Shown in pieces: positions 1 through 64,000 of a stretch of 64,000 nt of DNA (position 1 is the stretch's first letter; each line of letters opens with the position of its first letter). A program made the translations under genes and the position numbers. Source of the DNA: Acidimicrobiales bacterium (GTDB lineage: Bacteria; Actinomycetota; Acidimicrobiia; Acidimicrobiales; JAKAVM01); NCBI GenBank assembly GCA_027452005.1, contig DAIDHF010000010.1, positions 1 through 64,000 of the forward strand, given 5' to 3'. The notes beneath the pieces were generated by a model that saw only the letters and a program-made list of their open reading frames with translations, was not told the DNA's origin and searched no databases.

Positions 1-501
1 ATAATTCGTAGCTACATGGGTTCTAAGAGATGTTTCGATTTTTGTTCTATTTTTATAAATCACATCTAAAAAGCGATATATCTGATCAAGTGAGTAGCTT
101 GATCCAAGAGTTTCTTCGATCCAAATTGCCGTATTTCTTTTGGAAGATGGGTGAATAATTCTCGCGATAGTAAGTAGCCTAAGCAGCGGAGTAAGTCTTC
201 CAATTGATATTGAAAATGAATCGAATATCTCCCCTAAAACAAGCTCAGCTCCATGTTGATAAAAACCCAAGGTTGAAAGACTTCCGCTTTGAATCTGTCC
301 AAGATCAAAACTCAATTGATTTGCTTGGATTGCTTTTGAACGCTCTTTTTCAGCAATTGATTTTAGAATTTCTAGCTCTTCATCATTTGCAGCGGTTCCA
401 ATATGTTTGACAAAAATTGTCTTTAGTCTTCCATCCACCTTTTCTTGCTTTACAAGCCTTACGCGCTTGTGACCTCTATAAGGAGAAACATGAACATACA
501 T
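1..501 (-). CDS. Transposase, IS1634/IS4-like, N-terminal part (runs off left edge)
   Basis: An uninterrupted minus-strand frame opens at ATG 501 (or GTG 507) and continues through base 1, giving 167 residues with no stop. The N-terminus (YRGHKRVRLVKQEKVDGR), then VKHIGTAANDEELE and a helical stretch with TPLLRLLTIARIIHPSSKR, is the pattern I know from the N-terminal part of IS1634-type DDE transposases. The catalytic DDE residues would lie outside the window. The element sits immediately upstream of a 5'-truncated Rhs gene, which suggests that insertion broke that gene. The family call comes from pattern memory and the length is incomplete. Confidence 0.75.
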   Translation of the reverse strand, partial: MYVHVSPYRGHKRVRLVKQEKVDGRLKTIFVKHIGTAANDEELEILKSIAEKERSKAIQANQLSFDLGQIQSGSLSTLGFYQHGAELVLGEIFDSFSISIGRLTPLLRLLTIARIIHPSSKRNTAIWIEETLGSSYSLDQIYRFLDVIYKNRTKIETSLRTHVATNY

Positions 502-518
502 ACACACAAAAGATTAGG

Positions 519-539
519 AGGTACGGATAATACGTACCT
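519..539. repeat. Stem-loop between the IS element and the Rhs gene
   Basis: AGGTACG (519-525) pairs perfectly with CGTACCT (533-539) around a 7-nt loop. It lies just upstream of the transposase start and could be part of the IS end or a small transcription-stopping hairpin. No T-run follows, so a terminator role is not supported. Confidence 0.4.
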
Positions 540-610
540 AGATGAAAGCACAAACCACCCTATACGCTGGTAGTATAAATATTATTACTTAGCTAAAATT
601 TCGGATTTTA

Positions 611-1858
611 GTGAAAATCGCTGAAGATGGGATAAACTTGTCGTCACCTACCGGCAAGCTAGCCAGCCTTACCAACACCTATGACCCGGCAAATCCAATA
701 ACTGGCCAAAGTGATCACTTTAGTGGTCAACCGGCCATCAACACCTCCTATGGCTACTCATCTCTAAACCAGCTAACCTCAGCAACTTCCAGGTTGAATA
801 ACTTGACCAATTCCTATAAAAGTGCTGGCAACCTAGTTACCAACGGACCAGAGGTAAACCAAAGCTATAATGGAGCCGGAGAACTAGTTTCTCAGGCTTG
901 GCGAACTAGAACTGAATGTTACTCTTATGACCAAAATGGGAACAGGACCAAAGAGTTGGGGACTCAAAATGAGACCTTATCCTATAGTGGGGCAGATCAA
1001 TTGACTACCCTAGGCACAGGGTCTTCAACCTACAACTACACCTATAAGGGCAACAATATAAGGTATTCCCAAACCTATAATGGGACAACCACCTACTATG
1101 TCTATAACACCCAGTCCTTTGTTCCTCAACTACTAGGAGATGGGACTAATGACTACATCTATGGACCCTCAGGGGAGCCAATGGAACAGATAAGCCAGTC
1201 AAGTGGCGTACCTAGCTATCTCTACACCGATCAACTGGGGTCGGTTGTAATGGAGGCTAACCAATCAGGCAATGTCACCGCCATTCAGACCTACAGTCCT
1301 TATGGAACAGTGTCTTCCACAACTGGTACGTGGACAACGCCCTTTGGGTTTGCGGGGGGATACACCGATCCCACAGGGCTGATCTATTTGATCAGCCGAT
1401 ACTACGATCCGGCGACGGGGCAGTTTGTGAGTGTGGATCCCGCATTGTCTGCGACTCATCAACCTTACGAATACGTGAGTGATGACCCGGTCAATACAAC
1501 GGACCCGACCGGGAATCTTGTCTTGAAAGGGAAGACAAGCTCCCATTCTCCTGACCTCTCAGTTTGGAGCTTCCAGCAGAACTATGCGTACGCTGCACTC
1601 GGTAGTTGGTCGATCTCGGCTTCGGGAACTCCATGCAACAATCAGTTCACCGTGACGGTTTTGGCAGCGACGTCAACGATATTTGTGGGTCCAGCTCCGA
1701 CAAGCATTTTCGAGGAATATTGCGGTCAAGCACTCTGTGGCGTGTACCAGGTCACTGCTAATCCAGGACCGTACGCAATTTACTTACTTGATGCATTCGG
1801 CAAGAACACGGCGAAATTCGGCGAACCCACCCTAGAGTTCAAAGCTTCGTATCAGTGA
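611..1858 (+). CDS. Rhs/YD-repeat protein, C-terminal fragment with unique tip
   Basis: The 415-residue protein carries YD-type repeats (YSYDQNGNRT, YSPYGTVSSTTG). An Rhs core end follows, with RYYDPATGQFVSVDP and, around residue 300, the DPVNTTDPTG signature. After DPTG comes an unrelated tip of about 115 residues. Intact Rhs proteins exceed 1,000 residues, so this is the 3' end. The GTG at 611 is simply the first available start after an in-frame TAG at 590, and the 5' part is missing next to an IS element. In known Rhs proteins the tip is a toxin released from the core shell. I recognise no catalytic motif in this tip. The stop overlaps the next gene by 4 bp. Confidence 0.8.
   Translation: MKIAEDGINLSSPTGKLASLTNTYDPANPITGQSDHFSGQPAINTSYGYSSLNQLTSATSRLNNLTNSYKSAGNLVTNGPEVNQSYNGAGELVSQAWRTRTECYSYDQNGNRTKELGTQNETLSYSGADQLTTLGTGSSTYNYTYKGNNIRYSQTYNGTTTYYVYNTQSFVPQLLGDGTNDYIYGPSGEPMEQISQSSGVPSYLYTDQLGSVVMEANQSGNVTAIQTYSPYGTVSSTTGTWTTPFGFAGGYTDPTGLIYLISRYYDPATGQFVSVDPALSATHQPYEYVSDDPVNTTDPTGNLVLKGKTSSHSPDLSVWSFQQNYAYAALGSWSISASGTPCNNQFTVTVLAATSTIFVGPAPTSIFEEYCGQALCGVYQVTANPGPYAIYLLDAFGKNTAKFGEPTLEFKASYQ
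1149..1441 (+). repeat. Rhs core-end direct repeat, copy 1 (293 bp)
   Basis: This segment aligns without gaps to 3435-3727, with about 18 mismatches by eye. It begins at ATGACTACATCTATGG and ends at GTGAGTGTGGATCCC, so the shared part encodes the Rhs core up to the variable tip. This is the usual place for Rhs tip exchange. Confidence 0.9.
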
Positions 1859-2364
1859 TTCGGCATATGCGACTGTCCGTGTTTTCGAAAGTGATTGTCG
1901 CCGTAGCAGTTGCGGCTTTGGGATCATTGAGCGTGTCATGTAACTCGACAGGCCAATCATCGTCATCGACTATCGATGCTTCATCTGCCCCTTCGATTTC
2001 TGCAACTCCGGGACTTACTTATGGGCTACTAGGCCAACAATCGGGTCAAGAGCCACCAAGTGGGTGGCCCCAGGGCGGATCTGTCGTGGTAGAGACCCCA
2101 TCGCAAATGAGCGTATCGATTCTTGTCAAAAACGATGCCGCACAAGCGGTCTATCCCGTTTGCGAGGTAGACTTGTTCTTCTGGAATTCGTTCTCCCTCA
2201 ATACCTCTCCGAAGTATCTTGGAGGAAATAATGTGCGTGATGGAAATGCACTTGCGCCGGGGCAAGCCTGGAAGGACACTGATATCGTCTCCGTTCCAAA
2301 CGGAGGAGCGAACCATGTCAATGCGGTAAGCGTTACATGTTGGAGGGACAGTAGTGTCCGTTGA
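1855..2364 (+). CDS. Predicted lipoprotein, candidate immunity partner of the first Rhs tip
   Basis: GTG 1855 overlaps the Rhs stop (GTGA). An in-frame ATG at 1867 would also give a good signal peptide: charged MRLSVFSK, a hydrophobic stretch, then the lipobox LSVSC. The mature part of about 145 residues starts with a Ser/Thr-rich linker and contains a WPQGGSVVVETPSQMSVSI segment typical of a beta-sandwich, but I recognise no family. Translational coupling to the Rhs tip and predicted anchoring in the envelope suggest an immunity-type role. That is inference. Any secreted lipoprotein of unknown function would look the same. Confidence 0.6.
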   Translation: MIRHMRLSVFSKVIVAVAVAALGSLSVSCNSTGQSSSSTIDASSAPSISATPGLTYGLLGQQSGQEPPSGWPQGGSVVVETPSQMSVSILVKNDAAQAVYPVCEVDLFFWNSFSLNTSPKYLGGNNVRDGNALAPGQAWKDTDIVSVPNGGANHVNAVSVTCWRDSSVR

Positions 2365-2770
2365 GTTTGATGGGGTCAACTTTCGGGGATCAATTCCTAA
2401 GTTGCCTCGAACGAAACGAGGGAGTACATCCATCACGGATTACGGCGTGATCATCAAGGACCGTGGCGGTCGTGCGCGTCTTGCGATTCCGTGGAGAAGC
2501 ATCCACGGATACAAGACTCGTGATGATTATGTCCCGAAAAGCCGTGTGATCACACCCGGACAGGTAGCAAATTTTGTCTTATGGCTGTTGCCCATCGGGA
2601 ATTCAAACCTGTCGGACGATTCATCTGAGTACGTGCAAGATGCGCAGGTGTACGGGGTGCTGACGTTCGCCACCAGTTCTGGAACGGTGGAAATACGGTC
2701 CAAGAAACTTTGCGCAGGTGAGATTGAGGCAGCAGCTCAGGAATATCTTCGACCCCTCCCGTTGGCGTGA
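2354..2770 (+). CDS. Hypothetical protein of 138 residues
   Basis: The gene starts at GTG 2354 and overlaps the lipoprotein stop by 11 bp, so it appears to be the third gene of an Rhs-tip/lipoprotein operon. The N-terminal half reads like a compact beta-rich domain (ITDYGVIIKDRGGRARLAIP, then WRSIHGYKT), reminiscent of PH/GRAM-like folds. A hydrophobic VANFVLWLLPIG follows. The C-terminus (GTVEIRSKKLCAGEIEAAA) is helical. I cannot name a family. It may be a second immunity or accessory protein, since it is co-transcribed. Confidence 0.5.
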   Translation: MSVEFDGVNFRGSIPKLPRTKRGSTSITDYGVIIKDRGGRARLAIPWRSIHGYKTRDDYVPKSRVITPGQVANFVLWLLPIGNSNLSDDSSEYVQDAQVYGVLTFATSSGTVEIRSKKLCAGEIEAAAQEYLRPLPLA

Positions 2771-3295
2771 CTCCTTGAAAGAGCAAAGAAAAGTCTCACG
2801 GCCCACGCGAATAGGACCTTCCTGGGAAGCCCCGCTTTTGGCGTTACTCGGAGTACACTGACGTATTTGGTCAACCCTGAGGACACGGCCCCTGCAGCGC
2901 CGAAGGTGCCAAGGGCCGTGTCGCCTACGAAAGGTGCCTACAAGGCGTTCTAAGCCTCGCAAGCTCTTTGCTCCAAATTGACTATTCCTTGTCTTCCTTT
3001 TTCCACAGCACGCATGTACTCTCGAAGGTGAATCGTATCCGCTTGCCTAAGCGTAATGTCAAGGTATCAATCTGGTCGGGGTTTCCAGTGATTGGGCCGG
3101 GGCATGGTCGGGGGGAGGTCGGCCACCGGTCGGGGTGGCACTTTTTGACAAAGAGCCTAGCAATGCTGGGTTTTACTCAAATTCGGTCTAACATACTGAA
3201 AATCGCATATAGAGAGGGCGTAATCACGACGCATTCCTACGACGCCCGAGCCATTATTCCTTGCAGATGACCTGACGTGGTGAGAAGCTTGAGAG
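2771..3295. other. Gene-free stretch between the two Rhs cassettes, with a G-rich tract
   Basis: No convincing gene is seen; the frames open here have no start, no family match and no good initiation site. The stretch is visibly more GC-rich than its surroundings. Between 3075 and 3140 the plus strand carries repeated GGTCGGGG-type blocks, including runs of four to six G. It may be the remains of an older Rhs tip region or other transferred DNA. Confidence 0.4.
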
Positions 3296-4108
3296 GTGAC
3301 ATCGTTGGCCAACTACACCGTTCCCGGAGTGGGCCAGAAACACGCGTCGCTCCGAAATTTCTGTATCTTCCACGTTCAGCGACGTAGTTCCAACTCAAAC
3401 CCGCTTCATACGATTTCGCCGCGCGACCCATCAGATGACTACATCTATGGACCCTCAGGGGAGCCAATAGAACAGATAAGCCAGTCAAGTGGCGTACCTA
3501 GCTATCTCTACACCGATCAACTGGGGTCGGTTGTAATGGATGCTAACCAATCAGGCAATATAACCGCCACACAGAGCTATAGCCCTTATGGATCAGTGTC
3601 TTCCACAACTGGTACGTGGACAACGCCCTTTGGGTTTGCCGGGGGATACACAGATCCCACAGGCCTGATCTATCTGATCAACCGATACTACGACCCGGCG
3701 ACGGGGCAGTTTGTGAGTGTGGATCCCTATGCATGGCTGTCAGGACAATCGTACGGGTACGCCGAGAACAATCCGAGCAACAACAGCGACCCACTGGGTC
3801 TGTGTGATTGGTGGAATGCGTGGTGCGACTTTACTGGCGGTGTCGCGAATCTTTACAATAACTTCTTCGGATATCCAGTTCCTCGAAACTGCGATCTAAC
3901 CACAAAGGGAGATTGGCGAGAAATCCCGAAGGGTTTTTGGGCGGCGTTAAAGGTTCCAGGATTTATCGTAAACAATGCCCATACGATCAAGGTAAAAGTG
4001 GGCACTCTGAAATGTCCGTGCAAGAAGCCTCAAACTGTCTTGGTCGCACAGATCACTTGGAAGTGGACTGATATTGTCAATCAAGTACTGATCACAAAGC
4101 CTTCGTAA
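3296..4108 (+). CDS. Orphan Rhs core end with a second, different C-terminal tip
   Basis: The frame opens at GTG 3296, but the first 46 residues do not look like Rhs sequence. Real homology starts at DDYIYGPSGEP (3435) and runs through RYYDPATGQFVSVDP to the SDPLGL signature. A tip of about 105 residues follows, unlike that of the upstream Rhs gene; it contains Trp-rich CDWWNAWCDF and a CPCKKP motif. The core portion is a 293-bp near-copy of 1149-1441. This is the classic look of an orphan Rhs tip cassette kept as a reservoir for recombination. It may be silent, since it has no proper Rhs N-terminus or secretion module. Confidence 0.7.
   Translation: MTSLANYTVPGVGQKHASLRNFCIFHVQRRSSNSNPLHTISPRDPSDDYIYGPSGEPIEQISQSSGVPSYLYTDQLGSVVMDANQSGNITATQSYSPYGSVSSTTGTWTTPFGFAGGYTDPTGLIYLINRYYDPATGQFVSVDPYAWLSGQSYGYAENNPSNNSDPLGLCDWWNAWCDFTGGVANLYNNFFGYPVPRNCDLTTKGDWREIPKGFWAALKVPGFIVNNAHTIKVKVGTLKCPCKKPQTVLVAQITWKWTDIVNQVLITKPS
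3435..3727 (+). repeat. Rhs core-end direct repeat, copy 2 (293 bp)
   Basis: Same length as and about 94% identical by eye to 1149-1441, in the same orientation, about 2.3 kb downstream. The sequences diverge abruptly after GTGGATCCC at the start of the variable tip and before ATGACTACATC at the 5' edge. Confidence 0.9.
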
Positions 4109-4133
4109 GCATGGTTCTCAAGGCAACGTTGTC

Positions 4134-4406
4134 ATGAGACAGTTTCGCAAGCGAACGCAACGGATAGTCGCTGTTGCAGTGCTTGCATTACTATCAAGCG
4201 GATGCCTGATCTTAGGGATTGCCGTCGGCCATAGCTTTAGAGACTTTGGGCGTATTCCACTAGTGAACTACACATGTGCCTCTACAATGGATACCGTTGT
4301 CGTTCTAAGCCCGTCTCGAAGCGACAATCAAACGGCTCGGCAACTCGCGAGAGAAGAATGCAAGTCGCCTAATGTTTCGTACGGGTGGCCTCTGAAGAAA
4401 CCTTGA
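4134..4406 (+). CDS. Small predicted lipoprotein, candidate immunity partner of the second Rhs tip
   Basis: This 90-residue protein has a basic N-terminus (MRQFRKRTQRIV), a hydrophobic core and the lipobox LLSSGC at residues 19-24. The short mature part has two further Cys (NYTCAS and REECKS) that could pair. It starts 26 bp after the second Rhs tip, mirroring the layout of the first cassette although the sequences are unrelated. The immunity role is inferred from position. No family is recognised. Confidence 0.55.
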   Translation: MRQFRKRTQRIVAVAVLALLSSGCLILGIAVGHSFRDFGRIPLVNYTCASTMDTVVVLSPSRSDNQTARQLAREECKSPNVSYGWPLKKP

Positions 4407-4446
4407 AATTGTATAGTGAGCCTCCCCAGTTTTAGTAGACACGCAT

Positions 4447-4626
4447 CTATGCTGCCTTGGTCTGTTGTTTAAATTCTAACTCAAATCTCATTGGGCTGAT
4501 ATTTCCTATCTTTAAGCACCTCCTTTTGTAGTTGTAGTTGTTTCTATACCAGGCAATTCCAGCTCTGAGTTCTTCTTGGTTTTTGAATGTATGTCGGTGG
4601 CGGGTACCCATTAGTCGGTCCACCCT
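4447..4626 (-). pseudogene. IS3-family transposase remnant (C-terminal end of the integrase domain)
   Basis: A 59-residue minus-strand frame bounded upstream by a stop reads GTRHRHTFKNQEELRAGI, then WYRNNYNYKRRCLKIGNISP and MRFELEF, ending in KQQTKAA. This matches the C-terminus of IS3-type OrfB integrases: a basic segment, the W/F-Y-N..R.H block, and SP(M/V).FE. Everything N-terminal, including the DDE residues, is absent, so it is a decayed fragment marking past insertion at the edge of the Rhs region. Confidence 0.6.
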
Positions 4627-4629
4627 CTA

Positions 4630-4908
4630 TGTTGGTATTTCGTCCTTCACGGCATCGCTGCCATAACTTGATTGGCAGATATCTCGAAGGTCCGTGGGGC
4701 AGTGCCAAAGGAAATAATATATCAACTTTACATAATGTACATTATGGGCGTTTGATCCCTGGGAATATGTCCACTACCAGGTCCTTTTCTGAATATACAC
4801 GGCCAATCAGAGTTCCTCTGGGGCGTGGCAAACCGATTGAGCGAAATATTCGAACCTAAAGCCATTAGGATGCGTCATATATTGCGTGAACAAAATCGGT
4901 GATTTCTA
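4630..4908. other. Non-coding stretch upstream of the ECF sigma gene, with a 16-bp palindrome
   Basis: No gene is recognised here. The one structured element is the perfect palindrome CATAATGTACATTATG at 4731-4746, about 160 bp before the sigma factor start. It is AT-rich and could be an operator; the surrounding bases do not give a clear -35/-10 pair. Confidence 0.4.
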
Positions 4909-5478
4909 ATGAGCGATCTGTCTACTTGGCTGGAGAATTACTACGGTCAGGCCTACAAGACTGCGTACTTTCTGATTGGAAACAAGTCTGATGCTGAAGA
5001 GGCGGTTCAAGACGCATTTCTGAGGGCCTGGAGGTTTAGAGATGCCATTGAAGGCAAGGACGTTTCCTCAATCCGTCCTTGGCTGTACCGGGTATTGGTG
5101 AACGCCTGTAACTCAAAACTCCGCTCTGAAATACCCAGACGTGACCGCCGGGCCGAATCGGCCAATCTTGACCAGATCAAAGATGACCGGAGTTCACCGA
5201 CTTTTGAAACCGAGCGTTCGGAGCTTGTTGAAATTTTGATGGAATCCCTGGCAAAGTTGCCAGAACACCTAAGGGCCACTGTAGTTCTTAGATACTTTCT
5301 TGATTTGAGTGAAAAGGAGATTGCTAAGGCCATCGGACGGAGACCAGGAACGGTTAAGTCACGCCTAAATGAGGCAAAGCAGAGAATGAGTCAGGATAGT
5401 TCGCTTCAACAGCTAGCCAAGGACTGGATTGGACCAACCTATCCAAAGACCAACGGAGGAGTTCAACTAAAGAAATGA
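4909..5478 (+). CDS. ECF-type RNA polymerase sigma-70 factor
   Basis: This 189-residue protein has the two-domain layout of an ECF sigma factor. Region 2 spans about residues 9-75 (YGQAYKTAYFLIGNKSDAEE, VQDAFLRAWRF, RPWLYRVLVNAC). A charged linker follows, then region 4 at about 120-170 (LPEHLRATVVLRYFLDLSEK, then EIAKAIGRRPGTVKSRL as the helix-turn-helix). It would direct polymerase to a specific regulon. Its last codons overlap the next gene through ATGA, so the two are translationally coupled; ECF factors are commonly paired this way with their anti-sigma factor. The regulon is unknown. Confidence 0.9.
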   Translation: MSDLSTWLENYYGQAYKTAYFLIGNKSDAEEAVQDAFLRAWRFRDAIEGKDVSSIRPWLYRVLVNACNSKLRSEIPRRDRRAESANLDQIKDDRSSPTFETERSELVEILMESLAKLPEHLRATVVLRYFLDLSEKEIAKAIGRRPGTVKSRLNEAKQRMSQDSSLQQLAKDWIGPTYPKTNGGVQLKK

Positions 5479-6791
5479 ATCTTATAGATGATCAAGTACT
5501 TACAGAGTTATTTATCGCTGGTGGGTCGGATATTGACGTAGATCTTGACCAGGTAGGCAAGATACTGTCTGCGTCGGCCGGATCGATTCAAGCAAGGGAA
5601 GAGGTAACACGACAAGACTTCGCAGGGCTCGATGAGGACTTGCTCGATAACAACGCCAACGCATCAGAGGTTACCCATATTGAAGGTGAAGAGTTCGTTC
5701 AAGATGGATCAACCGATCGGAAAAGGCTTTCATTAATAACGCACCCAACGAGGAAAATACTATTTACTGGTGCCGCCACAGTGGCAATAATCGTTGGATC
5801 ACTTTTGTCAATTAGTATGTTTCAATCTCAATCAAGGGATCAATCAACCAAGTCGGCAAGTGCACTGGCCAGTGGACCCCAGTTGGGACCGATGAACAGA
5901 ACACAGATTTCAGGTACCAGCACCCAACCGACCATCAATTCCCAAGCCGATAGTTTCGGTAGCTCTATAGGCACTTCAAATGGTCCTGCAGGAAATGCCG
6001 CAGCGCCACTGCACCAGTCGTTGGCCCAATCAAGTATTTCACCTCCCGCTACCACAACCGTTGTATCGCCAGTTGTGCCCGGGGCCCAAAATCCACCTCC
6101 GAATCCAAGTGCAATTGAAAAGTCCGGATCTCTGGCTCTAAACGTCAAAAATGGGCATTTTTTCTCGGTATTTGATCAGATCACTCAACTGCCAGGCGGA
6201 GTTGGTGGTTTTGTTGGAGCAAGTAATACTCAGAGTTCCGAAGGGCTCATGACTGGTACCGCAACTTTGGAGGTCCCCGTAAATGATTTTGAGTCAGTCG
6301 TTTCCCAGATCCAGGGACTAGGCAAGGTGACTAGTATCTCGACAAAAGCCACAAATGTTACCGGCCAGGTTGTTGACTTGGCATCACGCATACAAGCCTT
6401 GCAGGACTCTTTGGCCCAGTACGAGAAGATCTTGTCACAGGCAACTTCAATTGGTGACGTTCTTCAGGTTCAAGGTCAGATAAGCTCTATCCAGTCGCAG
6501 ATAGAACAGCTCCAAGGTGAGCAGAATCTTATGAATGCAGTAACTGCTTACTCCTCGATAGATGTAACGGTTACCGAGTTGGCTGCTAACGGGTCAAATA
6601 TAGTTCACCACTCCCCCGGTCCTATGACTGGCTTTTCACTCGCCTGGCACCAGGCTATGAGCGGTATTGCCACGGTATTTGAGTGGCTAATTCGTATTGG
6701 AATCCCAATCTCTATTGGGCTTGTGTTTCTAATGCTAGTGTTCTACTTGGTACGAGCTGGATTGAAGGTTTTCAGGAGGCTCCGCCTCTAG
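5475..6791 (+). CDS. DUF4349 membrane protein, possible anti-sigma partner
   Basis: This 438-residue protein has a cytoplasmic acidic N-terminus (1-93), a transmembrane segment at about 94-116, a Ser/Pro/Gln-rich linker, and a DUF4349 domain at about 215-370. Within the domain, SGSLALNVKNG, TATLEVPVNDF and a coiled-coil DLASRIQALQDSLAQYEKIL are followed by a second helical stretch. A C-terminal transmembrane helix lies at about 406-427 with a basic tail. The gene starts inside the sigma factor's stop (ATGA). No HxxxCxxC zinc anti-sigma motif is present, so the N-terminal region may bind the sigma factor in another way. DUF4349 has no settled function; an anti-sigma or envelope-sensor role is inference from coupling. 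Confidence 0.75.
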   Translation: MNLIDDQVLTELFIAGGSDIDVDLDQVGKILSASAGSIQAREEVTRQDFAGLDEDLLDNNANASEVTHIEGEEFVQDGSTDRKRLSLITHPTRKILFTGAATVAIIVGSLLSISMFQSQSRDQSTKSASALASGPQLGPMNRTQISGTSTQPTINSQADSFGSSIGTSNGPAGNAAAPLHQSLAQSSISPPATTTVVSPVVPGAQNPPPNPSAIEKSGSLALNVKNGHFFSVFDQITQLPGGVGGFVGASNTQSSEGLMTGTATLEVPVNDFESVVSQIQGLGKVTSISTKATNVTGQVVDLASRIQALQDSLAQYEKILSQATSIGDVLQVQGQISSIQSQIEQLQGEQNLMNAVTAYSSIDVTVTELAANGSNIVHHSPGPMTGFSLAWHQAMSGIATVFEWLIRIGIPISIGLVFLMLVFYLVRAGLKVFRRLRL

Positions 6792-6846
6792 TTTCACTGT
6801 TGCGATATGATATTTCCGACTACCACGATCGAAACGGAGTACTCTC

Positions 6847-7194
6847 ATGGCATCAGCACACGACATAGCTCATCAAGCCGCAAATTCAGGACGTAATATG
6901 CGTCATTATATCCCAGAGGTCTATGACGGTTATGCCCAACTACATTCGGCTGCAATGAAAGACGGCGCACTTGGCGCTAAATACAAAGAACTTATTGCCT
7001 TGGCGATTGCAGTGACGCGCGAGTGCGACGGTTGCATTGCCTCTCATTCACGGTCAGCTGCGAAACTGGGGGCCACTTCCCAAGAGGTGGCAGAAGCAAT
7101 GGGAGTTGCAATTCTTATGAACGGTGGACCGGGAACGGTGTGGGGTCCTCGCGCCCTCGACGCCTTTGAGGAATACTCGAACTCGCAGACCTGA
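6847..7194 (+). CDS. Carboxymuconolactone decarboxylase/AhpD-like protein
   Basis: This 115-residue protein carries the AhpD-type core ECDGCIASHSRSA (E-C-x-x-C-x3-H), with redox cysteines and the proton-relay His. A helical SQEVAEAMGVAILMNGGPG segment follows. Length fits the single-domain CMD family, which acts as alkylhydroperoxide reductase partners or simple peroxidases. A GGAG sequence lies about 9 nt before the ATG. It ends 7 bp from the stop of the convergent pentapeptide gene. The precise substrate cannot be read from the sequence. Confidence 0.85.
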   Translation: MASAHDIAHQAANSGRNMRHYIPEVYDGYAQLHSAAMKDGALGAKYKELIALAIAVTRECDGCIASHSRSAAKLGATSQEVAEAMGVAILMNGGPGTVWGPRALDAFEEYSNSQT

Positions 7195-7201
7195 GTAAGG
7201 G

Positions 7202-8056
7202 CTATTTGTTATCTTGCCGATGGGTTAGATGATGATGCTTTTTTGTTTGGGTCTTCTTCTGGCTGACCCTTTGGGCCACGCCCCAATCAAATTCTCGGCT
7301 AGGCGGAATCGTCGTGGAGTCATATACGGCCTCCCTAAGATCACAGTTTTCTATTTGAGCCTCATACAGGTATGCCCCACACAGATTCGCCTTGTGAAGA
7401 TTAGCCCGAAGTACCATCGCCTTGCGGAAAAAGGCCATCGGAAAGTCCACCTCGGCAAGTATTGAATCACTCAGATCTGCTTCTTGGAGTCGGGCACCCA
7501 TGCAGTTGGCCCCTGATAGATCTGCCCCATGAAGATTTGCCCTAGTGAGATCTGCCCTAGATAGATTGGCTGCTGCTAGATTAGCTCCAGATAGGTCTGC
7601 TTCAGTCAAAATCGCATGGGAAAGGTCGGCGGCATACAGATCTGCCCCACGCAGATTTGCCCGCCTCAAATTTGCATGGCTCATCTTGATCTTTCTCATT
7701 GTTGCATTTCCAAGATTTGCCTCAGATAGAACGGGACGGTTTAAAAAGATTCCGGAAAGGTTCGACTCCATGAGATCAGCCCTTGGGACAAAGTCTTTTG
7801 GCTTTAGCGCCTGCCCGAGCTTATTAACTCCAAAAGGTGCCTCAGAGCGCGAAAAGGCCGGAGCGGGTCCTGGTGAGCCAGGTTTTGAACTGGTTCGAAC
7901 TGCTGTCTTGGGCCTGGCTGGATTAGAGGCCCGCTTTCCCCATAATGGCACACAAAAATAATAGCCCAAATGCTTGCAAAAGTTAGATTCAGGCGGATTT
8001 GCAATGTATGAGTCAGGATTACCTGCTTGAATTGTTAATGTGACAGACCACAGCAC
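7202..8056 (-). CDS. Pentapeptide-repeat protein
   Basis: Roughly residues 92-248 are tandem A(D/N)LxX pentapeptides (for example RANLRGADLYAADLSHA and ANLHGADLSGAN), which fold as a right-handed quadrilateral beta-helix. The N-terminal 90 residues contain two Cys (NFCKHLGYYFC), then a Pro/Ser-rich linker. The C-terminus is Lys/His-rich. The start is uncertain: GTG 8056 lies inside the divergent RDD gene by 17 bp, and a downstream GTG near residue 36 is possible. Pentapeptide proteins range from DNA-gyrase mimics to structural adaptors, so function is open. Confidence 0.8.
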   Translation of the reverse strand: MLWSVTLTIQAGNPDSYIANPPESNFCKHLGYYFCVPLWGKRASNPARPKTAVRTSSKPGSPGPAPAFSRSEAPFGVNKLGQALKPKDFVPRADLMESNLSGIFLNRPVLSEANLGNATMRKIKMSHANLRRANLRGADLYAADLSHAILTEADLSGANLAAANLSRADLTRANLHGADLSGANCMGARLQEADLSDSILAEVDFPMAFFRKAMVLRANLHKANLCGAYLYEAQIENCDLREAVYDSTTIPPSREFDWGVAQRVSQKKTQTKKHHHLTHRQDNK

Positions 8057-8741
8057 TCCATCGCCTGGGACAGAGTCTCCACGAGAGATTCCCGATTCTC
8101 CCTGGGCTCCGTCAGATGCAACACCTCACAGTGGTCACTCCCCCACTTCTGGTCCAACTCCTCCACATAAGAGAATCTCAGAAGTGCCCGTATCGCCAGC
8201 TACTGATTTCTACTCCGAACCTGGAATTGACCAAAAAAACCAGCCAGAAATCGGAACCCAGAGAACGCTTCAAGATCAATTTGGTCGGCCCATTGCAGGG
8301 GGTCTTGCCCGGCTCGCGGCATTTGCCATTGATTGCCTAATCCTTGATGTTGCAAGCTCCATTGCCTTGTACCTGTTGATCGGTTCTAATTTTTCGTTTA
8401 ATCCCGATACCGGGAAAGTTGTACTCCACAATACTTATCCGGCAAGTTTTTGGTTGGCCTTCTGTCTTATCGTGGTTGCAAATATTGCTTACTTTACATT
8501 CATGAATGGATCCCCCAAGGGCCAGACACTTGGAAAGATGGTGATGCGCATCTCAGTTAGGGATGTTCGCACAGGTGCTTCAATTGGTCAAGCCATGGCA
8601 CTCTTGAGAATTGTCTTGATGGGAGTATTCTTTGTGGCCTATCTGGTTCCACTGGTATTAGATTTTGTCTGGTTATTCTTCGAACCAATGCGACGCACCT
8701 GGCACGATCTGGCCTCAAGGTCGATAGTAGTACGTGTCTGA
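8040..8741 (+). CDS. RDD-family membrane protein with Pro-rich N-terminus
   Basis: This 233-residue protein starts at GTG 8040. Residues 1-80 are a Pro/Ser/Thr-rich cytoplasmic tail. The RDD domain follows, with an Arg/Asp motif (RLAAFAIDC), membrane helices, the hallmark SPKGQTLGKMVMRISVRD, two more helices and a terminal RRTWHDLASRS. RDD proteins are small polytopic membrane proteins, in some cases tied to ion or solute transport. The stop overlaps the next RDD gene by 8 bp, so the two are probably co-expressed and might form a heteromer. Confidence 0.85.
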   Translation: MTDHSTPSPGTESPREIPDSPWAPSDATPHSGHSPTSGPTPPHKRISEVPVSPATDFYSEPGIDQKNQPEIGTQRTLQDQFGRPIAGGLARLAAFAIDCLILDVASSIALYLLIGSNFSFNPDTGKVVLHNTYPASFWLAFCLIVVANIAYFTFMNGSPKGQTLGKMVMRISVRDVRTGASIGQAMALLRIVLMGVFFVAYLVPLVLDFVWLFFEPMRRTWHDLASRSIVVRV

Positions 8742-9216
8742 ACGCCAATATCCGCTGGCATCTTACAAGCGCAGGTCTCTAGCCTGGATATTGGATGCAA
8801 CAGTTGTATCTGTGCCGGTAGGATTTATAATAAGCGGTTTTGGATTGGAATCCAAACAAATAGTTCATGTGGTGAAACATAAACTAGTCTCTTCCCCTGC
8901 CCCTATACATTTTGGTACGCGAATTCTCGAGGGACTGATTTGGGTTGTCATGTTCACGCTCTATTATGCAATCATGGAGGCCAGCTCGAAGGGACAAACT
9001 CTTGGTAAACGCTGGACTGGGATAGCGACAGTTCGAATAGACAACGGTTCAAGTCTTTCCTATCCGAAGGCTACCATTCGAGGGCTCATCAGTTCGGGGT
9101 TGATTGCTGCCGGTCTCCTGTTGGGGATTGTCAGCTATTTATGGCCCATATGGGACCATAAAAGACGAACCTTTCACGACATGGCAGTGGGATCAGCAGT
9201 AATTTCTGTACATTGA
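8734..9216 (+). CDS. RDD-family membrane protein, second copy
   Basis: This 160-residue RDD domain has no N-terminal extension. KRRSLAWILDA opens the first helix, SSKGQTLGKRWTGIATVRID is the central signature, and KRRTFHDMAVGSAVI closes it. It overlaps the upstream RDD gene by 8 bp and is clearly its distant paralogue. About four membrane segments are visible. The start at GTG 8734 is fixed by overlap and by the short space before the conserved first helix. Confidence 0.85.
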   Translation: MSERQYPLASYKRRSLAWILDATVVSVPVGFIISGFGLESKQIVHVVKHKLVSSPAPIHFGTRILEGLIWVVMFTLYYAIMEASSKGQTLGKRWTGIATVRIDNGSSLSYPKATIRGLISSGLIAAGLLLGIVSYLWPIWDHKRRTFHDMAVGSAVISVH

Positions 9217-9303
9217 TTAGACATATTGGGCAACTCGATACTTTTATAGTTCTGTGATAATTTGCTAATCTCTAGATCCTTGGACGCACAAAACCCCAAC
9301 ACA

Positions 9304-12156
9304 ATGATACATGTCTTACTCTTTAATGATTTTCAACTGAGTTTAGGCGATCGCCAAATAAATCTTCGACATAATAAGTCTAAAGCCGTGATTGCGTGGC
9401 TGGCCCTCAATAATAGTACATGGTCAAGGGACTCCATCGCCGAACTTCTATGGCCACATTTGGAACGTGATCGTCAGCTAGCAAATTTGCGTGTCGTACT
9501 TTCTGAGCTTCGGAAAAGCTGTGGTAGTCACTTAATGGTGACTACCACTGGTATCAGTCTGAATCGCACGATCTCAATAGATGTAAGCCAGTTCACCACC
9601 TCAATATCTCGCAAATGTAGGACTTTCCGCGATGCTAAAGTTATTGAAAATGGACTTTCTGTCTACACCGGACCTCTCCTACACGGCTTTCGTGTAGGCG
9701 ATGCACCTGACTTTGAGTTTAATATTGATTTACTGCGAAGGCACCTTACTTCAATGTTTATTGATGCGACAATTGATTTATGCGATTATTTGATCTTCCA
9801 CAATCAGCAAAACCGGGCAATCATGTTGCTGGAGAAAGCACTCAATGTAGAACCCAACCATGATAAATTGCATACACTATATGTAAAAGCCCTAGATATT
9901 GCAGATCAACCTGGCCAAGTAATCGCCTATACGACAACTCGTGCTCAACTAGCTAATTCCTATGTACAGGAAACCTCCGACAAGGTGCTGTCTGAGTTGG
10001 CCACTGCAAACACAACACTTTTTCTCGACGGTGAAGAATTTACCTACCAATCTCAGCTCAGCACGCTACCTCCAATACTAGGACGTGAAAGTCAGATATC
10101 TCAGATTTTGGAACTAATTTACGACTCAAATACTCCGGTTATTACTTTTGTCGGCCCTGGAGGAGTTGGAAAAACAAGATTAGCTTTTGAGGTGATCGGC
10201 AGACTTTACGATCCGGAATACATTTCTAAACAACAGACTGCTAACCTGCCAAAACAATACCATTATGACAAAATAGTGTTTGCCGATCTGTCAGAGATCA
10301 TGAGTAAAGATGAAATAGTACCAAAAATATTTTTTGCATTTCAGGGTCAAATGGTTGGATATAAACCCCCTTTAGTCGAATTGGCCCAGCGCATTGGACT
10401 ACAAAGATACTTATTGGTTCTTGATAATCTTGAACATTTGATTCCACATGTAAATTTAGTTATTGATTACATTCAAGCTAAATGCCCAAACACCCAACTT
10501 GTTACAACATCTAGACAGCGACTTCGTCTCAGACGAGAACGCGTTATATCAATTAGATCTTTGACCGTGCCGACAAATGATCAATCTGAAGCCGATCTAT
10601 TTGATAATCCTGCAGTCCAACTATTTCTATACTTTTCTAGTCTTCACTCTGACGCTGACTTCAGCAATGACCTATATCACATAGGGCAGCTCTGTAGAGT
10701 ACTTGATGGGTTGCCATTGGCGATCGAACTTGCCGCTTCAAGAACAGCGCTTTTGAGCCCCAAAGAGATTTTAGAAAGATTGACAAATTCTAACTTGAAC
10801 TTGACATCCCCCTCGCATCACGTTCCACTTCGTCATCGATCGCTTGAAGAGTCAATTTCCTGGAGTTATTCACTTCTAACTGATGCCGCTAAGCAAGTAT
10901 TGTTAACAGTGCATACGCTCCAAAATGACGGTTCTCTCAATGCCATTGTTGCACTATCTGGGCTATCGGAACACGAAAGTATTGATGGCGCATTACGGCT
11001 TGTCGATGCTGGATTGGCGACCAAGCATATCTTTCGGGGTATGACTAGATTGGTTTTGCCAGCTTCAATTGTTGAATATTTGACGTCCCGTACCGACCTT
11101 TATGCACAAAAGCAGGCTTTAGACCAAAAGCACGTTTTATATTTTCTGGCCCAAGCAGAGAATTTAGCATATCAGCTTAAAGGTCGAGATCAGCTTGAGA
11201 CCTTACGTTTGATGGCTCGTGATTTTCACAACTACAAAAGTGCACTTCAATATGCCCAATCGCAATCGGAACGAGTTACTTTTTCCAAACTATGTCTTTC
11301 TCTTGCATGGTTTTGGACACTTACGGGATACTTATCATTTGGTATATCAAATTTAGAGAAGGCAATTGAACTTCTTAACAATCCTGAAGAATACAAACTG
11401 TCTCCGTTACTTAAATGTCAATGTCAGATTTATCTTGCCTTTTTTTATATTTTGCAAGGGAACGAAAATGAGGCCAAGATGAATCTTGTTAGCGCGCGAG
11501 ATTGTCTTAGTGCTAATCCATCTGAGACAATACTGGCTCAATGTATAAATTACGAAGCATTACTTCAAATAATATTGAATCCACAATTAACCCCTGCTGA
11601 AATATTTGATTTATGTAATAAGCTAGATCAGGCTGAACGTAAGTTTAAGATGGTGCATGATTCATGGAATCAGGCCCGGGTAATCTATAATAAGTCGCAT
11701 CTTGAAACATTGGCCGAAGACTTTGTAGCAGCCTTAGATACATTAGAGCGCGCAGTGGTTATTTTCAGCTCCCTTGAAGACATTAGAAGTATCGCGATGT
11801 GCAAAATGCAACGCGGAATTATTGAAGAGCTGTTGGGAGACTCTCAAGAAGCAAGAAAGAGCTTGCTGAGCGCGTTTGAAGAATTGCGCGGTCTTGGAGA
11901 TATCGTGCAGGCGGCGAGAGCACTGTCAGCATTAGCCGGGAACTCCGTTTCGCTCGAAATGTATAATACAGCTGCCCTCCTATTTGGCGCAGCTGAACAC
12001 ATTTACGAGACAACCGGACTTTCATTCCCGAGCAGTTATGGTGGGATAATTGAAAATTATGTAAAACGCGCAAGAGCTTCAATAGGTGAGGTTAATTGGG
12101 GAAAATATTACAAAATCGGAAAAGCAGAAGGTATAAGCGTAACAATTGAATCTTGA
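9304..12156 (+). CDS. AfsR/SARP-type transcriptional regulator with NB-ARC-like ATPase and TPR region
   Basis: The protein is about 950 residues from ATG 9304, chosen because MIHVLLFNDFQ begins the conserved winged-helix; a TTG at 9262 would add 14 residues. In order: an OmpR-like DNA-binding domain (SRDSIAELLWPHLERDRQLA), a BTAD helical domain to about residue 240, and a STAND ATPase with P-loop GPGGVGKT (about 284-291), Walker B YLLVLDNLEHL and GLPLAIELAAS. The C-terminal half is helical TPR-like. Such proteins integrate ATP and ligand signals to activate secondary-metabolism or surface genes. It converges with the giant surface operon, separated by 17 bp from the lipoprotein stop. Confidence 0.85.
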   Translation: MIHVLLFNDFQLSLGDRQINLRHNKSKAVIAWLALNNSTWSRDSIAELLWPHLERDRQLANLRVVLSELRKSCGSHLMVTTTGISLNRTISIDVSQFTTSISRKCRTFRDAKVIENGLSVYTGPLLHGFRVGDAPDFEFNIDLLRRHLTSMFIDATIDLCDYLIFHNQQNRAIMLLEKALNVEPNHDKLHTLYVKALDIADQPGQVIAYTTTRAQLANSYVQETSDKVLSELATANTTLFLDGEEFTYQSQLSTLPPILGRESQISQILELIYDSNTPVITFVGPGGVGKTRLAFEVIGRLYDPEYISKQQTANLPKQYHYDKIVFADLSEIMSKDEIVPKIFFAFQGQMVGYKPPLVELAQRIGLQRYLLVLDNLEHLIPHVNLVIDYIQAKCPNTQLVTTSRQRLRLRRERVISIRSLTVPTNDQSEADLFDNPAVQLFLYFSSLHSDADFSNDLYHIGQLCRVLDGLPLAIELAASRTALLSPKEILERLTNSNLNLTSPSHHVPLRHRSLEESISWSYSLLTDAAKQVLLTVHTLQNDGSLNAIVALSGLSEHESIDGALRLVDAGLATKHIFRGMTRLVLPASIVEYLTSRTDLYAQKQALDQKHVLYFLAQAENLAYQLKGRDQLETLRLMARDFHNYKSALQYAQSQSERVTFSKLCLSLAWFWTLTGYLSFGISNLEKAIELLNNPEEYKLSPLLKCQCQIYLAFFYILQGNENEAKMNLVSARDCLSANPSETILAQCINYEALLQIILNPQLTPAEIFDLCNKLDQAERKFKMVHDSWNQARVIYNKSHLETLAEDFVAALDTLERAVVIFSSLEDIRSIAMCKMQRGIIEELLGDSQEARKSLLSAFEELRGLGDIVQAARALSALAGNSVSLEMYNTAALLFGAAEHIYETTGLSFPSSYGGIIENYVKRARASIGEVNWGKYYKIGKAEGISVTIES

Positions 12157-12173
12157 TATGTTAATTGTTAAAC

Positions 12174-13190
12174 TTACGGAGTAACTTCCAATACTCCAAT
12201 TGGCGAGCTAATTCCTGTGATGGTTGCAACTACCGACAAGCTTGATAAGGAAATTTCTTGGATGGAGTTAGAACTAACGTCTGATACGTAAACTGTTGAT
12301 GCGGTTCCGACATCAACTCCTTGTGGGTCACTTTCAGTTGAGACCGTGCCGGTAACTGTCCAGTTTTGAGTATTGATTACTGAAAGTGAATTTGAAAGTT
12401 CATTAGAAACAGCTAGAGTGTTTCCGTTGGTGCTGATTGAACACGCTACTGGCCAGGTTCCTACCGAGATAGTACGCAGTAATGTGCCATTTTGGCTATA
12501 TACTGATACGGTATTCGATCCGGAATTTAGAATATACATTACGCTTGGAGATGAACCATCACATATTGCATTTGGGCCGTCTCCAACAGTTTGGCTCAAT
12601 GATACTTGGTTAGTCGATGTATTGATTTCGGTAAGTGTTCCGGGCTCAGATGGATCCAACTGACCTGATCCCCCACTTGGAGGAGAGCTAAAGCTAGTAA
12701 CATCAACCTGGGAACCATTAGCACTGCACGCTACACCTACCGGAGATCCGGCTACTTCAATAGTACTTATAACACTGTTAGAGCCAGTATCTATTGCTGA
12801 AATCGAGCCAGAGCCAGTATTTGCCACGTACGCAGTTCCATTTGAACATATCGCTATGCCAAAGGGCTTCTTTCCGACGGCTATAGGACTACCAATTATT
12901 GATAGCTTATTTGTGTCAATTTCCGATACCGTTCCATTACTTTGATTGGTGATATATATATCTGCCCCCGATGCAGTAGCTGCAATTTGAGAAGGAGTTA
13001 AGCCCACACTAATTGCAGATCCAATGGAATTGTTGCTTGAATTTATTGGATAAGCTGAATTAGAACTCAAACTAGTAACAAATACTAAAGGCGTTGGCGG
13101 TGGGCTAGGAGTGCTTGGAAAGTAACACGACGTAATCGTGACTGACCCGATTAATACTATCACTGCTGCTCTAAACTTATTAGAGATCAT
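12174..13190 (-). CDS. Beta-propeller (YVTN/NHL-like) lipoprotein
   Basis: This protein of 338 residues has a signal peptide (MISNKFRAAVIVLIGSVTITSC) whose lipobox ITSC predicts lipid anchoring. A short Pro/Ser linker leads to about six or seven repeated blades with motifs such as NGTVSEIDT, GKKPFGIAICSNGTAYVANT and SGSISAIDTGSNSVISTIEV. These are typical of YVTN-type seven-bladed propellers. ATG 13190 overlaps the stop of the giant gene (ATGA), so the two are coupled; longer upstream frames inside the giant gene are not needed. It may help display or bind the giant protein at the surface, which is inference. Confidence 0.8.
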   Translation of the reverse strand: MISNKFRAAVIVLIGSVTITSCYFPSTPSPPPTPLVFVTSLSSNSAYPINSSNNSIGSAISVGLTPSQIAATASGADIYITNQSNGTVSEIDTNKLSIIGSPIAVGKKPFGIAICSNGTAYVANTGSGSISAIDTGSNSVISTIEVAGSPVGVACSANGSQVDVTSFSSPPSGGSGQLDPSEPGTLTEINTSTNQVSLSQTVGDGPNAICDGSSPSVMYILNSGSNTVSVYSQNGTLLRTISVGTWPVACSISTNGNTLAVSNELSNSLSVINTQNWTVTGTVSTESDPQGVDVGTASTVYVSDVSSNSIQEISLSSLSVVATITGISSPIGVLEVTP

Positions 13191-16100
13191 TGAAAATTCT
13201 CCTTGGTGGCTATTCGCGATAAGTGTTCGTCTGACAGGCCTTGAATGTCCCTGCCATGTAGCGAACTTGATCCAAGCGGCTGGATTGAACCGATAGAGCA
13301 TGTTTTAGCATTAGATTGTGTGTCTATTTGATCGGTAATCGGGCATATGTTAATCAAGACGGCATTGATAGAGATTGTTGCGCCGTTAGGTATTGCTCCA
13401 ATTACAGGGTTCCCGGTCGTTGGTTCAAAATAGGGAGATACTGTTGTGGTAAGCGTAGACAGATCCGCTGTTACAGAAGCGTTTGTAACATCTCCAGTAG
13501 CTCCATTCGTGCAGAAGGTACCCGGGACAGTGGCGTTGTAGCCAAAATCCTGAACTAAACCACTACATCCGTCTCCGAGCAAGCTCCCTGCAATATCTGC
13601 CGTACCGGAAGATGCAATACCTTCTCCAGTGTGTGCAACATTTTCATAGATCGTTGAATTGAAAATCTCGAGTGTACCAGAATTGGCTATCCCTCCGCCG
13701 CTTCCATAAACATTTATTTGAAATAACGCATAATCAGACGCATCGTTACCTGCAATTGTAGAGTTAGAAATGGTCATCGTGCCAGAGTTATAGATTCCTG
13801 CTCCGGAGCCTGGAGCAAGTACTGTTTGCACGCCACTTATACCCACGTTTGACGTAACGGTATTATTTACAACTGCACTATCATTCATTGACAGTGTTCC
13901 TGAATTGAATACTCCGCCGCCTTGGCCAGATGATATGGAAAACACGTTACCTCCCGAGTTAGCTACGTTGGAGCTTATGGTAACGTTGGTCAAATTGGCA
14001 GTTCCCGCATTGGTTATACCGCCACCCAAGCCGTGGACCTCACCATCTCTAATGGTCAAATCAATTAAATTCACCGTGGCATTTGAACCTATGTTGATAA
14101 CCTGGGAAATTCCGGATCCATCCAAAACCACTGGACCGTTACCTGCTGGTTCAAATGTCACAGTAAGTGCTTGGGAAGAATTGATTGAGAGCGGAATTGC
14201 ACCTGCACTTGAGATATTATTATAAGTGCCACTAACCATTGCTACTACGTCACCCGTGGAAAGATTTGCCGTTACCTTTTGTAACGTACAGGGACTCGTG
14301 ATACTGCAAACATCCCCTGCACCATTGGGAGCCGGAGCAACCACTAAAGCCACTGTAAATGATTCAGTCATTGATTGTGAAGATGCTCCCAAGCTAGAAC
14401 CACTGAATTTAGCCATAACTTGTTGGGACCCTGGGGCTGATGGAATATACGTACAGCTGGCACTGGTATTATTAATTGGGACACTTTCGCAATTTGTAAT
14501 TAGTCCGCCGTTAGCATCAAATTCAATGTTTCCTATGCCAATATCAGTACTGGGAGATACCTGAGCTATTAGGGTAACAGGCGAGCCATAGTTAACAATG
14601 TTTGAACTTGACGACACTGTTGTAATCGTAGGGTTAACCGTAACGCTTAAAGGTTGACTTTGCGAACTTAAAAAGCCTGTAGCACCGCCATAAGATGCAA
14701 ACACTTCATAGTGGCCAGAAGTTAATGATGACGGAACGCAGGAACCGGCTCCGTTTACTAAAGAAATATTTTCACATCCTACTACTTGCGAGTTACCAAT
14801 AAATAAGGTGATATGACCCGTTGGAGTCCCGCTACTAGAAGACACTTGAAAATCAATCTCGTCTTTATTGCTTGTGCTTTGGACAAGTGTTGTAACTGTT
14901 GTACTGACTACCTCAAAAGATACCGAGTTAGAAACCCCGGCACCGTAAGGTGCTTGACCCGTGAACTCGGCAGTAACAGAGAATTGCCCTGAAGTGCTTG
15001 TATATAGAGGACATATCGCTGTATTTTGCACAACCGACAAATTCTGACAGGAAGATATCGGAGAATTATTGAGGCTAAAACTTACTGTACCAATTGGGTT
15101 TCCCAAATTCGACACGACAGTTGCAGAAATATTTAATAGGCCTCCTTGAGCTACCTTTGATACGGGTACAGAAAGTGAAATACTGCTCGCCGTACTGGCC
15201 TCTACTTGTACTTCCTGCGAAGGAAGTGAGTGACCAGATGCAGACAAGGCTTCGACGGTGAAATATTCAACCATGCCTGGGCTTAAATTCTCTACGACAA
15301 TTGATGTCGAATTAGTGTGTCCAACTGGGTCGCTGTAGATCTCGCCTCCCGGTGAAGTTGCTTCAAAGACTTGGTAACCCGTTATAGATACTCCCGATTG
15401 AGAGCTCGGAGGACTCCAACTCAGAGTCACGTTGTCTCCTGAAAGCATTGGAGTAATATCGACGGGTGGACTTGGTGGAACTGGTACGGACTGAGAGGAT
15501 TGACCCAGTGTGTCAGATCCAATATTGCATGACAAGGTACCGGAGTTGTATCCACGTTGATCGCTCTCAGGGCAGACATATACCGTCGGACCAGGAATTG
15601 TCGTAGGGTAGTCGTTTGTATCGTACGTGGTGCTTGTAAGATTCACACTCGTATCAACTGGTATAGCTTTCGAAACCACGCTTGACGACACGGGCAGTAC
15701 AGATTCAGTAGATCCCCCATTTGTTGAAAGTGTACCTAATTCTTGTCCAAGCGTTTTATCAAGTACGTCTGTAGTATTTCCAGAGATACAACCGTTATTT
15801 GATGGAGCAGCATTAAAGCCAAGATCCTCTATAGGCGAATTGCACCCATCTAGAAAAATAGTTCCGACTGCAACCACGTCTGCCCCATTAACCCCATTGA
15901 ATATTCCGCTTTCAGTAGCCTGAAATGGCCCGTCGAGATCGTTACCATATGCAGTGGCAGAGTTTTTGACAAAAGTAGAATCCTCAATGACGGATACATC
16001 TAAACCACCAGTATATATGGCTCCTCCGTAGCTTCCATTGTTACCAAAGAACGTACTGTGATCGATCTGAAGTAAGCCAAAATTTCCAATAGCCCCCCCA

Positions 16101-19100
16101 CCGTAAAAGAATCCGTCTGCCACATTATCAAGAAAAGTTGAGTTGACAATCGTGAGACTACCATCATTTTTAATTGCGCCACCGTAACTATTCCCAGTGT
16201 GCCCATTTTGAAATGTTAGATTATTCAAATACACATTTGAGCTAGAGGAAATATTGAAAAGTGTACTCGTGCTTTGACCGTCAAAAATAACCTTCGACCC
16301 CGAATAGGCCTGCAATTCTAAACCATCGCTTTTTCCCGTTGACAAAGTAAGCGGAAAAGGTAAAGAACCAATATTATTACTAGAATAGGTACCCGCCATA
16401 AGCTCTATCAGTGCGTTACCACTAGAGTCTGAAAGCGCTTGAACAAGGGTACAGGGCTGTGAGGAGCTGCAGGTAGATCCATACCCTTGTGGAGTCGGTG
16501 CCGCATAAAGCTCTTGACCAACGTAAAGGAACACAGGTTGTGATTGTGAGTTTGGAATACCGATTTGGCCCAATAGATTGGCTTCTAAGCTGTGAGTACC
16601 CACTTCTTGAAAAGTCGCCTGACATGATCCAGTGCCTTCATATACATATATATTAGTGCAACTTGAAATTGGAGATCCTTGGTCGTCAACCGTTGCGTAG
16701 CCCGAAATTAGACCAGTTGACACTCCGGCATTTATGGTCAAAGTAACAGGGTCGTTAACCCCTGCGACATAGTTAGAGGGTGTTATTGTAACTAACGCGC
16801 TATCCAACGGTGTGATTGCCACTTCATTAGAGGGGTTTGAAGCGCCAATTTGGTTGTAGGCAATTACGGTGAAATAATACCGTATACCTAGCGTCAATTG
16901 TGAGATCGTGGCTGAAGTAGAAGAGGTCTTTGCAAGCGGTTTGCTATAGTTTTCTTCCCCCGGACTGGTCCCACCAAATACCTGATATCCAGTTGTAACC
17001 GGATCACTTCCATTGTATGTTGGCTGGCTCCAAGAAAGCTCTATTGACCCGCTATCTGCAATAGCACTTAGTGATTTTGGCGCTTCGGGTACTGTAAAAT
17101 TCCCGGCCTGAAAAGAGCCAATAGAACATGAAGACCCTTGAGAAGATACTCCCCTTTGATCAATCTCTGGGCACAGTTCCTGGACAATGCCATTTTCAAG
17201 AGTGGTAGTCTCTGGAGCAATCATCTCAACGGCTGGATCTTCCGGATCGGGAGCAACGGTTTGCGTTAACCCACCATTTGAATTCAGCGGTCCCATGTTT
17301 GCGACAGAGTTTCCGACCACATCAGAAGAAAGAATCAATTGACATCCAGAGTTTGGTACGGTTGCATTGTAGCCAGAGTCATAAATCGGACCTACACATG
17401 AATCAGATAGTATGCTAGCACTTACGTATGCGGAGCCATAGTTTACTAGATCTCCGCCCACTGATCCCCCAAAGCTTCCGGCCGGCCCACCCGGGTTAGT
17501 ATTTTGAGAAAAAGTCGAGTGAGTTATTGTGAGCTGTGCCCTATTTACAATAGCGGCCCCATAGCTGGTACCAAAATCGTGAAATTGTGCTTGATTGTTT
17601 GCAAACGTACTCATTTCAGTATTGATCGTGCCTAAATTATCAATCGCACCACCATCGGTTCCACTATATTTTGTAGCAAGATCACTATTTCCGCTAAACG
17701 TTGAATTATAAATGTCAACTATTCCTGTGTTGTATAACCCTCCTCCATTTGCGTTCTGATTAAAGCCAGTTCCTGTAACCTGATTGTTCGATACAGTAAT
17801 CGTATCCAATGTTAGAGTTCCAGAATTGTTGATTCCCCCACCATTATTGTTAATAACCGAGGCATTGGTGATGGTCAAATTTCTCATTGACACGATAGAA
17901 GTCGAGCTTATCTGAAAGATTTGATACTGGTCTCCACCATCGAAGATGACTTGTGTGTTGGGTGCACCAATTATCGCGAGTGACTCATTGTCTGTTGTAT
18001 CAATTTGAACCGGAAAACCATCCGAACCAACCGTCTTTGAGGTATAGCTACCCGAAGCCATTGATATAATAGCTGGACCCGATACCATTGACAGAGCTTG
18101 GTCAAAAGGACAGGGCGAGTTTTGTGTACACGCAACTCCAGTACCTAGCGGGATTGGAGCAACAAAATATTCAGTTCCAACCGTCAATACTAAAATCTGA
18201 GAAGTAGAGTTGAAAAAATTAGCTCCGTAAAAGCTCGCAGAAAGACTATACGTACCGGACGTGGAAAACACAGGTGAACATTGTCCTTGTCCACCTTGTA
18301 TCGGAATATTTACACATCCAATAATAGGTCCACTCTGAGATGATACCGTAATGTTTCCAAAAGGAGTGCCTATGGGCGATGTAACACTAACTGATAGACT
18401 TACCGGACTTCCAGCAGCTATCGTTAAAGTGCTTGCTGTGAGAGTCGTGGAAGTTGACGGTTCAATCACCAGCGAAGCCTCCTGTGATGGAACCGATACA
18501 CCCAGGGAGTTTTCAGCCTCGACGGTAAAATATACGGTACCGTTACCAGGAATACCTGAGACAAGGGCACTATTCAATTGAGATGTTGTATTGGAAGAAT
18601 CAAAGTTACTTGTGACTATCGTGGCCACGGGAGCGGTCATGTTTTCCTGCCCAGGAGAAGTACCCTCGAAAACTAGAAAGTTTTCGATTGGAAGACCACC
18701 GGTTGAAGCTGGCATAGACCAAGTGATATCTGCTGAACCACCAAGCTGGTTAGCCACTACATTTAGTGGTGGAGAAGGAAGTGTTGGTGAGCTTAGAGTT
18801 GTAGTAGAGCCAATGGAACAGCTACTTCCATTGGACTCTACGCCCCTCTGGTCAACTTCAGGACAGAGAGAAATTGTTTTAGAGCCAACATTAATATTTG
18901 TCCCGTTATCAAGGGCTCCGATTACAATATTGGAGCTGAGCGGAAGAACGGTTTCTGTTGGACCTCCGTTTTGACCTAGAGTCGCTAGCTGTCCAACCGA
19001 AGACCCGTTCAAATCCCCAATACCATTATTGAGACAGCTCTGACTAACCGATGCATTGAATCCCAGATCTGTGATAACTCCTGAGCATGAATCACCATAG

Positions 19101-22100
19101 AGTGAATCTGCGCTTGAAAAGACCGAGGCATTTACAACACCTGAATTAGAAGATCCTGTATTTGCATCAATAGTCGAACCAATTACTGTAAGAGTCCCTG
19201 TATTAAATATACCTCCTCCATGTGCTGCATTGTTTTGCGCAAACGTGGACTCAGAAATATACGCCGTCCCCGAATTGTATAACCCGCCTCCAAAATTTCC
19301 TTGGGCATTATTATAAGCCACAGTTGAGTCTTCAATGTCAAGGGTTCCTGAATTGTCTATTGCTCCACCATTACTTTTAGAAAAGCCATTTTCAACCGTC
19401 ACCCCCGAGAGGGTTAAATTCCCATCATTGGCCACCGTCACTACTTGGTAATCAGATTTTCCATCTAGAACTACGATCTGGCCTGGATATGCCTGCAATG
19501 TCACCTGAATCCCTGGAGTAATAGTAATTGGTAGCCCTAGCGTACCTACCGTTGCATTTGAATAGTCGCCAGTATTCATTTCAATTGTAGTAGTTCCCGA
19601 TACTTCTGAGAGAGCCTGGTCAAGTGAGCAGGGTGTACTTGTCGTGCAAAGATCTCCCATACCCATAGGAGTCGGTGCAACATACAGGGTTGTTCCCACA
19701 ATTACCGAAACGGCCGCAGAACTTGACGAATTATACTGCCCGATACCTGAAAAACTCGCCGAAAGTAAATACGTACCAACCGAGCTGTATGTAACTTGAC
19801 AAATAACCTCGCCGGCGACAACAGTTAGATTGGAGCAGTTCGATAACGGGGTACCATTCGATAATATTGTAGCTGTACCGGTTGGACTTCCTATTGTTGT
19901 AGTAACCGATACTACGATTTCGAGTGGCGTTCCTGGTGTTAGTGCCCCTAATAAGGGGTCTATTTGAGTCTGGGTTGGCAGGCTTGGCATTATGGAAGTC
20001 TCTGCAGATGCCACGGAGTTCCCAATTTCGTTTACAGCCTCAACTGTGAAATAGTAAGTTTGGCCCCCTGAAAGTCCGGTGATGGTAGTGGAAGTATCTA
20101 ATGTAGTAGCGACTGGGCTTATATATGACTCGTCCCCAGGCTTTGAACCCTGAAATATTTCATAGGATGTAATTGGGTCACCACCGTTAGAATATGGTGG
20201 ATTCCATGTCAAAGTAGCCGAGCCATCCCCAGGGTAACCATTTAAGGCAACCGGCGCGTCGGGTACGGTCGCATTTGCGCTTGAAACAACGGCACCCGGT
20301 GTGCACGGGCCACCATTTGACGATGCTCCCCTTTCGTCGATTTCTGGACAAAGAGGAGTAGAGTCGCCATTCAGCGACACCTCCGTATTATTTGGAATAA
20401 GGCCCAAGGCCGGATCAAGGCCAGCAGTTTGATTTGTTGGCAAAAATGTTTCAGTAGTGCCTCCGTTAAACGCTAGCGCTGTTAATCCCACTTGATTCGT
20501 CAAAATAACGTCATTTGATGCAGTCCCACACGAAGCTCTCGAACTTGAACTCGAAAGAGCGTCAGCCACAATGACGTTGTAGCCAAAATCATCGAATATA
20601 CCGTTCCCACCACAATCATCGCCTAAATATGATCCGGCAACATACAAGGTACCGGAGTTATAAATACCATTACCGGAAGTCGCACTGTTGGTGTACACAG
20701 TAGAACTAATCAAAGTAGCGGTTCCCGCATTATATAAACCACCCCCATCTCCCCCTCCAAGGGCACTATTGCTTGCAAAAGTTGAATCAACTACTGAAAG
20801 TGTTCCACTATTAAAAATAGCTGCCCCATTTCCAGGGGCACTGAATGATCCCGAGGAGTTATTGTCGAACGTGACATCTGATATGTCTAATGTTCCGGAA
20901 TTGTCAATTGCTCCTCCGCTTTGAGCATCCGAGTTGATCATTGACAAATTGGACAATGACAACGTTATATGTTGTCCAATATCAAAAAAAGAATCCAGCT
21001 GAGGATAGTTTGCGTATCCGACTGGAGAACCATCGAGTTCAACCATAGCCCCAGGAACGGGTCTTATGGTCAACGTTTCGTCGGTACTTGAATTTACAAT
21101 CAGAGGAAGTCCTGCTTGGCCAATGTTGCCCCGGTTGTAATCGCCAGCTTCTAAATAAATGATCCCACCGTTTACAATCAAAGCCAGCGCATTCGCTAAA
21201 GTACAAGGCTGACTGAATGGACAGCTAGTGGCTGTCGAGTTACCGTTAGTCGACGCGTACAATATATCTCCAACTAACACTTCTACTGAGTTAGAACTAG
21301 ATGAGTTATATGCGGAATCCCCCAGGTACGTTGCATATATAGATTGCTGACCAGTACTGGAGAATTCAGCAGTACAGCTAGCAGTACCTAATACAAGAGG
21401 GATCGATATGCAATTCAATACAGGACCAGACTGATTGTAGAACGTTACTTCTCCTGTAGGAGTTCCATACTGGGAAGATACTGTCGAGGTGAAACTAATA
21501 GTTGCACCAACGCTGATTGAAGTGCTCGAATTCGGTGTGACTGTGGTCTGGGTAGCGACAGGTGCTTGAACGACTTCGATTTGGTCAGGGCTGCTTGTAG
21601 ACTTCAGCCATACCCCAGAACCGTTATAAACTGCGCTTAACACGATACTCCCAGTAGAGGTAAATGACACTACGCACGTGGCCGACGAACTAGTAGGTAA
21701 AATTGGTTGATTGCTACATCCCTCTATTGGAGTATCAGAGTTATAAAAACTGACAGTACCTTGAACGCTACCCTTTTGATCGGAATTTACAGTTGCAGTG
21801 AGGGTTAATGGTGCTCCTTGTGGAATTAAATTTGAGGAATTTGAGACAGTTGTAGTCGTCGACACAGTCGGAACCGGGAGATTGGGAAGAGGTGGCACCT
21901 CATATACTGCTCCACTTGTGCATGCAGTAGATCCACTACTAGTTCCATTTTGGTCAATCTGAGGACACAGCTGTATTGGGCTTCCCCCAACAGTTACAGA
22001 AGTTGACGATGGAATAGCTCCGATTGCAAGGTTGCCTGTACTTGGAGCCAACGTATCAGTCGTACCTGACAAATTATATGCCAAACTCCCAAGATCTGAA

Positions 22101-22978
22101 GACACACTTGAGCTGGTAACGTCCCCTGTTGCCCCACTAACGCAACCATTTGAGATTGGTACTGCATTATAACCATCATCAGTTATACCAGTACAAGTAT
22201 CAGTAGCTATAGAACCTAACAGATACGCCGTACCTCCAGTATTTGCAATATCTGCAGCACTTCCACCGGTATTGCTAGAAAAAGTAGTACCTGAAACCGT
22301 CATGGATCCGCCAATTTGACGAAGAGCTCCACCTAAATAGCCGGTACTACCGGTGGTATTATTGTAAAACGTTGAATTACTAATAGTTACGTTGCCCCTG
22401 TTTTCAAAAATTGCCCCTCCACCCCAGTTGGGACCAGACCCTTCACTGTTATTTACAAAGGTAGAATTTTCTACTGTGAGTGAACCCCCAGTGCTGATTG
22501 CACCACCTCCGCTATTGCCCCCTAAATGTGTTGGACACCCCGAAGCACACATTCCATTTTGAAATGTTAGAGATTTCAATGTGACGTTTGTCCCTGAAGT
22601 AATACTGAAGATCTCAGAACTTCCTCCTCCGTCTAAGGCTACTTTGGCGCCCAATACTGCCTGAATCGTTATGGATGCACCTGTTGAGATTGTGATGGGA
22701 AAACCACCAGAATTAGCAGACGTGTATGTTGTTCCTCCAGCTAAGGAAATTGTATCCCCGGTAGATGCATTGGCAATCGCGTAGGCCAATTGGCATGGAT
22801 TGCATCCCAATCCCACCGTACCGCTGGTCGACACATTCCAAGTAGTACTAGCACCGGCAAATGTACTGGTCACCAGAACTAGTGAGGTGGTCGAAACAAG
22901 TAGGGCTGCTAGCGCTGACAGTAGATACTTGAGCCGAAGTGTACCTCGAATTTTTCGGATTAAATCTTTCTTTCCCAT
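13187..22978 (-). CDS. Giant secreted repeat protein with six beta-helix modules, Ig-like and FN3 domains (putative adhesin)
   Basis: The protein is about 3,263 residues from ATG 22978; a TTG at 22987 would add three. A signal peptide (KYLLSALAALLVSTTSLVLV, then TSTFAGAS) is followed by six modules of about 480-560 residues. Each has a Cys-containing entry (CxxxxPCxLxxAL), a right-handed beta-helix with repeats like NSGTLxIxxSTxxxN, and an end cap resembling CPEIDQRGVSSxGSSCSIGS; this resembles choice-of-anchor Q domains. Caps map near 21.94, 20.32, 18.84, 17.15, 15.54 and 13.31 kb. Four fibronectin-III domains follow caps 2-5, and eight Ig-like domains (GTPTGxVTFYN with a Cys pair) link modules. 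No LPxTG, transmembrane or autotransporter end is visible. Likely a surface fibre or adhesin. Confidence 0.85.
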   Translation of the reverse strand: MGKKDLIRKIRGTLRLKYLLSALAALLVSTTSLVLVTSTFAGASTTWNVSTSGTVGLGCNPCQLAYAIANASTGDTISLAGGTTYTSANSGGFPITISTGASITIQAVLGAKVALDGGGSSEIFSITSGTNVTLKSLTFQNGMCASGCPTHLGGNSGGGAISTGGSLTVENSTFVNNSEGSGPNWGGGAIFENRGNVTISNSTFYNNTTGSTGYLGGALRQIGGSMTVSGTTFSSNTGGSAADIANTGGTAYLLGSIATDTCTGITDDGYNAVPISNGCVSGATGDVTSSSVSSDLGSLAYNLSGTTDTLAPSTGNLAIGAIPSSTSVTVGGSPIQLCPQIDQNGTSSGSTACTSGAVYEVPPLPNLPVPTVSTTTTVSNSSNLIPQGAPLTLTATVNSDQKGSVQGTVSFYNSDTPIEGCSNQPILPTSSSATCVVSFTSTGSIVLSAVYNGSGVWLKSTSSPDQIEVVQAPVATQTTVTPNSSTSISVGATISFTSTVSSQYGTPTGEVTFYNQSGPVLNCISIPLVLGTASCTAEFSSTGQQSIYATYLGDSAYNSSSSNSVEVLVGDILYASTNGNSTATSCPFSQPCTLANALALIVNGGIIYLEAGDYNRGNIGQAGLPLIVNSSTDETLTIRPVPGAMVELDGSPVGYANYPQLDSFFDIGQHITLSLSNLSMINSDAQSGGAIDNSGTLDISDVTFDNNSSGSFSAPGNGAAIFNSGTLSVVDSTFASNSALGGGDGGGLYNAGTATLISSTVYTNSATSGNGIYNSGTLYVAGSYLGDDCGGNGIFDDFGYNVIVADALSSSSSRASCGTASNDVILTNQVGLTALAFNGGTTETFLPTNQTAGLDPALGLIPNNTEVSLNGDSTPLCPEIDERGASSNGGPCTPGAVVSSANATVPDAPVALNGYPGDGSATLTWNPPYSNGGDPITSYEIFQGSKPGDESYISPVATTLDTSTTITGLSGGQTYYFTVEAVNEIGNSVASAETSIMPSLPTQTQIDPLLGALTPGTPLEIVVSVTTTIGSPTGTATILSNGTPLSNCSNLTVVAGEVICQVTYSSVGTYLLSASFSGIGQYNSSSSAAVSVIVGTTLYVAPTPMGMGDLCTTSTPCSLDQALSEVSGTTTIEMNTGDYSNATVGTLGLPITITPGIQVTLQAYPGQIVVLDGKSDYQVVTVANDGNLTLSGVTVENGFSKSNGGAIDNSGTLDIEDSTVAYNNAQGNFGGGLYNSGTAYISESTFAQNNAAHGGGIFNTGTLTVIGSTIDANTGSSNSGVVNASVFSSADSLYGDSCSGVITDLGFNASVSQSCLNNGIGDLNGSSVGQLATLGQNGGPTETVLPLSSNIVIGALDNGTNINVGSKTISLCPEVDQRGVESNGSSCSIGSTTTLSSPTLPSPPLNVVANQLGGSADITWSMPASTGGLPIENFLVFEGTSPGQENMTAPVATIVTSNFDSSNTTSQLNSALVSGIPGNGTVYFTVEAENSLGVSVPSQEASLVIEPSTSTTLTASTLTIAAGSPVSLSVSVTSPIGTPFGNITVSSQSGPIIGCVNIPIQGGQGQCSPVFSTSGTYSLSASFYGANFFNSTSQILVLTVGTEYFVAPIPLGTGVACTQNSPCPFDQALSMVSGPAIISMASGSYTSKTVGSDGFPVQIDTTDNESLAIIGAPNTQVIFDGGDQYQIFQISSTSIVSMRNLTITNASVINNNGGGINNSGTLTLDTITVSNNQVTGTGFNQNANGGGLYNTGIVDIYNSTFSGNSDLATKYSGTDGGAIDNLGTINTEMSTFANNQAQFHDFGTSYGAAIVNRAQLTITHSTFSQNTNPGGPAGSFGGSVGGDLVNYGSAYVSASILSDSCVGPIYDSGYNATVPNSGCQLILSSDVVGNSVANMGPLNSNGGLTQTVAPDPEDPAVEMIAPETTTLENGIVQELCPEIDQRGVSSQGSSCSIGSFQAGNFTVPEAPKSLSAIADSGSIELSWSQPTYNGSDPVTTGYQVFGGTSPGEENYSKPLAKTSSTSATISQLTLGIRYYFTVIAYNQIGASNPSNEVAITPLDSALVTITPSNYVAGVNDPVTLTINAGVSTGLISGYATVDDQGSPISSCTNIYVYEGTGSCQATFQEVGTHSLEANLLGQIGIPNSQSQPVFLYVGQELYAAPTPQGYGSTCSSSQPCTLVQALSDSSGNALIELMAGTYSSNNIGSLPFPLTLSTGKSDGLELQAYSGSKVIFDGQSTSTLFNISSSSNVYLNNLTFQNGHTGNSYGGAIKNDGSLTIVNSTFLDNVADGFFYGGGAIGNFGLLQIDHSTFFGNNGSYGGAIYTGGLDVSVIEDSTFVKNSATAYGNDLDGPFQATESGIFNGVNGADVVAVGTIFLDGCNSPIEDLGFNAAPSNNGCISGNTTDVLDKTLGQELGTLSTNGGSTESVLPVSSSVVSKAIPVDTSVNLTSTTYDTNDYPTTIPGPTVYVCPESDQRGYNSGTLSCNIGSDTLGQSSQSVPVPPSPPVDITPMLSGDNVTLSWSPPSSQSGVSITGYQVFEATSPGGEIYSDPVGHTNSTSIVVENLSPGMVEYFTVEALSASGHSLPSQEVQVEASTASSISLSVPVSKVAQGGLLNISATVVSNLGNPIGTVSFSLNNSPISSCQNLSVVQNTAICPLYTSTSGQFSVTAEFTGQAPYGAGVSNSVSFEVVSTTVTTLVQSTSNKDEIDFQVSSSSGTPTGHITLFIGNSQVVGCENISLVNGAGSCVPSSLTSGHYEVFASYGGATGFLSSQSQPLSVTVNPTITTVSSSSNIVNYGSPVTLIAQVSPSTDIGIGNIEFDANGGLITNCESVPINNTSASCTYIPSAPGSQQVMAKFSGSSLGASSQSMTESFTVALVVAPAPNGAGDVCSITSPCTLQKVTANLSTGDVVAMVSGTYNNISSAGAIPLSINSSQALTVTFEPAGNGPVVLDGSGISQVINIGSNATVNLIDLTIRDGEVHGLGGGITNAGTANLTNVTISSNVANSGGNVFSISSGQGGGVFNSGTLSMNDSAVVNNTVTSNVGISGVQTVLAPGSGAGIYNSGTMTISNSTIAGNDASDYALFQINVYGSGGGIANSGTLEIFNSTIYENVAHTGEGIASSGTADIAGSLLGDGCSGLVQDFGYNATVPGTFCTNGATGDVTNASVTADLSTLTTTVSPYFEPTTGNPVIGAIPNGATISINAVLINICPITDQIDTQSNAKTCSIGSIQPLGSSSLHGRDIQGLSDEHLSRIATKENFQ

Positions 22979-23055
22979 AGGGGACAATCATATGATGATG
23001 GCGTTAGAGAGCCGTTAAAGCCCTGGTAAAGGCCTACTTCCTCCCCTCTACCTTA

Positions 23056-24666
23056 TTACTCACCTACGAAATCAAAAGTAGGTGTTAGTTTTCTGGCTGC
23101 GAGAGCTTCATCTACCCGGCCAACTGGTGTTGTAGTTGGATAGGACTGGAACACTTCTTTAGAACCTGGTTGGGTAGTCTCTTTGGCAATAGCCTCCAGG
23201 GCTGAAGCTAGTGCTTCTAGAGTTTCTAAGCTCTCGGTTTCGGTAGGTTCTATCATTAGCGCTTCATCAACAATCAACGGAAAGTAAACTGTTGGTGCAT
23301 GAAATCCGTACTCTAGTAGCCGTTTTGCAATATCTAGGGCCTTTACTCCACTATCTCGCTTTTGTTGAGACGTTGTAAGGACCAACTCATGCATACATAT
23401 TCGATCGAAAGCAACCTGATAAGTAGATGACAAGCGCCTTCTAAGCCAGTTGGCATTTAATACGGCCATTTCAGAAACGTGTTTGAGTCCATCTGAACCG
23501 TTATACAAGATGTAAGCAAGTGCGCGGGCAAGCACCAGGGAGTTACCATGCCATGAGTGAACTCTCCCTATGGACCGTTCTGGCCATGACCAATCAAATC
23601 GAAGTGATGTCGTAACGGGTTCATTTGATATGTCCATGTTTGAATGTTCAAGAACCTCATTGGCTCCATTACCCAGCTCAATAGGTCTGGGCCCAGGAAG
23701 AAAATCTACAAGCCTACTCGACACTCCAACAGGACCAGCCCCTGGGCCACCACCTCCATGAGGGGTTGCAAATGTTTTGTGTAGGTTCAAATGAACAATG
23801 TCAAAACCCATGTCCCCTGGCCTTACTTTGCCCATAATAGCGTTGAAGTTAGCTCCGTCGTAGTAGAGCAGTCCCCCGCATTCATGTACCAGTCGAGCAA
23901 TCTCGACAATTTCTTCTTCGAAAATACCAAGTGTATTTGGATTTGTTAGCATGATCCCGGCAATGTGAGGTCCAATCATTGAGCGCACGCTTTCTACGTT
24001 CACACATCCCCTCTCATCAGTCGGAACGGTAATAACTGAATATCCACCAAGGGTGACTGAAGCAGGATTTGTGCCATGGGCAGAGTCTGGAATTATTACA
24101 TGCGTTCGGCTCTCGCCATTTGAATCATGAAAGGCACGCATTAGGAGCAATCCGGTAAGCTCTCCCTGGGCTCCTGCGGCCGGTTGGAGAGTCATGGCCG
24201 CCATGCCAGTTACCTCACAAAGCAACTTCTCCAAACGGACCATTATTTCTAACCAGCCTTGGGACAAAAAGGCAGGGGTTCCCGGATGCATGCCTGAAAG
24301 TCCAGAGATGTTCGCAACATAATCACACATCTTCGGGTTATATTTCATGGTGCACGACCCCAACGGATAAGCTCCAAGGTCAACCGAGTATTGACGGTGG
24401 GTTAACCGGGTAAAGTGACCTACCAAATCCCGCTCAGAGACCTCTGGAAGTTCTGCTGGTGTCTTGCGAAGGTGTTCAGGACTTATTGCAGTCTGGGGTA
24501 GGTCTTCGGGTAGTTGAGTGTCTCGAAAAGACCAGCACCGGTGTCCTGGGCTAGACAGTTCAAATATGGTTGGCTCAGTGGCTGACCCTAGCAGGGGAAC
24601 ACTCTTTGCAACTCCACCGGCCTTTGAAGCATGAAGTTGTCCGGAATCATTGTTGGAATCAGTCAT
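23056..24666 (-). CDS. gcvPB: Glycine dehydrogenase (decarboxylating) subunit 2
   Basis: The 536-residue C-terminal half of the split P-protein decarboxylates glycine on PLP and passes the aminomethyl group to lipoyl-GcvH. The PLP lysine sits at about residue 297 in HLNLHKTFATPHGGGGPG, with the cofactor-binding DGANFNA at about 270. YPLGSCTMKYNPK near residue 100 is also diagnostic. It begins 1 nt after the gcvPA stop. The first 30 residues are a non-conserved extension. Downstream, 77 bp separate it from the giant surface gene, and I saw no strong terminator in between. Confidence 0.95.
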   Translation of the reverse strand: MTDSNNDSGQLHASKAGGVAKSVPLLGSATEPTIFELSSPGHRCWSFRDTQLPEDLPQTAISPEHLRKTPAELPEVSERDLVGHFTRLTHRQYSVDLGAYPLGSCTMKYNPKMCDYVANISGLSGMHPGTPAFLSQGWLEIMVRLEKLLCEVTGMAAMTLQPAAGAQGELTGLLLMRAFHDSNGESRTHVIIPDSAHGTNPASVTLGGYSVITVPTDERGCVNVESVRSMIGPHIAGIMLTNPNTLGIFEEEIVEIARLVHECGGLLYYDGANFNAIMGKVRPGDMGFDIVHLNLHKTFATPHGGGGPGAGPVGVSSRLVDFLPGPRPIELGNGANEVLEHSNMDISNEPVTTSLRFDWSWPERSIGRVHSWHGNSLVLARALAYILYNGSDGLKHVSEMAVLNANWLRRRLSSTYQVAFDRICMHELVLTTSQQKRDSGVKALDIAKRLLEYGFHAPTVYFPLIVDEALMIEPTETESLETLEALASALEAIAKETTQPGSKEVFQSYPTTTPVGRVDEALAARKLTPTFDFVGE

Positions 24667-24667
24667 C

Positions 24668-26053
24668 TCAGGAAATCACCTTTTCCAATGTCTCTACGTA
24701 TCTATCCAATTCTGATCGGGTGCGCTTTTCAGTTAGACTTACGAGTAAGCTACGACTATAGGACTCGTCTTGTAGGGTTACTCCCAGAGGTATACCGGCT
24801 AAAAAGCCCTCGCATGCCATACGTTCAACAACTGCCTCGGCATCAATCGGCAACTCAATCACAAACTCCCTAAAGTGGTCGAGGTCTGAAGATCCATTTA
24901 CTCCGCTCAGACTTAAAACTTTTTGTCTCAAATAGTCTGTGGCTATTGCACACCTACGAGCAAGCTCAATGAGACCGCTCTTTCCTAGCCAGGACATCTG
25001 TATACAACAGGCAACCGCCATAAGAGTCTGGTTGGTGCATACATTTGAGGATGCCTTTTCGCGGCGAATATCTTGTTCTCTGGCCCTAAGCGTTGTGACA
25101 TAGGCCGTCTTGCCGGCTGAGTCGACTGTCCGGCCGACGAGGCGACCAGGAAGTCTCCGAACCAGTTCTTGTCGACAACTAAATAGCCCGAGATATGGTC
25201 CACCATAACTGAGGGCAGTCCCAAACACCTGACCTTCGGCTACAGCTAAGTCAGCACCGAAAGACCCTGGTGACCGAAGAAGCCCCATGGCAACCGGGTC
25301 ATAGACCACGACTAAAAGTGCACCAATATCCTTTGACCACCTCCGCACCTCATCTATGTCTTCCAAAACTCCAAAATAGTTGGGATAAGATACGACAACT
25401 GTACCCGGGATATCCTCATTGTCCTTCTGAACGAAAGACTCTGCACCTTCCCCGGTGAACTGGGACCAGTTGGTGGTGCCTCTTATTAGATCAGCCTCAA
25501 CAATATTGTGACCAGTTCCCTTCGAAAATGTCTTGACAACTTGTCTCCAGTATGGATTCACTCCTTTGGAGATCAAAACGTTTTGTTTGCCCGTTTGGGC
25601 TACTGATAGGTTGACTGCTTCCACGAGAGCGCTTGCCCCGTCATACAACGAGGCGTTCGTGATCGGGAGCTCAACTAATCGAGATATTAAGGTCTGAAAC
25701 TCAAAAATTGCCTGTAGCACGCCCTGGGATACTTCAGGTTGGTATGGAGTATAGGCGGTTACAAACTCAGACCTGGATGCAAGCGATCTAGTCGCGAAAG
25801 GAATGTCGTGGTCATATGCCCCGCCTCCAGCAAAGCAGATTAGATTGTCAGTAGAGCCATTTTGCTTTGAGAGTTGGCTCATAAATTCATATACGTCAGT
25901 CTCACTGATACCACGAGCGAAGTTGAGACCATCTTTCACCATGACTGAATCAGGAATTGATTCAAACAAGTCCTCGATAGATCCAACCCCAATGTAGTCA
26001 AGCATCTGGGCAATCTCATCGTTAGAGTGAGGGGCGTATGTCCCCTGTGACAT
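24668..26053 (-). CDS. gcvPA: Glycine dehydrogenase (decarboxylating) subunit 1
   Basis: The 461-residue N-terminal half of the split P-protein pairs with GcvPB. It opens with TYAPHSNDEIAQMLDYIGV, the usual gcvPA start. Further on come CFAGGGAYDHDIP, TAYTPYQPEVSQGVLQAIFE (tetrapyrrole-free aminotransferase-like fold without its own PLP lysine) and SNVCTNQTLMAVACCIQMSW near the end. Length matches the family. The ATG overlaps the gcvT stop by one base (TAATG), so gcvT-gcvPA-gcvPB are one translation-coupled unit. Confidence 0.95.
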   Translation of the reverse strand: MSQGTYAPHSNDEIAQMLDYIGVGSIEDLFESIPDSVMVKDGLNFARGISETDVYEFMSQLSKQNGSTDNLICFAGGGAYDHDIPFATRSLASRSEFVTAYTPYQPEVSQGVLQAIFEFQTLISRLVELPITNASLYDGASALVEAVNLSVAQTGKQNVLISKGVNPYWRQVVKTFSKGTGHNIVEADLIRGTTNWSQFTGEGAESFVQKDNEDIPGTVVVSYPNYFGVLEDIDEVRRWSKDIGALLVVVYDPVAMGLLRSPGSFGADLAVAEGQVFGTALSYGGPYLGLFSCRQELVRRLPGRLVGRTVDSAGKTAYVTTLRAREQDIRREKASSNVCTNQTLMAVACCIQMSWLGKSGLIELARRCAIATDYLRQKVLSLSGVNGSSDLDHFREFVIELPIDAEAVVERMACEGFLAGIPLGVTLQDESYSRSLLVSLTEKRTRSELDRYVETLEKVIS

Positions 26054-27129
26054 TACTGTACCTTCTTACTAATAAATGGTAACCGCACGACATTACATTC
26101 GAGAGGAACACCACGCTCATCAACATATAATTCAGTGGCATCAAAGGCAGGGACATCAATAAGCCCGATGGCGATACCCGTTCCCAGGATTGGTGAAAAA
26201 TTTCCCGAGGTAACTTTTCCCACGAGAGTCGACTGCGTTAGGTCCCTTGACGTGTAAATATATGAATTAGCCCTGGGAGGTTTACGTGTTTTGGACTTCA
26301 TCCCGATTAGCTTCCTGCGAATACCTCTGGACTTCTCTTGTTCCAAGGGCTCTCTCCCACGGAAAACGCCTTTGTTCCAGGCGACTACCCACTCAAGTCC
26401 CGCTTGGAGTGGCGTGATTCCAGGACCGAGCTCATGTCCATGCAAAGGGAGACCAGCCTCTAGGCGAAGTGTATCGCGCGCGCCAAGCCCGGCTGGAAGA
26501 GCACCGTGGACAACAAGATCTTCCCAAATATCTTTAGCCACGTTTGTAGGAACTGCCATCTCTAATCCGTCTTCCCCGGTGTATCCGGTTCCGGCAACAG
26601 TGATGTCATGGCCTTGCCAGGAAAGTCGGTCAACTCGGAACCGACCTATCTGGCTAGAACCAGGTACTACTTTTTCAGCCATAGATCTAGCCAAAGGACC
26701 CTGAACGGCAATTACTGCCCGTGAACTCGTCACGTCCTCTCCACCAATTGCATCCAACACACTAATGGTATTGGAAGCATTAGGCATTACATCAAAGACC
26801 TCATCGTCGACCCACCACACAATTATGTCGTCTAATACCGATCCGTCCTCAGGATCGAGAAGATGGGTATACTGCGCCCGTTTAGGACCAATCTTTTTCA
26901 AGTCGTTGGTAAGTTGTGCTTGAAGGGTCTCAAATGAACCTGGGCCGGCGAGATTTACCGTGCCCAGATGGCTGACGTCAAAGATAACGCATCCCTCTCT
27001 GCAAGCCATGTGCTCTTTTATGGTTCCACTCGGGTAGGAAATTGGCATCTCCCATCCACCAAACTCAACCATTCTTGCTCCTAGCGAGCGATGGCTGGAG
27101 TCTAAGGGGGACAGTTTCAGTTCGGGCAC
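26053..27129 (-). CDS. gcvT: Aminomethyltransferase, glycine cleavage T-protein
   Basis: The protein is about 358 residues from GTG 27129, which aligns with family N-termini; a TTG at 27171 would add 14. It releases ammonia from aminomethyl-lipoyl-GcvH and forms 5,10-methylene-tetrahydrofolate. Conserved features include SLGARMVEFGGWEMPISY, CVIFDVSHLGTVNLAGPGS, GSVLDDIIVWWVDDEVFDV and VAGTGYTGEDGLEMAVP, and the C-terminal GKVTSGNFSPILGTGIA. It leads the gcvT-PA-PB operon. No clear ribosome-binding site marks either start. Confidence 0.93.
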   Translation of the reverse strand: MPELKLSPLDSSHRSLGARMVEFGGWEMPISYPSGTIKEHMACREGCVIFDVSHLGTVNLAGPGSFETLQAQLTNDLKKIGPKRAQYTHLLDPEDGSVLDDIIVWWVDDEVFDVMPNASNTISVLDAIGGEDVTSSRAVIAVQGPLARSMAEKVVPGSSQIGRFRVDRLSWQGHDITVAGTGYTGEDGLEMAVPTNVAKDIWEDLVVHGALPAGLGARDTLRLEAGLPLHGHELGPGITPLQAGLEWVVAWNKGVFRGREPLEQEKSRGIRRKLIGMKSKTRKPPRANSYIYTSRDLTQSTLVGKVTSGNFSPILGTGIAIGLIDVPAFDATELYVDERGVPLECNVVRLPFISKKVQ

Positions 27130-27471
27130 CCTTAGATTATAGACGCATGTTAGGGGTGGGCAATACCGCAACTAAGATCAGCAGATTCTTCCCCAAATTC
27201 AATTTCTCCTTCTGACCACAAGATAATGCCAATTGGCTCTTTGGTCCCAGAGTGAGAAGCAGCGGGTAACCTCAGTCACTTGACCAGCAGATAGTTGTTA
27301 TGTCGTCTTATTACAGTCGTGTCGGAAGATATCTAGAAGTAATACCATCCTCCGTCACGGTATCACGGACCGAAAATTCAGACCGAGAAAATCCGCTGGA
27401 AAAACAAATCGAAGACCTGTTTACTAACGCAGATGGGCACTTAGTGGACCACAACTGCAAACAAAGCACTC
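27130..27471 (-). promoter_or_regulatory. Leader/promoter region of gcvT-gcvPA-gcvPB
   Basis: About 340 bp without a convincing gene lie between the second merR gene and gcvT. I looked on the minus strand for a glycine riboswitch (tandem aptamers with their conserved GGA and CUCAGG cores) and did not find one. An AAGGAG at 27207-27213 precedes only a short frame. The region presumably holds the gcvT promoter, but no -35/-10 pair stands out. Confidence 0.35.
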
Positions 27472-27999
27472 TTAGATGGCCACTACCGGGACATCTGTTT
27501 CCCGTCGGTGAAGGTCCACATCAAAGAGACTTGGTTGGTGAGCAATATCTTGTCCCGGCTTGAGGGATTTTTTATTCTCAAGGGTGACCAGTGCTGTGTC
27601 GACCTCATCAATCACACCTTCCAAGGGAAGAACATTGAACACGCCCTGTCCACCTTGAAGCGCGTTTATAAGCTCCTTCCGCGACCTAACGAGTATCGCA
27701 CTTGCATCTGTCATTACAATGTTCACACTTGACAGGTTTTCATCCAAAATGCTCTCCAAGCAGTCAATGGCCTTTCTCGCACGCCTGAGTGAAACACCTG
27801 CATCCAAAAGTCGCTTAATAACTTTGAGTCCAACTATGTCCAGGTAAGAATAGAGTCGAGTCCTGCCAGTCCCACTACCCCGGTCTACCGATGGAACTAG
27901 AAGGCCAGTGCGAGCCCAGTAATCTAGCTGGCGGTAGGAGATCCCGACAATCTTGCAAACCTGGGCTCCCCTATAACCTTCGACCAAATTGAGCTCCAT
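27472..27999 (-). CDS. MerR-family transcriptional regulator
   Basis: This 175-residue protein has a MerR winged helix-turn-helix near the N-terminus (YRGAQVCKIVGISYRQLDYW and ARTGLLVPS), then RLYSYLDIVGLKVIKRLLDA and a helical dimerisation and effector part. No Cys cluster typical of metal-sensing MerR proteins is present. In mycobacteria the equivalent gene (Rv1830-like) lies beside DUF151 and garA, as here. It directly precedes gcvT and may regulate the glycine cleavage genes, which is inference from position. Confidence 0.85.
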   Translation of the reverse strand: MELNLVEGYRGAQVCKIVGISYRQLDYWARTGLLVPSVDRGSGTGRTRLYSYLDIVGLKVIKRLLDAGVSLRRARKAIDCLESILDENLSSVNIVMTDASAILVRSRKELINALQGGQGVFNVLPLEGVIDEVDTALVTLENKKSLKPGQDIAHQPSLFDVDLHRRETDVPVVAI

Positions 28000-28080
28000 T
28001 TTTCTCCCCGACCTTTCGTCGCGCCCTTTTCACATGATCCCCTAAGAGCTAAGTAAGTGTATAAACATTAGCTTGAGGTC

Positions 28081-28131
28081 TAGTTACCAAGATGTAGTTA
28101 CACCATTGTATGTCAAGCAAAGGTCAAGGTC
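28081..28131 (-). promoter_or_regulatory. Candidate regulator-binding repeats upstream of the second merR gene
   Basis: In the 238-bp gap between DUF151 and merR the plus strand shows TAGTTAC twice (28081-28087 and 28095-28101), 14 nt apart, i.e. GTAACTA repeats on the coding strand. A TTGACA lies at 28116-28111 on the minus strand, and AAGGTC is repeated at 28120-28131. No good -10 sits at normal spacing, so the promoter itself is unsettled. Confidence 0.4.
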
Positions 28132-28237
28132 TATAGTTGGTAGCGATAATCTGGAGAATTCTTTCCAATCGTCTTAGTTCAAAAGACACAAACAGATGTT
28201 CGATAGCAAATCACGGCATTGGCTCCCCAGGTCCACT

Positions 28238-28735
28238 CTACGACTGAAAATCCTCCGGGCGAACTGTATCGAGGAAACCCTTGAATTGACTGACAATCTC
28301 CTCTGGATTCTCTTCAATCTCACCATCCTCATTTTGGAGCTCTACAGATTCACTATCCATAAGTTCCTCGGATACAAAAATTTGGGTCCCACATCTAGCG
28401 GCTAGGGCTATAGAATCAGAAGGTCGAGCTGAGATAACTAAGGTCTTTGCTCCTTGAGAGATATGTAACTCAGAAAAATATGTAGCATCTTTCAACTCGG
28501 TTACAACTACCTTGTCAACAGTTGCCCCCAACTCGTCAATTAGTTCCCTCATTAGATCATGGGTCATGGGACGTGGGGTAACAACACCCTGGAGAGAAAA
28601 TGCAATCGCAGTTGCCTCTGGAGCTCCAATAAAAATTGGCAAGACTCGTCGCCGATCATCTAACTCTTGCAAGAGCACTACGGGGGTATTTGATGTTAGA
28701 TCAACCCTTACAGCAACAAGTTCAACCGGAATCAC
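28238..28735 (-). CDS. Bifunctional nuclease-domain (DUF151) protein
   Basis: This 165-residue protein matches the DUF151 pattern: VELVAVRVDLTSNTPVVLLQ, RRVLPIFIGAPEATAIAFSL, RPMTHDLMRELIDELGATV and SARPSDSIALAARCG. The C-terminal tail is acidic. Family members have been reported to have nuclease activity, but cellular roles are unclear. It starts at GTG 28735, 10 bp after the FtsR-like gene, and belongs to the conserved garA-merR-DUF151-merR string. Confidence 0.9.
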   Translation of the reverse strand: MIPVELVAVRVDLTSNTPVVLLQELDDRRRVLPIFIGAPEATAIAFSLQGVVTPRPMTHDLMRELIDELGATVDKVVVTELKDATYFSELHISQGAKTLVISARPSDSIALAARCGTQIFVSEELMDSESVELQNEDGEIEENPEEIVSQFKGFLDTVRPEDFQS

Positions 28736-28745
28736 CTATCCATCC

Positions 28746-30182
28746 TCATCCGTCTATTGAGTTCAATACGGACCGCACCATCGCTGTTCGCATCTGCTGT
28801 CCGAGTCTTGAAAGTTCCAAAAGTGACTGGCGTGCATTTCGCTTTGCATCCGGGTTCTTCTGCTTAAGAATAGGTACGACTACTTGTTCAAAAAGTCCCA
28901 CTTCACGCTCGGCGGCCAACTTATAGATCCTGATATGTCGTGGTCCAATTCCAAACTTGGCGAACCCGGCACAAAGTCTGGCAACCGTCAGGGCGTCTTC
29001 AGAGAAAAACGTGGTTCCTGCGACTGACCTACCTGAGATCAATCCGAAAGTCATAAGTTCCTCTACAACTGAATTTGGCAGTCCAGCAGCATTTGCTAGC
29101 TCGGCTAGAGTAAGTGAGACCTCATCATTAGAGTCGACCGAGTCTTCGGAAAGGTCTTGATTTCCAACCTGATCTTGGGGTGTAGGAGCAATTTTGACTG
29201 GTGCAACTGGCCTATTTGCAGTTGGAGCTTTGAGTCCAAGACGCTCGCGTGACTCACTGGCATCTTTGCCGGGAGGAGGAGTTGACAGACCCAACGCTTC
29301 TCTAGCCTGTTGAAGCCCTTTGGTGTCTTGACTTTCCCTGGGCTGTCGATGGACTGGAGTCTGTGGTTCTTGAGGGGGCTTATCAATGGGACCGCTTTGG
29401 GACCTCTCCCCCATCGCTGCGGTCTGAGACGTAACATCGGCCAACCGAGCAGTTGGGGGTGGAGAAACCGCTCGATTATCATTGTTCTCAGCTTTCGAAC
29501 GAGTACTTGGTTCTAAAGGAGCGTTGCGGGGATCTAAAAGTGGACCAGTCTGTCGAGTCAGATTTGCAATGGTCTCCTTTGCCGAAATCTTTGTCGATCC
29601 GTCTAAGGTGTCCTTAGAACTCGCGGTCGGAACTCTGGGCTGACTAGTGTGGCCGGCATTGTCTTTAGGATTTCTTGCAACTATTGGCGGCTGGGGCAAA
29701 AAGCCTGAAGAAGCCGTTTTTGAACTCCTATCTTGAACCAGTTCCGATTCTACCTGCGAATTAGGTCTCGAGATTACTTGAGAATTCGGTTGTTGCCTTG
29801 CTGAACTTTGGGCACTTAAAACCGGTCCAACGCGAGCAGATCTCTGGCTTGACAGACGTTCAGATGGCAGTCCTTCCGATTCTCCAATATCTCCGAAATC
29901 CAGCTTGGCTTGTCCTATGTCGGCCCCAAAGTCCTCGGGATCACCGCGGAGCCGGCCCTTTATTACTTTGAGAGGGAGGAAGTTCTCTCGCTGTTGCTGC
30001 AGGATCCAGCGCAACTTATCCACGTCTTCTTGGTAAAATTTCCGATAGCCAGACGGGGTTCTCTCAGGGTCAAGTAGACCTTGACTCTCTAAGAATCGTA
30101 TTTTTGAGATAGTTACATCCGGGAAGTCTTCCTTGAGAAGACCCAAAACATCGCCTATAGACAGAAAGGAACGTGAGCTCAT
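28746..30182 (-). CDS. ftsR: FtsR-like MerR regulator with an unusually long linker
   Basis: Residues 1-80 form a MerR helix-turn-helix (LSIGDVLGLLKEDFPDVTIS, then KIRFLESQGLLDPERTPSGY). Residues from about 355 carry the second conserved domain (LTLAELANAAGLPNSVVEEL, KFGIGPRHIRIYKLAAERE). Both ends resemble Rv1828/FtsR, which activates ftsZ in corynebacteria. Those orthologues are about 250 residues, while this one has 478 because about 260 residues of Ser/Pro/Gln/Arg-rich, probably disordered sequence separate the domains. It sits 12 bp after garA. The symbol follows homology; the target is not shown here. Confidence 0.85.
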   Translation of the reverse strand: MSSRSFLSIGDVLGLLKEDFPDVTISKIRFLESQGLLDPERTPSGYRKFYQEDVDKLRWILQQQRENFLPLKVIKGRLRGDPEDFGADIGQAKLDFGDIGESEGLPSERLSSQRSARVGPVLSAQSSARQQPNSQVISRPNSQVESELVQDRSSKTASSGFLPQPPIVARNPKDNAGHTSQPRVPTASSKDTLDGSTKISAKETIANLTRQTGPLLDPRNAPLEPSTRSKAENNDNRAVSPPPTARLADVTSQTAAMGERSQSGPIDKPPQEPQTPVHRQPRESQDTKGLQQAREALGLSTPPPGKDASESRERLGLKAPTANRPVAPVKIAPTPQDQVGNQDLSEDSVDSNDEVSLTLAELANAAGLPNSVVEELMTFGLISGRSVAGTTFFSEDALTVARLCAGFAKFGIGPRHIRIYKLAAEREVGLFEQVVVPILKQKNPDAKRNARQSLLELSRLGQQMRTAMVRSVLNSIDG

Positions 30183-30194
30183 AAGGTGGTCAAC

Positions 30195-30665
30195 TTACTT
30201 TCCACTGCCGGAAAGAAAAACCAACTTAAACCTTCCCACTTGTACCTCGTCCCCCGCTGTTAGCTGTGCAAGATCGACTCGCTGACGATTGAGGTAAGTG
30301 CCATTTAGCGACCCAACGTCGTTAATCCAGTACTGTGAGTCTCTAGTGGTTATGTCACAATGCCGACGAGACACTGTCACGTCGTCAAGAAAAATGTCAC
30401 TGTCTGGATGCCGCCCTACCCGAGTAGTCTCTTGATGTAGCACAAATCTAGACCCGGCGTTAGGCCCTCGTTTGACAACCAGTATCCCAAATCCACTGTC
30501 GGGAACGGGCAAGGTAACCGAGATCTCCTCGTCTGTCTCAGAACTTTCAACAGGGCTCAGTGTTATTGTCGTCTCCGACTGATCATTATGTTCTAGGGCC
30601 GCTCCACACGACGAGCAAAAGTTGGCTACTCCTGGGTTTTTATGGCCACAATTATTACAGAACAC
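30195..30665 (-). CDS. garA: GarA-like FHA-domain regulator with N-terminal zinc ribbon
   Basis: This 156-residue protein starts at GTG 30665. Residues 1-22 form a zinc ribbon (CNNCGHKN, then CSSCGAAL). A SETTITLSP segment follows; in mycobacterial GarA an ETT motif at this place is phosphorylated by PknB/PknG. The FHA domain (about 60-150) reads VKRGPNAGSRFVL, GRHPDSDIFLDDVTVSRRH, VGSLNGTYLNR and GDEVQVGRFKLVFL, nearly identical to GarA. In mycobacteria GarA binds and controls 2-oxoglutarate dehydrogenase, glutamate dehydrogenase and glutamate synthase. The zinc ribbon is absent from mycobacterial GarA as I recall it. Confidence 0.9.
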   Translation of the reverse strand: MFCNNCGHKNPGVANFCSSCGAALEHNDQSETTITLSPVESSETDEEISVTLPVPDSGFGILVVKRGPNAGSRFVLHQETTRVGRHPDSDIFLDDVTVSRRHCDITTRDSQYWINDVGSLNGTYLNRQRVDLAQLTAGDEVQVGRFKLVFLSGSGK

Positions 30666-30721
30666 CCTACCTACACTATCTGATGGATAAATACTAGGAC
30701 TAAACGTTGAACAATCACTAG

Positions 30722-30774
30722 ATTTCCAGGATCAACCGTTGATTATTCATGGAATTTCCAGGATAAATAGTTGA
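30722..30774. promoter_or_regulatory. Paired 21-bp direct repeat with an internal palindrome upstream of garA
   Basis: ATTTCCAGGATCAACCGTTGA (30722-30742, 21 nt) recurs with three mismatches at 30754-30774. The first copy contains the near-perfect palindrome ATCAACCGTTGAT (30731-30743). The pair lies between gcvH and garA, where the promoter for the garA-ftsR operon should be. A further CGTTGA lies just upstream. Confidence 0.5.
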
Positions 30775-30820
30775 GTTTGGGGTGACTTGCTAAGTCCAGA
30801 CCTTCGAGAATCTCTAAGCC

Positions 30821-31207
30821 CTATTGCTGGTTCTCGGTAAAAGCCCTATAAGCCGTGTGGTCCATTAGCCCTGCAAACTCGTCAGGAGCAGTGGGATCTA
30901 TTGCACATATCCAGCCCTGTCCATATGGATCGGAGTTCACTAGCTCGGGTTGATCTACCAGAGCTTCATTTACCCGGATTACTTTTCCAGAAATTGGTGT
31001 ATAGATGTCTGAGACTGACTTTGTGGATTCCACCTCCCCCACGACAGCGTCCCTGTCAAAGGTGTCACCAACACTCGGCAAAGACACAAACACGATGTCT
31101 CCAAGTGAGTCTTGTGCATAATCGGTAATACCAATAACTAGCTGGTGCTCATCTTGGCGAACCCACTCGTGCTCTTGGCTGTACTTCAAATTGTCAGGAA
31201 TATTCAT
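30821..31207 (-). CDS. gcvH: Glycine cleavage system H-protein
   Basis: This 128-residue lipoyl carrier shuttles the aminomethyl group between the P-, T- and L-proteins. The lipoyl-lysine is K63 in VVGEVESTKSVSDIYTPISG. KYSQEHEWVRQDE at the start and AYRAFTENQQ at the end fit the family, as does the length. A GAGGAA motif precedes the ATG. It is separated from gcvT/P by the garA-merR block, an arrangement shared with mycobacteria. Confidence 0.96.
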   Translation of the reverse strand: MNIPDNLKYSQEHEWVRQDEHQLVIGITDYAQDSLGDIVFVSLPSVGDTFDRDAVVGEVESTKSVSDIYTPISGKVIRVNEALVDQPELVNSDPYGQGWICAIDPTAPDEFAGLMDHTAYRAFTENQQ

Positions 31208-31289
31208 TTTGCTTCCTCTTTATTGTGACTATCGAAAAACGTCGCCACGTAAGGTGAACAGTGCACTGATTTGTTGGCGTCGGCTAACT

Positions 31290-33779
31290 TTAGCGCGACC
31301 CAACTATCTCGCCAATTCGTCTTACAAATCCCCGACAAAGTTCAACTGATCTGGCCCGGGAATCCCCCTCTGCCCACACGTGAGTTATGGGTTCTTGGGT
31401 ATCTGGCACCACGAGCACCCACCCGGCTGATACTTCAATTCGAACCCCATCGACCAGGAGTGGGTCTCGATCTTGGTTAGACTCCACCAGGGTTCGCATT
31501 ACCAGCCCTTTCTGGTCAAATGGGGTCAGGGCTGTCTCATGCTCGACCCAACTCTCGGGGACCTCTCTGGCAAGTCCAGATAGGGTCATCTCACACGAGG
31601 ACAGTAGGTCAAGGAGATTTACCAAGGTAGCCGAGCCATCGAAGCTGGGTAGAAAGTCGGGAAAAATCACCGACCCGTCATGACCAAAGGCGTAGTCCAC
31701 CTCTCTTGAGCTGGCAATTTTCATGGTTTCAGCCGGGTCAAGCTTGGACAAGACAACCTCTCCTTGCTTGGAACACTCAGAAATAACGGACGCGGAGGCA
31801 GAGACCGGAAGAGCCACCATACAACCTGGCTTTTTCTCAAAGAGCAGCTTGCACATGACTCCCATAAACTCGTCGCGCCGAAGTAGTTCCCCTTTGTCAT
31901 CGACTATCGTGATCTGTTCACCTAAGGGGTGCAAGATTGCCCCGAGGTCCGCCCCTGAAGCTCTCACCAATTCAGAGATCCGGTCCACGTGAGCGTCTAG
32001 CTCAAAGTTCATTACCCCGACGGTTGATCCGAACGGGTTTATCGCCATAACATCTGCCCCCAACTTGGAGAGGACGTTGGGCATAGTAAAGCTACAAGCC
32101 CCAAAGCCATAGTCGAGAACTATCTTGAAGGACCGGGCTCGAATTGAGACTACGTCCACACTGTCGACTAGGGCCTGAGTGTAGAACTCCAAAATCCGCG
32201 GCGGGAAAGCAATATCGCCTATCTCAGCGGCCAATGCCCGGCGATAGTCTTCTCGGTAATATAGCCGTTCAATCTTTCTCCGGCTATTCTCGTCGATGTC
32301 CCCACCATCTTCCCCGAAGAACCGGATAACAACTGACTGAAAGTCGTCGTTTTCCAGGTGTACAGCAATCCCCCCCTGGGATCCAGAGGTCCGGGTATGA
32401 AAACGATGGACCGGTACCGTGGTAACCTCGAGATCTTCCACGTTGATCCCCGAAGCGTTAAGTCCGGCCATAATGGAGCGTTTTAGCATTCTGGCAGACC
32501 GGGATGAATCACGGGAGGTCACCACGGTAGATCCCCGCTTGAGAGTGGTCCCGTAGGCCATGGCCACCTTTGTAGCCAACTCCGGGGTAATGTCCACGTT
32601 GGCCAACCCGCTTACACCTAGGGCGCCGAATATACTCCGTGACCCGGTAGATTCCCAGATTATCGACGCATTGACCACGGCGAGGGCCTCAACGGTCTTG
32701 AACGGATACACCTTGACATCTCGGCTTATTATGGCCTCCTTGCCCACAAAACACTCGTCACCTAGCACCGATCCCTCTTCACAGACAACCCCCTGACGAA
32801 GGTCAGATGACCGCCCTACAATAGCACCGCGCAATTTCACCCCCTGAGCCAAATACGCGTTGTCGTGGACCACCGAGCGTTCCAACTCACAGTCTCGCCC
32901 AACCCTTACTCCAGCCCCCAGAACGCTGTAAGCCCCAATTTTCGCCCCAGGGGCGACCTTTACGTAAGGCCCGATCTGAACGGGAGGTTCAATAATGGCC
33001 GAGGGATCGATTTCCGAGCCTTGCCCGACCCAGACCCCGTCTCGGGACTCAAAGCCGGGTATCTCGATCTCGATCTTTCTATCTAATACATCGCGGTGGG
33101 CCTCCATGTAGGGCCCTAGAGCACCCACATCACTCCAGTAGCCACCAACGACGTAACCAAACAGAGGCTGACCGTCTTCAAGCAACCTCGGGAACACGTC
33201 CTGAGAAAAATCAACGGGAACCCTTGGAGAGATGTAATTCAACACGTCGGGTTCTAGAACATATATACCCGTATTTACGGTGTCTGAAAATACCTGACCC
33301 CAACCGGGTTTTTCGAGAAATCTCTCGACCGACCCATCGGCTGCCGTAATCACTATCCCAAACTCTAAGGGGTTGTCCATGGATTTCAGGGCAATGGTTG
33401 CCATAGCCCCCTTGGACTCGTGAAACTCGATAATCTCGGTCAGATTGACGTCGGTTAGTACATCACCTGAGATCACCAGGAAACGCTCAGAAAGCTCGCC
33501 AGCGGCGTTTAGAACCGACCCAGCCGTACCCAGAGGGGTCTCCTCTGTGGCATAGGCAATATGCACCCCGAACTCGCTTCCATCTCCAAAATAAGTCCTG
33601 ATCGCGTTCGCCAGGTAGGCCACAGTGATCACGATCTCTTGAATCCCGTGAGACTTGAGCAACTCAATAACGTGCTCCAGCATGGGCTTATTGGCCACCG
33701 CCAACATCGGTTTGGGCTGATAGGAGGTTAGAGGCCTCAACCGAGTTCCCTCTCCCCCTGCCATAATTACTGCCTTCAC
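31290..33779 (-). CDS. Sugar-1-phosphate nucleotidyltransferase fused to a degenerate phosphomannomutase domain
   Basis: This 829-residue protein has an N-terminal nucleotidyltransferase ([11 protein letters not shown] at 8-18, KPML, SGDVLTD near 105) like mannose-1-phosphate guanylyltransferase. A left-handed beta-helix (about 250-375) is followed by a phosphohexomutase-like region (385-829). In that region the [19 protein letters not shown] block is recognisable. However, the catalytic TASHNP motif is replaced by VHLENDD (473-479), and the metal-binding DGDGDR is not visible. So the mutase half is probably inactive and perhaps regulatory. GDP-mannose supply is the likely role. GTG start at 33779. 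Confidence 0.85.
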
Positions 33780-33924
33780 CTGCCCGTTGTCACCTCAACA
33801 GCTTACTTTACTACACGGCGGTATCTCTATATCCTGGAATTCTTACCAAATCTCTCGGCAGGGCACTACACATCCTGTCCTGGTCTTTTATGTTCCAGTT
33901 ACCCCCAAATTGGCCCCAGCCTTC

Positions 33925-34749
33925 TTAGTTGGAAGGCGCCGACCGCTTGGATCTCTGAATGAAATAAAGTACTACCAAGGCGACAATAATCACCAAGAAC
34001 AAGATCCCCCCAATACTGTAAGCCAACGAGTTTGACGACAACTTGGAATCGGCTGGCGATGAAGACGGACCAGCACTCGGTGATCCTGCTACCGCGGCGT
34101 ATTGATTGTCGGCTAGCTGAATTGATGAGTTCGTGTCTATTCCGCTACTCGCACACGAGGAAACCGGACAATGAAGGGAGACGGCAAACATGTCCACCCC
34201 TGATTGAAATCCAATAATGTAAACCGTGGTATTTCCAGAACTGTCAGTTTGGAGTTCTTCTATTCCCGCAGCACCGGGTATTGATGGCACGGAAATTTTA
34301 CTTACTATTGAGGTATTTGAAGAGCCTGAGTTCTGAGAGCTTCCGGCCGACTGCATAGCTGAGACAAAACCCGAAAATGCTGTCGCCGATGAGGACGTAC
34401 TTGGAAACTGGACCGCCTCTATGTTGATTTTTACCGACGAATCGGCATTGGCAGCCCAGGTACGAATATATCCGCTTATGAGTCCAGACGAAATATCTTT
34501 GTTAAAAGTTTGAATGTCACTTTGGGACCCTTGTGCAAGCTGAGACAACATCTGAGAAGAGATCGGCCCGTTTAGATTCCCAGGAGAAACCTGGCTAAAC
34601 CCAGGTAGCGAATTTGAGAGCACTAGCGATCCAAGCGGGGCAGCGGAAGCACCAGCTAAGCCTCCTGAAAATATGGCTCCCAGTAGTAAAGCGACACTAA
34701 ATCCAGAGAGTACACGGATTTTGTTTAGACATATTGATAATACAGTCAA
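33925..34749 (-). CDS. Exported membrane-anchored protein of unknown function
   Basis: This 274-residue protein starts at TTG 34749. An N-terminal signal peptide (GFSVALLLGAIFSGGLAGAS) precedes an extracytoplasmic domain of about 190 residues with IQTFNKDISSGLISGYIRTW and a Cys pair (LHCPVSSCASS). A Pro/Ser linker leads to a C-terminal transmembrane helix (about 245-265) with a basic QRSKRS tail. This type I layout suggests a surface-exposed anchored domain. No family is recognised. It lies 42 bp after the lipoprotein gene on the same strand. Confidence 0.65.
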   Translation of the reverse strand: MTVLSICLNKIRVLSGFSVALLLGAIFSGGLAGASAAPLGSLVLSNSLPGFSQVSPGNLNGPISSQMLSQLAQGSQSDIQTFNKDISSGLISGYIRTWAANADSSVKINIEAVQFPSTSSSATAFSGFVSAMQSAGSSQNSGSSNTSIVSKISVPSIPGAAGIEELQTDSSGNTTVYIIGFQSGVDMFAVSLHCPVSSCASSGIDTNSSIQLADNQYAAVAGSPSAGPSSSPADSKLSSNSLAYSIGGILFLVIIVALVVLYFIQRSKRSAPSN

Positions 34750-34791
34750 AATTGAAAAGATCCTTTCAAGTAAAAGCGATCGTACTGCGCC

Positions 34792-35388
34792 CTATGAGAT
34801 AAACGAAAATGAGTCTGTAAACGCACTAAAAGCAGGATCAGGTGCCTTATCTGACGCTACAGACAGGGCATATATGGTTCCATTCTTGTAAAAGGCCATA
34901 ACTTCGATGTTGCCAGACTGAGTTCCATTCTCAGCCCCGGTTACAGCTTGTACTCCATTGAAGGTCCCTGAACTAAAGGTAGCCTTATTGGCAGAGCCAC
35001 CTCCAGCAGCGGAAATCTCCGACGTAACTACCCCTCCAAGTGATCCGGATAGATTGTTGGACACATCGGACTGAAGTCCAGGTGGTATTGACTCTTGGGT
35101 TACGATATAGTAATAATGAGAGTCTGCGCTCGTTGCTGTGATATTTTTCACAATTACGGGCTGATTCTGAAATGTGGTTTGCTTACTGGACGTCTGAGAC
35201 CCATTGGGCATTTTTACCGTGAAGCCATCTGAAGCAGAACCAACAGTCGAGTTAAGCCCGTATGGTGCCACTGTTCCTAGATTTGCCAGACTTGAGTTTC
35301 CCGATGGTTTAGAATTCGACGAGCAGCCTGATAAGACGACAGCAGGACAAACTATGGCAAACATCCACAATATTCTTGATCGCTTCAA
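34792..35388 (-). CDS. Predicted lipoprotein of unknown function
   Basis: The protein is about 198 residues from TTG 35388, chosen because AAGGA lies 7 nt upstream; GTG 35418 would add 10 residues. LKRSRILWMFAIVCPAVVLS followed by GC gives the lipobox VLSGC. A Ser-rich linker precedes a domain with FTVKMPNGSQTSS, VKNITATSADSHYYYIVTQE and a C-terminal YALSVASDKAPDPAFSAF. The fold resembles the small mixed alpha/beta lipoproteins that assess stress or bind ligands, but I cannot place it. Probably co-expressed with the downstream anchored protein. Confidence 0.65.
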   Translation of the reverse strand: MKRSRILWMFAIVCPAVVLSGCSSNSKPSGNSSLANLGTVAPYGLNSTVGSASDGFTVKMPNGSQTSSKQTTFQNQPVIVKNITATSADSHYYYIVTQESIPPGLQSDVSNNLSGSLGGVVTSEISAAGGGSANKATFSSGTFNGVQAVTGAENGTQSGNIEVMAFYKNGTIYALSVASDKAPDPAFSAFTDSFSFIS

Positions 35389-35465
35389 CGGTACATCCTT
35401 TTCAAATTGTCCTAACACATTTCATTTGTGCTGATCAGATCCTAGTTATCTGCCATGCAGATATG

Positions 35466-35549
35466 CCCTAGGGAGTTCCCTAGTTTGCGTATCAAATCCT
35501 CCCTAGTAATTTTGAACTTCGGCCAATCACTAACTCGGGACATCCCTAG
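35466..35549. promoter_or_regulatory. Four CCCTAG repeats in a divergent promoter region
   Basis: CCCTAG occurs at 35466-35471 (within palindromic CCCTAGGG), 35478-35483, 35501-35506 and 35544-35549 between the divergent genes at 35388 (minus) and 35633 (plus). Clustering of one hexamer in about 85 bp suggests a repeated binding site. The surrounding 240 bp have no gene. Confidence 0.35.
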
Positions 35550-35632
35550 GAAGAGATATGGACGCGACACAACTATCATTGAAACCGAGGAAAGGTTGTT
35601 GAGGTGAAATATCTAGACGAAGTCCTTGCAAA

Positions 35633-36004
35633 ATGACAGGTTCATCCTCGATATCTAATACCATGCCGCCGGAATTATTCAGTGCGCAGGCCTGGCGCCG
35701 GGAACCAGGAATTATGAAGTTTAGAGTCGGCAAAATTTGCGCCGATTCAACGCGAATTCAATTCCAGACCGCCCAGGGTTGTGAGTTAGATGTCCCAGTT
35801 GAGCTCATGGCAATTTCAATGCACCCGGGATCTACAGGGTTCAATCTTCAGGTATCTGAAGTACGCTACGAGTTCACCTTTGCTGACCCGAAAGATGGTG
35901 GTCCATTTTTTCTTCGCGTACTTGGCCTTGGGAGGGCACTTAGGGCGTTCCAGGCCGGTAAGTTGGGCCAAGGCTTTGAACGCTCAGTTGGCCTAAGACT
36001 GTGA
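35633..36004 (+). CDS. Hypothetical protein of 123 residues
   Basis: No family is recognised. From about residue 28 the protein reads as a compact beta-rich domain: MKFRVGKICADSTRIQFQTA, GCELDVPVELMAIS, VSEVRYEFTFADPKDGGP, then FFLRVLGLGRALRAFQ. The start is uncertain, since ATG 35633 lacks a clear ribosome-binding site and ATG codons at 35663 and 35714 are alternatives. Its stop lies 3 bp from the convergent gene's stop. Confidence 0.45.
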   Translation: MTGSSSISNTMPPELFSAQAWRREPGIMKFRVGKICADSTRIQFQTAQGCELDVPVELMAISMHPGSTGFNLQVSEVRYEFTFADPKDGGPFFLRVLGLGRALRAFQAGKLGQGFERSVGLRL

Positions 36005-36007
36005 ACT

Positions 36008-36463
36008 TCACGCTGAGTTGCGTCTGGCACGCGCCAACTCCCTCTTGAGGCTCGATATAACCATTGTACTAGAAATGGCATTCGCAGCCCACGCTCCGCT
36101 CTCTCCCGTGAGCATGTCTGCGTGCAGGTCACTCGAACGTGTCTTAGGGTCGTAAAAAGTTAGTATTATTGTTTGCCCCTCGGCTAGTAGTGTTGCGGTA
36201 CCTCGAATCACTTGGAGGGGCCCGGAGCGAACTTGGACCGTTGTTACTGGTAGGTCGATAGGTCCTAAGGTACCGGGCAAGGAGCTAGGATCATCTGGGA
36301 CAAATAAAACCCGACCGGACTCAATCTTGATGTTTCCACGTGTCCACTGGGAAGCCGAGGCGGACTTGAGCCATACCACATGACGATCAAAGGTTCCGGT
36401 AGCGGGATCCCGATTCCTAAATAGTCTCATGAACATATTTTTGCACACCACGTTCACGAGCAC
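36008..36463 (-). CDS. Hypothetical protein of up to 151 residues
   Basis: GTG 36463 gives 151 residues; the internal ATG at 36430 (MRLFRNRD) is equally likely as the start. A beta-rich middle (GNIKIESGRVLFVPDD, DLPVTTVQVRSGPLQVIRG, TATLLAEGQTIILTFYDP) is followed by a helical tail (ISSLKRELARARRNS). The pattern is reminiscent of PH/GRAM-like domains, but I cannot assign a family. It lies 28 bp downstream of the phosphatidyltransferase gene on the same strand. Confidence 0.5.
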   Translation of the reverse strand: MLVNVVCKNMFMRLFRNRDPATGTFDRHVVWLKSASASQWTRGNIKIESGRVLFVPDDPSSLPGTLGPIDLPVTTVQVRSGPLQVIRGTATLLAEGQTIILTFYDPKTRSSDLHADMLTGESGAWAANAISSTMVISSLKRELARARRNSA

Positions 36464-36491
36464 TTGCTCCAGCTTGTATGGGCCAGTAATA

Positions 36492-37115
36492 CTACTCTTG
36501 AACCTTACCTAATCTAGGTGACTTTTTAGAGAGAGACCCAAACACTTTGGGAATGTATGCAAAAAGGGCAAACCAACTTAGCGCAAGCCCCCCAATAGCA
36601 AATATCCATGAGAGGTCTTCAATCCAGGCAAGAGTAGGAGTCCAAGAACTTGCTAGAAGAAACCCCGGAAATGCAAACATCAGCGCAAATGTGCCAGCTT
36701 TACCTGCCCAGATTACGTCAATACGAGAACCCCCCAGACTAGCTACAATAATGGTCACCACCGACACGATCGCCTCACGAATTAGCACGATTATTCCAAT
36801 CCACAGTGGAGCTGCACCTACTTCCAAAATTGAAGTAATCCCAACCAGAAACAAGACCCTGTCAGCCACTGGATCTATAACTTTGCCCAGGGTTGACACT
36901 TGATGAAACCTACGCGCTACATAGCCGTCCACCCAGTCAGTTGCCCCGAGACCGGCCAACAAAAACGCACCGGCAAACCTGTGGTTTGACGACAAGATCA
37001 GCCACGCAAATAGTCCAATCCCACATATCCTAACTAACGAAAGGATGTTCGGTATGGTCATAATGCGGTCTAGACCGTCATCTTGAGTTCGATCTGAGAG
37101 CGGGCTATTGGTCAC
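36492..37115 (-). CDS. CDP-alcohol phosphatidyltransferase (PgsA-like)
   Basis: This 207-residue membrane enzyme carries the CDP-alcohol phosphatidyltransferase signature D-x2-DG-x2-AR-x8-G-x3-D-x3-D in DWVDGYVARRFHQVSTLGKV, then IDPVAD. Five to six hydrophobic helices surround it. It would transfer a phosphatidyl group from CDP-diacylglycerol to glycerol-3-phosphate or a related alcohol. GTG 37115 or ATG 37061 (MTIPNILSLVRI, the typical start) are possible. In mycobacteria a pgsA2 gene also lies just upstream of the gcvH-garA block. Confidence 0.88.
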   Translation of the reverse strand: MTNSPLSDRTQDDGLDRIMTIPNILSLVRICGIGLFAWLILSSNHRFAGAFLLAGLGATDWVDGYVARRFHQVSTLGKVIDPVADRVLFLVGITSILEVGAAPLWIGIIVLIREAIVSVVTIIVASLGGSRIDVIWAGKAGTFALMFAFPGFLLASSWTPTLAWIEDLSWIFAIGGLALSWFALFAYIPKVFGSLSKKSPRLGKVQE

Positions 37116-37169
37116 AGCGTCGCTAAGAGACTGGTAACTTGGCCCAACAGAGAGATTCTTGCCACTCCG

Positions 37170-38471
37170 CTAACCAAGTTTGGCCCCGGAAGTCTCTAGG
37201 AGGTCTCGTAGGTCTGCGTAAGGGGCCTTTCCATGTCTGGCCAACAGGTATGCCCCAACCCCAGCGGCTTGTCCCAAGGCCATGGATGGAGCCATAACTC
37301 TAACCGAGGCTAATGCGTCAAAATCGGCCGATATACACCTGCCTGCCACGAACAGGTTGTCAAACCCGAGCGGAAGGAGACTCCGGTAAGGGATCTGATA
37401 GTAACTGCCCTCAGGTAGATGAACGTAGTTAGTGGACCGGCCCTGGTTGTGGTATTCCTGTGGCCAGGCACCACAGGCAACCGGGTCCTCAAATCGGGCA
37501 CCTTCAAGAACGTCCTTGCCCGAAAGAACATACTGGCCAATAACCCGTCGAGACTCCCTTATCCCGACATTGGGAGCACAGTCAGAGAGAAAGGCCCCCG
37601 AGAAACCAGGGACCTCCTCAATAACAAACCTGGCTGCTTCCTCGGCTAGGGCTCTACCGTGAATCTCCGCCCAGGTACCCTGATCTAAGTCTGTAATATC
37701 AATTGGCGTACCGTCGGGATTGGTCACCCGAGTCATCGCCCCAATAAACTCACCGGGTCGGAAGGTGGGGATCAACGCCCCGGCATCCCTACTGAGATGC
37801 TGCCCGTGTTTAGCTATGATTTCACCGAAGTTTGGAATTCCGCGAGTAAGAGCCACATTTTGGTCGGCGTTCTGAAGGAAAAATTGCATGGATGCGTGTT
37901 GGCGTTGACCAGGACCACCCATTACAGTCTCACCTCCGGCGAAAAAGACCAGGTCACCATCGCCCGTGCAGTCCACAAACGCCTTGGCAGTTACCGCTAC
38001 CGGGCCTTGCTTGGACGAGACCACTACAGCCTGTAAGTGACCACCTTCTACAACCACCTCAGATACTACGGCGTGTAGAAACAGGTCAACATTTTCCTCA
38101 CTACTTATCAGGTCGTCGAAAAGCCTCTTGGCCGACCAGGGTACATACAGCAAGATAGCTGACTCTTGAAAGGGAATGGGACCAATTGCCTTGGCTTGGC
38201 TCTTGAGCTTTCCAACAATTTCGTCAACAACGCCTCCAACGACGTGCTCAAAGCTTCCCCCATTTTTGTAGTAGAGCCCGCAAACCGAGCCAACCGATGC
38301 GGCTGTAAAATTACCACCCATAAACGCGTGTCGTTCAATTAGAGCCACGCGGGCACCACAGCGGGCAGCCCCAATAGCAGCACCTAGACCAGCTGGACCT
38401 GCCCCTACCACGCACACGTCGACGTCCTTTACCACTCTCAAGGGTCGGGCGGGACGTAAGATATCTACCAT
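37170..38471 (-). CDS. FAD-dependent oxidoreductase
   Basis: This 433-residue protein has an N-terminal dinucleotide-binding motif (VCVVGAGPAGLGAAIGAARC), then ALIERHAFMGGNF. The C-terminal FAD motif is FDNLFVAGRCISADFDALAS. The family (FAD-dependent oxidoreductases of the GidA/HI0933-like broad group) acts on varied small molecules. A GGAG sits 6 nt before the ATG. It follows the MenB/BadI-like gene by 12 bp, so it probably acts on an intermediate of the same catabolic route. Substrate unknown. Confidence 0.8.
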   Translation of the reverse strand: MVDILRPARPLRVVKDVDVCVVGAGPAGLGAAIGAARCGARVALIERHAFMGGNFTAASVGSVCGLYYKNGGSFEHVVGGVVDEIVGKLKSQAKAIGPIPFQESAILLYVPWSAKRLFDDLISSEENVDLFLHAVVSEVVVEGGHLQAVVVSSKQGPVAVTAKAFVDCTGDGDLVFFAGGETVMGGPGQRQHASMQFFLQNADQNVALTRGIPNFGEIIAKHGQHLSRDAGALIPTFRPGEFIGAMTRVTNPDGTPIDITDLDQGTWAEIHGRALAEEAARFVIEEVPGFSGAFLSDCAPNVGIRESRRVIGQYVLSGKDVLEGARFEDPVACGAWPQEYHNQGRSTNYVHLPEGSYYQIPYRSLLPLGFDNLFVAGRCISADFDALASVRVMAPSMALGQAAGVGAYLLARHGKAPYADLRDLLETSGAKLG

Positions 38472-38483
38472 TTCATCTCCTAA

Positions 38484-39281
38484 CTAAGCTCTAAATTTTG
38501 AGAAATCTGGGTCACGTTTCTCGTTGAAGGCCATCGTCCCCTCTTTCGCCTCCGGGTTATGGGCAAAAAGCTCAAGTGCATCAAAGCCTAGTGAGCCTAT
38601 CCCGGCAATTGAGTCAGAATCTGCATTGAAGGAGTGCTTTAGAACCCTGATAGCCGTGGGACTCTTGGTAAGTATCTTATCAGCCCACAATCTAACCTCT
38701 GCTTCAAGTTGATCGGGAGGTACCACTTTATTAACTAGCCCCCACGACTCAGCCGTTTTCGCATCAAATATGTCACAGAGATACCAGATCTCTCTGGCCT
38801 TTTTCTCCCCAACGATCCTGGCCAAATAGGCTGATCCAAATCCGGCATCAAAGGAGCCCACTTTGGGACCAGCTTGACCGAATCGAGCGCTTTCAGAGGC
38901 TATGGTCAAGTCACATATAACGTGTAGAACATGTCCTCCTCCCATCGCGACTCCGTTGACCGCTGCAATAACCGGTTTAGGTATATCGCGAATCACTTTA
39001 TGAAGTAATTCAATTTCAAACAGGCCGGACTCACTGGGACCATAGTCACCGGTTTCATTTTTCTGCTTTTGATCTCCCCCTGCACAAAAAGCCTTGTCTC
39101 CCGCGCCAGTAAGACATACCACACCCACTGACCTATCAGCCCAAGCTGCTTTAAAGGCAACGATCATTTCCTCTACCGTTTGAGCTCGGAATGCGTTGTA
39201 TCGCTCAGGCCGATTGATGGTGATCCAAGCCAGTCCCTGGTCCACCCGATAGAGGACATCAGTCAGTTCACCTAGCTTCAT
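38484..39281 (-). CDS. Crotonase-family enzyme of the MenB/BadI type
   Basis: This 265-residue protein shows LTGAGDKAFCAGGDQ, PKPVIAAVNGVAMGGGHVL, FGQAGPKVGSFDAGFG, REIWYLCDIFDAK and EKRDPDFSKF. These are shared by 1,4-dihydroxynaphthoyl-CoA synthase (MenB) and 2-ketocyclohexanecarboxyl-CoA hydrolase (BadI). The two catalytic Glu of ordinary enoyl-CoA hydratases are not at their usual sites; the Asp of GSFDAG fits the MenB-type mechanism. In this acyl-CoA-rich context a ring-cleaving or hydrolytic BadI-like role is plausible, but a MenB role cannot be excluded because no other men genes are visible. Confidence 0.75.
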   Translation of the reverse strand: MKLGELTDVLYRVDQGLAWITINRPERYNAFRAQTVEEMIVAFKAAWADRSVGVVCLTGAGDKAFCAGGDQKQKNETGDYGPSESGLFEIELLHKVIRDIPKPVIAAVNGVAMGGGHVLHVICDLTIASESARFGQAGPKVGSFDAGFGSAYLARIVGEKKAREIWYLCDIFDAKTAESWGLVNKVVPPDQLEAEVRLWADKILTKSPTAIRVLKHSFNADSDSIAGIGSLGFDALELFAHNPEAKEGTMAFNEKRDPDFSKFRA

Positions 39282-39354
39282 TTCCCCATGTTAGTGAATC
39301 CCCAACCCACAAGACCAGGACCAAGGTAGCAATATCCGGAATTGACCTGCATTA

Positions 39355-39368
39355 TTACCGCTCGGTAA
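39355..39368. promoter_or_regulatory. Perfect palindrome in the divergent crotonase/acyl-CoA dehydrogenase promoter
   Basis: TTACCGCTCGGTAA is a perfect inverted repeat in the 134-bp gap between divergent genes (39281 minus, 39416 plus). TTGACC at 39342-39347 and TAACTT at 39366-39371, 18 nt apart, could be -35 and -10 of the rightward promoter, so the palindrome would overlap the -10. Such sites are typical of TetR-family repressors of fatty-acid genes. Confidence 0.5.
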
Positions 39369-39415
39369 CTTTATTTTGTAGGATAAGGGCAGGTAGCAAA
39401 ATAGGAAGGTAAACA

Positions 39416-40579
39416 GTGGACTTTGTTGAATCTGACGAGCATGTAATGCTTCGCGAGGCCGTTTCGCAGATCGGGGCCAAGTTTGGTCACGAGTACTACG
39501 TTTCCAAGGCCAAAGCGGGCGAGAAATCCGACGAACTTTGGGATGCTGTAGGCGAAGCCGGTTTTCTCGGGGTCTCTGTACCGTCTGAGTATGGGGGCGG
39601 CGGTATGGGCATATATGAGCTAGCCATCGTCGAGGAGGAACTCGCCGCCAAGGGTTGTCCCCTTCTAATGATCGTCGTGTCACCGGCAATTTGTGCCACG
39701 GTAATCTCTCAGTTTGGAACCGAGGACCAGAAACGTGAGTGGCTTCCCCGCTTTGCGAGCGGAGAGCTAAAAATGTCATTTGCCATTACCGAGCCAGATG
39801 CCGGATCAAACTCCCATAAACTATCTACCACGGCAACCAAAGACGGGGATATCTACCGTCTAAATGGGACCAAGTACTACATTTCTGGCGTCGATGAGGC
39901 CGATGCAATCTTGGTAGTTACCAGGACCGGTATTGATGAGAAGACCGGTAAGGGGATGCTGTCATTATTCATAGTAGATGCAGACGCTCCGGGAATCGAG
40001 AGGTCGGTAATACCAGTAGAAATTACCGCACCGGAAAATCAATTCACTCTATTCTTTGACAACGTTGAAGTTCCAGCTAACCGTTTGATCGGGACCGAGC
40101 ATGACGGGCTTAGACAGGTATTTATGGGCCTCAATCCTGAAAGGATTCTCTCGGCTGCTCTGTCGTCTGGGGTTTCGCGCTACGCCTTAGACAAGGCTTC
40201 CCTCTATGCTCGGGAGCGAAAAGTATGGGGGGTCCCCATCGGCGCTCACCAGGGCATCTCACATCCCTTGGCCAAACTAAAAGTTGAGGCCGAACTTGCA
40301 AGACTAATGATGCAAAAGGCAGCCTGGCTCTTTGACACCGGAGGTTCGCCTCAACAAGCCGGAGAAGCTGCCAACATGGCCAAGTATGCAGCTGCTGAAG
40401 CTGCTATCGCCTGCCTTGACCAGGCCATTCAAACCCACGGTGGAAACGGGATGTCTAGTGAATACGGTCTAATGTCTTACTTTGGATCAGCCAGGTTGCT
40501 TCGCATAGCTCCGGTTAGTCGAGAGATGATCCTGAACTTTGTGGCACAACATTCCCTCGGCCTGCCGCACTCTTATTAG
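39416..40579 (+). CDS. Acyl-CoA dehydrogenase
   Basis: This 387-residue flavoprotein starts at GTG 39416 with AGGAAGG upstream. It has the N-terminal helical domain, FAITEPDAGSNSHK in the beta-domain, and a C-terminal domain with RERKVWGVPIGAHQG and QTHGGNGMSSEYGL. The Glu in LNPERIL aligns with the catalytic base of isovaleryl- and long-chain-type enzymes, while the medium-chain site is replaced by APVS. So a branched or long substrate is more likely. Controlled from the same divergent region as the MenB/BadI-like gene. Confidence 0.9.
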   Translation: MDFVESDEHVMLREAVSQIGAKFGHEYYVSKAKAGEKSDELWDAVGEAGFLGVSVPSEYGGGGMGIYELAIVEEELAAKGCPLLMIVVSPAICATVISQFGTEDQKREWLPRFASGELKMSFAITEPDAGSNSHKLSTTATKDGDIYRLNGTKYYISGVDEADAILVVTRTGIDEKTGKGMLSLFIVDADAPGIERSVIPVEITAPENQFTLFFDNVEVPANRLIGTEHDGLRQVFMGLNPERILSAALSSGVSRYALDKASLYARERKVWGVPIGAHQGISHPLAKLKVEAELARLMMQKAAWLFDTGGSPQQAGEAANMAKYAAAEAAIACLDQAIQTHGGNGMSSEYGLMSYFGSARLLRIAPVSREMILNFVAQHSLGLPHSY

Positions 40580-40594
40580 ATAACCAGATCGGCG

Positions 40595-41380
40595 TTAGCG
40601 TCCCGGTCCAGGGGGGCCAGCATAGGCCTGGGCTATCAATGCCCACTCATGTGCATCGGCTCCAGTAATCTCCAGTGCCAACTCGGCTGGATTTCTGCGC
40701 TGAGTCACGAGGTAGGCGAAATCCAAGGCGGTGCCTTCTATGATATTGCCGTCTTCATCGTTACCCCACTCCCAAACCTGACCTGATGGCGATGAGAGCC
40801 TTATAAAAATCTCTGAATCGGGCATTTCTAGCTCCCTGAGAGCGTAGCTAAAGCCTCGCGTCCGCACCCCCAGATCACAGATGTGACGTATGTTGTCATC
40901 TGGTAATACAACCACTTCAAGGGCATCAAAAATGTCTTGTCCGTGAGCCCAGGTTTCCATGTATCTAGCCGTTGCGAAAGACCTGGCACTCATGGGCGGA
41001 CCATACCATTTGAGCCTTTCTTTTGGGTCAATGCGCGAAAACAGATCAACAAGTCTCAATCGCGATCCCTCCCACCAGCCAATCAATTCAGTTGGTGACT
41101 TGGCCCGACCAAGTTCAAGGTGACTAGCCTCGTAGGCGTCGAAATTCTCATAAGCCCGTGCAACATCTAGGTCAAACCCGTCTGGGTCAATGGCCGACTG
41201 TAAGGCCCGTTCATCAAAAAATGCCAGGTGGGTCAATTGGTCACGAATAGTCCATCCCGGTGACGGTGTCGCAGTAGACAACCGGCCGCTATCGAGAGAA
41301 AGAACTTGAGACCTGATCTTGTCGTGTTCACTCCTAAGTGCTTCACATAACTCTGCCATTGTTGGTACAGACAAGTTCAT
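40595..41380 (-). CDS. TIGR03084-like metal-binding protein (DinB/maleylpyruvate isomerase fold)
   Basis: This 261-residue protein has an N-terminal four-helix bundle of the DinB/mycothiol-dependent type (PSPGWTIRDQLTHLAFFDER), a middle helix with RYMETWAHGQDIFDAL, and a C-terminal beta-rich domain (WEWGNDEDGNIIEGTALDFA). The three His (LTHL, WAHG and one more) are positioned as the family's metal ligands. TIGR03084-type genes often lie among acyl-CoA genes in actinobacteria, as here. Catalytic role unknown. It begins 49 bp after the carboxylase alpha gene on the same strand. Confidence 0.8.
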   Translation of the reverse strand: MNLSVPTMAELCEALRSEHDKIRSQVLSLDSGRLSTATPSPGWTIRDQLTHLAFFDERALQSAIDPDGFDLDVARAYENFDAYEASHLELGRAKSPTELIGWWEGSRLRLVDLFSRIDPKERLKWYGPPMSARSFATARYMETWAHGQDIFDALEVVVLPDDNIRHICDLGVRTRGFSYALRELEMPDSEIFIRLSSPSGQVWEWGNDEDGNIIEGTALDFAYLVTQRRNPAELALEITGADAHEWALIAQAYAGPPGPGR

Positions 41381-41429
41381 TCAGGGGTCCCGGAAGTGCT
41401 ACTGCTGGAGGCCATTGTCAGGTTCAAAC

Positions 41430-43460
41430 TCATTGTTCTTCTTCCACTACGACCAATAGCTGAGAGGCCTCTACTTGCGATCCTACCGAGACTAAAATCT
41501 CTTTTACGGTGCCAGTAATGGGGGCCTCTATCTTGTGCTCCATCTTCATAGCTTCCAGGGCCATCATTACCGTACCACCCTCTACCCGGTCACCCTCTAG
41601 TACCTCGATTCTGACCACAACACCGGGCATTGGGGAGACTAGAGAGCCTGGACTTATTTCGTCTTGACCCGCCGGAAACCTGGGAAGCCGGCCAAAACAA
41701 ACTAGCCCCAAGGTAGAATGGATAAATACCTGGGTATCGAGCGCGAGAACTTGAAACCTATGGGTACGTCCGTCTACTTCTAAGATTGCCTGACTGGAGG
41801 TTGACGAAATTACGCGAACACTTTCCAGACCTAGTTGAGAAAGGTTCGCAATCCTAAATCCATCCGAAGAGTTGAAATACTCAACCCGAACTACTTCCTC
41901 GTTATGGGAAAAATCAACAAACTGCGTGGTCGATCGAGAATTCCTCCAACCAGATGGGGTGTTCACAAATGCTCGGGTATTTTCGCGCTCTCTGGCTTGA
42001 AGAACTAGAGCACCCGCTACCGCCGAGATTTCAAGCCACTTTTCCTCTAAGGAGGCCTCGATGAGATCGTTAGGTTGATTTCTCACCAAAAACCCTGTAT
42101 CGGTATTACCGTCAACAAAATCAGAGTTTGACAAGATGCCGATCAAGAGATCCCGGTTAGTGTGAACCCCAAAAATTGCACTGTCAATAAGAGTCTTACG
42201 AAGAATTTTACGAGCATTTTGGCGAGTGTCGCTATAGGCAATTACCTTGGCCAGCATGGAGTCATAGTAGGTACTTACCACACTGTTATCTTCAAACCCA
42301 CTGTCAACTCGAATAGCCCCACCGATTTGAAACTCGGTCTGTCCGGGCACAAGAAACTTCTCAAGGGTCCCCGATTCGGGCCTCCAATCTAGTTGGGGAT
42401 TCTCTGCATAGAGGCGTACCTCAATTGCGTGACCACTCTGGTCTATATCGCCAATGAGGTCTCCAAGGTGGCGATTCTGAGCGACCTCTATCTGGATTCT
42501 TACCAGGTCAATACCTAGAACGGCCTCGGTTACCGGATGCTCGACCTGAAGCCGGGTATTCATCTCTAGAAAATAGAAGTTGCCTTGGGCGTCTACAACG
42601 AACTCTACCGTGCCCAATCCAACATAAGACACCGCCTGGGCAAGGTCAACTGCGGCTTGGCCCATGAGCAGTCGAAGCTCGGGGTGCTTGTCAAAGAACG
42701 GTGACGGAGACTCTTCAACTATTTTTTGATGTCTACGTTGAATTGAACACTCACGTTCACATAGATGGATGGCGCGCCCATGTTGGTCTGCTACTACCTG
42801 AATCTCTATATGGCGTGGGCTTTGAACGTACTTTTCAATGAATACCGTGGCATCCCCAAAGGCGTTCAAGGCCTCACGTTTGGCAGATTCGATTGACTGA
42901 TCAAGTTGCTCGGGGGACTCGACAATTCTCATGCCTCTTCCTCCCCCACCAGCTGAGGCCTTTACTAATACGGGATATCCAATTGTTTTGGCGAACTCCC
43001 CTGCCTGATTACTAGTAATTTCGGTCACGTCTAAGGAGTCCAGCGTGGGAACTCCGTGTCGTAAGGCCAACGCCTTTGAGGCGAGCTTTGAGCCCATAAT
43101 TTCAATGGACTCTACGCTGGGACCTACAAAGGTAATACCCAGATCAAGACAACCCTGTGCCAGCTTGGGATTCTCAGATAAGAACCCGTATCCGGGGTGA
43201 ATGCCGTCACATCCACTTCTCACGGCTGCCTCCAGAACTTTGTTGACGTCTAGATAGGTCTCCGCTGGCGTACTCCCGGCCAGATGAATACTTTGATCGG
43301 CCGATCTTACATAGCGCAGATTGGCATCTGGGTCTGAATACAAAGCAACGGTCTCGATCCCGAGAGATCTCGCCGACGTAAAGACCCGTTCGGCGATTTC
43401 GGCCCGATTGGCAACCAGTAGCCTTCTTATTGAATTTGTCTTACATTCTGTAGATGCCAT
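41430..43460 (-). CDS. Biotin-dependent acyl-CoA carboxylase alpha subunit (biotin carboxylase plus biotin carrier)
   Basis: The protein is about 676 residues from ATG 43460 (MASTECKTNSIRRLLVANRA); a frame to 43541 adds a non-conserved leader. The biotin carboxylase domain shows GIHPGYGFLSENP, KASAGGGGRGMR, ERECSIQRRHQKIVEE and FLEMNTRLQVEHPVTE. The C-terminus has the biotinyl motif EAMKM. It carboxylates biotin with ATP and bicarbonate. The start overlaps the beta-subunit stop by 20 bp, so the two form one operon. Similarity is strongest to methylcrotonyl/geranyl-type enzymes. Confidence 0.93.
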   Translation of the reverse strand: MASTECKTNSIRRLLVANRAEIAERVFTSARSLGIETVALYSDPDANLRYVRSADQSIHLAGSTPAETYLDVNKVLEAAVRSGCDGIHPGYGFLSENPKLAQGCLDLGITFVGPSVESIEIMGSKLASKALALRHGVPTLDSLDVTEITSNQAGEFAKTIGYPVLVKASAGGGGRGMRIVESPEQLDQSIESAKREALNAFGDATVFIEKYVQSPRHIEIQVVADQHGRAIHLCERECSIQRRHQKIVEESPSPFFDKHPELRLLMGQAAVDLAQAVSYVGLGTVEFVVDAQGNFYFLEMNTRLQVEHPVTEAVLGIDLVRIQIEVAQNRHLGDLIGDIDQSGHAIEVRLYAENPQLDWRPESGTLEKFLVPGQTEFQIGGAIRVDSGFEDNSVVSTYYDSMLAKVIAYSDTRQNARKILRKTLIDSAIFGVHTNRDLLIGILSNSDFVDGNTDTGFLVRNQPNDLIEASLEEKWLEISAVAGALVLQARERENTRAFVNTPSGWRNSRSTTQFVDFSHNEEVVRVEYFNSSDGFRIANLSQLGLESVRVISSTSSQAILEVDGRTHRFQVLALDTQVFIHSTLGLVCFGRLPRFPAGQDEISPGSLVSPMPGVVVRIEVLEGDRVEGGTVMMALEAMKMEHKIEAPITGTVKEILVSVGSQVEASQLLVVVEEEQ

Positions 43461-45105
43461 AACCCCTAGTTCCGGCCACACCATTTTGATATACAACTTC
43501 AAGACACATTCCAAGAACCGTCCGAGTATCACGCGGATCAATTATCCCATCGTCATAAAGACGACCGGAGATGAACTTGGCAATTGACTCAGACTCGATT
43601 TGAGCTTCAACAAAACTGCGCATCTCTTGGTCGGCGGCCTCGTCAAACTCGCGACCTTGAGCCTCGGCGGCCTGTCGGGCCACAATAGAAAGAACCCCGG
43701 CAAGCTGGGCTGAGCCCATTACCGAGGACCTAGCATTAGGCCACGCAAATAAAAACCTCGGATTAAAGGCCTTTCCACACATCCCATAGTTGCCTGCTCC
43801 ATAAGAAGCCCCAATGTTTATGGTCAGATGCGGAACCCTCGAGTTTGAGACGGCATTGATCATCTTGGCCCCGTCTTTGATAATTCCTCCCTGCTCGTAA
43901 TCTTTTCCAACCATATATCCGGTGGTGTTCTGAAGAAATACTAACGGCGTATCGGACTGGTTGGCGAGCTGGATAAACTGAGTGGCTTTCTGCGCCTCCT
44001 GTGAAAAGAGGACTCCACGGTGGTTGGCCAGGATGCCGATGGGAAACCCGTAAATTGAACCCCAACCGGTAACGAGACTGGTTCCATAGAGTGGCTTGAA
44101 CTCATCAAAGTCCGATGAGTCTAAGATCCTGGCAAGCACATCTCTAGGGTCATAAGGGATCTTGGCGTCACTTGACGGTATCCCCAGTAGCTCGTGCTGA
44201 GAGTACTTTGGCTCCCCGAAGCTACGACGTTGTAGAGATCCATGACCTAAGACTGCCAGGTTTCCATATCCCCGGGCGCCCTTGTCGGTAATTGTCCTCC
44301 AACCTCCTGGACGTGTGACATTTAGACGCTTGACAATTTGTCTTCCAATCCCAATACAGTCCAACTCATTTTCTGCCATAAAGTCACATAATCCTGAGAC
44401 TCTGGCGTGCATCTCCGCACCACCTAGTTCCTCGTCGTCGGACTCTTCCCCTGTGGCCATTTTCACTAGAGGGGGTCCACCAAGAAACACCTTGGCTCGC
44501 TCTTTTACCATGACAATATAGTCTGACATCCCCGGTACATAAGCCCCACCGGCGGTAGAGTTCCCAAATACTAATGAGATCGTTGGAATCCCTTCTGCCG
44601 ACAGCTGTGTCAAGTCTCGAAACATCCGGCCACCCGGGATAAATATCTCGGCCTGGTTTGGAAGGTCTGCACCCCCCGACTCGACCAGATTGATTAGCGG
44701 GAGTCTGTTCTCTCTCGCAATGTCAGCGGCCCGGTGTGCCTTTTTCATGGTATAAGGATTTGATGCCCCTCCCTTTACGGTCGGGTCGTTAGCTGAAATT
44801 ACACAGATTGTGTCCTCAACGACCCCTAGGCCAAATATCAGGCTGGCCCCCACATTAAAGCTGGTACCCCAGGCCGCCAATGGGCACAATTCCAGAAATG
44901 GGGAGTCAGGATCGAGAAGAAGTTCAATTCTCTCCCTGGCCAGTAACTTGCCACGCTCTCTATGGCGTTGAACGTACTTTTCACCACCTCCGGCTCGTGA
45001 CAGCTCTAGCTCTGACTCCAAATCCTCGATAAGCGCTAGCATGGCCTGTTGGTTTTCCAAATAAGTAGGCGAATGTGGGTTTACCTTATTTCCAAGAACC
45101 GTCAC
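43441..45105 (-). CDS. Acyl-CoA carboxylase beta subunit (carboxyltransferase), methylcrotonyl/geranyl-like
   Basis: The 554-residue carboxyltransferase has both crotonase-like halves: ESGGADLPNQ, GNSTAGGAYVPGMSDY, GGPPLVKMATGEESDDEELG and HARVSGLCDF, then FLQNTTGYMVGKDYEQGGII. These fit methylcrotonoyl-CoA carboxylase rather than propionyl-CoA carboxylase. With the alpha subunit it carboxylates an alpha,beta-unsaturated branched acyl-CoA, as in leucine or acyclic-terpene degradation. It is first in the leftward operon and diverges from an acyl-CoA dehydrogenase, a common pairing. Confidence 0.92.
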   Translation of the reverse strand: MTVLGNKVNPHSPTYLENQQAMLALIEDLESELELSRAGGGEKYVQRHRERGKLLARERIELLLDPDSPFLELCPLAAWGTSFNVGASLIFGLGVVEDTICVISANDPTVKGGASNPYTMKKAHRAADIARENRLPLINLVESGGADLPNQAEIFIPGGRMFRDLTQLSAEGIPTISLVFGNSTAGGAYVPGMSDYIVMVKERAKVFLGGPPLVKMATGEESDDEELGGAEMHARVSGLCDFMAENELDCIGIGRQIVKRLNVTRPGGWRTITDKGARGYGNLAVLGHGSLQRRSFGEPKYSQHELLGIPSSDAKIPYDPRDVLARILDSSDFDEFKPLYGTSLVTGWGSIYGFPIGILANHRGVLFSQEAQKATQFIQLANQSDTPLVFLQNTTGYMVGKDYEQGGIIKDGAKMINAVSNSRVPHLTINIGASYGAGNYGMCGKAFNPRFLFAWPNARSSVMGSAQLAGVLSIVARQAAEAQGREFDEAADQEMRSFVEAQIESESIAKFISGRLYDDGIIDPRDTRTVLGMCLEVVYQNGVAGTRGYGIYRM

Positions 45106-45113
45106 ACAGATGA

Positions 45114-45131
45114 GGTTACTAGCTAGTAACC
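45114..45131. promoter_or_regulatory. Perfect 18-bp palindrome between the carboxylase and acyl-CoA dehydrogenase genes
   Basis: GGTTACTAGCTAGTAACC is a perfect inverted repeat in the 85-bp gap between the divergent genes, 9 bp upstream of the carboxylase ATG. It differs from the palindrome at 39355, so a second TetR- or GntR-type regulator is likely. No gene for one is seen in the window. Confidence 0.55.
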
Positions 45132-45190
45132 GCCTCGTGCATGTTCATATATTTCAATTTTCTCGCGTCTAGACTAATTTGGACCTAAAC

Positions 45191-46357
45191 ATGCAAGACC
45201 AACCACCACACTCCCCATTCGTAACCCAAGACCACGAAGAACTGCGCCAGGTTGTCTCAAATTTTGTCAAAAAAGAACTTGTTTCAAATGTGGATGTGTG
45301 GGAGTTGGCTGGGGTCGTACCCAGGGAGATCTTTACTAAGTTTTCGAGTGCCGGACTGTGCGGGCTTAGATTTCCCATTAACCTCGGCGGGCAGGGACTT
45401 GATGTCTTCGCCACCTTGATCTTGTGCGAGGAACTTGGCAGGTGTAGAGCACTGGGTACGGCTTTGTCACTAATGGTCCACTGTGAGTACGCACTGTCAC
45501 TGATTGCGACCCACGGATCCCAAGTACTAATAGATGAGTTTCTAGTCCCCGGCTTGTCCGGAGAACAGATTGGGGCAATTGCCATCACCGAGCCCGAGTG
45601 CGGGTCAGACATTACCCGGGTAGCCACATCAGCTATCCGGAAAGGGGACATCTTCACAATCAACGGCTCTAAGACCTACATATCAAATGGAGGATCGGCT
45701 GACTTTATTACAGTTCTAGCCAGGACGTCGTCGTCTGGGGCATATGGCCTGAGCCTGTTTGTCCTTCCTACGACACTACCTGGCTTTTCACGAGGAAAAG
45801 TCCTAGACAAAATTGGTCTAAGGTCCTCTGAAACCTCCGAGGTCTACTTCTCTGATTGCCGAGTTCCGGCCAAGTATCTTTTGGGCAACCCTGGAAGGGC
45901 CTCTGGATTGCTTTTGTCGCATCTTTCTCTAGAGCGGTTAGTTGTCGCCGGGCTTGCCATTGGGGCCTGTGAGTATTTACTGGAAGCCATGCTGGAGTAC
46001 GGTAGCCAAAGGGAGGTCTTTGGCTTGCCGATCATAGAACATCAGTCTTGGAAGCACCGTGTTGCTCAGTTAGTTGCCGAGCTAGAGGCCTTGAAAGCAC
46101 TCACCTATCAAGCCGGATACCACTTTGAAAACCGTCACTACCGAGCTTACGAGCAAGTTGCCATGACAAAGTTGCTCGCAGCACAAGTTGCCCAGGAGGT
46201 ATCTAGAGAGGCTTTACAGATGCATGGTGCCTTCGGCCAGATCGAGGAATCTCCTATACCGAGATACTTCCGAGACCTTTCCGCATTTTCTGTTGGTGCC
46301 GGTACATCTGAAATAATGAACGAGATTATTGCCAGGTCGTTTTTTAAGCGTACTTAG
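45191..46357 (+). CDS. Acyl-CoA dehydrogenase
   Basis: The protein is about 388 residues from ATG 45191; a TTG at 45179 would add four. IAITEPECGSDITRV and FTINGSKTYISNGG mark the FAD/substrate domain, QREVFGLPIIEHQSW and ALQMHGAFGQIEESPIPRYF the C-terminal domain. The Glu in LSLERLV corresponds to the catalytic base of isovaleryl-CoA dehydrogenase, and SVGAGTSEIMNE closes the active site. Paired back-to-back with the carboxylase operon, it may supply the unsaturated branched substrate to it. Confidence 0.9.
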   Translation: MQDQPPHSPFVTQDHEELRQVVSNFVKKELVSNVDVWELAGVVPREIFTKFSSAGLCGLRFPINLGGQGLDVFATLILCEELGRCRALGTALSLMVHCEYALSLIATHGSQVLIDEFLVPGLSGEQIGAIAITEPECGSDITRVATSAIRKGDIFTINGSKTYISNGGSADFITVLARTSSSGAYGLSLFVLPTTLPGFSRGKVLDKIGLRSSETSEVYFSDCRVPAKYLLGNPGRASGLLLSHLSLERLVVAGLAIGACEYLLEAMLEYGSQREVFGLPIIEHQSWKHRVAQLVAELEALKALTYQAGYHFENRHYRAYEQVAMTKLLAAQVAQEVSREALQMHGAFGQIEESPIPRYFRDLSAFSVGAGTSEIMNEIIARSFFKRT

Positions 46358-46369
46358 TCCACCAACCTG

Positions 46370-46837
46370 CTAATGACTTTGCTCAGCAAACTCTTTCATG
46401 GCAATTTCAACTGCTCGGGCCATCTTCCGACTCGTTATTGGTGGTGACACTCCAAAAATAGTTGCTGGGAGAAACTCCTCTATGGGACTGGGGTCATCTC
46501 CCAACAGAACAACTACTGGGACTTTCCTTGAGTAAGGAACTATCGAGGCCAGTATCTGAAGATACTCTGGATCGCCAAGATCAAAACCAAATATTATCAG
46601 ATCAGAATTCGTAACAAGTGGACAATAATCGTCTTGGACTAGGGGGCATTTAGTCCTGAGGATCTTTTCCGGACCATGGCAGATTACTGACTCCATTCCT
46701 TGCTCAGAAAGTATTCGGGATATCGCAGATGCTCTAGCATAATCGGAGTCCTCTATAAGGACCCTCAAGCCCTTCCCATTATCGTGCCAAAAATGCGTGT
46801 TTATTGATCTAGAGCGATACTTTGACAGCAGACCCAT
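46370..46837 (-). CDS. Receiver-like protein with a Cys-containing insertion
   Basis: The protein is about 155 residues from ATG 46837 (MGLLSKYRSRSIN), only 2 bp after the radical SAM stop. From residue 24 it resembles a response-regulator receiver fold (GLRVLIEDSDYARASAISRI, SDLIIFGFDLGDPEYLQIL, KVPVVVLLGDDP). However, the usual Lys is replaced in GVSPPITSRK, and a segment between beta-strands carries three Cys (ICHG, TKCPLV, DYCPLV). This looks like an inactive receiver that could bind metal or a partner. I cannot name the family. Its coupling to the radical SAM gene suggests a shared pathway. Confidence 0.55.
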   Translation of the reverse strand: MGLLSKYRSRSINTHFWHDNGKGLRVLIEDSDYARASAISRILSEQGMESVICHGPEKILRTKCPLVQDDYCPLVTNSDLIIFGFDLGDPEYLQILASIVPYSRKVPVVVLLGDDPSPIEEFLPATIFGVSPPITSRKMARAVEIAMKEFAEQSH

Positions 46838-46839
46838 CC

Positions 46840-47997
46840 TTATATTGCCTCTAACACTCCCACTGGCACGTAAACACATCCCGGATCTTCGGCCAACGGA
46901 TCTCCTGACACGGCCCAGGCTCGTGCGCGCGACCCTCCACACTTATATTTGTACTCACATTGGCCACATCGGCCCTTTAGAGCAGTTCGATCTCTCAGTT
47001 CAACAAATAGGTCGGACGTTCTATAGATCTCCTCAATTGGGTTATTCTTCACGTTGCCCGCACTGGCCTGGAGAAATCCCGACGGGTACACCTCGCCGGT
47101 ATGGGAGACGAAGCAAAAGCCATCCCCGTCCCGAACGGCCACATTGTATGGTACTACCTTGACCAGATCCTCGAAATCATCTTTTCCTCCCGAATCACTC
47201 AATAATTTTTCATATTGTTCACGTACGCGAACTATAAATGGGGCTTCTATGGTACGGATCCGAAATGGATAATTGGATTTTATCACCCAACTAAGAATTC
47301 TCTCGTTTTCAATTGCGTCAGGTATTTCTGCATCACTCGCCCGACCGGTAGGAATCAAAAAGAATAACGTCCAAGACCAGACTGGCATTTGTAAGCTGGC
47401 AATCTGAGTAGCAATTTCTTGGAGCTCCCCGGCGGATTCTTGGGTGACAGTCGTGCCCACCTGAAGGGCCATTCCCAACTCCTGAATGGCATCAATTGCC
47501 AGCCATGTTCTCTTGTAAGAACCTGCCACACCTCGGAACTCGTCGTGAGTTTTAGCACTGGCTCCGTCTAAGGAGATGTGTACAGTATCACATCCTGCAT
47601 CTCTGAGGCGTGTCAAGGACTTCTTGGTGACCCGTCCGGTAACGCTTGGTGAACACCCAACGTGAAGCCCAAGACTCTTTGCAAAGCTAATCAACTCAAA
47701 TGTATCGGGCCGGGCTAAAGGGTCTCCTCCAGTTATAACAAATACCTTTGCGCCCATAGACTTTACATGGACAATTAGTTCCTGTGCCTGATCTGTAGTC
47801 AGCTCGTCTGGGTGACGAACTAGTTGCGCATCAGCCCGGCAGTGCTTGCACTTGAGTGGGCAAGATCTCGTGCACTCCCATGCCACTGTAATTGGTGATT
47901 GTGAAAAGATTGACCCTCCAAGATCAAAGCCCCGCCTTCCCTTGTCACTTGCATTGATTCCCACGACTACTAGTCCTCTCGAGTTTATATGCCACAA
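46840..47997 (-). CDS. Radical SAM/SPASM-domain protein
   Basis: This 385-residue protein has the radical SAM Cys motif C46-x3-C50-x2-C53 in TRSCPLKCKHC, the glycine-rich VITGGDPLARP, and a C-terminal SPASM-like region with five or more Cys (GRCGQCEYKYKCGGSRA, then AEDPGC). It resembles the NirJ/AhbD/TIGR04053 group that modifies hemes or peptides, but no short peptide substrate gene is evident nearby. ATG 47997 or a GTG about nine codons in could be the start. It is followed 2 bp later by the receiver-like gene. The exact reaction is unknown. Confidence 0.8.
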   Translation of the reverse strand: MWHINSRGLVVVGINASDKGRRGFDLGGSIFSQSPITVAWECTRSCPLKCKHCRADAQLVRHPDELTTDQAQELIVHVKSMGAKVFVITGGDPLARPDTFELISFAKSLGLHVGCSPSVTGRVTKKSLTRLRDAGCDTVHISLDGASAKTHDEFRGVAGSYKRTWLAIDAIQELGMALQVGTTVTQESAGELQEIATQIASLQMPVWSWTLFFLIPTGRASDAEIPDAIENERILSWVIKSNYPFRIRTIEAPFIVRVREQYEKLLSDSGGKDDFEDLVKVVPYNVAVRDGDGFCFVSHTGEVYPSGFLQASAGNVKNNPIEEIYRTSDLFVELRDRTALKGRCGQCEYKYKCGGSRARAWAVSGDPLAEDPGCVYVPVGVLEAI

Positions 47998-48124
47998 ACA
48001 AATTGATGACTTACCTACATCTAACTGGCAAAAGTCCCGCTCCGTATAGAGGCTTTAGACCCTTGAAAACTTGGGATATTTGATAGATGATCCAATGAGA
48101 AGGCAAACGAGAAAAGGGGGGTCT

Positions 48125-49384
48125 ATGTACCGTGATATAAGCGTGGATTTTGATGAACAGCACGCAGAATTACAATCACTCGTCCACGGCTTTGCCAAGG
48201 ACGTATTGCGCCCTATTAGCCTTGAGTTAGATCAACTTTCACCGTCCCAAGTAATTGCTAGCTCATCACCGTTGTGGAACGTATTTCGAGGATGGTATGA
48301 ACTTGGTCAGCATTGTAGTAGCCTTCCGGAGGAATTTGGCGGGGCTAATCTCGACCCTCTGTCTCAATGTATTGTCTTTGAGGAACTTGGCTGGGGCGCA
48401 GCCGATTTGGCAATTAGTCTCGGTGTTGCATCATTTCCATTCCTATTTCTGTCACAGCTTGTTCAGGCAACCGGAGAAACAAGTACACGGTCAGACTATA
48501 TTGACAACATTTTAAACCCGTTCTCAAATAATAAGACTGGGTCTGTTATCGGCTGTTGGGCAATAACTGAACCTAACCACGGATCAGATGAGCTGGGTGT
48601 CGGGACGGATTCATTTACCAACAAGTCTGCAGCCGGAAACTGCCGTGCCACTCTAAAGGACGATTCCTGGGTAATCTCAGGGCAAAAATCACAATGGGTA
48701 TCCAATGGTTCGATCGCGAGTCATGCACTCTTATTTTGCACTATTGACCCAGATGACGGAATGAATGGTGGCGGGATTGCGATTGTTCCTCTTGATCTAG
48801 CCGGGGTCAGTCGGGGTGTTCCTCTAGACAAAATAGGCCAAAGAGCCCTAAATCAAGGTGAGATATTTTTTGACCAGGTAGAAATTCCTTATCACTATAT
48901 GCTAGTTGACAAGACGGCATACTCAATAATGTTGGATGCAACGTTAGCTACTGCAAACTCGGCAATGGCACTGGTGTTTACCGGGCTTGCCAGAGCAGCC
49001 TTTGAGGAAGCTCTTGAGTATTCCAAAAGTCGAATACAAGGTGGTAAGCCAATAGTTGATCATCAGATGATCTCTCAAAAGCTCTTTAGGATGTACACCC
49101 AGATAGAACAATCCAGGTCTTTGGCTCGCTTAGTATTTATTTATAACGCAAAGATCGGGATTCCTGTTCTTCCACTATCTATTGCAGCCAAGGTAACGGC
49201 CACGAAGTGTGCGTTTGAGGTATCTCATGAGGCAATACAGATCTTTGGCGGGCTTGGACTTTCAAAAGGGACCCTAGTGGAAAAGCTCTTTAGAGATGCC
49301 CGAGCCTCATTGATAGAAGATGGTGTAAATGAGTTTTTGGAACTTGTCGGGGCTCGACAATTAGTAAACACCTATAGTTTGTAA
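48125..49384 (+). CDS. Acyl-CoA dehydrogenase family protein
   Basis: The protein is about 419 residues from ATG 48125; the run AAAAGGGGGG just upstream serves as ribosome-binding site. A TTG at 48071 also exists. AITEPNHGSDEL, WVISGQKSQWVSNGS and EAIQIFGGLGLSKG define the family. The C-terminal IEDGVNEFLEL has a Glu near the medium-chain-type catalytic position. It is more divergent than the other two, with a slightly longer N-terminus. It is the first of a rightward set with an acyl-CoA ligase and a thiolase. Confidence 0.85.
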   Translation: MYRDISVDFDEQHAELQSLVHGFAKDVLRPISLELDQLSPSQVIASSSPLWNVFRGWYELGQHCSSLPEEFGGANLDPLSQCIVFEELGWGAADLAISLGVASFPFLFLSQLVQATGETSTRSDYIDNILNPFSNNKTGSVIGCWAITEPNHGSDELGVGTDSFTNKSAAGNCRATLKDDSWVISGQKSQWVSNGSIASHALLFCTIDPDDGMNGGGIAIVPLDLAGVSRGVPLDKIGQRALNQGEIFFDQVEIPYHYMLVDKTAYSIMLDATLATANSAMALVFTGLARAAFEEALEYSKSRIQGGKPIVDHQMISQKLFRMYTQIEQSRSLARLVFIYNAKIGIPVLPLSIAAKVTATKCAFEVSHEAIQIFGGLGLSKGTLVEKLFRDARASLIEDGVNEFLELVGARQLVNTYSL

Positions 49385-49415
49385 TGTTGAACTGGTCGAT
49401 CAAGAGTAACTCGTG

Positions 49416-50984
49416 ATGGGTGTAGATCGTCGTCAGGGACTAGTAGAGACTCTAATTCGTCTAAGGGTATCCGAGCATCCAGATAGCACTTGGTTGAAAT
49501 TCAAGGATCAGAGGATTACTTGGGGACAGACCTTGTCCAACTGCCAACGCTTTGCCAACGGACTTGTCGAGCTAGGGGTTACGCCAAGTGATGCACTTGG
49601 GGTTATCTGCTCTAACAGGCCAGAGTTCTTATGGGCTCACTTTGGTGCAGGATTTATCGGAGCGACGTCGATTCCGATCAATACCTCACAACGCGGAAAC
49701 GCTCTAGAACACATATTTAATGACGCTAAAGTACGCTGGGTGGTTGGCGAGTGGAACATCCTTGAGCAGCTAGGTAGTGAAATTGCTAGTTGTCCTCATC
49801 TAGACGGGATCGTTGCAATTGACACTCCAAAATATCCAACACTCAAAGAGACAAGAATTGTTACCTTCGAGTCTCTCATGTGTGCTCAAGATAGTGAACC
49901 TCAAGTAGAAGTTCTCTCTAGCCCGCCAGCTGCGGGCATGCTGTATACCTCGGGAACCACCGGTCCACCAAAAGGAGTTGTCTCGACTAAAGCTGATCCT
50001 GGTGGCCTACTAGAAATCCTGAATGCCTTAGAGGTAGCAGCTGGGGAGACGATGTACTGTGCCTTACCTCTTTTCCACGGTAATGCTTTATTGATTTCTA
50101 CTCTTGGCTCAATGGTACTGGATGCCCAGCTTGGCCTGAGCGAGAGATTCAGCGCGAGCCATTTTTTTGACGAGCTAAAACTCTATGAGGCTGTTGAATT
50201 CAACGCCTTGGGAGCAATTGTCTCAATACTCATGAGTCGACCCCCGAGTTCTAAAGATAGAGATCATCAAGTGCGTACGGTCCTCTCAGCGGGGTGCCCC
50301 GATCATCTTTGGCGAGACTTTGAGAAACGCTTTGGGGTCAAGCTAGTTGAGTTCTACGGAATGGTTGACGCTCCCGGTCTCCTACTCAACAGAGACTCTG
50401 TTGTAGGTTCAATGGGAAAACCTGTAGGCGGATCCGAGTTCGCACTACAGTCCCCTAACGGAAACATTCTGGGCCCTGGGAAAATTGGAGAACTGGTATT
50501 TCGAACTCCCCTGGGCAAGTCTACTTCCTATCACAATAACCAAAAGGCAACTGAAGAGGCCTGGCGCGATGGTTGGTTCCACACGGGTGATCTGGCAGAA
50601 ACCAACTCTGATGGTTACTACTTTTTCCGGGGTAGGATGAAAGAGTCGATTCGACGACGAGGCGAGAATATCTCGCCATGGGAAATCGAATCTGTGGTAT
50701 CAACCCATCCCAACGTTATAGAGTGCGCAGCCCACGCAGTACCAAGCCCTCTCGGCGAAGACGAGGTAAAGCTGTGCGTGGTTCTACGCGAGCCAAGATC
50801 AACATCACAACAGGAAATCTATGATCACTGCGTCGGGAAAATGGCTAATTACTGTCTTCCTCGCTTCATAGAGGTAGTCGAGGAACTCCCTAAAACCTCC
50901 ACCCTAAAAATTAGCTACAAAGATCTCCGGTCACGCCCATTGACGGACGACACTTGGGATCACGATAAGGAAGGTACTGGTTGA
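49416..50984 (+). CDS. AMP-dependent acyl-CoA ligase
   Basis: This 522-residue enzyme of the ANL superfamily (ATG 49416) has the P-loop motif MLYTSGTTGPPKGV, VEFYGMVDAPGL in the substrate region, GWFHTGDLAETNSDGYYFF and the hinge/C-terminal RRRGENISPWEIES. A Lys in TLKIS near the C-terminus fits the catalytic lysine. Such ligases activate carboxylic acids to CoA thioesters; the pattern is closest to crotonobetaine/carnitine or fatty-acid ligases. The next gene begins one base after its stop. It supplies substrates for the surrounding dehydrogenase, hydratase and thiolase. Confidence 0.88.
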   Translation: MGVDRRQGLVETLIRLRVSEHPDSTWLKFKDQRITWGQTLSNCQRFANGLVELGVTPSDALGVICSNRPEFLWAHFGAGFIGATSIPINTSQRGNALEHIFNDAKVRWVVGEWNILEQLGSEIASCPHLDGIVAIDTPKYPTLKETRIVTFESLMCAQDSEPQVEVLSSPPAAGMLYTSGTTGPPKGVVSTKADPGGLLEILNALEVAAGETMYCALPLFHGNALLISTLGSMVLDAQLGLSERFSASHFFDELKLYEAVEFNALGAIVSILMSRPPSSKDRDHQVRTVLSAGCPDHLWRDFEKRFGVKLVEFYGMVDAPGLLLNRDSVVGSMGKPVGGSEFALQSPNGNILGPGKIGELVFRTPLGKSTSYHNNQKATEEAWRDGWFHTGDLAETNSDGYYFFRGRMKESIRRRGENISPWEIESVVSTHPNVIECAAHAVPSPLGEDEVKLCVVLREPRSTSQQEIYDHCVGKMANYCLPRFIEVVEELPKTSTLKISYKDLRSRPLTDDTWDHDKEGTG

Positions 50985-50985
50985 A

Positions 50986-52218
50986 ATGCAAGAAGTGTAT
51001 GTAGCTGGAGTGGCTATGACCAAGTTCGGAAAGTTTCTTGATTCCAATATTCGCTTGTTGGCTCAAGAGGCAGTCGGCGACGCACTTAGCGATGCCCAGA
51101 TGGAACCAGCTGATGTTCAAAGTGTGTTCTTTTCCAACGCGGCTGCCGGTATTCTTACTGGTCAAGAGATGATCCGTGGACAAGTCGCCCTTCGTGACAC
51201 CGGGCTTTTGGGCAAGCCAATTATTAATGTTGAAAACGCATGTGCGTCTGCCTCAAGCGCCCTAAATCTGGCCTATCTTAGTGTGGCATCCGGGCAGGTA
51301 GACGTGGCAATGGCTATCGGGGCTGAAAAACTAACCCACCAGGACAAAAGAAAATCCTACGCCGCCCTTGGGGCTGCGGTAGACCTACTTGTCTTTGGCG
51401 ACCTAATCGCTTCGATGTCGGCCAAGGGCGACGCAGAACCCGACCCAGCATCTAAGACCGAAAAGACCGAGAAAAAGGGTCATTCTCCGTTTATGGAGAT
51501 CTATGCCATGTGGGCTCGCAACTACATGAACCTCACGGGTGCCACCAAGGAAGATTTCGCCCGGGTGGCTGTCAAGAGTCACTTCAACGCCTCACACAAT
51601 CCCAAGGCCCAGTACCAGGAAATTGTAACCCTTCAAGACGTACTGGACTCTAGGCAGATCGCCGACCCGCTGACCACCTTGATGTGTGCCCCTATTGGAG
51701 ACGGTGCTGCATGTGTAATTGTTTGCTCAAAGGACTGGGCTAAGGCCCACGGGCTTGACTTGATTAGAGTGAGGGCAAGCGTAGTCCTATCAGGCACCTT
51801 GAGGCAGATAGATGAACCAGGAGTTACCGTTACAGCCTCTAGAAAGGCCTATGAGCTATCCGGGATAGACCCCGGTGACATTAACGTAGTTGAACTCCAC
51901 GACGCAGCTGCCCCGGCTGAGCTCATTACCTATGAGGAACTGGGTCTTTGTGCCCCGGGAGACGGAGTGAAGCTCCTGGTTAGCGGTGAGACCAGTCTTG
52001 GTGGTCGGGTGCCGGTCAACCCCAGTGGTGGTCTTTTGTCCAAGGGCCACCCAATTGGTGCGACCGGGTGCGCTCAGATTGTTGAACTGGTAGACCAGCT
52101 CCGAGGTCGATGTGGAGGACGTCAGGTTGAAAATGCACGCCTTGCCCTAGCTGAAAATGGTGGAGGATTCCTTGGAACCGATGCCGCAGCGATGGCAATC
52201 ACAATTTTGTCCAAATAG
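50986..52218 (+). CDS. Thiolase of the lipid-transfer (SCP-x-like) type
   Basis: This 410-residue thiolase has nucleophilic C86 in NVENACASASSALNLA, HDA motifs (VVELHDAAAPAEL) and GHPIGATGCAQ. This set is typical of the SCP-2/lipid-transfer-like thiolase branch that cleaves or condenses branched 3-ketoacyl-CoAs; in several actinobacterial branched-chain pathways such enzymes have no DUF35 partner nearby. Start ATG 50986 overlaps closely with the ligase stop (TGAAATG). Confidence 0.9.
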   Translation: MQEVYVAGVAMTKFGKFLDSNIRLLAQEAVGDALSDAQMEPADVQSVFFSNAAAGILTGQEMIRGQVALRDTGLLGKPIINVENACASASSALNLAYLSVASGQVDVAMAIGAEKLTHQDKRKSYAALGAAVDLLVFGDLIASMSAKGDAEPDPASKTEKTEKKGHSPFMEIYAMWARNYMNLTGATKEDFARVAVKSHFNASHNPKAQYQEIVTLQDVLDSRQIADPLTTLMCAPIGDGAACVIVCSKDWAKAHGLDLIRVRASVVLSGTLRQIDEPGVTVTASRKAYELSGIDPGDINVVELHDAAAPAELITYEELGLCAPGDGVKLLVSGETSLGGRVPVNPSGGLLSKGHPIGATGCAQIVELVDQLRGRCGGRQVENARLALAENGGGFLGTDAAAMAITILSK

Positions 52219-52269
52219 TCGGTCGAATTCATAGGTTGTGAATCTGGGGAGCATTGAAAGGAGCCATAA

Positions 52270-53055
52270 ATGGAGTTCAAGAGAGTAGTTGGGACAAGGC
52301 GAAGTGTAAGGTGGCTCAAGCCCTGGAAGCCCGTAGAGCGGGCTAAAATTCAGGTCATGCTAGAAGCGGCCAACCGGGCTTCAAGGTCTATGAACGCCGA
52401 CTACCCAAGAGCCTTGGTGGTAAATCGAGACGACATAGATGGCGAGACCCGCGAAGCTCTTCGCAACCCAACCACATCCGTTGAGCTTGACCTGGCACCC
52501 ACCTACATTTTTTGGTATTTCGATCTCAAATATGTTGATGGGGTTCAAGAACGCCTAAAAGAACTTATCGACCAGCACGCCTTGAGCCCATCACATGGCT
52601 GGTCTCATGCCTACGTTGACTCATTCTTGTGGCCCCAAGTTCTCAAGCCGATTGCTGACAACATGATGGCCCTGATGTTTATGGGTGCCACAGAGACAGG
52701 AATTGCCATATGTAACTCTCTCAATGCAGCTGTCGACCAGGGGTTGGGAACCTGTCTGCATGCCTTTACGGCCCCTGACAAGGTAAAGAGCGCCTTTGGA
52801 GTCCCTGATACTTGGATTCCGGTTTGGTTACAGCTGGTGGGTTACCCCCTAGAAGAACCCGAAGCTGGTGGACAGAGACCTCGCCAGCCCCTGAGCTATT
52901 CCTACTTCGAAGGAAACTGTAGTACCCCATGGGAGGAGGATCCCCAAGTTACCAAACAACTAAAAGATGACGGACTAATTCAAGATCCTGGACCTTTCCC
53001 CTACCGCCAAGAAGAAGTCAGGATGTTGTCACAGATGTTTGGGCTCCCGCAATGA
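52270..53055 (+). CDS. Nitroreductase-family flavoprotein
   Basis: This 261-residue protein has the FMN-binding N-terminus RRSVRWLKPWKPVERAKI, helices with DNMMALMFMGATETGIAICN, GLGTCLHAFTAP and WIPVWLQLVGYP. A good AAAGGAG precedes the ATG by 8 nt. Nitroreductase-family proteins reduce nitro or enoate-type substrates, or act in cofactor metabolism; this one sits in an acyl-CoA-catabolic setting and may act on an enoyl or aromatic intermediate. Its stop overlaps the next gene (ATGA). Confidence 0.82.
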   Translation: MEFKRVVGTRRSVRWLKPWKPVERAKIQVMLEAANRASRSMNADYPRALVVNRDDIDGETREALRNPTTSVELDLAPTYIFWYFDLKYVDGVQERLKELIDQHALSPSHGWSHAYVDSFLWPQVLKPIADNMMALMFMGATETGIAICNSLNAAVDQGLGTCLHAFTAPDKVKSAFGVPDTWIPVWLQLVGYPLEEPEAGGQRPRQPLSYSYFEGNCSTPWEEDPQVTKQLKDDGLIQDPGPFPYRQEEVRMLSQMFGLPQ

Positions 53056-53423
53056 CCCAAAAAGCCAAAGTCCATCCATATCTTTCCTATAACTCAGTCA
53101 CGGTCTGGTTCAGGGAAGTTGGTCACGACAGGGCACCTGCAAGCCAGCAGACGTCTCTATTGAGACTTTTACAGGGATTTTGTGACACGCAAAATAAGTC
53201 ACCTGACGAACTGGTTTCGTCATGTCTTCGAACGACCAGCGCTGGAGACCTAACCATAAGTGCAAAGGCGCGTCGTGAAATCGATGCGGCCATTGACCAA
53301 TTTATAGCTGATAGCCAACTTACTGGACACCAGGCCGTTGCCCAGGGCAACAAGATAAGAGAGTTCCTCATCCACAACGGGGTGTTCATGCAGGGAAAGG
53401 TCTCAATGTCCACGACGTCTTGA
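53052..53423 (+). CDS. Hypothetical protein of 123 residues
   Basis: No family is recognised. The protein starts inside the nitroreductase stop (ATGA). It reads as mostly helical: LLRLLQGFCDTQNKSPDEL, then REIDAAIDQFIADSQLTG, AVAQGNKIREFLIHNG. This loosely resembles the core-binding helices of integrases, but no catalytic domain is present. It may be a DNA-binding or adaptor protein coupled to the nitroreductase. Confidence 0.45.
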   Translation: MTQKAKVHPYLSYNSVTVWFREVGHDRAPASQQTSLLRLLQGFCDTQNKSPDELVSSCLRTTSAGDLTISAKARREIDAAIDQFIADSQLTGHQAVAQGNKIREFLIHNGVFMQGKVSMSTTS

Positions 53424-53425
53424 TT

Positions 53426-53460
53426 TAGGGAATAGTAGGGTTACGCTCAACTATTTCCTA
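53426..53460. terminator. Hairpin between convergent genes
   Basis: TAGGGAATAGT (53426-53436) pairs with ACTATTTCCTA (53450-53460), one G-U allowed, around a 13-nt loop. It lies between the convergent stops at 53423 and 53472 and could stop transcription from both sides. There is no U-run, so a rho-independent terminator is only suggested. Confidence 0.5.
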
Positions 53461-53471
53461 TTACAACCCAA

Positions 53472-53618
53472 TTACTTGCGTCTTCTAAATAACCTACCCG
53501 TAAATAGCATCCAGATAACAAACGCAAATATTGCTAAGAGTGTAGCCACGAAGATGATAGCAAATATACTTGACTGGCCTTGAGCCATGGCTTGTGTGGG
53601 TATATATATGTGTTTCAT
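53472..53618 (-). CDS. Small membrane protein of 48 residues
   Basis: ATG 53618 overlaps the stop of the CopD-like gene (ATGA), giving MKHIYIPTQAMAQGQSS, then one hydrophobic helix (IFAIIFVATLLAIFAFVIWM) and a basic GRLFRRRK tail. The single helix with a positive C-terminus suggests a cytoplasmic C-terminus. A longer frame to 53681 adds nothing recognisable. It is probably a partner of the CopD-like protein. Confidence 0.6.
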   Translation of the reverse strand: MKHIYIPTQAMAQGQSSIFAIIFVATLLAIFAFVIWMLFTGRLFRRRK

Positions 53619-54019
53619 CCTGCCAAAAGTACTCCTAGAAAAAGGGCCCCGAGAGCACTTAGCGATGTCATCGCTCCCCAAAATGCTAGACCTAACTTAG
53701 TTTTGGATTTCGTGTGTAGGTATGCTGATACCCCCGAAAGAACTACCACGGCAACTTTTAGATCCAACGTAACGTTCCAAGATCCGCTTCGACGCGATGG
53801 ATTCGCTGCAACCACATTCCAGATTCCGGTTATTACGAGTACCACAAATGCTGGCCAAGACAGCTGGGCAAATCTCCTGGCCACCTTCTTGGTGGCGTCT
53901 GGAGAAATTCCCTTGACTACCGAAACCAGTCCGGCGAGTGTAAATTGGCCTCCTACCCAAATAGCTGCCGAGAAGATATGCAAAAACATCCTTACAGATT
54001 CCCAACCGGGCGAGATCAT
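53615..54019 (-). CDS. CopD-like membrane protein
   Basis: This 134-residue protein has four predicted helices. MFLHIFSAAIWVGGQFTLAG is the conserved start of the CopD/DUF2269-type domain, with further helices around WPAFVVLVITGIW, LKVAVVVLSGVSAYLH and LSALGALFLGVLL. Such proteins are tied to copper uptake or heme/quinone redox in membranes. Its first His (LHIF) fits the family's metal/heme ligand. Diverges from the debranching-enzyme gene with only 33 bp between. Confidence 0.75.
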   Translation of the reverse strand: MISPGWESVRMFLHIFSAAIWVGGQFTLAGLVSVVKGISPDATKKVARRFAQLSWPAFVVLVITGIWNVVAANPSRRSGSWNVTLDLKVAVVVLSGVSAYLHTKSKTKLGLAFWGAMTSLSALGALFLGVLLAG

Positions 54020-54022
54020 GAC

Positions 54023-54041
54023 GCTGACTACCCTAGTCGGC
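54023..54041. promoter_or_regulatory. Inverted repeat in the short divergent promoter
   Basis: GCTGACTA (54023-54030) and TAGTCGGC (54034-54041) form an 8-bp inverted repeat with one T-G pair around CCC. It occupies most of the 33-bp gap between the divergent CopD-like and glucosidase genes, where it could bind a shared regulator. Confidence 0.35.
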
Positions 54042-54052
54042 TAAATTAGGAC

Positions 54053-56248
54053 ATGGAAAATTCTCCATGGAATCTACAGAAGTCCCCCACTAGTTTGCTC
54101 GGTGCTGGTGGAAATACCACACTTGTGGATGGAAGATGTTTTTGTCTGTCTTCAAGTGCAGGCGATATCCACTCCGGACGTGCCGAGGGACTATTTCTGC
54201 TAGACACCCGGCTAATTTCACACCTTCAACTCTCAATAGGTCTCGATGACCCCGAACCTCTCTCGACGGCACCCCTGTCGCCGTCAATTGCCACATTTTG
54301 CTCCCGGGCCCGCCCAGAAAATGGGGTGGCGGATTCGTCTGTCTTAGTCCGCCGAACTCGCTATGTAGGCCAAGGAATGCGAGAGGATATTTCGGTAGAG
54401 AACTACGGACTCGAACCAGTCACGACCACCTTGGGAATTGAAATTCGGTCAGACTTTGCCGATCTGTTTGCCGTAAAAGACGGCCGTGCCAATAAGTCGC
54501 GCCGGGGGCAAAAACCCAGTCTGGTAGTTAATTCCGACGAGTGCACGGTTGCCTTTTACCACAACCGTCACAAGGCCTCAGCGCAGGTAGTCCTAAAATT
54601 CTCCAACTTTCCCCCTAGGCAAAAAACCCAAGATTTTCGCGGGGAGCCAACCGTGTACCTCGAGTGGGACTTAGACATAGGACCTCGTGAGATCTGGAGT
54701 AACTGTCTTGAAGTTGCCCTAGTAGTGGACGGCGAAATAATCGAGCCAGCATATAGGTGCGGTGAACCAGTAGCTAACTCCTCAACGGAGTCACAGCTAA
54801 CCAAATGGAGAGCCGAGGTACCAGTTCTTACTAGCGATAACTTTTCACTGCAATCCTCGGTAAATCAAGCCCTAGACGACATTGGTTCCCTTCGTATTTT
54901 TGACCCAGAGTTTCCTGATGAACCAGTTGTGGCAGCTGGTGCGCCTTGGTTTATGACCCTCTTTGGACGAGACTCACTCATATCATCCTGGATGACTCTC
55001 ACGGTTGATCCTGATTTGGCCTTAGGCGTTTTGAATACCCTTGCCAGGATGCAAGGAACCAAGGTAGATCCCAATACAGAAGAAGAGCCTGGTAGAATTC
55101 TTCACGAAGTCCGCTTTGACAAGTCCCTGTCACCGTCCCTCGGAGACAGTTCGGTTTACTTCGGCTCAATTGACTCGACCCCATTGTTCGTAATGCTGTT
55201 GGGGGAACTCAGACGCTGGGGACTTGCCAGCCAAGATGTTGATCGGCTACTCCCAGCTGCCGACCGAGCGCTATCGTGGATTGAAAACTACGGGGACAGA
55301 GACGGTGACGGTTATGTTGAATACAAGCGCTCTACAGACTCTGGTCTGGCAAACCAGGGCTGGAAGGACTCCTGGGATTCAATTTCATATGCCAATGGCG
55401 AGCTTGCCATGGCCCCCATCGCCCTGGCCGAGGTCCAGGGCTACGTGTACGCAGCATACAGGGCCCGGGCCTACTTTGCCCGAGAAGCTGGCGACAGTGA
55501 CAACGACAACAAGTACACCAAGTTGGCCGACAACTTGCGGCTGTCATTCAACCGTGATTTTTGGATAGCCGACAAGGGCTACTACGCAATTGGTTTAGAC
55601 GCAGACAAAAAGCCTATCGATGCCATGGCTTCCAATATGGGACACTGTTTGCTCACGGGTATAGTTGACGTGGATAAGGCCAAGTTAGTCGTCAACCATT
55701 TGATGTCTGATGACATGTTCTCGGGTTTTGGAATCCGTACTCTGGCATCGTCTATGGCACGATACAACCCACTTAGTTATCACAACGGGTCAGTATGGCC
55801 CCATGATTCGACAATGATTGCCGCTGGTATGGTCCGGTATGGATACGTAACCCAGGCTCATCAGGTAATTAGCGGGCTACTTGACGTAGCTACTCATTAC
55901 GGGGGACGTCTACCAGAGCTCTTTGGTGGCCTGTCTAGAGAGGACCTTCCCACTCCTTTGGCATATCCGACCTCATGTTCACCCCAGGCATGGGCAGCTG
56001 CCTCCCCACTTCTCATGCTTCGAATACTGTTGCGCTTCGACCCCTGGGTCCCTTTTGGAAGACTCTGGTTATCGCCAGATTTACCCGAGAATATTTCTTT
56101 TGTAGAAGTTGAGGGAATCCCCCTCGGAAACCAGAGGTTATCGATTTCGTTCTCAAAGACGGATGGACTCTTGGTCCAGGGTTCAACACCTGGCATTGAG
56201 ATACTTACTGAAGCCCGCCCACCCCTGGGAGGTGGCATTTCTACGTAG
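54053..56248 (+). CDS. Glycogen debranching-type amylo-alpha-1,6-glucosidase
   Basis: This 731-residue protein has an N-terminal beta-sandwich (LFLLDTRLISHLQLSIGLDD, VRRTRYVGQGMREDISVENY) as in the glycogen debranching N-terminal domain. An (alpha/alpha)6 domain follows with GAPWFMTLFGRDSLISSWM, NQGWKDSWDSI, NGSVWPHDSTMIA and RLPELFGG. These are hallmarks of the GH133/GH15-like amylo-alpha-1,6-glucosidase family. It would trim branch points of glycogen or related glucans. No glycogen genes are adjacent. Confidence 0.87.
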   Translation: MENSPWNLQKSPTSLLGAGGNTTLVDGRCFCLSSSAGDIHSGRAEGLFLLDTRLISHLQLSIGLDDPEPLSTAPLSPSIATFCSRARPENGVADSSVLVRRTRYVGQGMREDISVENYGLEPVTTTLGIEIRSDFADLFAVKDGRANKSRRGQKPSLVVNSDECTVAFYHNRHKASAQVVLKFSNFPPRQKTQDFRGEPTVYLEWDLDIGPREIWSNCLEVALVVDGEIIEPAYRCGEPVANSSTESQLTKWRAEVPVLTSDNFSLQSSVNQALDDIGSLRIFDPEFPDEPVVAAGAPWFMTLFGRDSLISSWMTLTVDPDLALGVLNTLARMQGTKVDPNTEEEPGRILHEVRFDKSLSPSLGDSSVYFGSIDSTPLFVMLLGELRRWGLASQDVDRLLPAADRALSWIENYGDRDGDGYVEYKRSTDSGLANQGWKDSWDSISYANGELAMAPIALAEVQGYVYAAYRARAYFAREAGDSDNDNKYTKLADNLRLSFNRDFWIADKGYYAIGLDADKKPIDAMASNMGHCLLTGIVDVDKAKLVVNHLMSDDMFSGFGIRTLASSMARYNPLSYHNGSVWPHDSTMIAAGMVRYGYVTQAHQVISGLLDVATHYGGRLPELFGGLSREDLPTPLAYPTSCSPQAWAAASPLLMLRILLRFDPWVPFGRLWLSPDLPENISFVEVEGIPLGNQRLSISFSKTDGLLVQGSTPGIEILTEARPPLGGGIST

Positions 56249-56445
56249 GCCTAGCGCAGCTAGATCCTATTTGAGCTGGTCACCGAGGATGCCCAACATA
56301 ACACTTCGGGATATTTATACAGGAAAACTTAATTCTATAAATTAGAAATAAATCCTTTTTATTACTTTCGAACCGTCTTACAATTAACAATGAAGTGGTT
56401 GGCAATGGGGCCATCCACTCATTAGGAGACAAGAAAGGAGCAAAG

Positions 56446-56778
56446 ATGTATTTCTTTACCACATTTCTCCTATTTGCATTTGGGACTATGGCTCTGACCA
56501 TGACGTTCCATCATCTGTTCAAGATCCATCGTGACCGGTGGACTATGACGAGCTGCTTCATGGGTGTAGCCATGGCCTGGCTAGCCAATTTTTCCATGTG
56601 GCCCGCGTTCCACGTCGCAGTTCGTTATGACTGGGTGGGAACCACTCTAACCGGTTTCGCACTGGCTGGTACGGCATTATTGCTTCACACCTTCCTGGGA
56701 TTCTTCTCTGGACTAGATAGGAAACTGCATGATCAGGCAGAAGTCATGGAAACTCACGAACTGAGAAAAGTAGCCTAA
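56446..56778 (+). CDS. Small integral membrane protein of 110 residues
   Basis: ATG 56446 is preceded by AAAGGAG, so the longer frame from 56395 is discarded. Three hydrophobic helices are visible (FFTTFLLFAFGTMALTM, TSCFMGVAMAWLANFSMWPA, LTGFALAGTALLLHTFLGFF) with a cytoplasmic acidic tail (DQAEVMETHELRKVA). No family recognised. It precedes a clear terminator hairpin and is monocistronic. Confidence 0.65.
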   Translation: MYFFTTFLLFAFGTMALTMTFHHLFKIHRDRWTMTSCFMGVAMAWLANFSMWPAFHVAVRYDWVGTTLTGFALAGTALLLHTFLGFFSGLDRKLHDQAEVMETHELRKVA

Positions 56779-56849
56779 CCAAGGGGTTTTCACCGAGTGC
56801 TACAATTTGTGGTACTCGCAAACCTTGAGCCTTTTCTCACGAAGTGATG

Positions 56850-56883
56850 AAGCCCACGGATCACTCGGACCCGTGGGCTTTTT
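56850..56883. terminator. Rho-independent terminator
   Basis: AAGCCCACGG (56850-56859) and CCGTGGGCTT (56871-56880) form a 10-bp perfect stem with an 11-nt loop, followed by TTT. It lies about 70 bp after the stop of the small membrane protein gene. Confidence 0.85.
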
Positions 56884-56962
56884 CGCGCTTGAAAGTTGAT
56901 GCTGGAACAAAAATAGCTTTCTGGCCTCGCGTAAAGGTTGGTGGGAACTAAGATTATTTACT

Positions 56963-57079
56963 ATGAAAATACTAAAGAGGTTATCGAAGCCAATTGTAGG
57001 ACTCTTGTCACTAGGGCTGGCCATGGCCGGAATATGGTGGTTTGCCCTAAAACCAGCTCGAAAGCACAAGGAAAGTTAG
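56963..57079 (+). CDS. Small membrane protein of 38 residues
   Basis: A short frame starts at ATG 56963: a basic N-terminus (MKILKRLSKP), one hydrophobic helix (IVGLLSLGLAMAGIWWFAL) and a basic tail (KPARKHKES). It ends 15 bp before the GTG of the SDR gene. Its composition is typical of single-pass small proteins, but no ribosome-binding site is strong. Possibly translated ahead of the SDR gene. Confidence 0.45.
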   Translation: MKILKRLSKPIVGLLSLGLAMAGIWWFALKPARKHKES

Positions 57080-57093
57080 TATGACGATTATCT

Positions 57094-58014
57094 GTGAACT
57101 TTTCAAAACCACCTATACACTCTATTTTAGTGCCTGACAACTATCTCGGCTTACGAGCGCCTCCGAAACTGGGAAAGACGCCATTTCGCCCCGATGAGTT
57201 CGCCGGTGAGACCGTACTTATTACAGGCGGTGGAACGGGACTTGGCAAGGCAATTGCCCTAGAATTTGGTCGGATCGGTGCCAAGGTTGCAATTGCATCG
57301 CGAAGTGACGAGCATGTTCAGGCCGGCATTAAATTCTTGTCGGAATATGGCGTGGAGTGTTGGGGTTTTACCCTTGACGTTCGAGACCCTGCTTCAATCG
57401 AGGCATGCTTTAGTCAGGTTGCCTCTCAGATTGGTTTTCCGACAATACTTATTAATAATGCCGCTGGCAATTTTCCGGTTGCCGCCGAAGAGCTATCACC
57501 AAATGGGTTCAAGACCGTAGTAGACATTGTATTGAACGGATCCTTTAATTGCTCTAGACATCTAGCTCGCCACCACATTGAAAACGCCACCAGGGCCGCA
57601 ATTGTTAATATAGGTGCGTCGTATGCCTGGACAGGAGGCCCCGGGTTTGTTCACAGTGCTTCAGCTAAGGCCGGGGTAAAGACAATGACCGAGACCTTGG
57701 CAGTTGAATGGGCTCCATTGGGGATTCGGGTAAACGGGTTGGTTCCTGGTCTTTTCCCCCATGACGATGAGTCCGCTCAGATCAGAATGGTACCCGGACG
57801 CCATGAAAATGATGCGGCAAGATGCCCAGCTCTACGGGTTGGTGAACCACGTGAGTTGGGTTGGGCTTGTGCATTTTTGTGTTCTAAGTACGCCTCGTAT
57901 ATAACTGGCCATACCATGGTAGTTGACGGAGCTAACTGGCAGAGACGGTTTCTAACACAACCAGAGTTTCAGTCGGTCCGTGATCAACTTGGGCTGGACC
58001 CGCAATTACATTAA
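57094..58014 (+). CDS. Short-chain dehydrogenase of the 2,4-dienoyl-CoA reductase type
   Basis: This 306-residue protein (GTG 57094) has NAD(P)-binding TGGGTGLGK at about 44-52, NNAAGNFPVAAEEL, and a catalytic-site segment HSASAKAGVKTMTETLAVEW. That segment has Ser-x3-Lys without the classical Tyr, a pattern of dienoyl-CoA reductases of the DECR branch. EPRELGWACAFLCSKYASYI and TGHTMVVDGANW close the fold. It would reduce unsaturated acyl-CoA intermediates with NADPH during beta-oxidation of unsaturated acids. Confidence 0.85.
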   Translation: MNFSKPPIHSILVPDNYLGLRAPPKLGKTPFRPDEFAGETVLITGGGTGLGKAIALEFGRIGAKVAIASRSDEHVQAGIKFLSEYGVECWGFTLDVRDPASIEACFSQVASQIGFPTILINNAAGNFPVAAEELSPNGFKTVVDIVLNGSFNCSRHLARHHIENATRAAIVNIGASYAWTGGPGFVHSASAKAGVKTMTETLAVEWAPLGIRVNGLVPGLFPHDDESAQIRMVPGRHENDAARCPALRVGEPRELGWACAFLCSKYASYITGHTMVVDGANWQRRFLTQPEFQSVRDQLGLDPQLH

Positions 58015-58034
58015 CCGGACTGGATTTATAGCTT

Positions 58035-58772
58035 CTAACTTTGTCCTATATCAATCGACCGATTGGCAAACACGAAACTTTGTCCTATAATTTCTCGTTT
58101 TAGCAAAGCTACAATGTCTGGGTTCGTTAGCGATTGGACGTTTTCTCGAATCATCCTCACAGCCATTTTTGGACGTGAAGCGATTGTATGCGCCATCTCT
58201 AGGACAATTTTGTCCAGTTCATCGTCTGGAACTACTCGTGAAACAATCCCTAGTTGTAATGCCTCTTGGGCATCGATCCGTCGGCCAGTAAGAACTAAAT
58301 CAAGAGCCAGGGAGTGGCCTCCAATCTCTACCAACCTGGCCAGACCACCGGAATCTGTAATAACACCATGCTCGAGTTCGGGAAGTGCCAGTTTTGATGA
58401 CTCGCCAGCTACCCGAATATCACACAACATGGCGCGCTCAAATTGACCACCAAGAACCCAGCCCTTTAGAGCGCAGATTATCGGAACTGGAAATTCATAA
58501 AGCAATTTAGTCCAATAGTGGCCACGCTCAATCACATCAAAATCACTCACGCCGGGAATTCTGACCCCTAAATCTGCTAGATCCCGACCAGAGGAGAACG
58601 ATTTCCCGTTTCCCCTCCAAATCACACAAGAAATCGACTTATTAGTGCGCAAAGACTCAAGGATAGAGAAGAACTCCTCATCCATCTTGTCCCCCATGGC
58701 ATTGTGGCGCTCAGGATTGTTCAGAGATACCACGGCGACAGGACCGTCTAGTTCAAGGCAAACTAGAGGCAA
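58035..58772 (-). CDS. Enoyl-CoA hydratase/isomerase family protein
   Basis: This 245-residue crotonase-family protein starts at TTG 58772. It shows NNPERHNAMGDKMDEEF, SFSSGRDLADLG (oxyanion hole), WVLGGQFERAMLCDIRVAG and PELEHGVITDSGGLARLV. The Glu residues of GGQFERA and PELEHG correspond to the two catalytic Glu of enoyl-CoA hydratase. It lies 53 bp after the thiolase gene on the same strand. Likely hydrates an enoyl-CoA in the same route. Confidence 0.88.
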   Translation of the reverse strand: MPLVCLELDGPVAVVSLNNPERHNAMGDKMDEEFFSILESLRTNKSISCVIWRGNGKSFSSGRDLADLGVRIPGVSDFDVIERGHYWTKLLYEFPVPIICALKGWVLGGQFERAMLCDIRVAGESSKLALPELEHGVITDSGGLARLVEIGGHSLALDLVLTGRRIDAQEALQLGIVSRVVPDDELDKIVLEMAHTIASRPKMAVRMIRENVQSLTNPDIVALLKREIIGQSFVFANRSIDIGQS

Positions 58773-58825
58773 CGACTACAAAGTCCTTATTACACATAAT
58801 TTTTCAGACTTGACTCTATTGGATT

Positions 58826-60031
58826 CTAGGCCAATCGTTCAACGACCATGGCCATCCCTTGACCTCCACCGACACACATCGTCTCCAAGCCAACCGTCTT
58901 ATTCTCGTCTTCTAGTGCATTCAAAAGAGTTGTCATTATCCGTGCCCCTGTCATCCCAAAGGGATGGCCCAGAGCAATAGCCCCGCCTTTTACGTTGAGC
59001 TTTTCCCAGGGTATTCCCAAGTGTCGGGCCGAGGGAATCACTTGCGCAGCAAATGCCTCATTGATCTCTACCAGGTCAACGTCGTCAATCGTCATTCCGG
59101 CCCGTTTAAGTGCCTGACGCGAGGCTTCAATAGGACCTAGACCCATAATTTCAGGATTTAGTGCAGATACCCCCGAAGAGACAATCCGAGCAAGGGGCTT
59201 GATACCCAACTCTCGGGCCTTTGTGTCTGACATCACTATTACAGCAGCCGCCCCGTCATTGAGTGGACAAGAGTTCCCAGCCGTCACGCTACCTCCCTCC
59301 CGAAAAGCAGGCTTCAGGTTAGCTAAAGCTTCTATGGTTGTTCCCGGCCGCGGTCCGTCGTCTTTTGTGACCAAAGAACCGTCAGGTAACTTTACAGGAA
59401 CAATCTCTCTTTCAAAAAAACCGTTCTCTTGACTTGCAACAGCCCGGTTCTGAGACAGACAAGCGAATTCATCCATGTCGGTACGGGCAACCTTTTCGTA
59501 TTCAGCAACATTTTCTGCAGTTTGGCCCATAGCAATGTATACATCGGCTAGGCCGGCGGATTCACTCCACGGATCTCCAGTCTTCTCAGAGCGCGCCTGG
59601 GTTCTCGCAACAGCGTCATTAAAAAGTGGATTTTGTGGCCCGCTGTCGGCCATACCAAATTGAAACCGACTCACGGTCTCAACACCGGCCGCAATAAAGG
59701 CGTCTCCCTCACCTGCTCGGATAGAGTGGGCCGCCATACGGATTGTCATAAGAGAAGATGAGCAGTACCGGTTGACCGTTACCCCTGGAACCTGAGCCAG
59801 CCCGGCCAATAATGCCGTAACCCGAGCTACATTGACCCCTGCTTCACCAGCTGGCTGTCCACAACCCATAAGCAAGTCATCTATTTGATTGGGGTCGAGC
59901 TGTGGCACCTTGGCCAGGACTGCCGAAACTACATGTGCGGCTAGATCGTCTGGTCGACACTGAGTAAGTGATCCCTTGAAAGCTCTTCCAATGGGAGTTC
60001 GACCGGTTGCAACTATTACGGCCTCTGGCAT
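58826..60031 (-). CDS. Acetyl-CoA acyltransferase (thiolase)
   Basis: This 401-residue thiolase has nucleophile C90 in VTVNRYCSSSLMTIRMA, EINEAFAAQVIPSA, GGAIALGHPFGMTGARI and the second active-site Cys in ETMCVGGGQGMAMV. ATG 60031 has a GGAG upstream. It belongs to the type that cleaves 3-ketoacyl-CoA in beta-oxidation, unlike the SCP-x-like thiolase at 50986, so the window offers two thiolases of distinct specificity. Confidence 0.92.
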   Translation of the reverse strand: MPEAVIVATGRTPIGRAFKGSLTQCRPDDLAAHVVSAVLAKVPQLDPNQIDDLLMGCGQPAGEAGVNVARVTALLAGLAQVPGVTVNRYCSSSLMTIRMAAHSIRAGEGDAFIAAGVETVSRFQFGMADSGPQNPLFNDAVARTQARSEKTGDPWSESAGLADVYIAMGQTAENVAEYEKVARTDMDEFACLSQNRAVASQENGFFEREIVPVKLPDGSLVTKDDGPRPGTTIEALANLKPAFREGGSVTAGNSCPLNDGAAAVIVMSDTKARELGIKPLARIVSSGVSALNPEIMGLGPIEASRQALKRAGMTIDDVDLVEINEAFAAQVIPSARHLGIPWEKLNVKGGAIALGHPFGMTGARIMTTLLNALEDENKTVGLETMCVGGGQGMAMVVERLA

Positions 60032-60149
60032 CTGTATCTCTCCTAGTTTTTGGGTAAATTATAACGGACTAATATTTCACGAAGCTTAGATTGAGCTAAC
60101 GTGTGCTGCATTTTACCTGGTTATTGGCCACGCAACTTACCAACTGACT

Positions 60150-60171
60150 GCCAAGTCAATATCAACTTGGC
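60150..60171. promoter_or_regulatory. Inverted repeat upstream of the thiolase gene
   Basis: GCCAAGT (60150-60156) and ACTTGGC (60165-60171) are perfect 7-bp arms around 8 nt, within the 162-bp gap upstream of the thiolase gene and downstream of the ThDP-enzyme stop. No T-run follows, so an operator is as likely as a transcript end. Confidence 0.4.
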
Positions 60172-60193
60172 TTCACCTAGGAATTTTAGAAAT

Positions 60194-61759
60194 CTAAATT
60201 ATCGACGGAATGACAGCTTCAATTAGATGAGGCCCTGGCTCTGAGATCGCCTTTTGCAGCTCTCTTACTAAGTCCTCACCTCGATCTACTCGGATCGATG
60301 GAACCCCGAGAGAGTTCCCCAGGCTCACAAAATCAATATCTGGGTTAGATATATCAAGCATTCTCTTGGCGTTTGGTCCAGGCGCCTGAACTCCTACTCG
60401 GTTTAATTCCATATTGAGAACAGCGTAGGAGCTGTTGTTCAAGATCACGTTGGTGACGTCAAGACCTTCTCTAACTTGAGTCCAAAGCGCTTGAAAGGTA
60501 TACATTGCACTTCCGTCGGCTTCAAGACAGAACACTGGCCTATCGGGCGCAGCAACGGCTGCACCGAGACCGACTGGAAGACCCTGCCCAATTGCTCCCC
60601 CAGTCAACGTCAGTAAGCTATGGGGTGGGCTAGCAACGGTAGCAGATGCTAAGAAGAGTCCAGAGGTATTGGACTCGTCTGAGATGATGGCCCCTTCCGG
60701 AAGTACTGCCCCAATGGCCCGAGCAAAGAGTTCAGCAGTCAACTCACCAGTGACTGAATTCGGGGAAATTGCCTCTGGAGTTGAAATGTCAGAACTGCGA
60801 GTACTGTCGTATTTCAGCTGGGCTGAAAGGGCCTCCAATACTTGGCAAACTTCAAACCCTTGAGGGACTACTTCTAGAACTTTGCAACCTTCTGGAACCA
60901 GATAGCTCTTTTTACCCGGATAAGCAAAAAATGAAACCGGAGCTTTAGCCCCTATCAAGATCAGATTAGAAATACCAGCAAGCTGTAGCTCCATAAATTC
61001 AGCCAGGTAACCAAGGCGTTCAACCCCTGGAATAGATCCACCCCGTTCTAGTCTGGCTGGGAAGGTTTCACAAAGCATCTTGGCATTAGAGGACTTGGAT
61101 ATCTTGCTGGCCAACGCCAAGTTAGCCTCTGTAAGGGCTGACGAACCTAGCAGGATTGCACTACTTTGGTCACCTGATAGAAGCCTAACGGCTTCTTCGA
61201 TGGCCCCATCATCATGCCAGTTCAGATTGGGACCCACAAAGCCCTCTGCAGGGGTCCCACTATCATTCCAAGAGGTATCTGCTGGCAAAACCAAGGTCGC
61301 TACCTGACCTGGGGGACCATAGGCAGCCAAAACCGTGTCAAGGACATCTGAGCCCAATTTCGATGTGTCGCTAGCTACCCTGACCCAGCCCGATACCGCG
61401 CTTGCAATGGCCTCAATGTTTGAGGCCAAAGGTGGATCGTATTGGCCATGATAAGTAGCGTGATCACCCACAATATTGACGACTGGAGAAAAGCCCCGTC
61501 TTGCGTTATGAAGATTTGCCACTCCGTTTCCTAGGCCTGACCCCAGGTGTAATAAGGTTGCAGCTGGCTTGCCGGCAATTCGGCTGTATCCATCAGCAGC
61601 ACCTGTGACAACCCCTTCAAAAAGGGCTAAGACTCCTCTTACCTCGGGAACGTCGTCTAAAGCGGCAACAAAGTGCATCTCGGACGTACCTGGATTCATA
61701 AAACAAACTTCGACCCCACAGTTGTGCAGGGTTCGAATTGTAGTCTGGGCTCCGTTCAC
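60194..61759 (-). CDS. Thiamine-diphosphate enzyme, acetolactate synthase/benzoylformate decarboxylase-like
   Basis: This 521-residue protein starts at GTG 61759 with GGAGGAG upstream. E48 in LFEGVVTGAADGY is the ThDP-activating Glu and H71 (ATLLHLGSGLGNG) matches the active-site His of benzoylformate decarboxylase. The C-terminal ThDP/Mg motif is EADGSAMYTFQALWTQVREG, then NVILNN. It would decarboxylate or carboligate a 2-oxoacid. Lying just after an FAD-dependent 2-hydroxyacid oxidase, it may use that enzyme's 2-oxoacid product. Confidence 0.82.
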   Translation of the reverse strand: MNGAQTTIRTLHNCGVEVCFMNPGTSEMHFVAALDDVPEVRGVLALFEGVVTGAADGYSRIAGKPAATLLHLGSGLGNGVANLHNARRGFSPVVNIVGDHATYHGQYDPPLASNIEAIASAVSGWVRVASDTSKLGSDVLDTVLAAYGPPGQVATLVLPADTSWNDSGTPAEGFVGPNLNWHDDGAIEEAVRLLSGDQSSAILLGSSALTEANLALASKISKSSNAKMLCETFPARLERGGSIPGVERLGYLAEFMELQLAGISNLILIGAKAPVSFFAYPGKKSYLVPEGCKVLEVVPQGFEVCQVLEALSAQLKYDSTRSSDISTPEAISPNSVTGELTAELFARAIGAVLPEGAIISDESNTSGLFLASATVASPPHSLLTLTGGAIGQGLPVGLGAAVAAPDRPVFCLEADGSAMYTFQALWTQVREGLDVTNVILNNSSYAVLNMELNRVGVQAPGPNAKRMLDISNPDIDFVSLGNSLGVPSIRVDRGEDLVRELQKAISEPGPHLIEAVIPSII

Positions 61760-61822
61760 TGTTTGTCTCCTCCAAGAACTCCTCGCAGGGATCTACGTCT
61801 ATGGCTCATGTTTACACAACTC

Positions 61823-63202
61823 CTAGAAAATTGCACCCGGATTGAGAATATTCTTTGGGTCAAACACCGCCTTGATTGAACGCATGATTTCGATCTTAGC
61901 TGGATCCTCCAGATCCAGAAAATAGGATCGCTTCTCCCGCCCAATTCCGTGTTCGGCCGAAACAGCACCTCCAAGAGAGATACCGGCAGCTAATACCTGT
62001 GTCATTGCCTCATGGAGCTTACCGGAATCTTGTTGGAAAATTGACAGGTGAACATTACCGTCACCTACATGTCCACAACCTGCAATCCAAGACTCAGTTT
62101 TAGTGGCCACCTCCCCTACGGCCGTCATATATTGGGGTAGTCGCGACCGAGGAACCACTATATCCAAAATGTCGTTGGCTCCGTGTTGCTTGGCCACCCA
62201 AAATGCCTTTTCTCGGGCATCAATCAGTCGACTAGAGACGGACTCAGAAAGAACGTATATATCAAGAGCACCTAATTCACTTACTAGTGTTGCAGCTTGC
62301 TCAATGTCCCCGTCGAGCCGATCGTGGTCGTTACCCTCGATAACAATGACCAAATAGGCCATCGCTGCTTGCTTGATCTCCTCTGGAATACCGAGGTCAA
62401 GTCCCACATTTTGAGTAGTAGCTACTATTGAAATAGCGTCAATGTACTCAAGTATTAGAGGGTTGATCCCGCTTGATACTACTTTGGGGACCGCGTTGGT
62501 TATCTGCTCAAGGTCTGCAAAGGGTGCCAAAAGGGTTGCAGTGAATTTCGGTCGAGGAAATAGTCGCAAGGTAATCTCCGTGACAACCGCCAAGGTGCCT
62601 TCGGAGCCCACTATTAGCTGAGTCAAGTCATAACCGGAGGAACATTTAACAAACTTTCCACCTGTCCTCATTAAGGTGCCGTTGCCCAGAACGACCTCAA
62701 GCCCCAAGACCTGGTTACGGGTGACCCCGTATTTTATAGCCCTCATACCTCCGGCATTAGTGGCAATATTGCCACCTAGAGTTGCACTTAGCTCCCCGGG
62801 GAAGATCGGATAGACCAACCCGAATGGGGCCAATGCGTCATCTAGTTGAGCAAGGGTCACTCCAGGTTCTACTACGGCCACTTGGTTTTCAACATCGATC
62901 TCTAAAATCTGATTGAACTTCTCAAAACACAAAACAATCGAATCTGGTCCGCCAATGCACGCTCCGCACATTCCTGTACCGCTCCCCCGAGCGGTAATGG
63001 CGACTTCGAAAGTTGAGGCCAGTTCAACAATTTTCGCTACCTGGGCACTAGAAGTTGGGTAAACCAGTGCCATGGGCACAGTTCCGGAAGCTGTAAGTGC
63101 CTCGTCTTTGAGAAGTTCACTTGGCAGATCCTGCCCACGACGAACCTGGCTCTCTTCTAATCCAATTTTCAGCAGGGAATTCCGAAGTTCATCAAAATTC
63201 AC
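61823..63202 (-). CDS. FAD-linked 2-hydroxyacid oxidase (GlcD-like)
   Basis: The protein is about 459 residues from GTG 63202, which overlaps the PsiE-like stop by one base (TAGTG); a frame to 63241 adds 13 residues. The PCMH-type FAD domain has ITARGSGTGMCGACIGG, GGNIATNAGGMRAIKYGVTR and VGSEGTLAVVTEITLRLFP; the C-terminal part shows CGHVGDGNVHLS and GAVSAEHGIGREKRSY. This is the glycolate oxidase GlcD/D-lactate dehydrogenase family. It would oxidise a D-2-hydroxyacid to the 2-oxoacid. Confidence 0.9.
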   Translation of the reverse strand: MNFDELRNSLLKIGLEESQVRRGQDLPSELLKDEALTASGTVPMALVYPTSSAQVAKIVELASTFEVAITARGSGTGMCGACIGGPDSIVLCFEKFNQILEIDVENQVAVVEPGVTLAQLDDALAPFGLVYPIFPGELSATLGGNIATNAGGMRAIKYGVTRNQVLGLEVVLGNGTLMRTGGKFVKCSSGYDLTQLIVGSEGTLAVVTEITLRLFPRPKFTATLLAPFADLEQITNAVPKVVSSGINPLILEYIDAISIVATTQNVGLDLGIPEEIKQAAMAYLVIVIEGNDHDRLDGDIEQAATLVSELGALDIYVLSESVSSRLIDAREKAFWVAKQHGANDILDIVVPRSRLPQYMTAVGEVATKTESWIAGCGHVGDGNVHLSIFQQDSGKLHEAMTQVLAAGISLGGAVSAEHGIGREKRSYFLDLEDPAKIEIMRSIKAVFDPKNILNPGAIF

Positions 63203-63822
63203 TAGTCTTCCACCCTGTAGCGCTTGAGAAATACTAAACACAGAACTAAGACGGCATCTATTCCAACATTGACCCCAAGTTCAATTTGTGAGTGCTTCCA
63301 GGCCAAATCTGACATAGATTCGTTCAAAGACAGGCGGGCACCAATCAGAAGAATCTGCCGAACCCCTGAAATAATTCCAATAATAATAAAGGGTTTTATC
63401 TGGAAACTTTCATGACGGATATGAGTAATTACGGTTGCCAAGAGTTCCATCAAGATAATTACGAAAAGAAATTCCGAGAGTGCATCGACAATACGGGTAG
63501 TTGATGCAGGCTGTGACAAGGTTCCACTGACCAGGATCTGATATATATCATCAACCCCTCGGTAGAGGACAACCAAGGCCATAAAGGTAAAGGCACAGCC
63601 AGCCAAAATATAGGCAGTTACCTCGGCATACGTTATCCAGTCGATTGCTCGGTTGAATTTGGCATGAATCTGGCGGGTTCTTAGCTTGAATGGATCCTTT
63701 GGTTTTTCATCTGCCCACTTCTTCTTCCCAGCCTTAGCGTCCTCTAAGTGAGTACCAGATAGAGGCCTATAGCTAGCCTCTCCTTCACCTTCTCCTTCGC
63801 CTCCATGTTCTTCTTGTGACAT
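63202..63822 (-). CDS. PsiE-like membrane protein
   Basis: This 206-residue protein has a Gly/Glu-rich cytoplasmic N-terminus (about 60 residues), then four transmembrane helices: VTAYILAGCAFTFMALVVLY, FLFVIILMELLATVI, PFIIIGIISGVRQILLI and GVNVGIDAVLVLCLVFL. The middle LMELLATVITHIRHESFQIK matches the phosphate-starvation-inducible PsiE family. Function is unsettled even in enterobacteria. It is coupled to the GlcD-like gene by overlapping stop and start. Confidence 0.75.
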   Translation of the reverse strand: MSQEEHGGEGEGEGEASYRPLSGTHLEDAKAGKKKWADEKPKDPFKLRTRQIHAKFNRAIDWITYAEVTAYILAGCAFTFMALVVLYRGVDDIYQILVSGTLSQPASTTRIVDALSEFLFVIILMELLATVITHIRHESFQIKPFIIIGIISGVRQILLIGARLSLNESMSDLAWKHSQIELGVNVGIDAVLVLCLVFLKRYRVED

Positions 63823-63931
63823 CCCGATAATCTTAGAACTAAGCCGATTCCTACGCTAGCGTGCGCACAAATTCTCCAAAATACAGCCCTAGATAACAAC
63901 TTTTGTGCCCGATCTGGAAGTCTACGGCCGG

Positions 63932-64000
63932 TCAGTCCCTTGGATTGATCAAGCGCAAGTCCTCGGTTGTATAAGATTCTCCATCATAGTCAATAAGAAC
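63932..64000 (-). CDS. C-terminal end of a gene running off the right edge
   Basis: The minus strand is open from base 64000 to a TGA at 63932-63934, giving 22 residues (VLIDYDGESYTTEDL, RLINPRD). This looks like the C-terminus of a protein, but too little is inside the window to identify it. The gap to the PsiE gene holds no other feature. Confidence 0.35.
   Translation of the reverse strand, partial: VLIDYDGESYTTEDLRLINPRD

Follow-up and report, generated by a model that had tools for sequence, protein, structure and literature searches.

The window analysed here, a stretch of 64,000 nucleotides, forms the first part of contig C10 in a draft genome comprising 3.2 Mb in 195 contigs. Close to its beginning lie two copies of a 293-nt sequence, at 1149-1441 and 3435-3727 (both on the forward strand), which the repeat search of the window returned as a single two-copy family of gap-free direct repeats. 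Their identity is 94.5% by BLAST (E ~3e-128) and 95% by the repeat search, far beyond chance, which confirms the pair of 293-bp copies reported in the first-pass annotation. The copies are contained in the open frames 593-1858 and 3293-4108, and the profile search clearly showed that both match the Rhs core end TIGR03696 (Rhs_assc_core), copy 1 with E 3.6e-19 and copy 2 with E 1.2e-18. The Pfam RHS_repeat match in copy 1 was below the threshold (E 0.13), and copy 2 gave no such match. The first copy belongs to a longer YD/Rhs_assc_core fragment (633-1513, forward strand), and the second constitutes the entire core portion of its cassette. The DNA identity between the copies stops at the VDP codons. 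In most copies, about 25 further residues are still related at the protein level, according to the pattern ..QPYxYxxxNPVNxxDPxG and up to its DPxG, which places the start of the tips proper at about 1514 and 3794 and agrees with the residues 303-415 and 166-270 proposed earlier. The DPxG core ending is present at both junctions, as NTTDPTGN and NNSDPLGL.

Both core fragments are headless. Positions 1-632 (reverse strand) are occupied by the end of an IS1634-family element with the 5′ part of its transposase gene (1-507; NCBIfam NF033559 transpos_IS1634, E 6e-12), which truncates the first Rhs fragment. Base 632 is an IS1634-type boundary: the copy of the element on contig C34 matches up to this base, and an uninterrupted Rhs core on contig C19 matches from there on. 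The core of the second cassette comprises only about 100 codons and begins directly at its core fragment, preceded by an inter-cassette stretch (2771-3434) where the codon-usage score reveals no coding signal and which provides neither a start nor an export signal. Because copy 1 is cut by the IS1634-type element and copy 2 has no upstream coding signal, both are orphan cassettes, i.e., 5′-truncated core fragments devoid of a translation start and an export signal, and neither is a complete gene. The first-pass annotation was thus right in regarding the second copy as an orphan, but not in treating it as the only one, since the first copy is headless as well.

Remnants of insertion sequences are also found downstream of the second cassette. 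An IS3-type transposase fragment (4410-4597, reverse strand; ORF 4447-4623, the IS3 type being assigned by eye from the ORF sequence) abuts the second candidate immunity gene described below, and 84 bp of it are 98.8% identical to one end of contig C109. Then comes the terminal fragment of another IS3-like element (4598-4750, forward strand), which is represented in the genome by 23 copies. Some 10 of these are located no more than a few kb from an Rhs core end, often downstream of the tip and almost always oriented like the Rhs gene, a proximity that is enriched approximately 18-fold over a rough footprint. The possibility that this repeat serves as a recombination site at cassette ends was considered and rejected: it is an IS end, because its longer copies extend into the coding sequence for the C-terminal end of an IS3-type transposase (QETYNKWRPHSSLGYLSPEEF) and no Rfam match was obtained. 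The element may help to move the cassettes, or it may simply mark IS-rich islands. Directly beside the Rhs island (4909-6791), a gene for an ECF-type sigma factor precedes one for a membrane protein that by eye resembles DUF4349, and the gene at 7202-8056 encodes a pentapeptide-repeat protein whose 15-bp period is visible in the DNA.

The two tips, encoded by 1514-1858 and 3794-4108 (forward strand), comprise 114 aa with three cysteines and 104 aa with five cysteines, respectively. Neither of them matches any Pfam or NCBIfam profile past the core end, nuclease families included, and for the tips together with their downstream genes no meaningful match was obtained in Pfam, NCBIfam, PHROGs or PADLOC. 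The tips were not found in 295 other genomes of the class, nor in 84,980 species genomes, in plasmids and phages, in viral contigs, or among PDB sequences, although distant relatives may be missed because scans of these collections with a single protein as the query detect close relatives only. Neither tip shows a recognisable toxic activity, fold or motif. The AlphaFold2 single-tip models, partly beta, were unreliable (pLDDT 43 and 58) and were left out of use; with these unreliable models, Foldseek gave no match at E below 0.5. Resident genes reach a median codon-usage score of 0.14, but the tips score only 0.02 and 0.01, weak values that may reflect decay or recent acquisition. The first-pass annotation had suggested that the tips could be new effector types, which the complete absence of detectable relatives is consistent with, and no house-keeping domain, which would have spoken against this, was matched. 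At the available sensitivity, the two tips and their partners appear to be new, while the arrangement itself is classical. That the tips are toxins, as Rhs tips usually are, is suggested by this architecture.

Directly 3′ of the tips, in the position expected for immunity genes, lie the small ORFs 1867-2364 and 4134-4406 (both on the forward strand), each encoding a predicted lipoprotein. The first, with the lipobox LSVSC, has a frame that opens at the GTG at 1855 and thus overlaps the tip stop. It is in turn overlapped by a small ORF for a soluble protein of 138 aa (2354-2770, forward strand), which may be a second candidate immunity gene or an accessory gene and which shows a faint similarity (E 2.5e-4) to a 347-aa protein encoded on contig C11 of the same genome. 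In the second cassette, the lipoprotein gene, with the lipobox LSSGC, is the sole downstream partner. No credible relatives of the downstream genes were found in the genome sample of the class; a match of the first lipoprotein in genome G154 was discarded as due to chance, being antisense to a transporter gene. Likewise, a PH-like impression given by ORF 2354-2770 and some other partners gained no support from Pfam.

The core end is by no means confined to this locus, as 19 Rhs core ends are present in the genome. When a long query was used, all 11 other DNA matches stopped at window base 1439-1443 and were followed by different tips, whereas their left edges varied (632, 1099, 1121, 1143, 1286 and others). 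This result rests on the long query, because the shared match ends obtained with a shorter one are trivial, the query itself having stopped there. One core on contig C19, which carries a second tandem array of the genome, is 94.6% identical over 809 bp (window 632-1440) and leads to yet another tip; for the four copies on C19, C3 and C84 taken together, the core identity ranges from 89.7 to 94.6%. The common right edge and the comparison of the tips clearly show variable tips on a conserved core. At the sequence level, tip exchange on a common Rhs core, recognised already in the first-pass annotation, is thus well supported, and the pattern is that of classical Rhs tip displacement, an ordinary and well-understood phenomenon.

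The same layout recurs outside this genome. Core relatives occur mainly in Acidimicrobiaceae and other actinobacterial MAGs among the named genomes, the nearest being 76% identical, so that the core is not lacking in all relatives, which would have told against tip exchange. From these relatives, the organism itself is probably an acidimicrobial actinobacterium. Its distribution in the class is patchy (13 of 296 genomes at E below 1e-10). The related MAG L075, whose core is 76% identical, bears three core ends with three tips in tandem within about 4 kb, and a similar tandem pair is found in genome G287. That separate genomes share this layout speaks against an assembly artefact. Related proteins with two transmembrane segments (E 4e-41) were noted as the partner after the L075 tip that ends at 2137 and as the second post-tip ORF of L020 (contig C50); since they adjoin Rhs tips in two genomes, some partner families are common to different lineages. 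At another locus (L021, contig C21, 8563-9094), the tip matches DUF2599 (E 7e-11) and is followed by a predicted lipoprotein, which suggests a possible toxin role for DUF2599. With its spaced His motifs (HAMAGRKNENY ... AIHAIQDSYASGH), the tip of L066 (contig C61) by eye resembles a zinc-dependent phospholipase C; it has no Pfam match and precedes a protein with five predicted transmembrane helices.

Contig C58 encodes a complete carrier of 3208 aa, which begins with a signal peptide (by eye) and contains TIG domains, DUF6531 and RHS repeats (E 4e-67). This is the architecture expected of a Sec-secreted WapA-like protein, and the length falls within the WapA-type range (2200-3600 aa); the Rhs genes of the window have neither this size nor such a signal. 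Since the C58 core shows only 76% DNA identity to the window copies, a closer carrier may be hidden in the assembly gaps, contig breaks being found inside the cores on C84 and C32.

Furthermore, we classified the gene that follows the tip in the 13 cassettes with an apparently intact tip, a set that was hand-curated after looking and in which the partner starts on C55 and C61 were set by hand. The short tips of the C62 copy and of one C19 copy look broken. The background consisted of 282 genes with an upper length limit of 420 aa, taken from the remainder of the window and from 20 regions, each of 20 kb; lipoproteins were called by a strict PROSITE-type pattern rule, not by a trained predictor. 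The results clearly showed an excess of lipoproteins among the partners (5 of 13 vs. 9 of 282, or 3.2%; p ~1e-4) and of envelope proteins in general, i.e., lipoproteins or membrane proteins (10 of 13 vs. 29%; p ~7e-4); the other three partners are soluble. When all 19 core ends were counted, the excess was weaker (p ~8e-4 for lipoproteins and ~0.01 for envelope proteins). Moreover, all 13 tips contain at least 1.9% cysteine, with a mean of 3.3% vs. 1.3% (p ~1e-6), which also exceeds the content in exported-type proteins of the same genome. The number of cysteines is odd in 10 of the 13 tips, which does not fit simple complete disulfide pairing.

Taken together, the core identity, the shared right edge, the truncations, the absence of relatives, and the enrichment in lipoproteins and cysteine are best explained by a displaced reservoir of orphan Rhs C-terminal tips acting on the envelope, with lipoproteins as immunity proteins, a reading which we hold to be somewhat more probable than its negation. 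In each cassette, a stretch of conserved core leads into a variable tip, which a small gene follows. The cassettes are probably silent at present, because neither has a start or an export signal, and would serve as a store of tips. Homologous recombination via the core stretch of about 290 bp would join a tip and its downstream gene to a full-length secreted carrier, such as the 3208-aa C58 gene or a closer one lost in the assembly gaps. Indeed, experiments have shown that recombination with the main gene can activate orphan rhs tips (PMC3967940), and displaced tips form arrays (PMC2935791). Once joined, the tip would act as a contact-delivered antibacterial toxin, most likely at the outer face of a competitor's membrane or at its cell wall, as the lipoprotein nature of the partners and the cysteine richness of the tips suggest, while the lipoprotein would shield the producer on its own surface. 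A lipoprotein immunity protein accompanies extracellular toxin action in the case of TslA/TilA (PMC10730906), and membrane-bound immunity proteins protect against toxins acting from outside (PMC12744356).

The cassettes could instead carry nuclease or other intracellular tips acting in the cytosol, as does WapA of Bacillus, the lipoproteins being mere neighbours or blocking uptake. This is conceivable, as the known immunity proteins of polymorphic toxins are mostly cytosolic (PMC3482391), three partners in the genome are soluble, and the soluble 138-aa ORF after cassette 1 could be the true immunity gene. However, lipoproteins and membrane proteins are strongly over-represented among the partners, cassette 2 has a lipoprotein alone, and the tips are cysteine-rich and match no nuclease family, which makes cytosolic action unlikely. 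Rather improbable, too, is that the cassettes are dead, Rhs fragments that were damaged by IS elements and now drift without any function, even though the IS1634 truncation at 632, the IS3-type remnants at 4410-4750, the lack of a start before copy 2, the weak codon usage, and the very short tips of the C62 copy and one C19 copy would all fit. No frame is interrupted in the core, in the two tips or in any of the three downstream ORFs, the downstream ORFs overlap or closely trail the tip stops, and the lipoprotein signals are intact; silence is moreover normal for orphan cassettes, which are re-usable (PMC3967940). Finally, the tips could be surface or adhesive domains whose exchange yields antigenic or binding variation, as the cysteine richness, the partly beta (unreliable) models and the lack of a recognised catalytic motif would suggest. 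This is very unlikely, since each tip has a small downstream gene of its own, a hallmark of toxin/immunity pairing, and one partner family is common to two genomes, where it stands beside different core copies.

The orphan envelope-toxin reservoir that we favour closely resembles the orphan Rhs tips of Enterobacteriaceae (PMC2935791; PMC3967940) in its near-identical core fragments, unrelated tips, junction near DPxG, lack of a start signal, linked small ORF and tandem arrangement. It differs in its host, an actinobacterium whose YD carrier has a signal peptide and takes the place of a T6SS-type Rhs protein, in its cassettes, which lie dispersed on many contigs in addition to the tandem arrays, and in its partners, mostly lipoproteins or membrane proteins. 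With WapA/WapI of Bacillus it shares a large Sec-type secreted YD carrier (C58), a polymorphic C-terminal tip and a small downstream gene. The WapA protein of B. subtilis, however, is the carrier of a tRNase (PMC5566331), whereas the cassettes described here have predicted lipoproteins as partners and, in the window, no carrier part. Toxins paired with a lipobox-bearing immunity protein are also Tox-JAB-1/Imm65 (PMC3482391), where the toxin is a deaminase-fold domain of Bacteroidetes, and TslA/TilA (PMC10730906), where it is a type VII-secreted phospholipase, but the window proteins match no such domain family. By its description, the Rhs pore-forming toxin Tse5 with its membrane-bound immunity protein Tsi5 (PMC10684867, PMC12744356) is countered at the membrane, as proposed here for the window tips, but it is delivered by a T6SS in a Gram-negative bacterium.

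The interesting part is therefore not the arrangement, which is ordinary, but the envelope bias of the whole cassette set. Of the more than 85 immunity superfamilies in a broad survey of polymorphic toxins, nearly all are cytosolic and just one, Imm65, is a lipoprotein family (PMC3482391), so that this bias is unusual, though it has precedent. More tentatively, and with somewhat less than even confidence, we propose that the Rhs reservoir of this lineage is an envelope-acting arsenal of unrelated, cysteine-rich and probably disulfide-stabilised toxins that work outside the target cytoplasm without import, with a surface lipoprotein or a membrane protein to neutralise each of them; the two window tips would then establish two toxin families not known so far, and their lipoproteins would do the same for immunity proteins. 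The set of loci provides a short list of small, testable candidate toxin/immunity pairs without known relatives. Lipoproteins being among the commonest partners, the Rhs proteins of this lineage may attack the envelope directly, in which case the toxins would not need to be imported.
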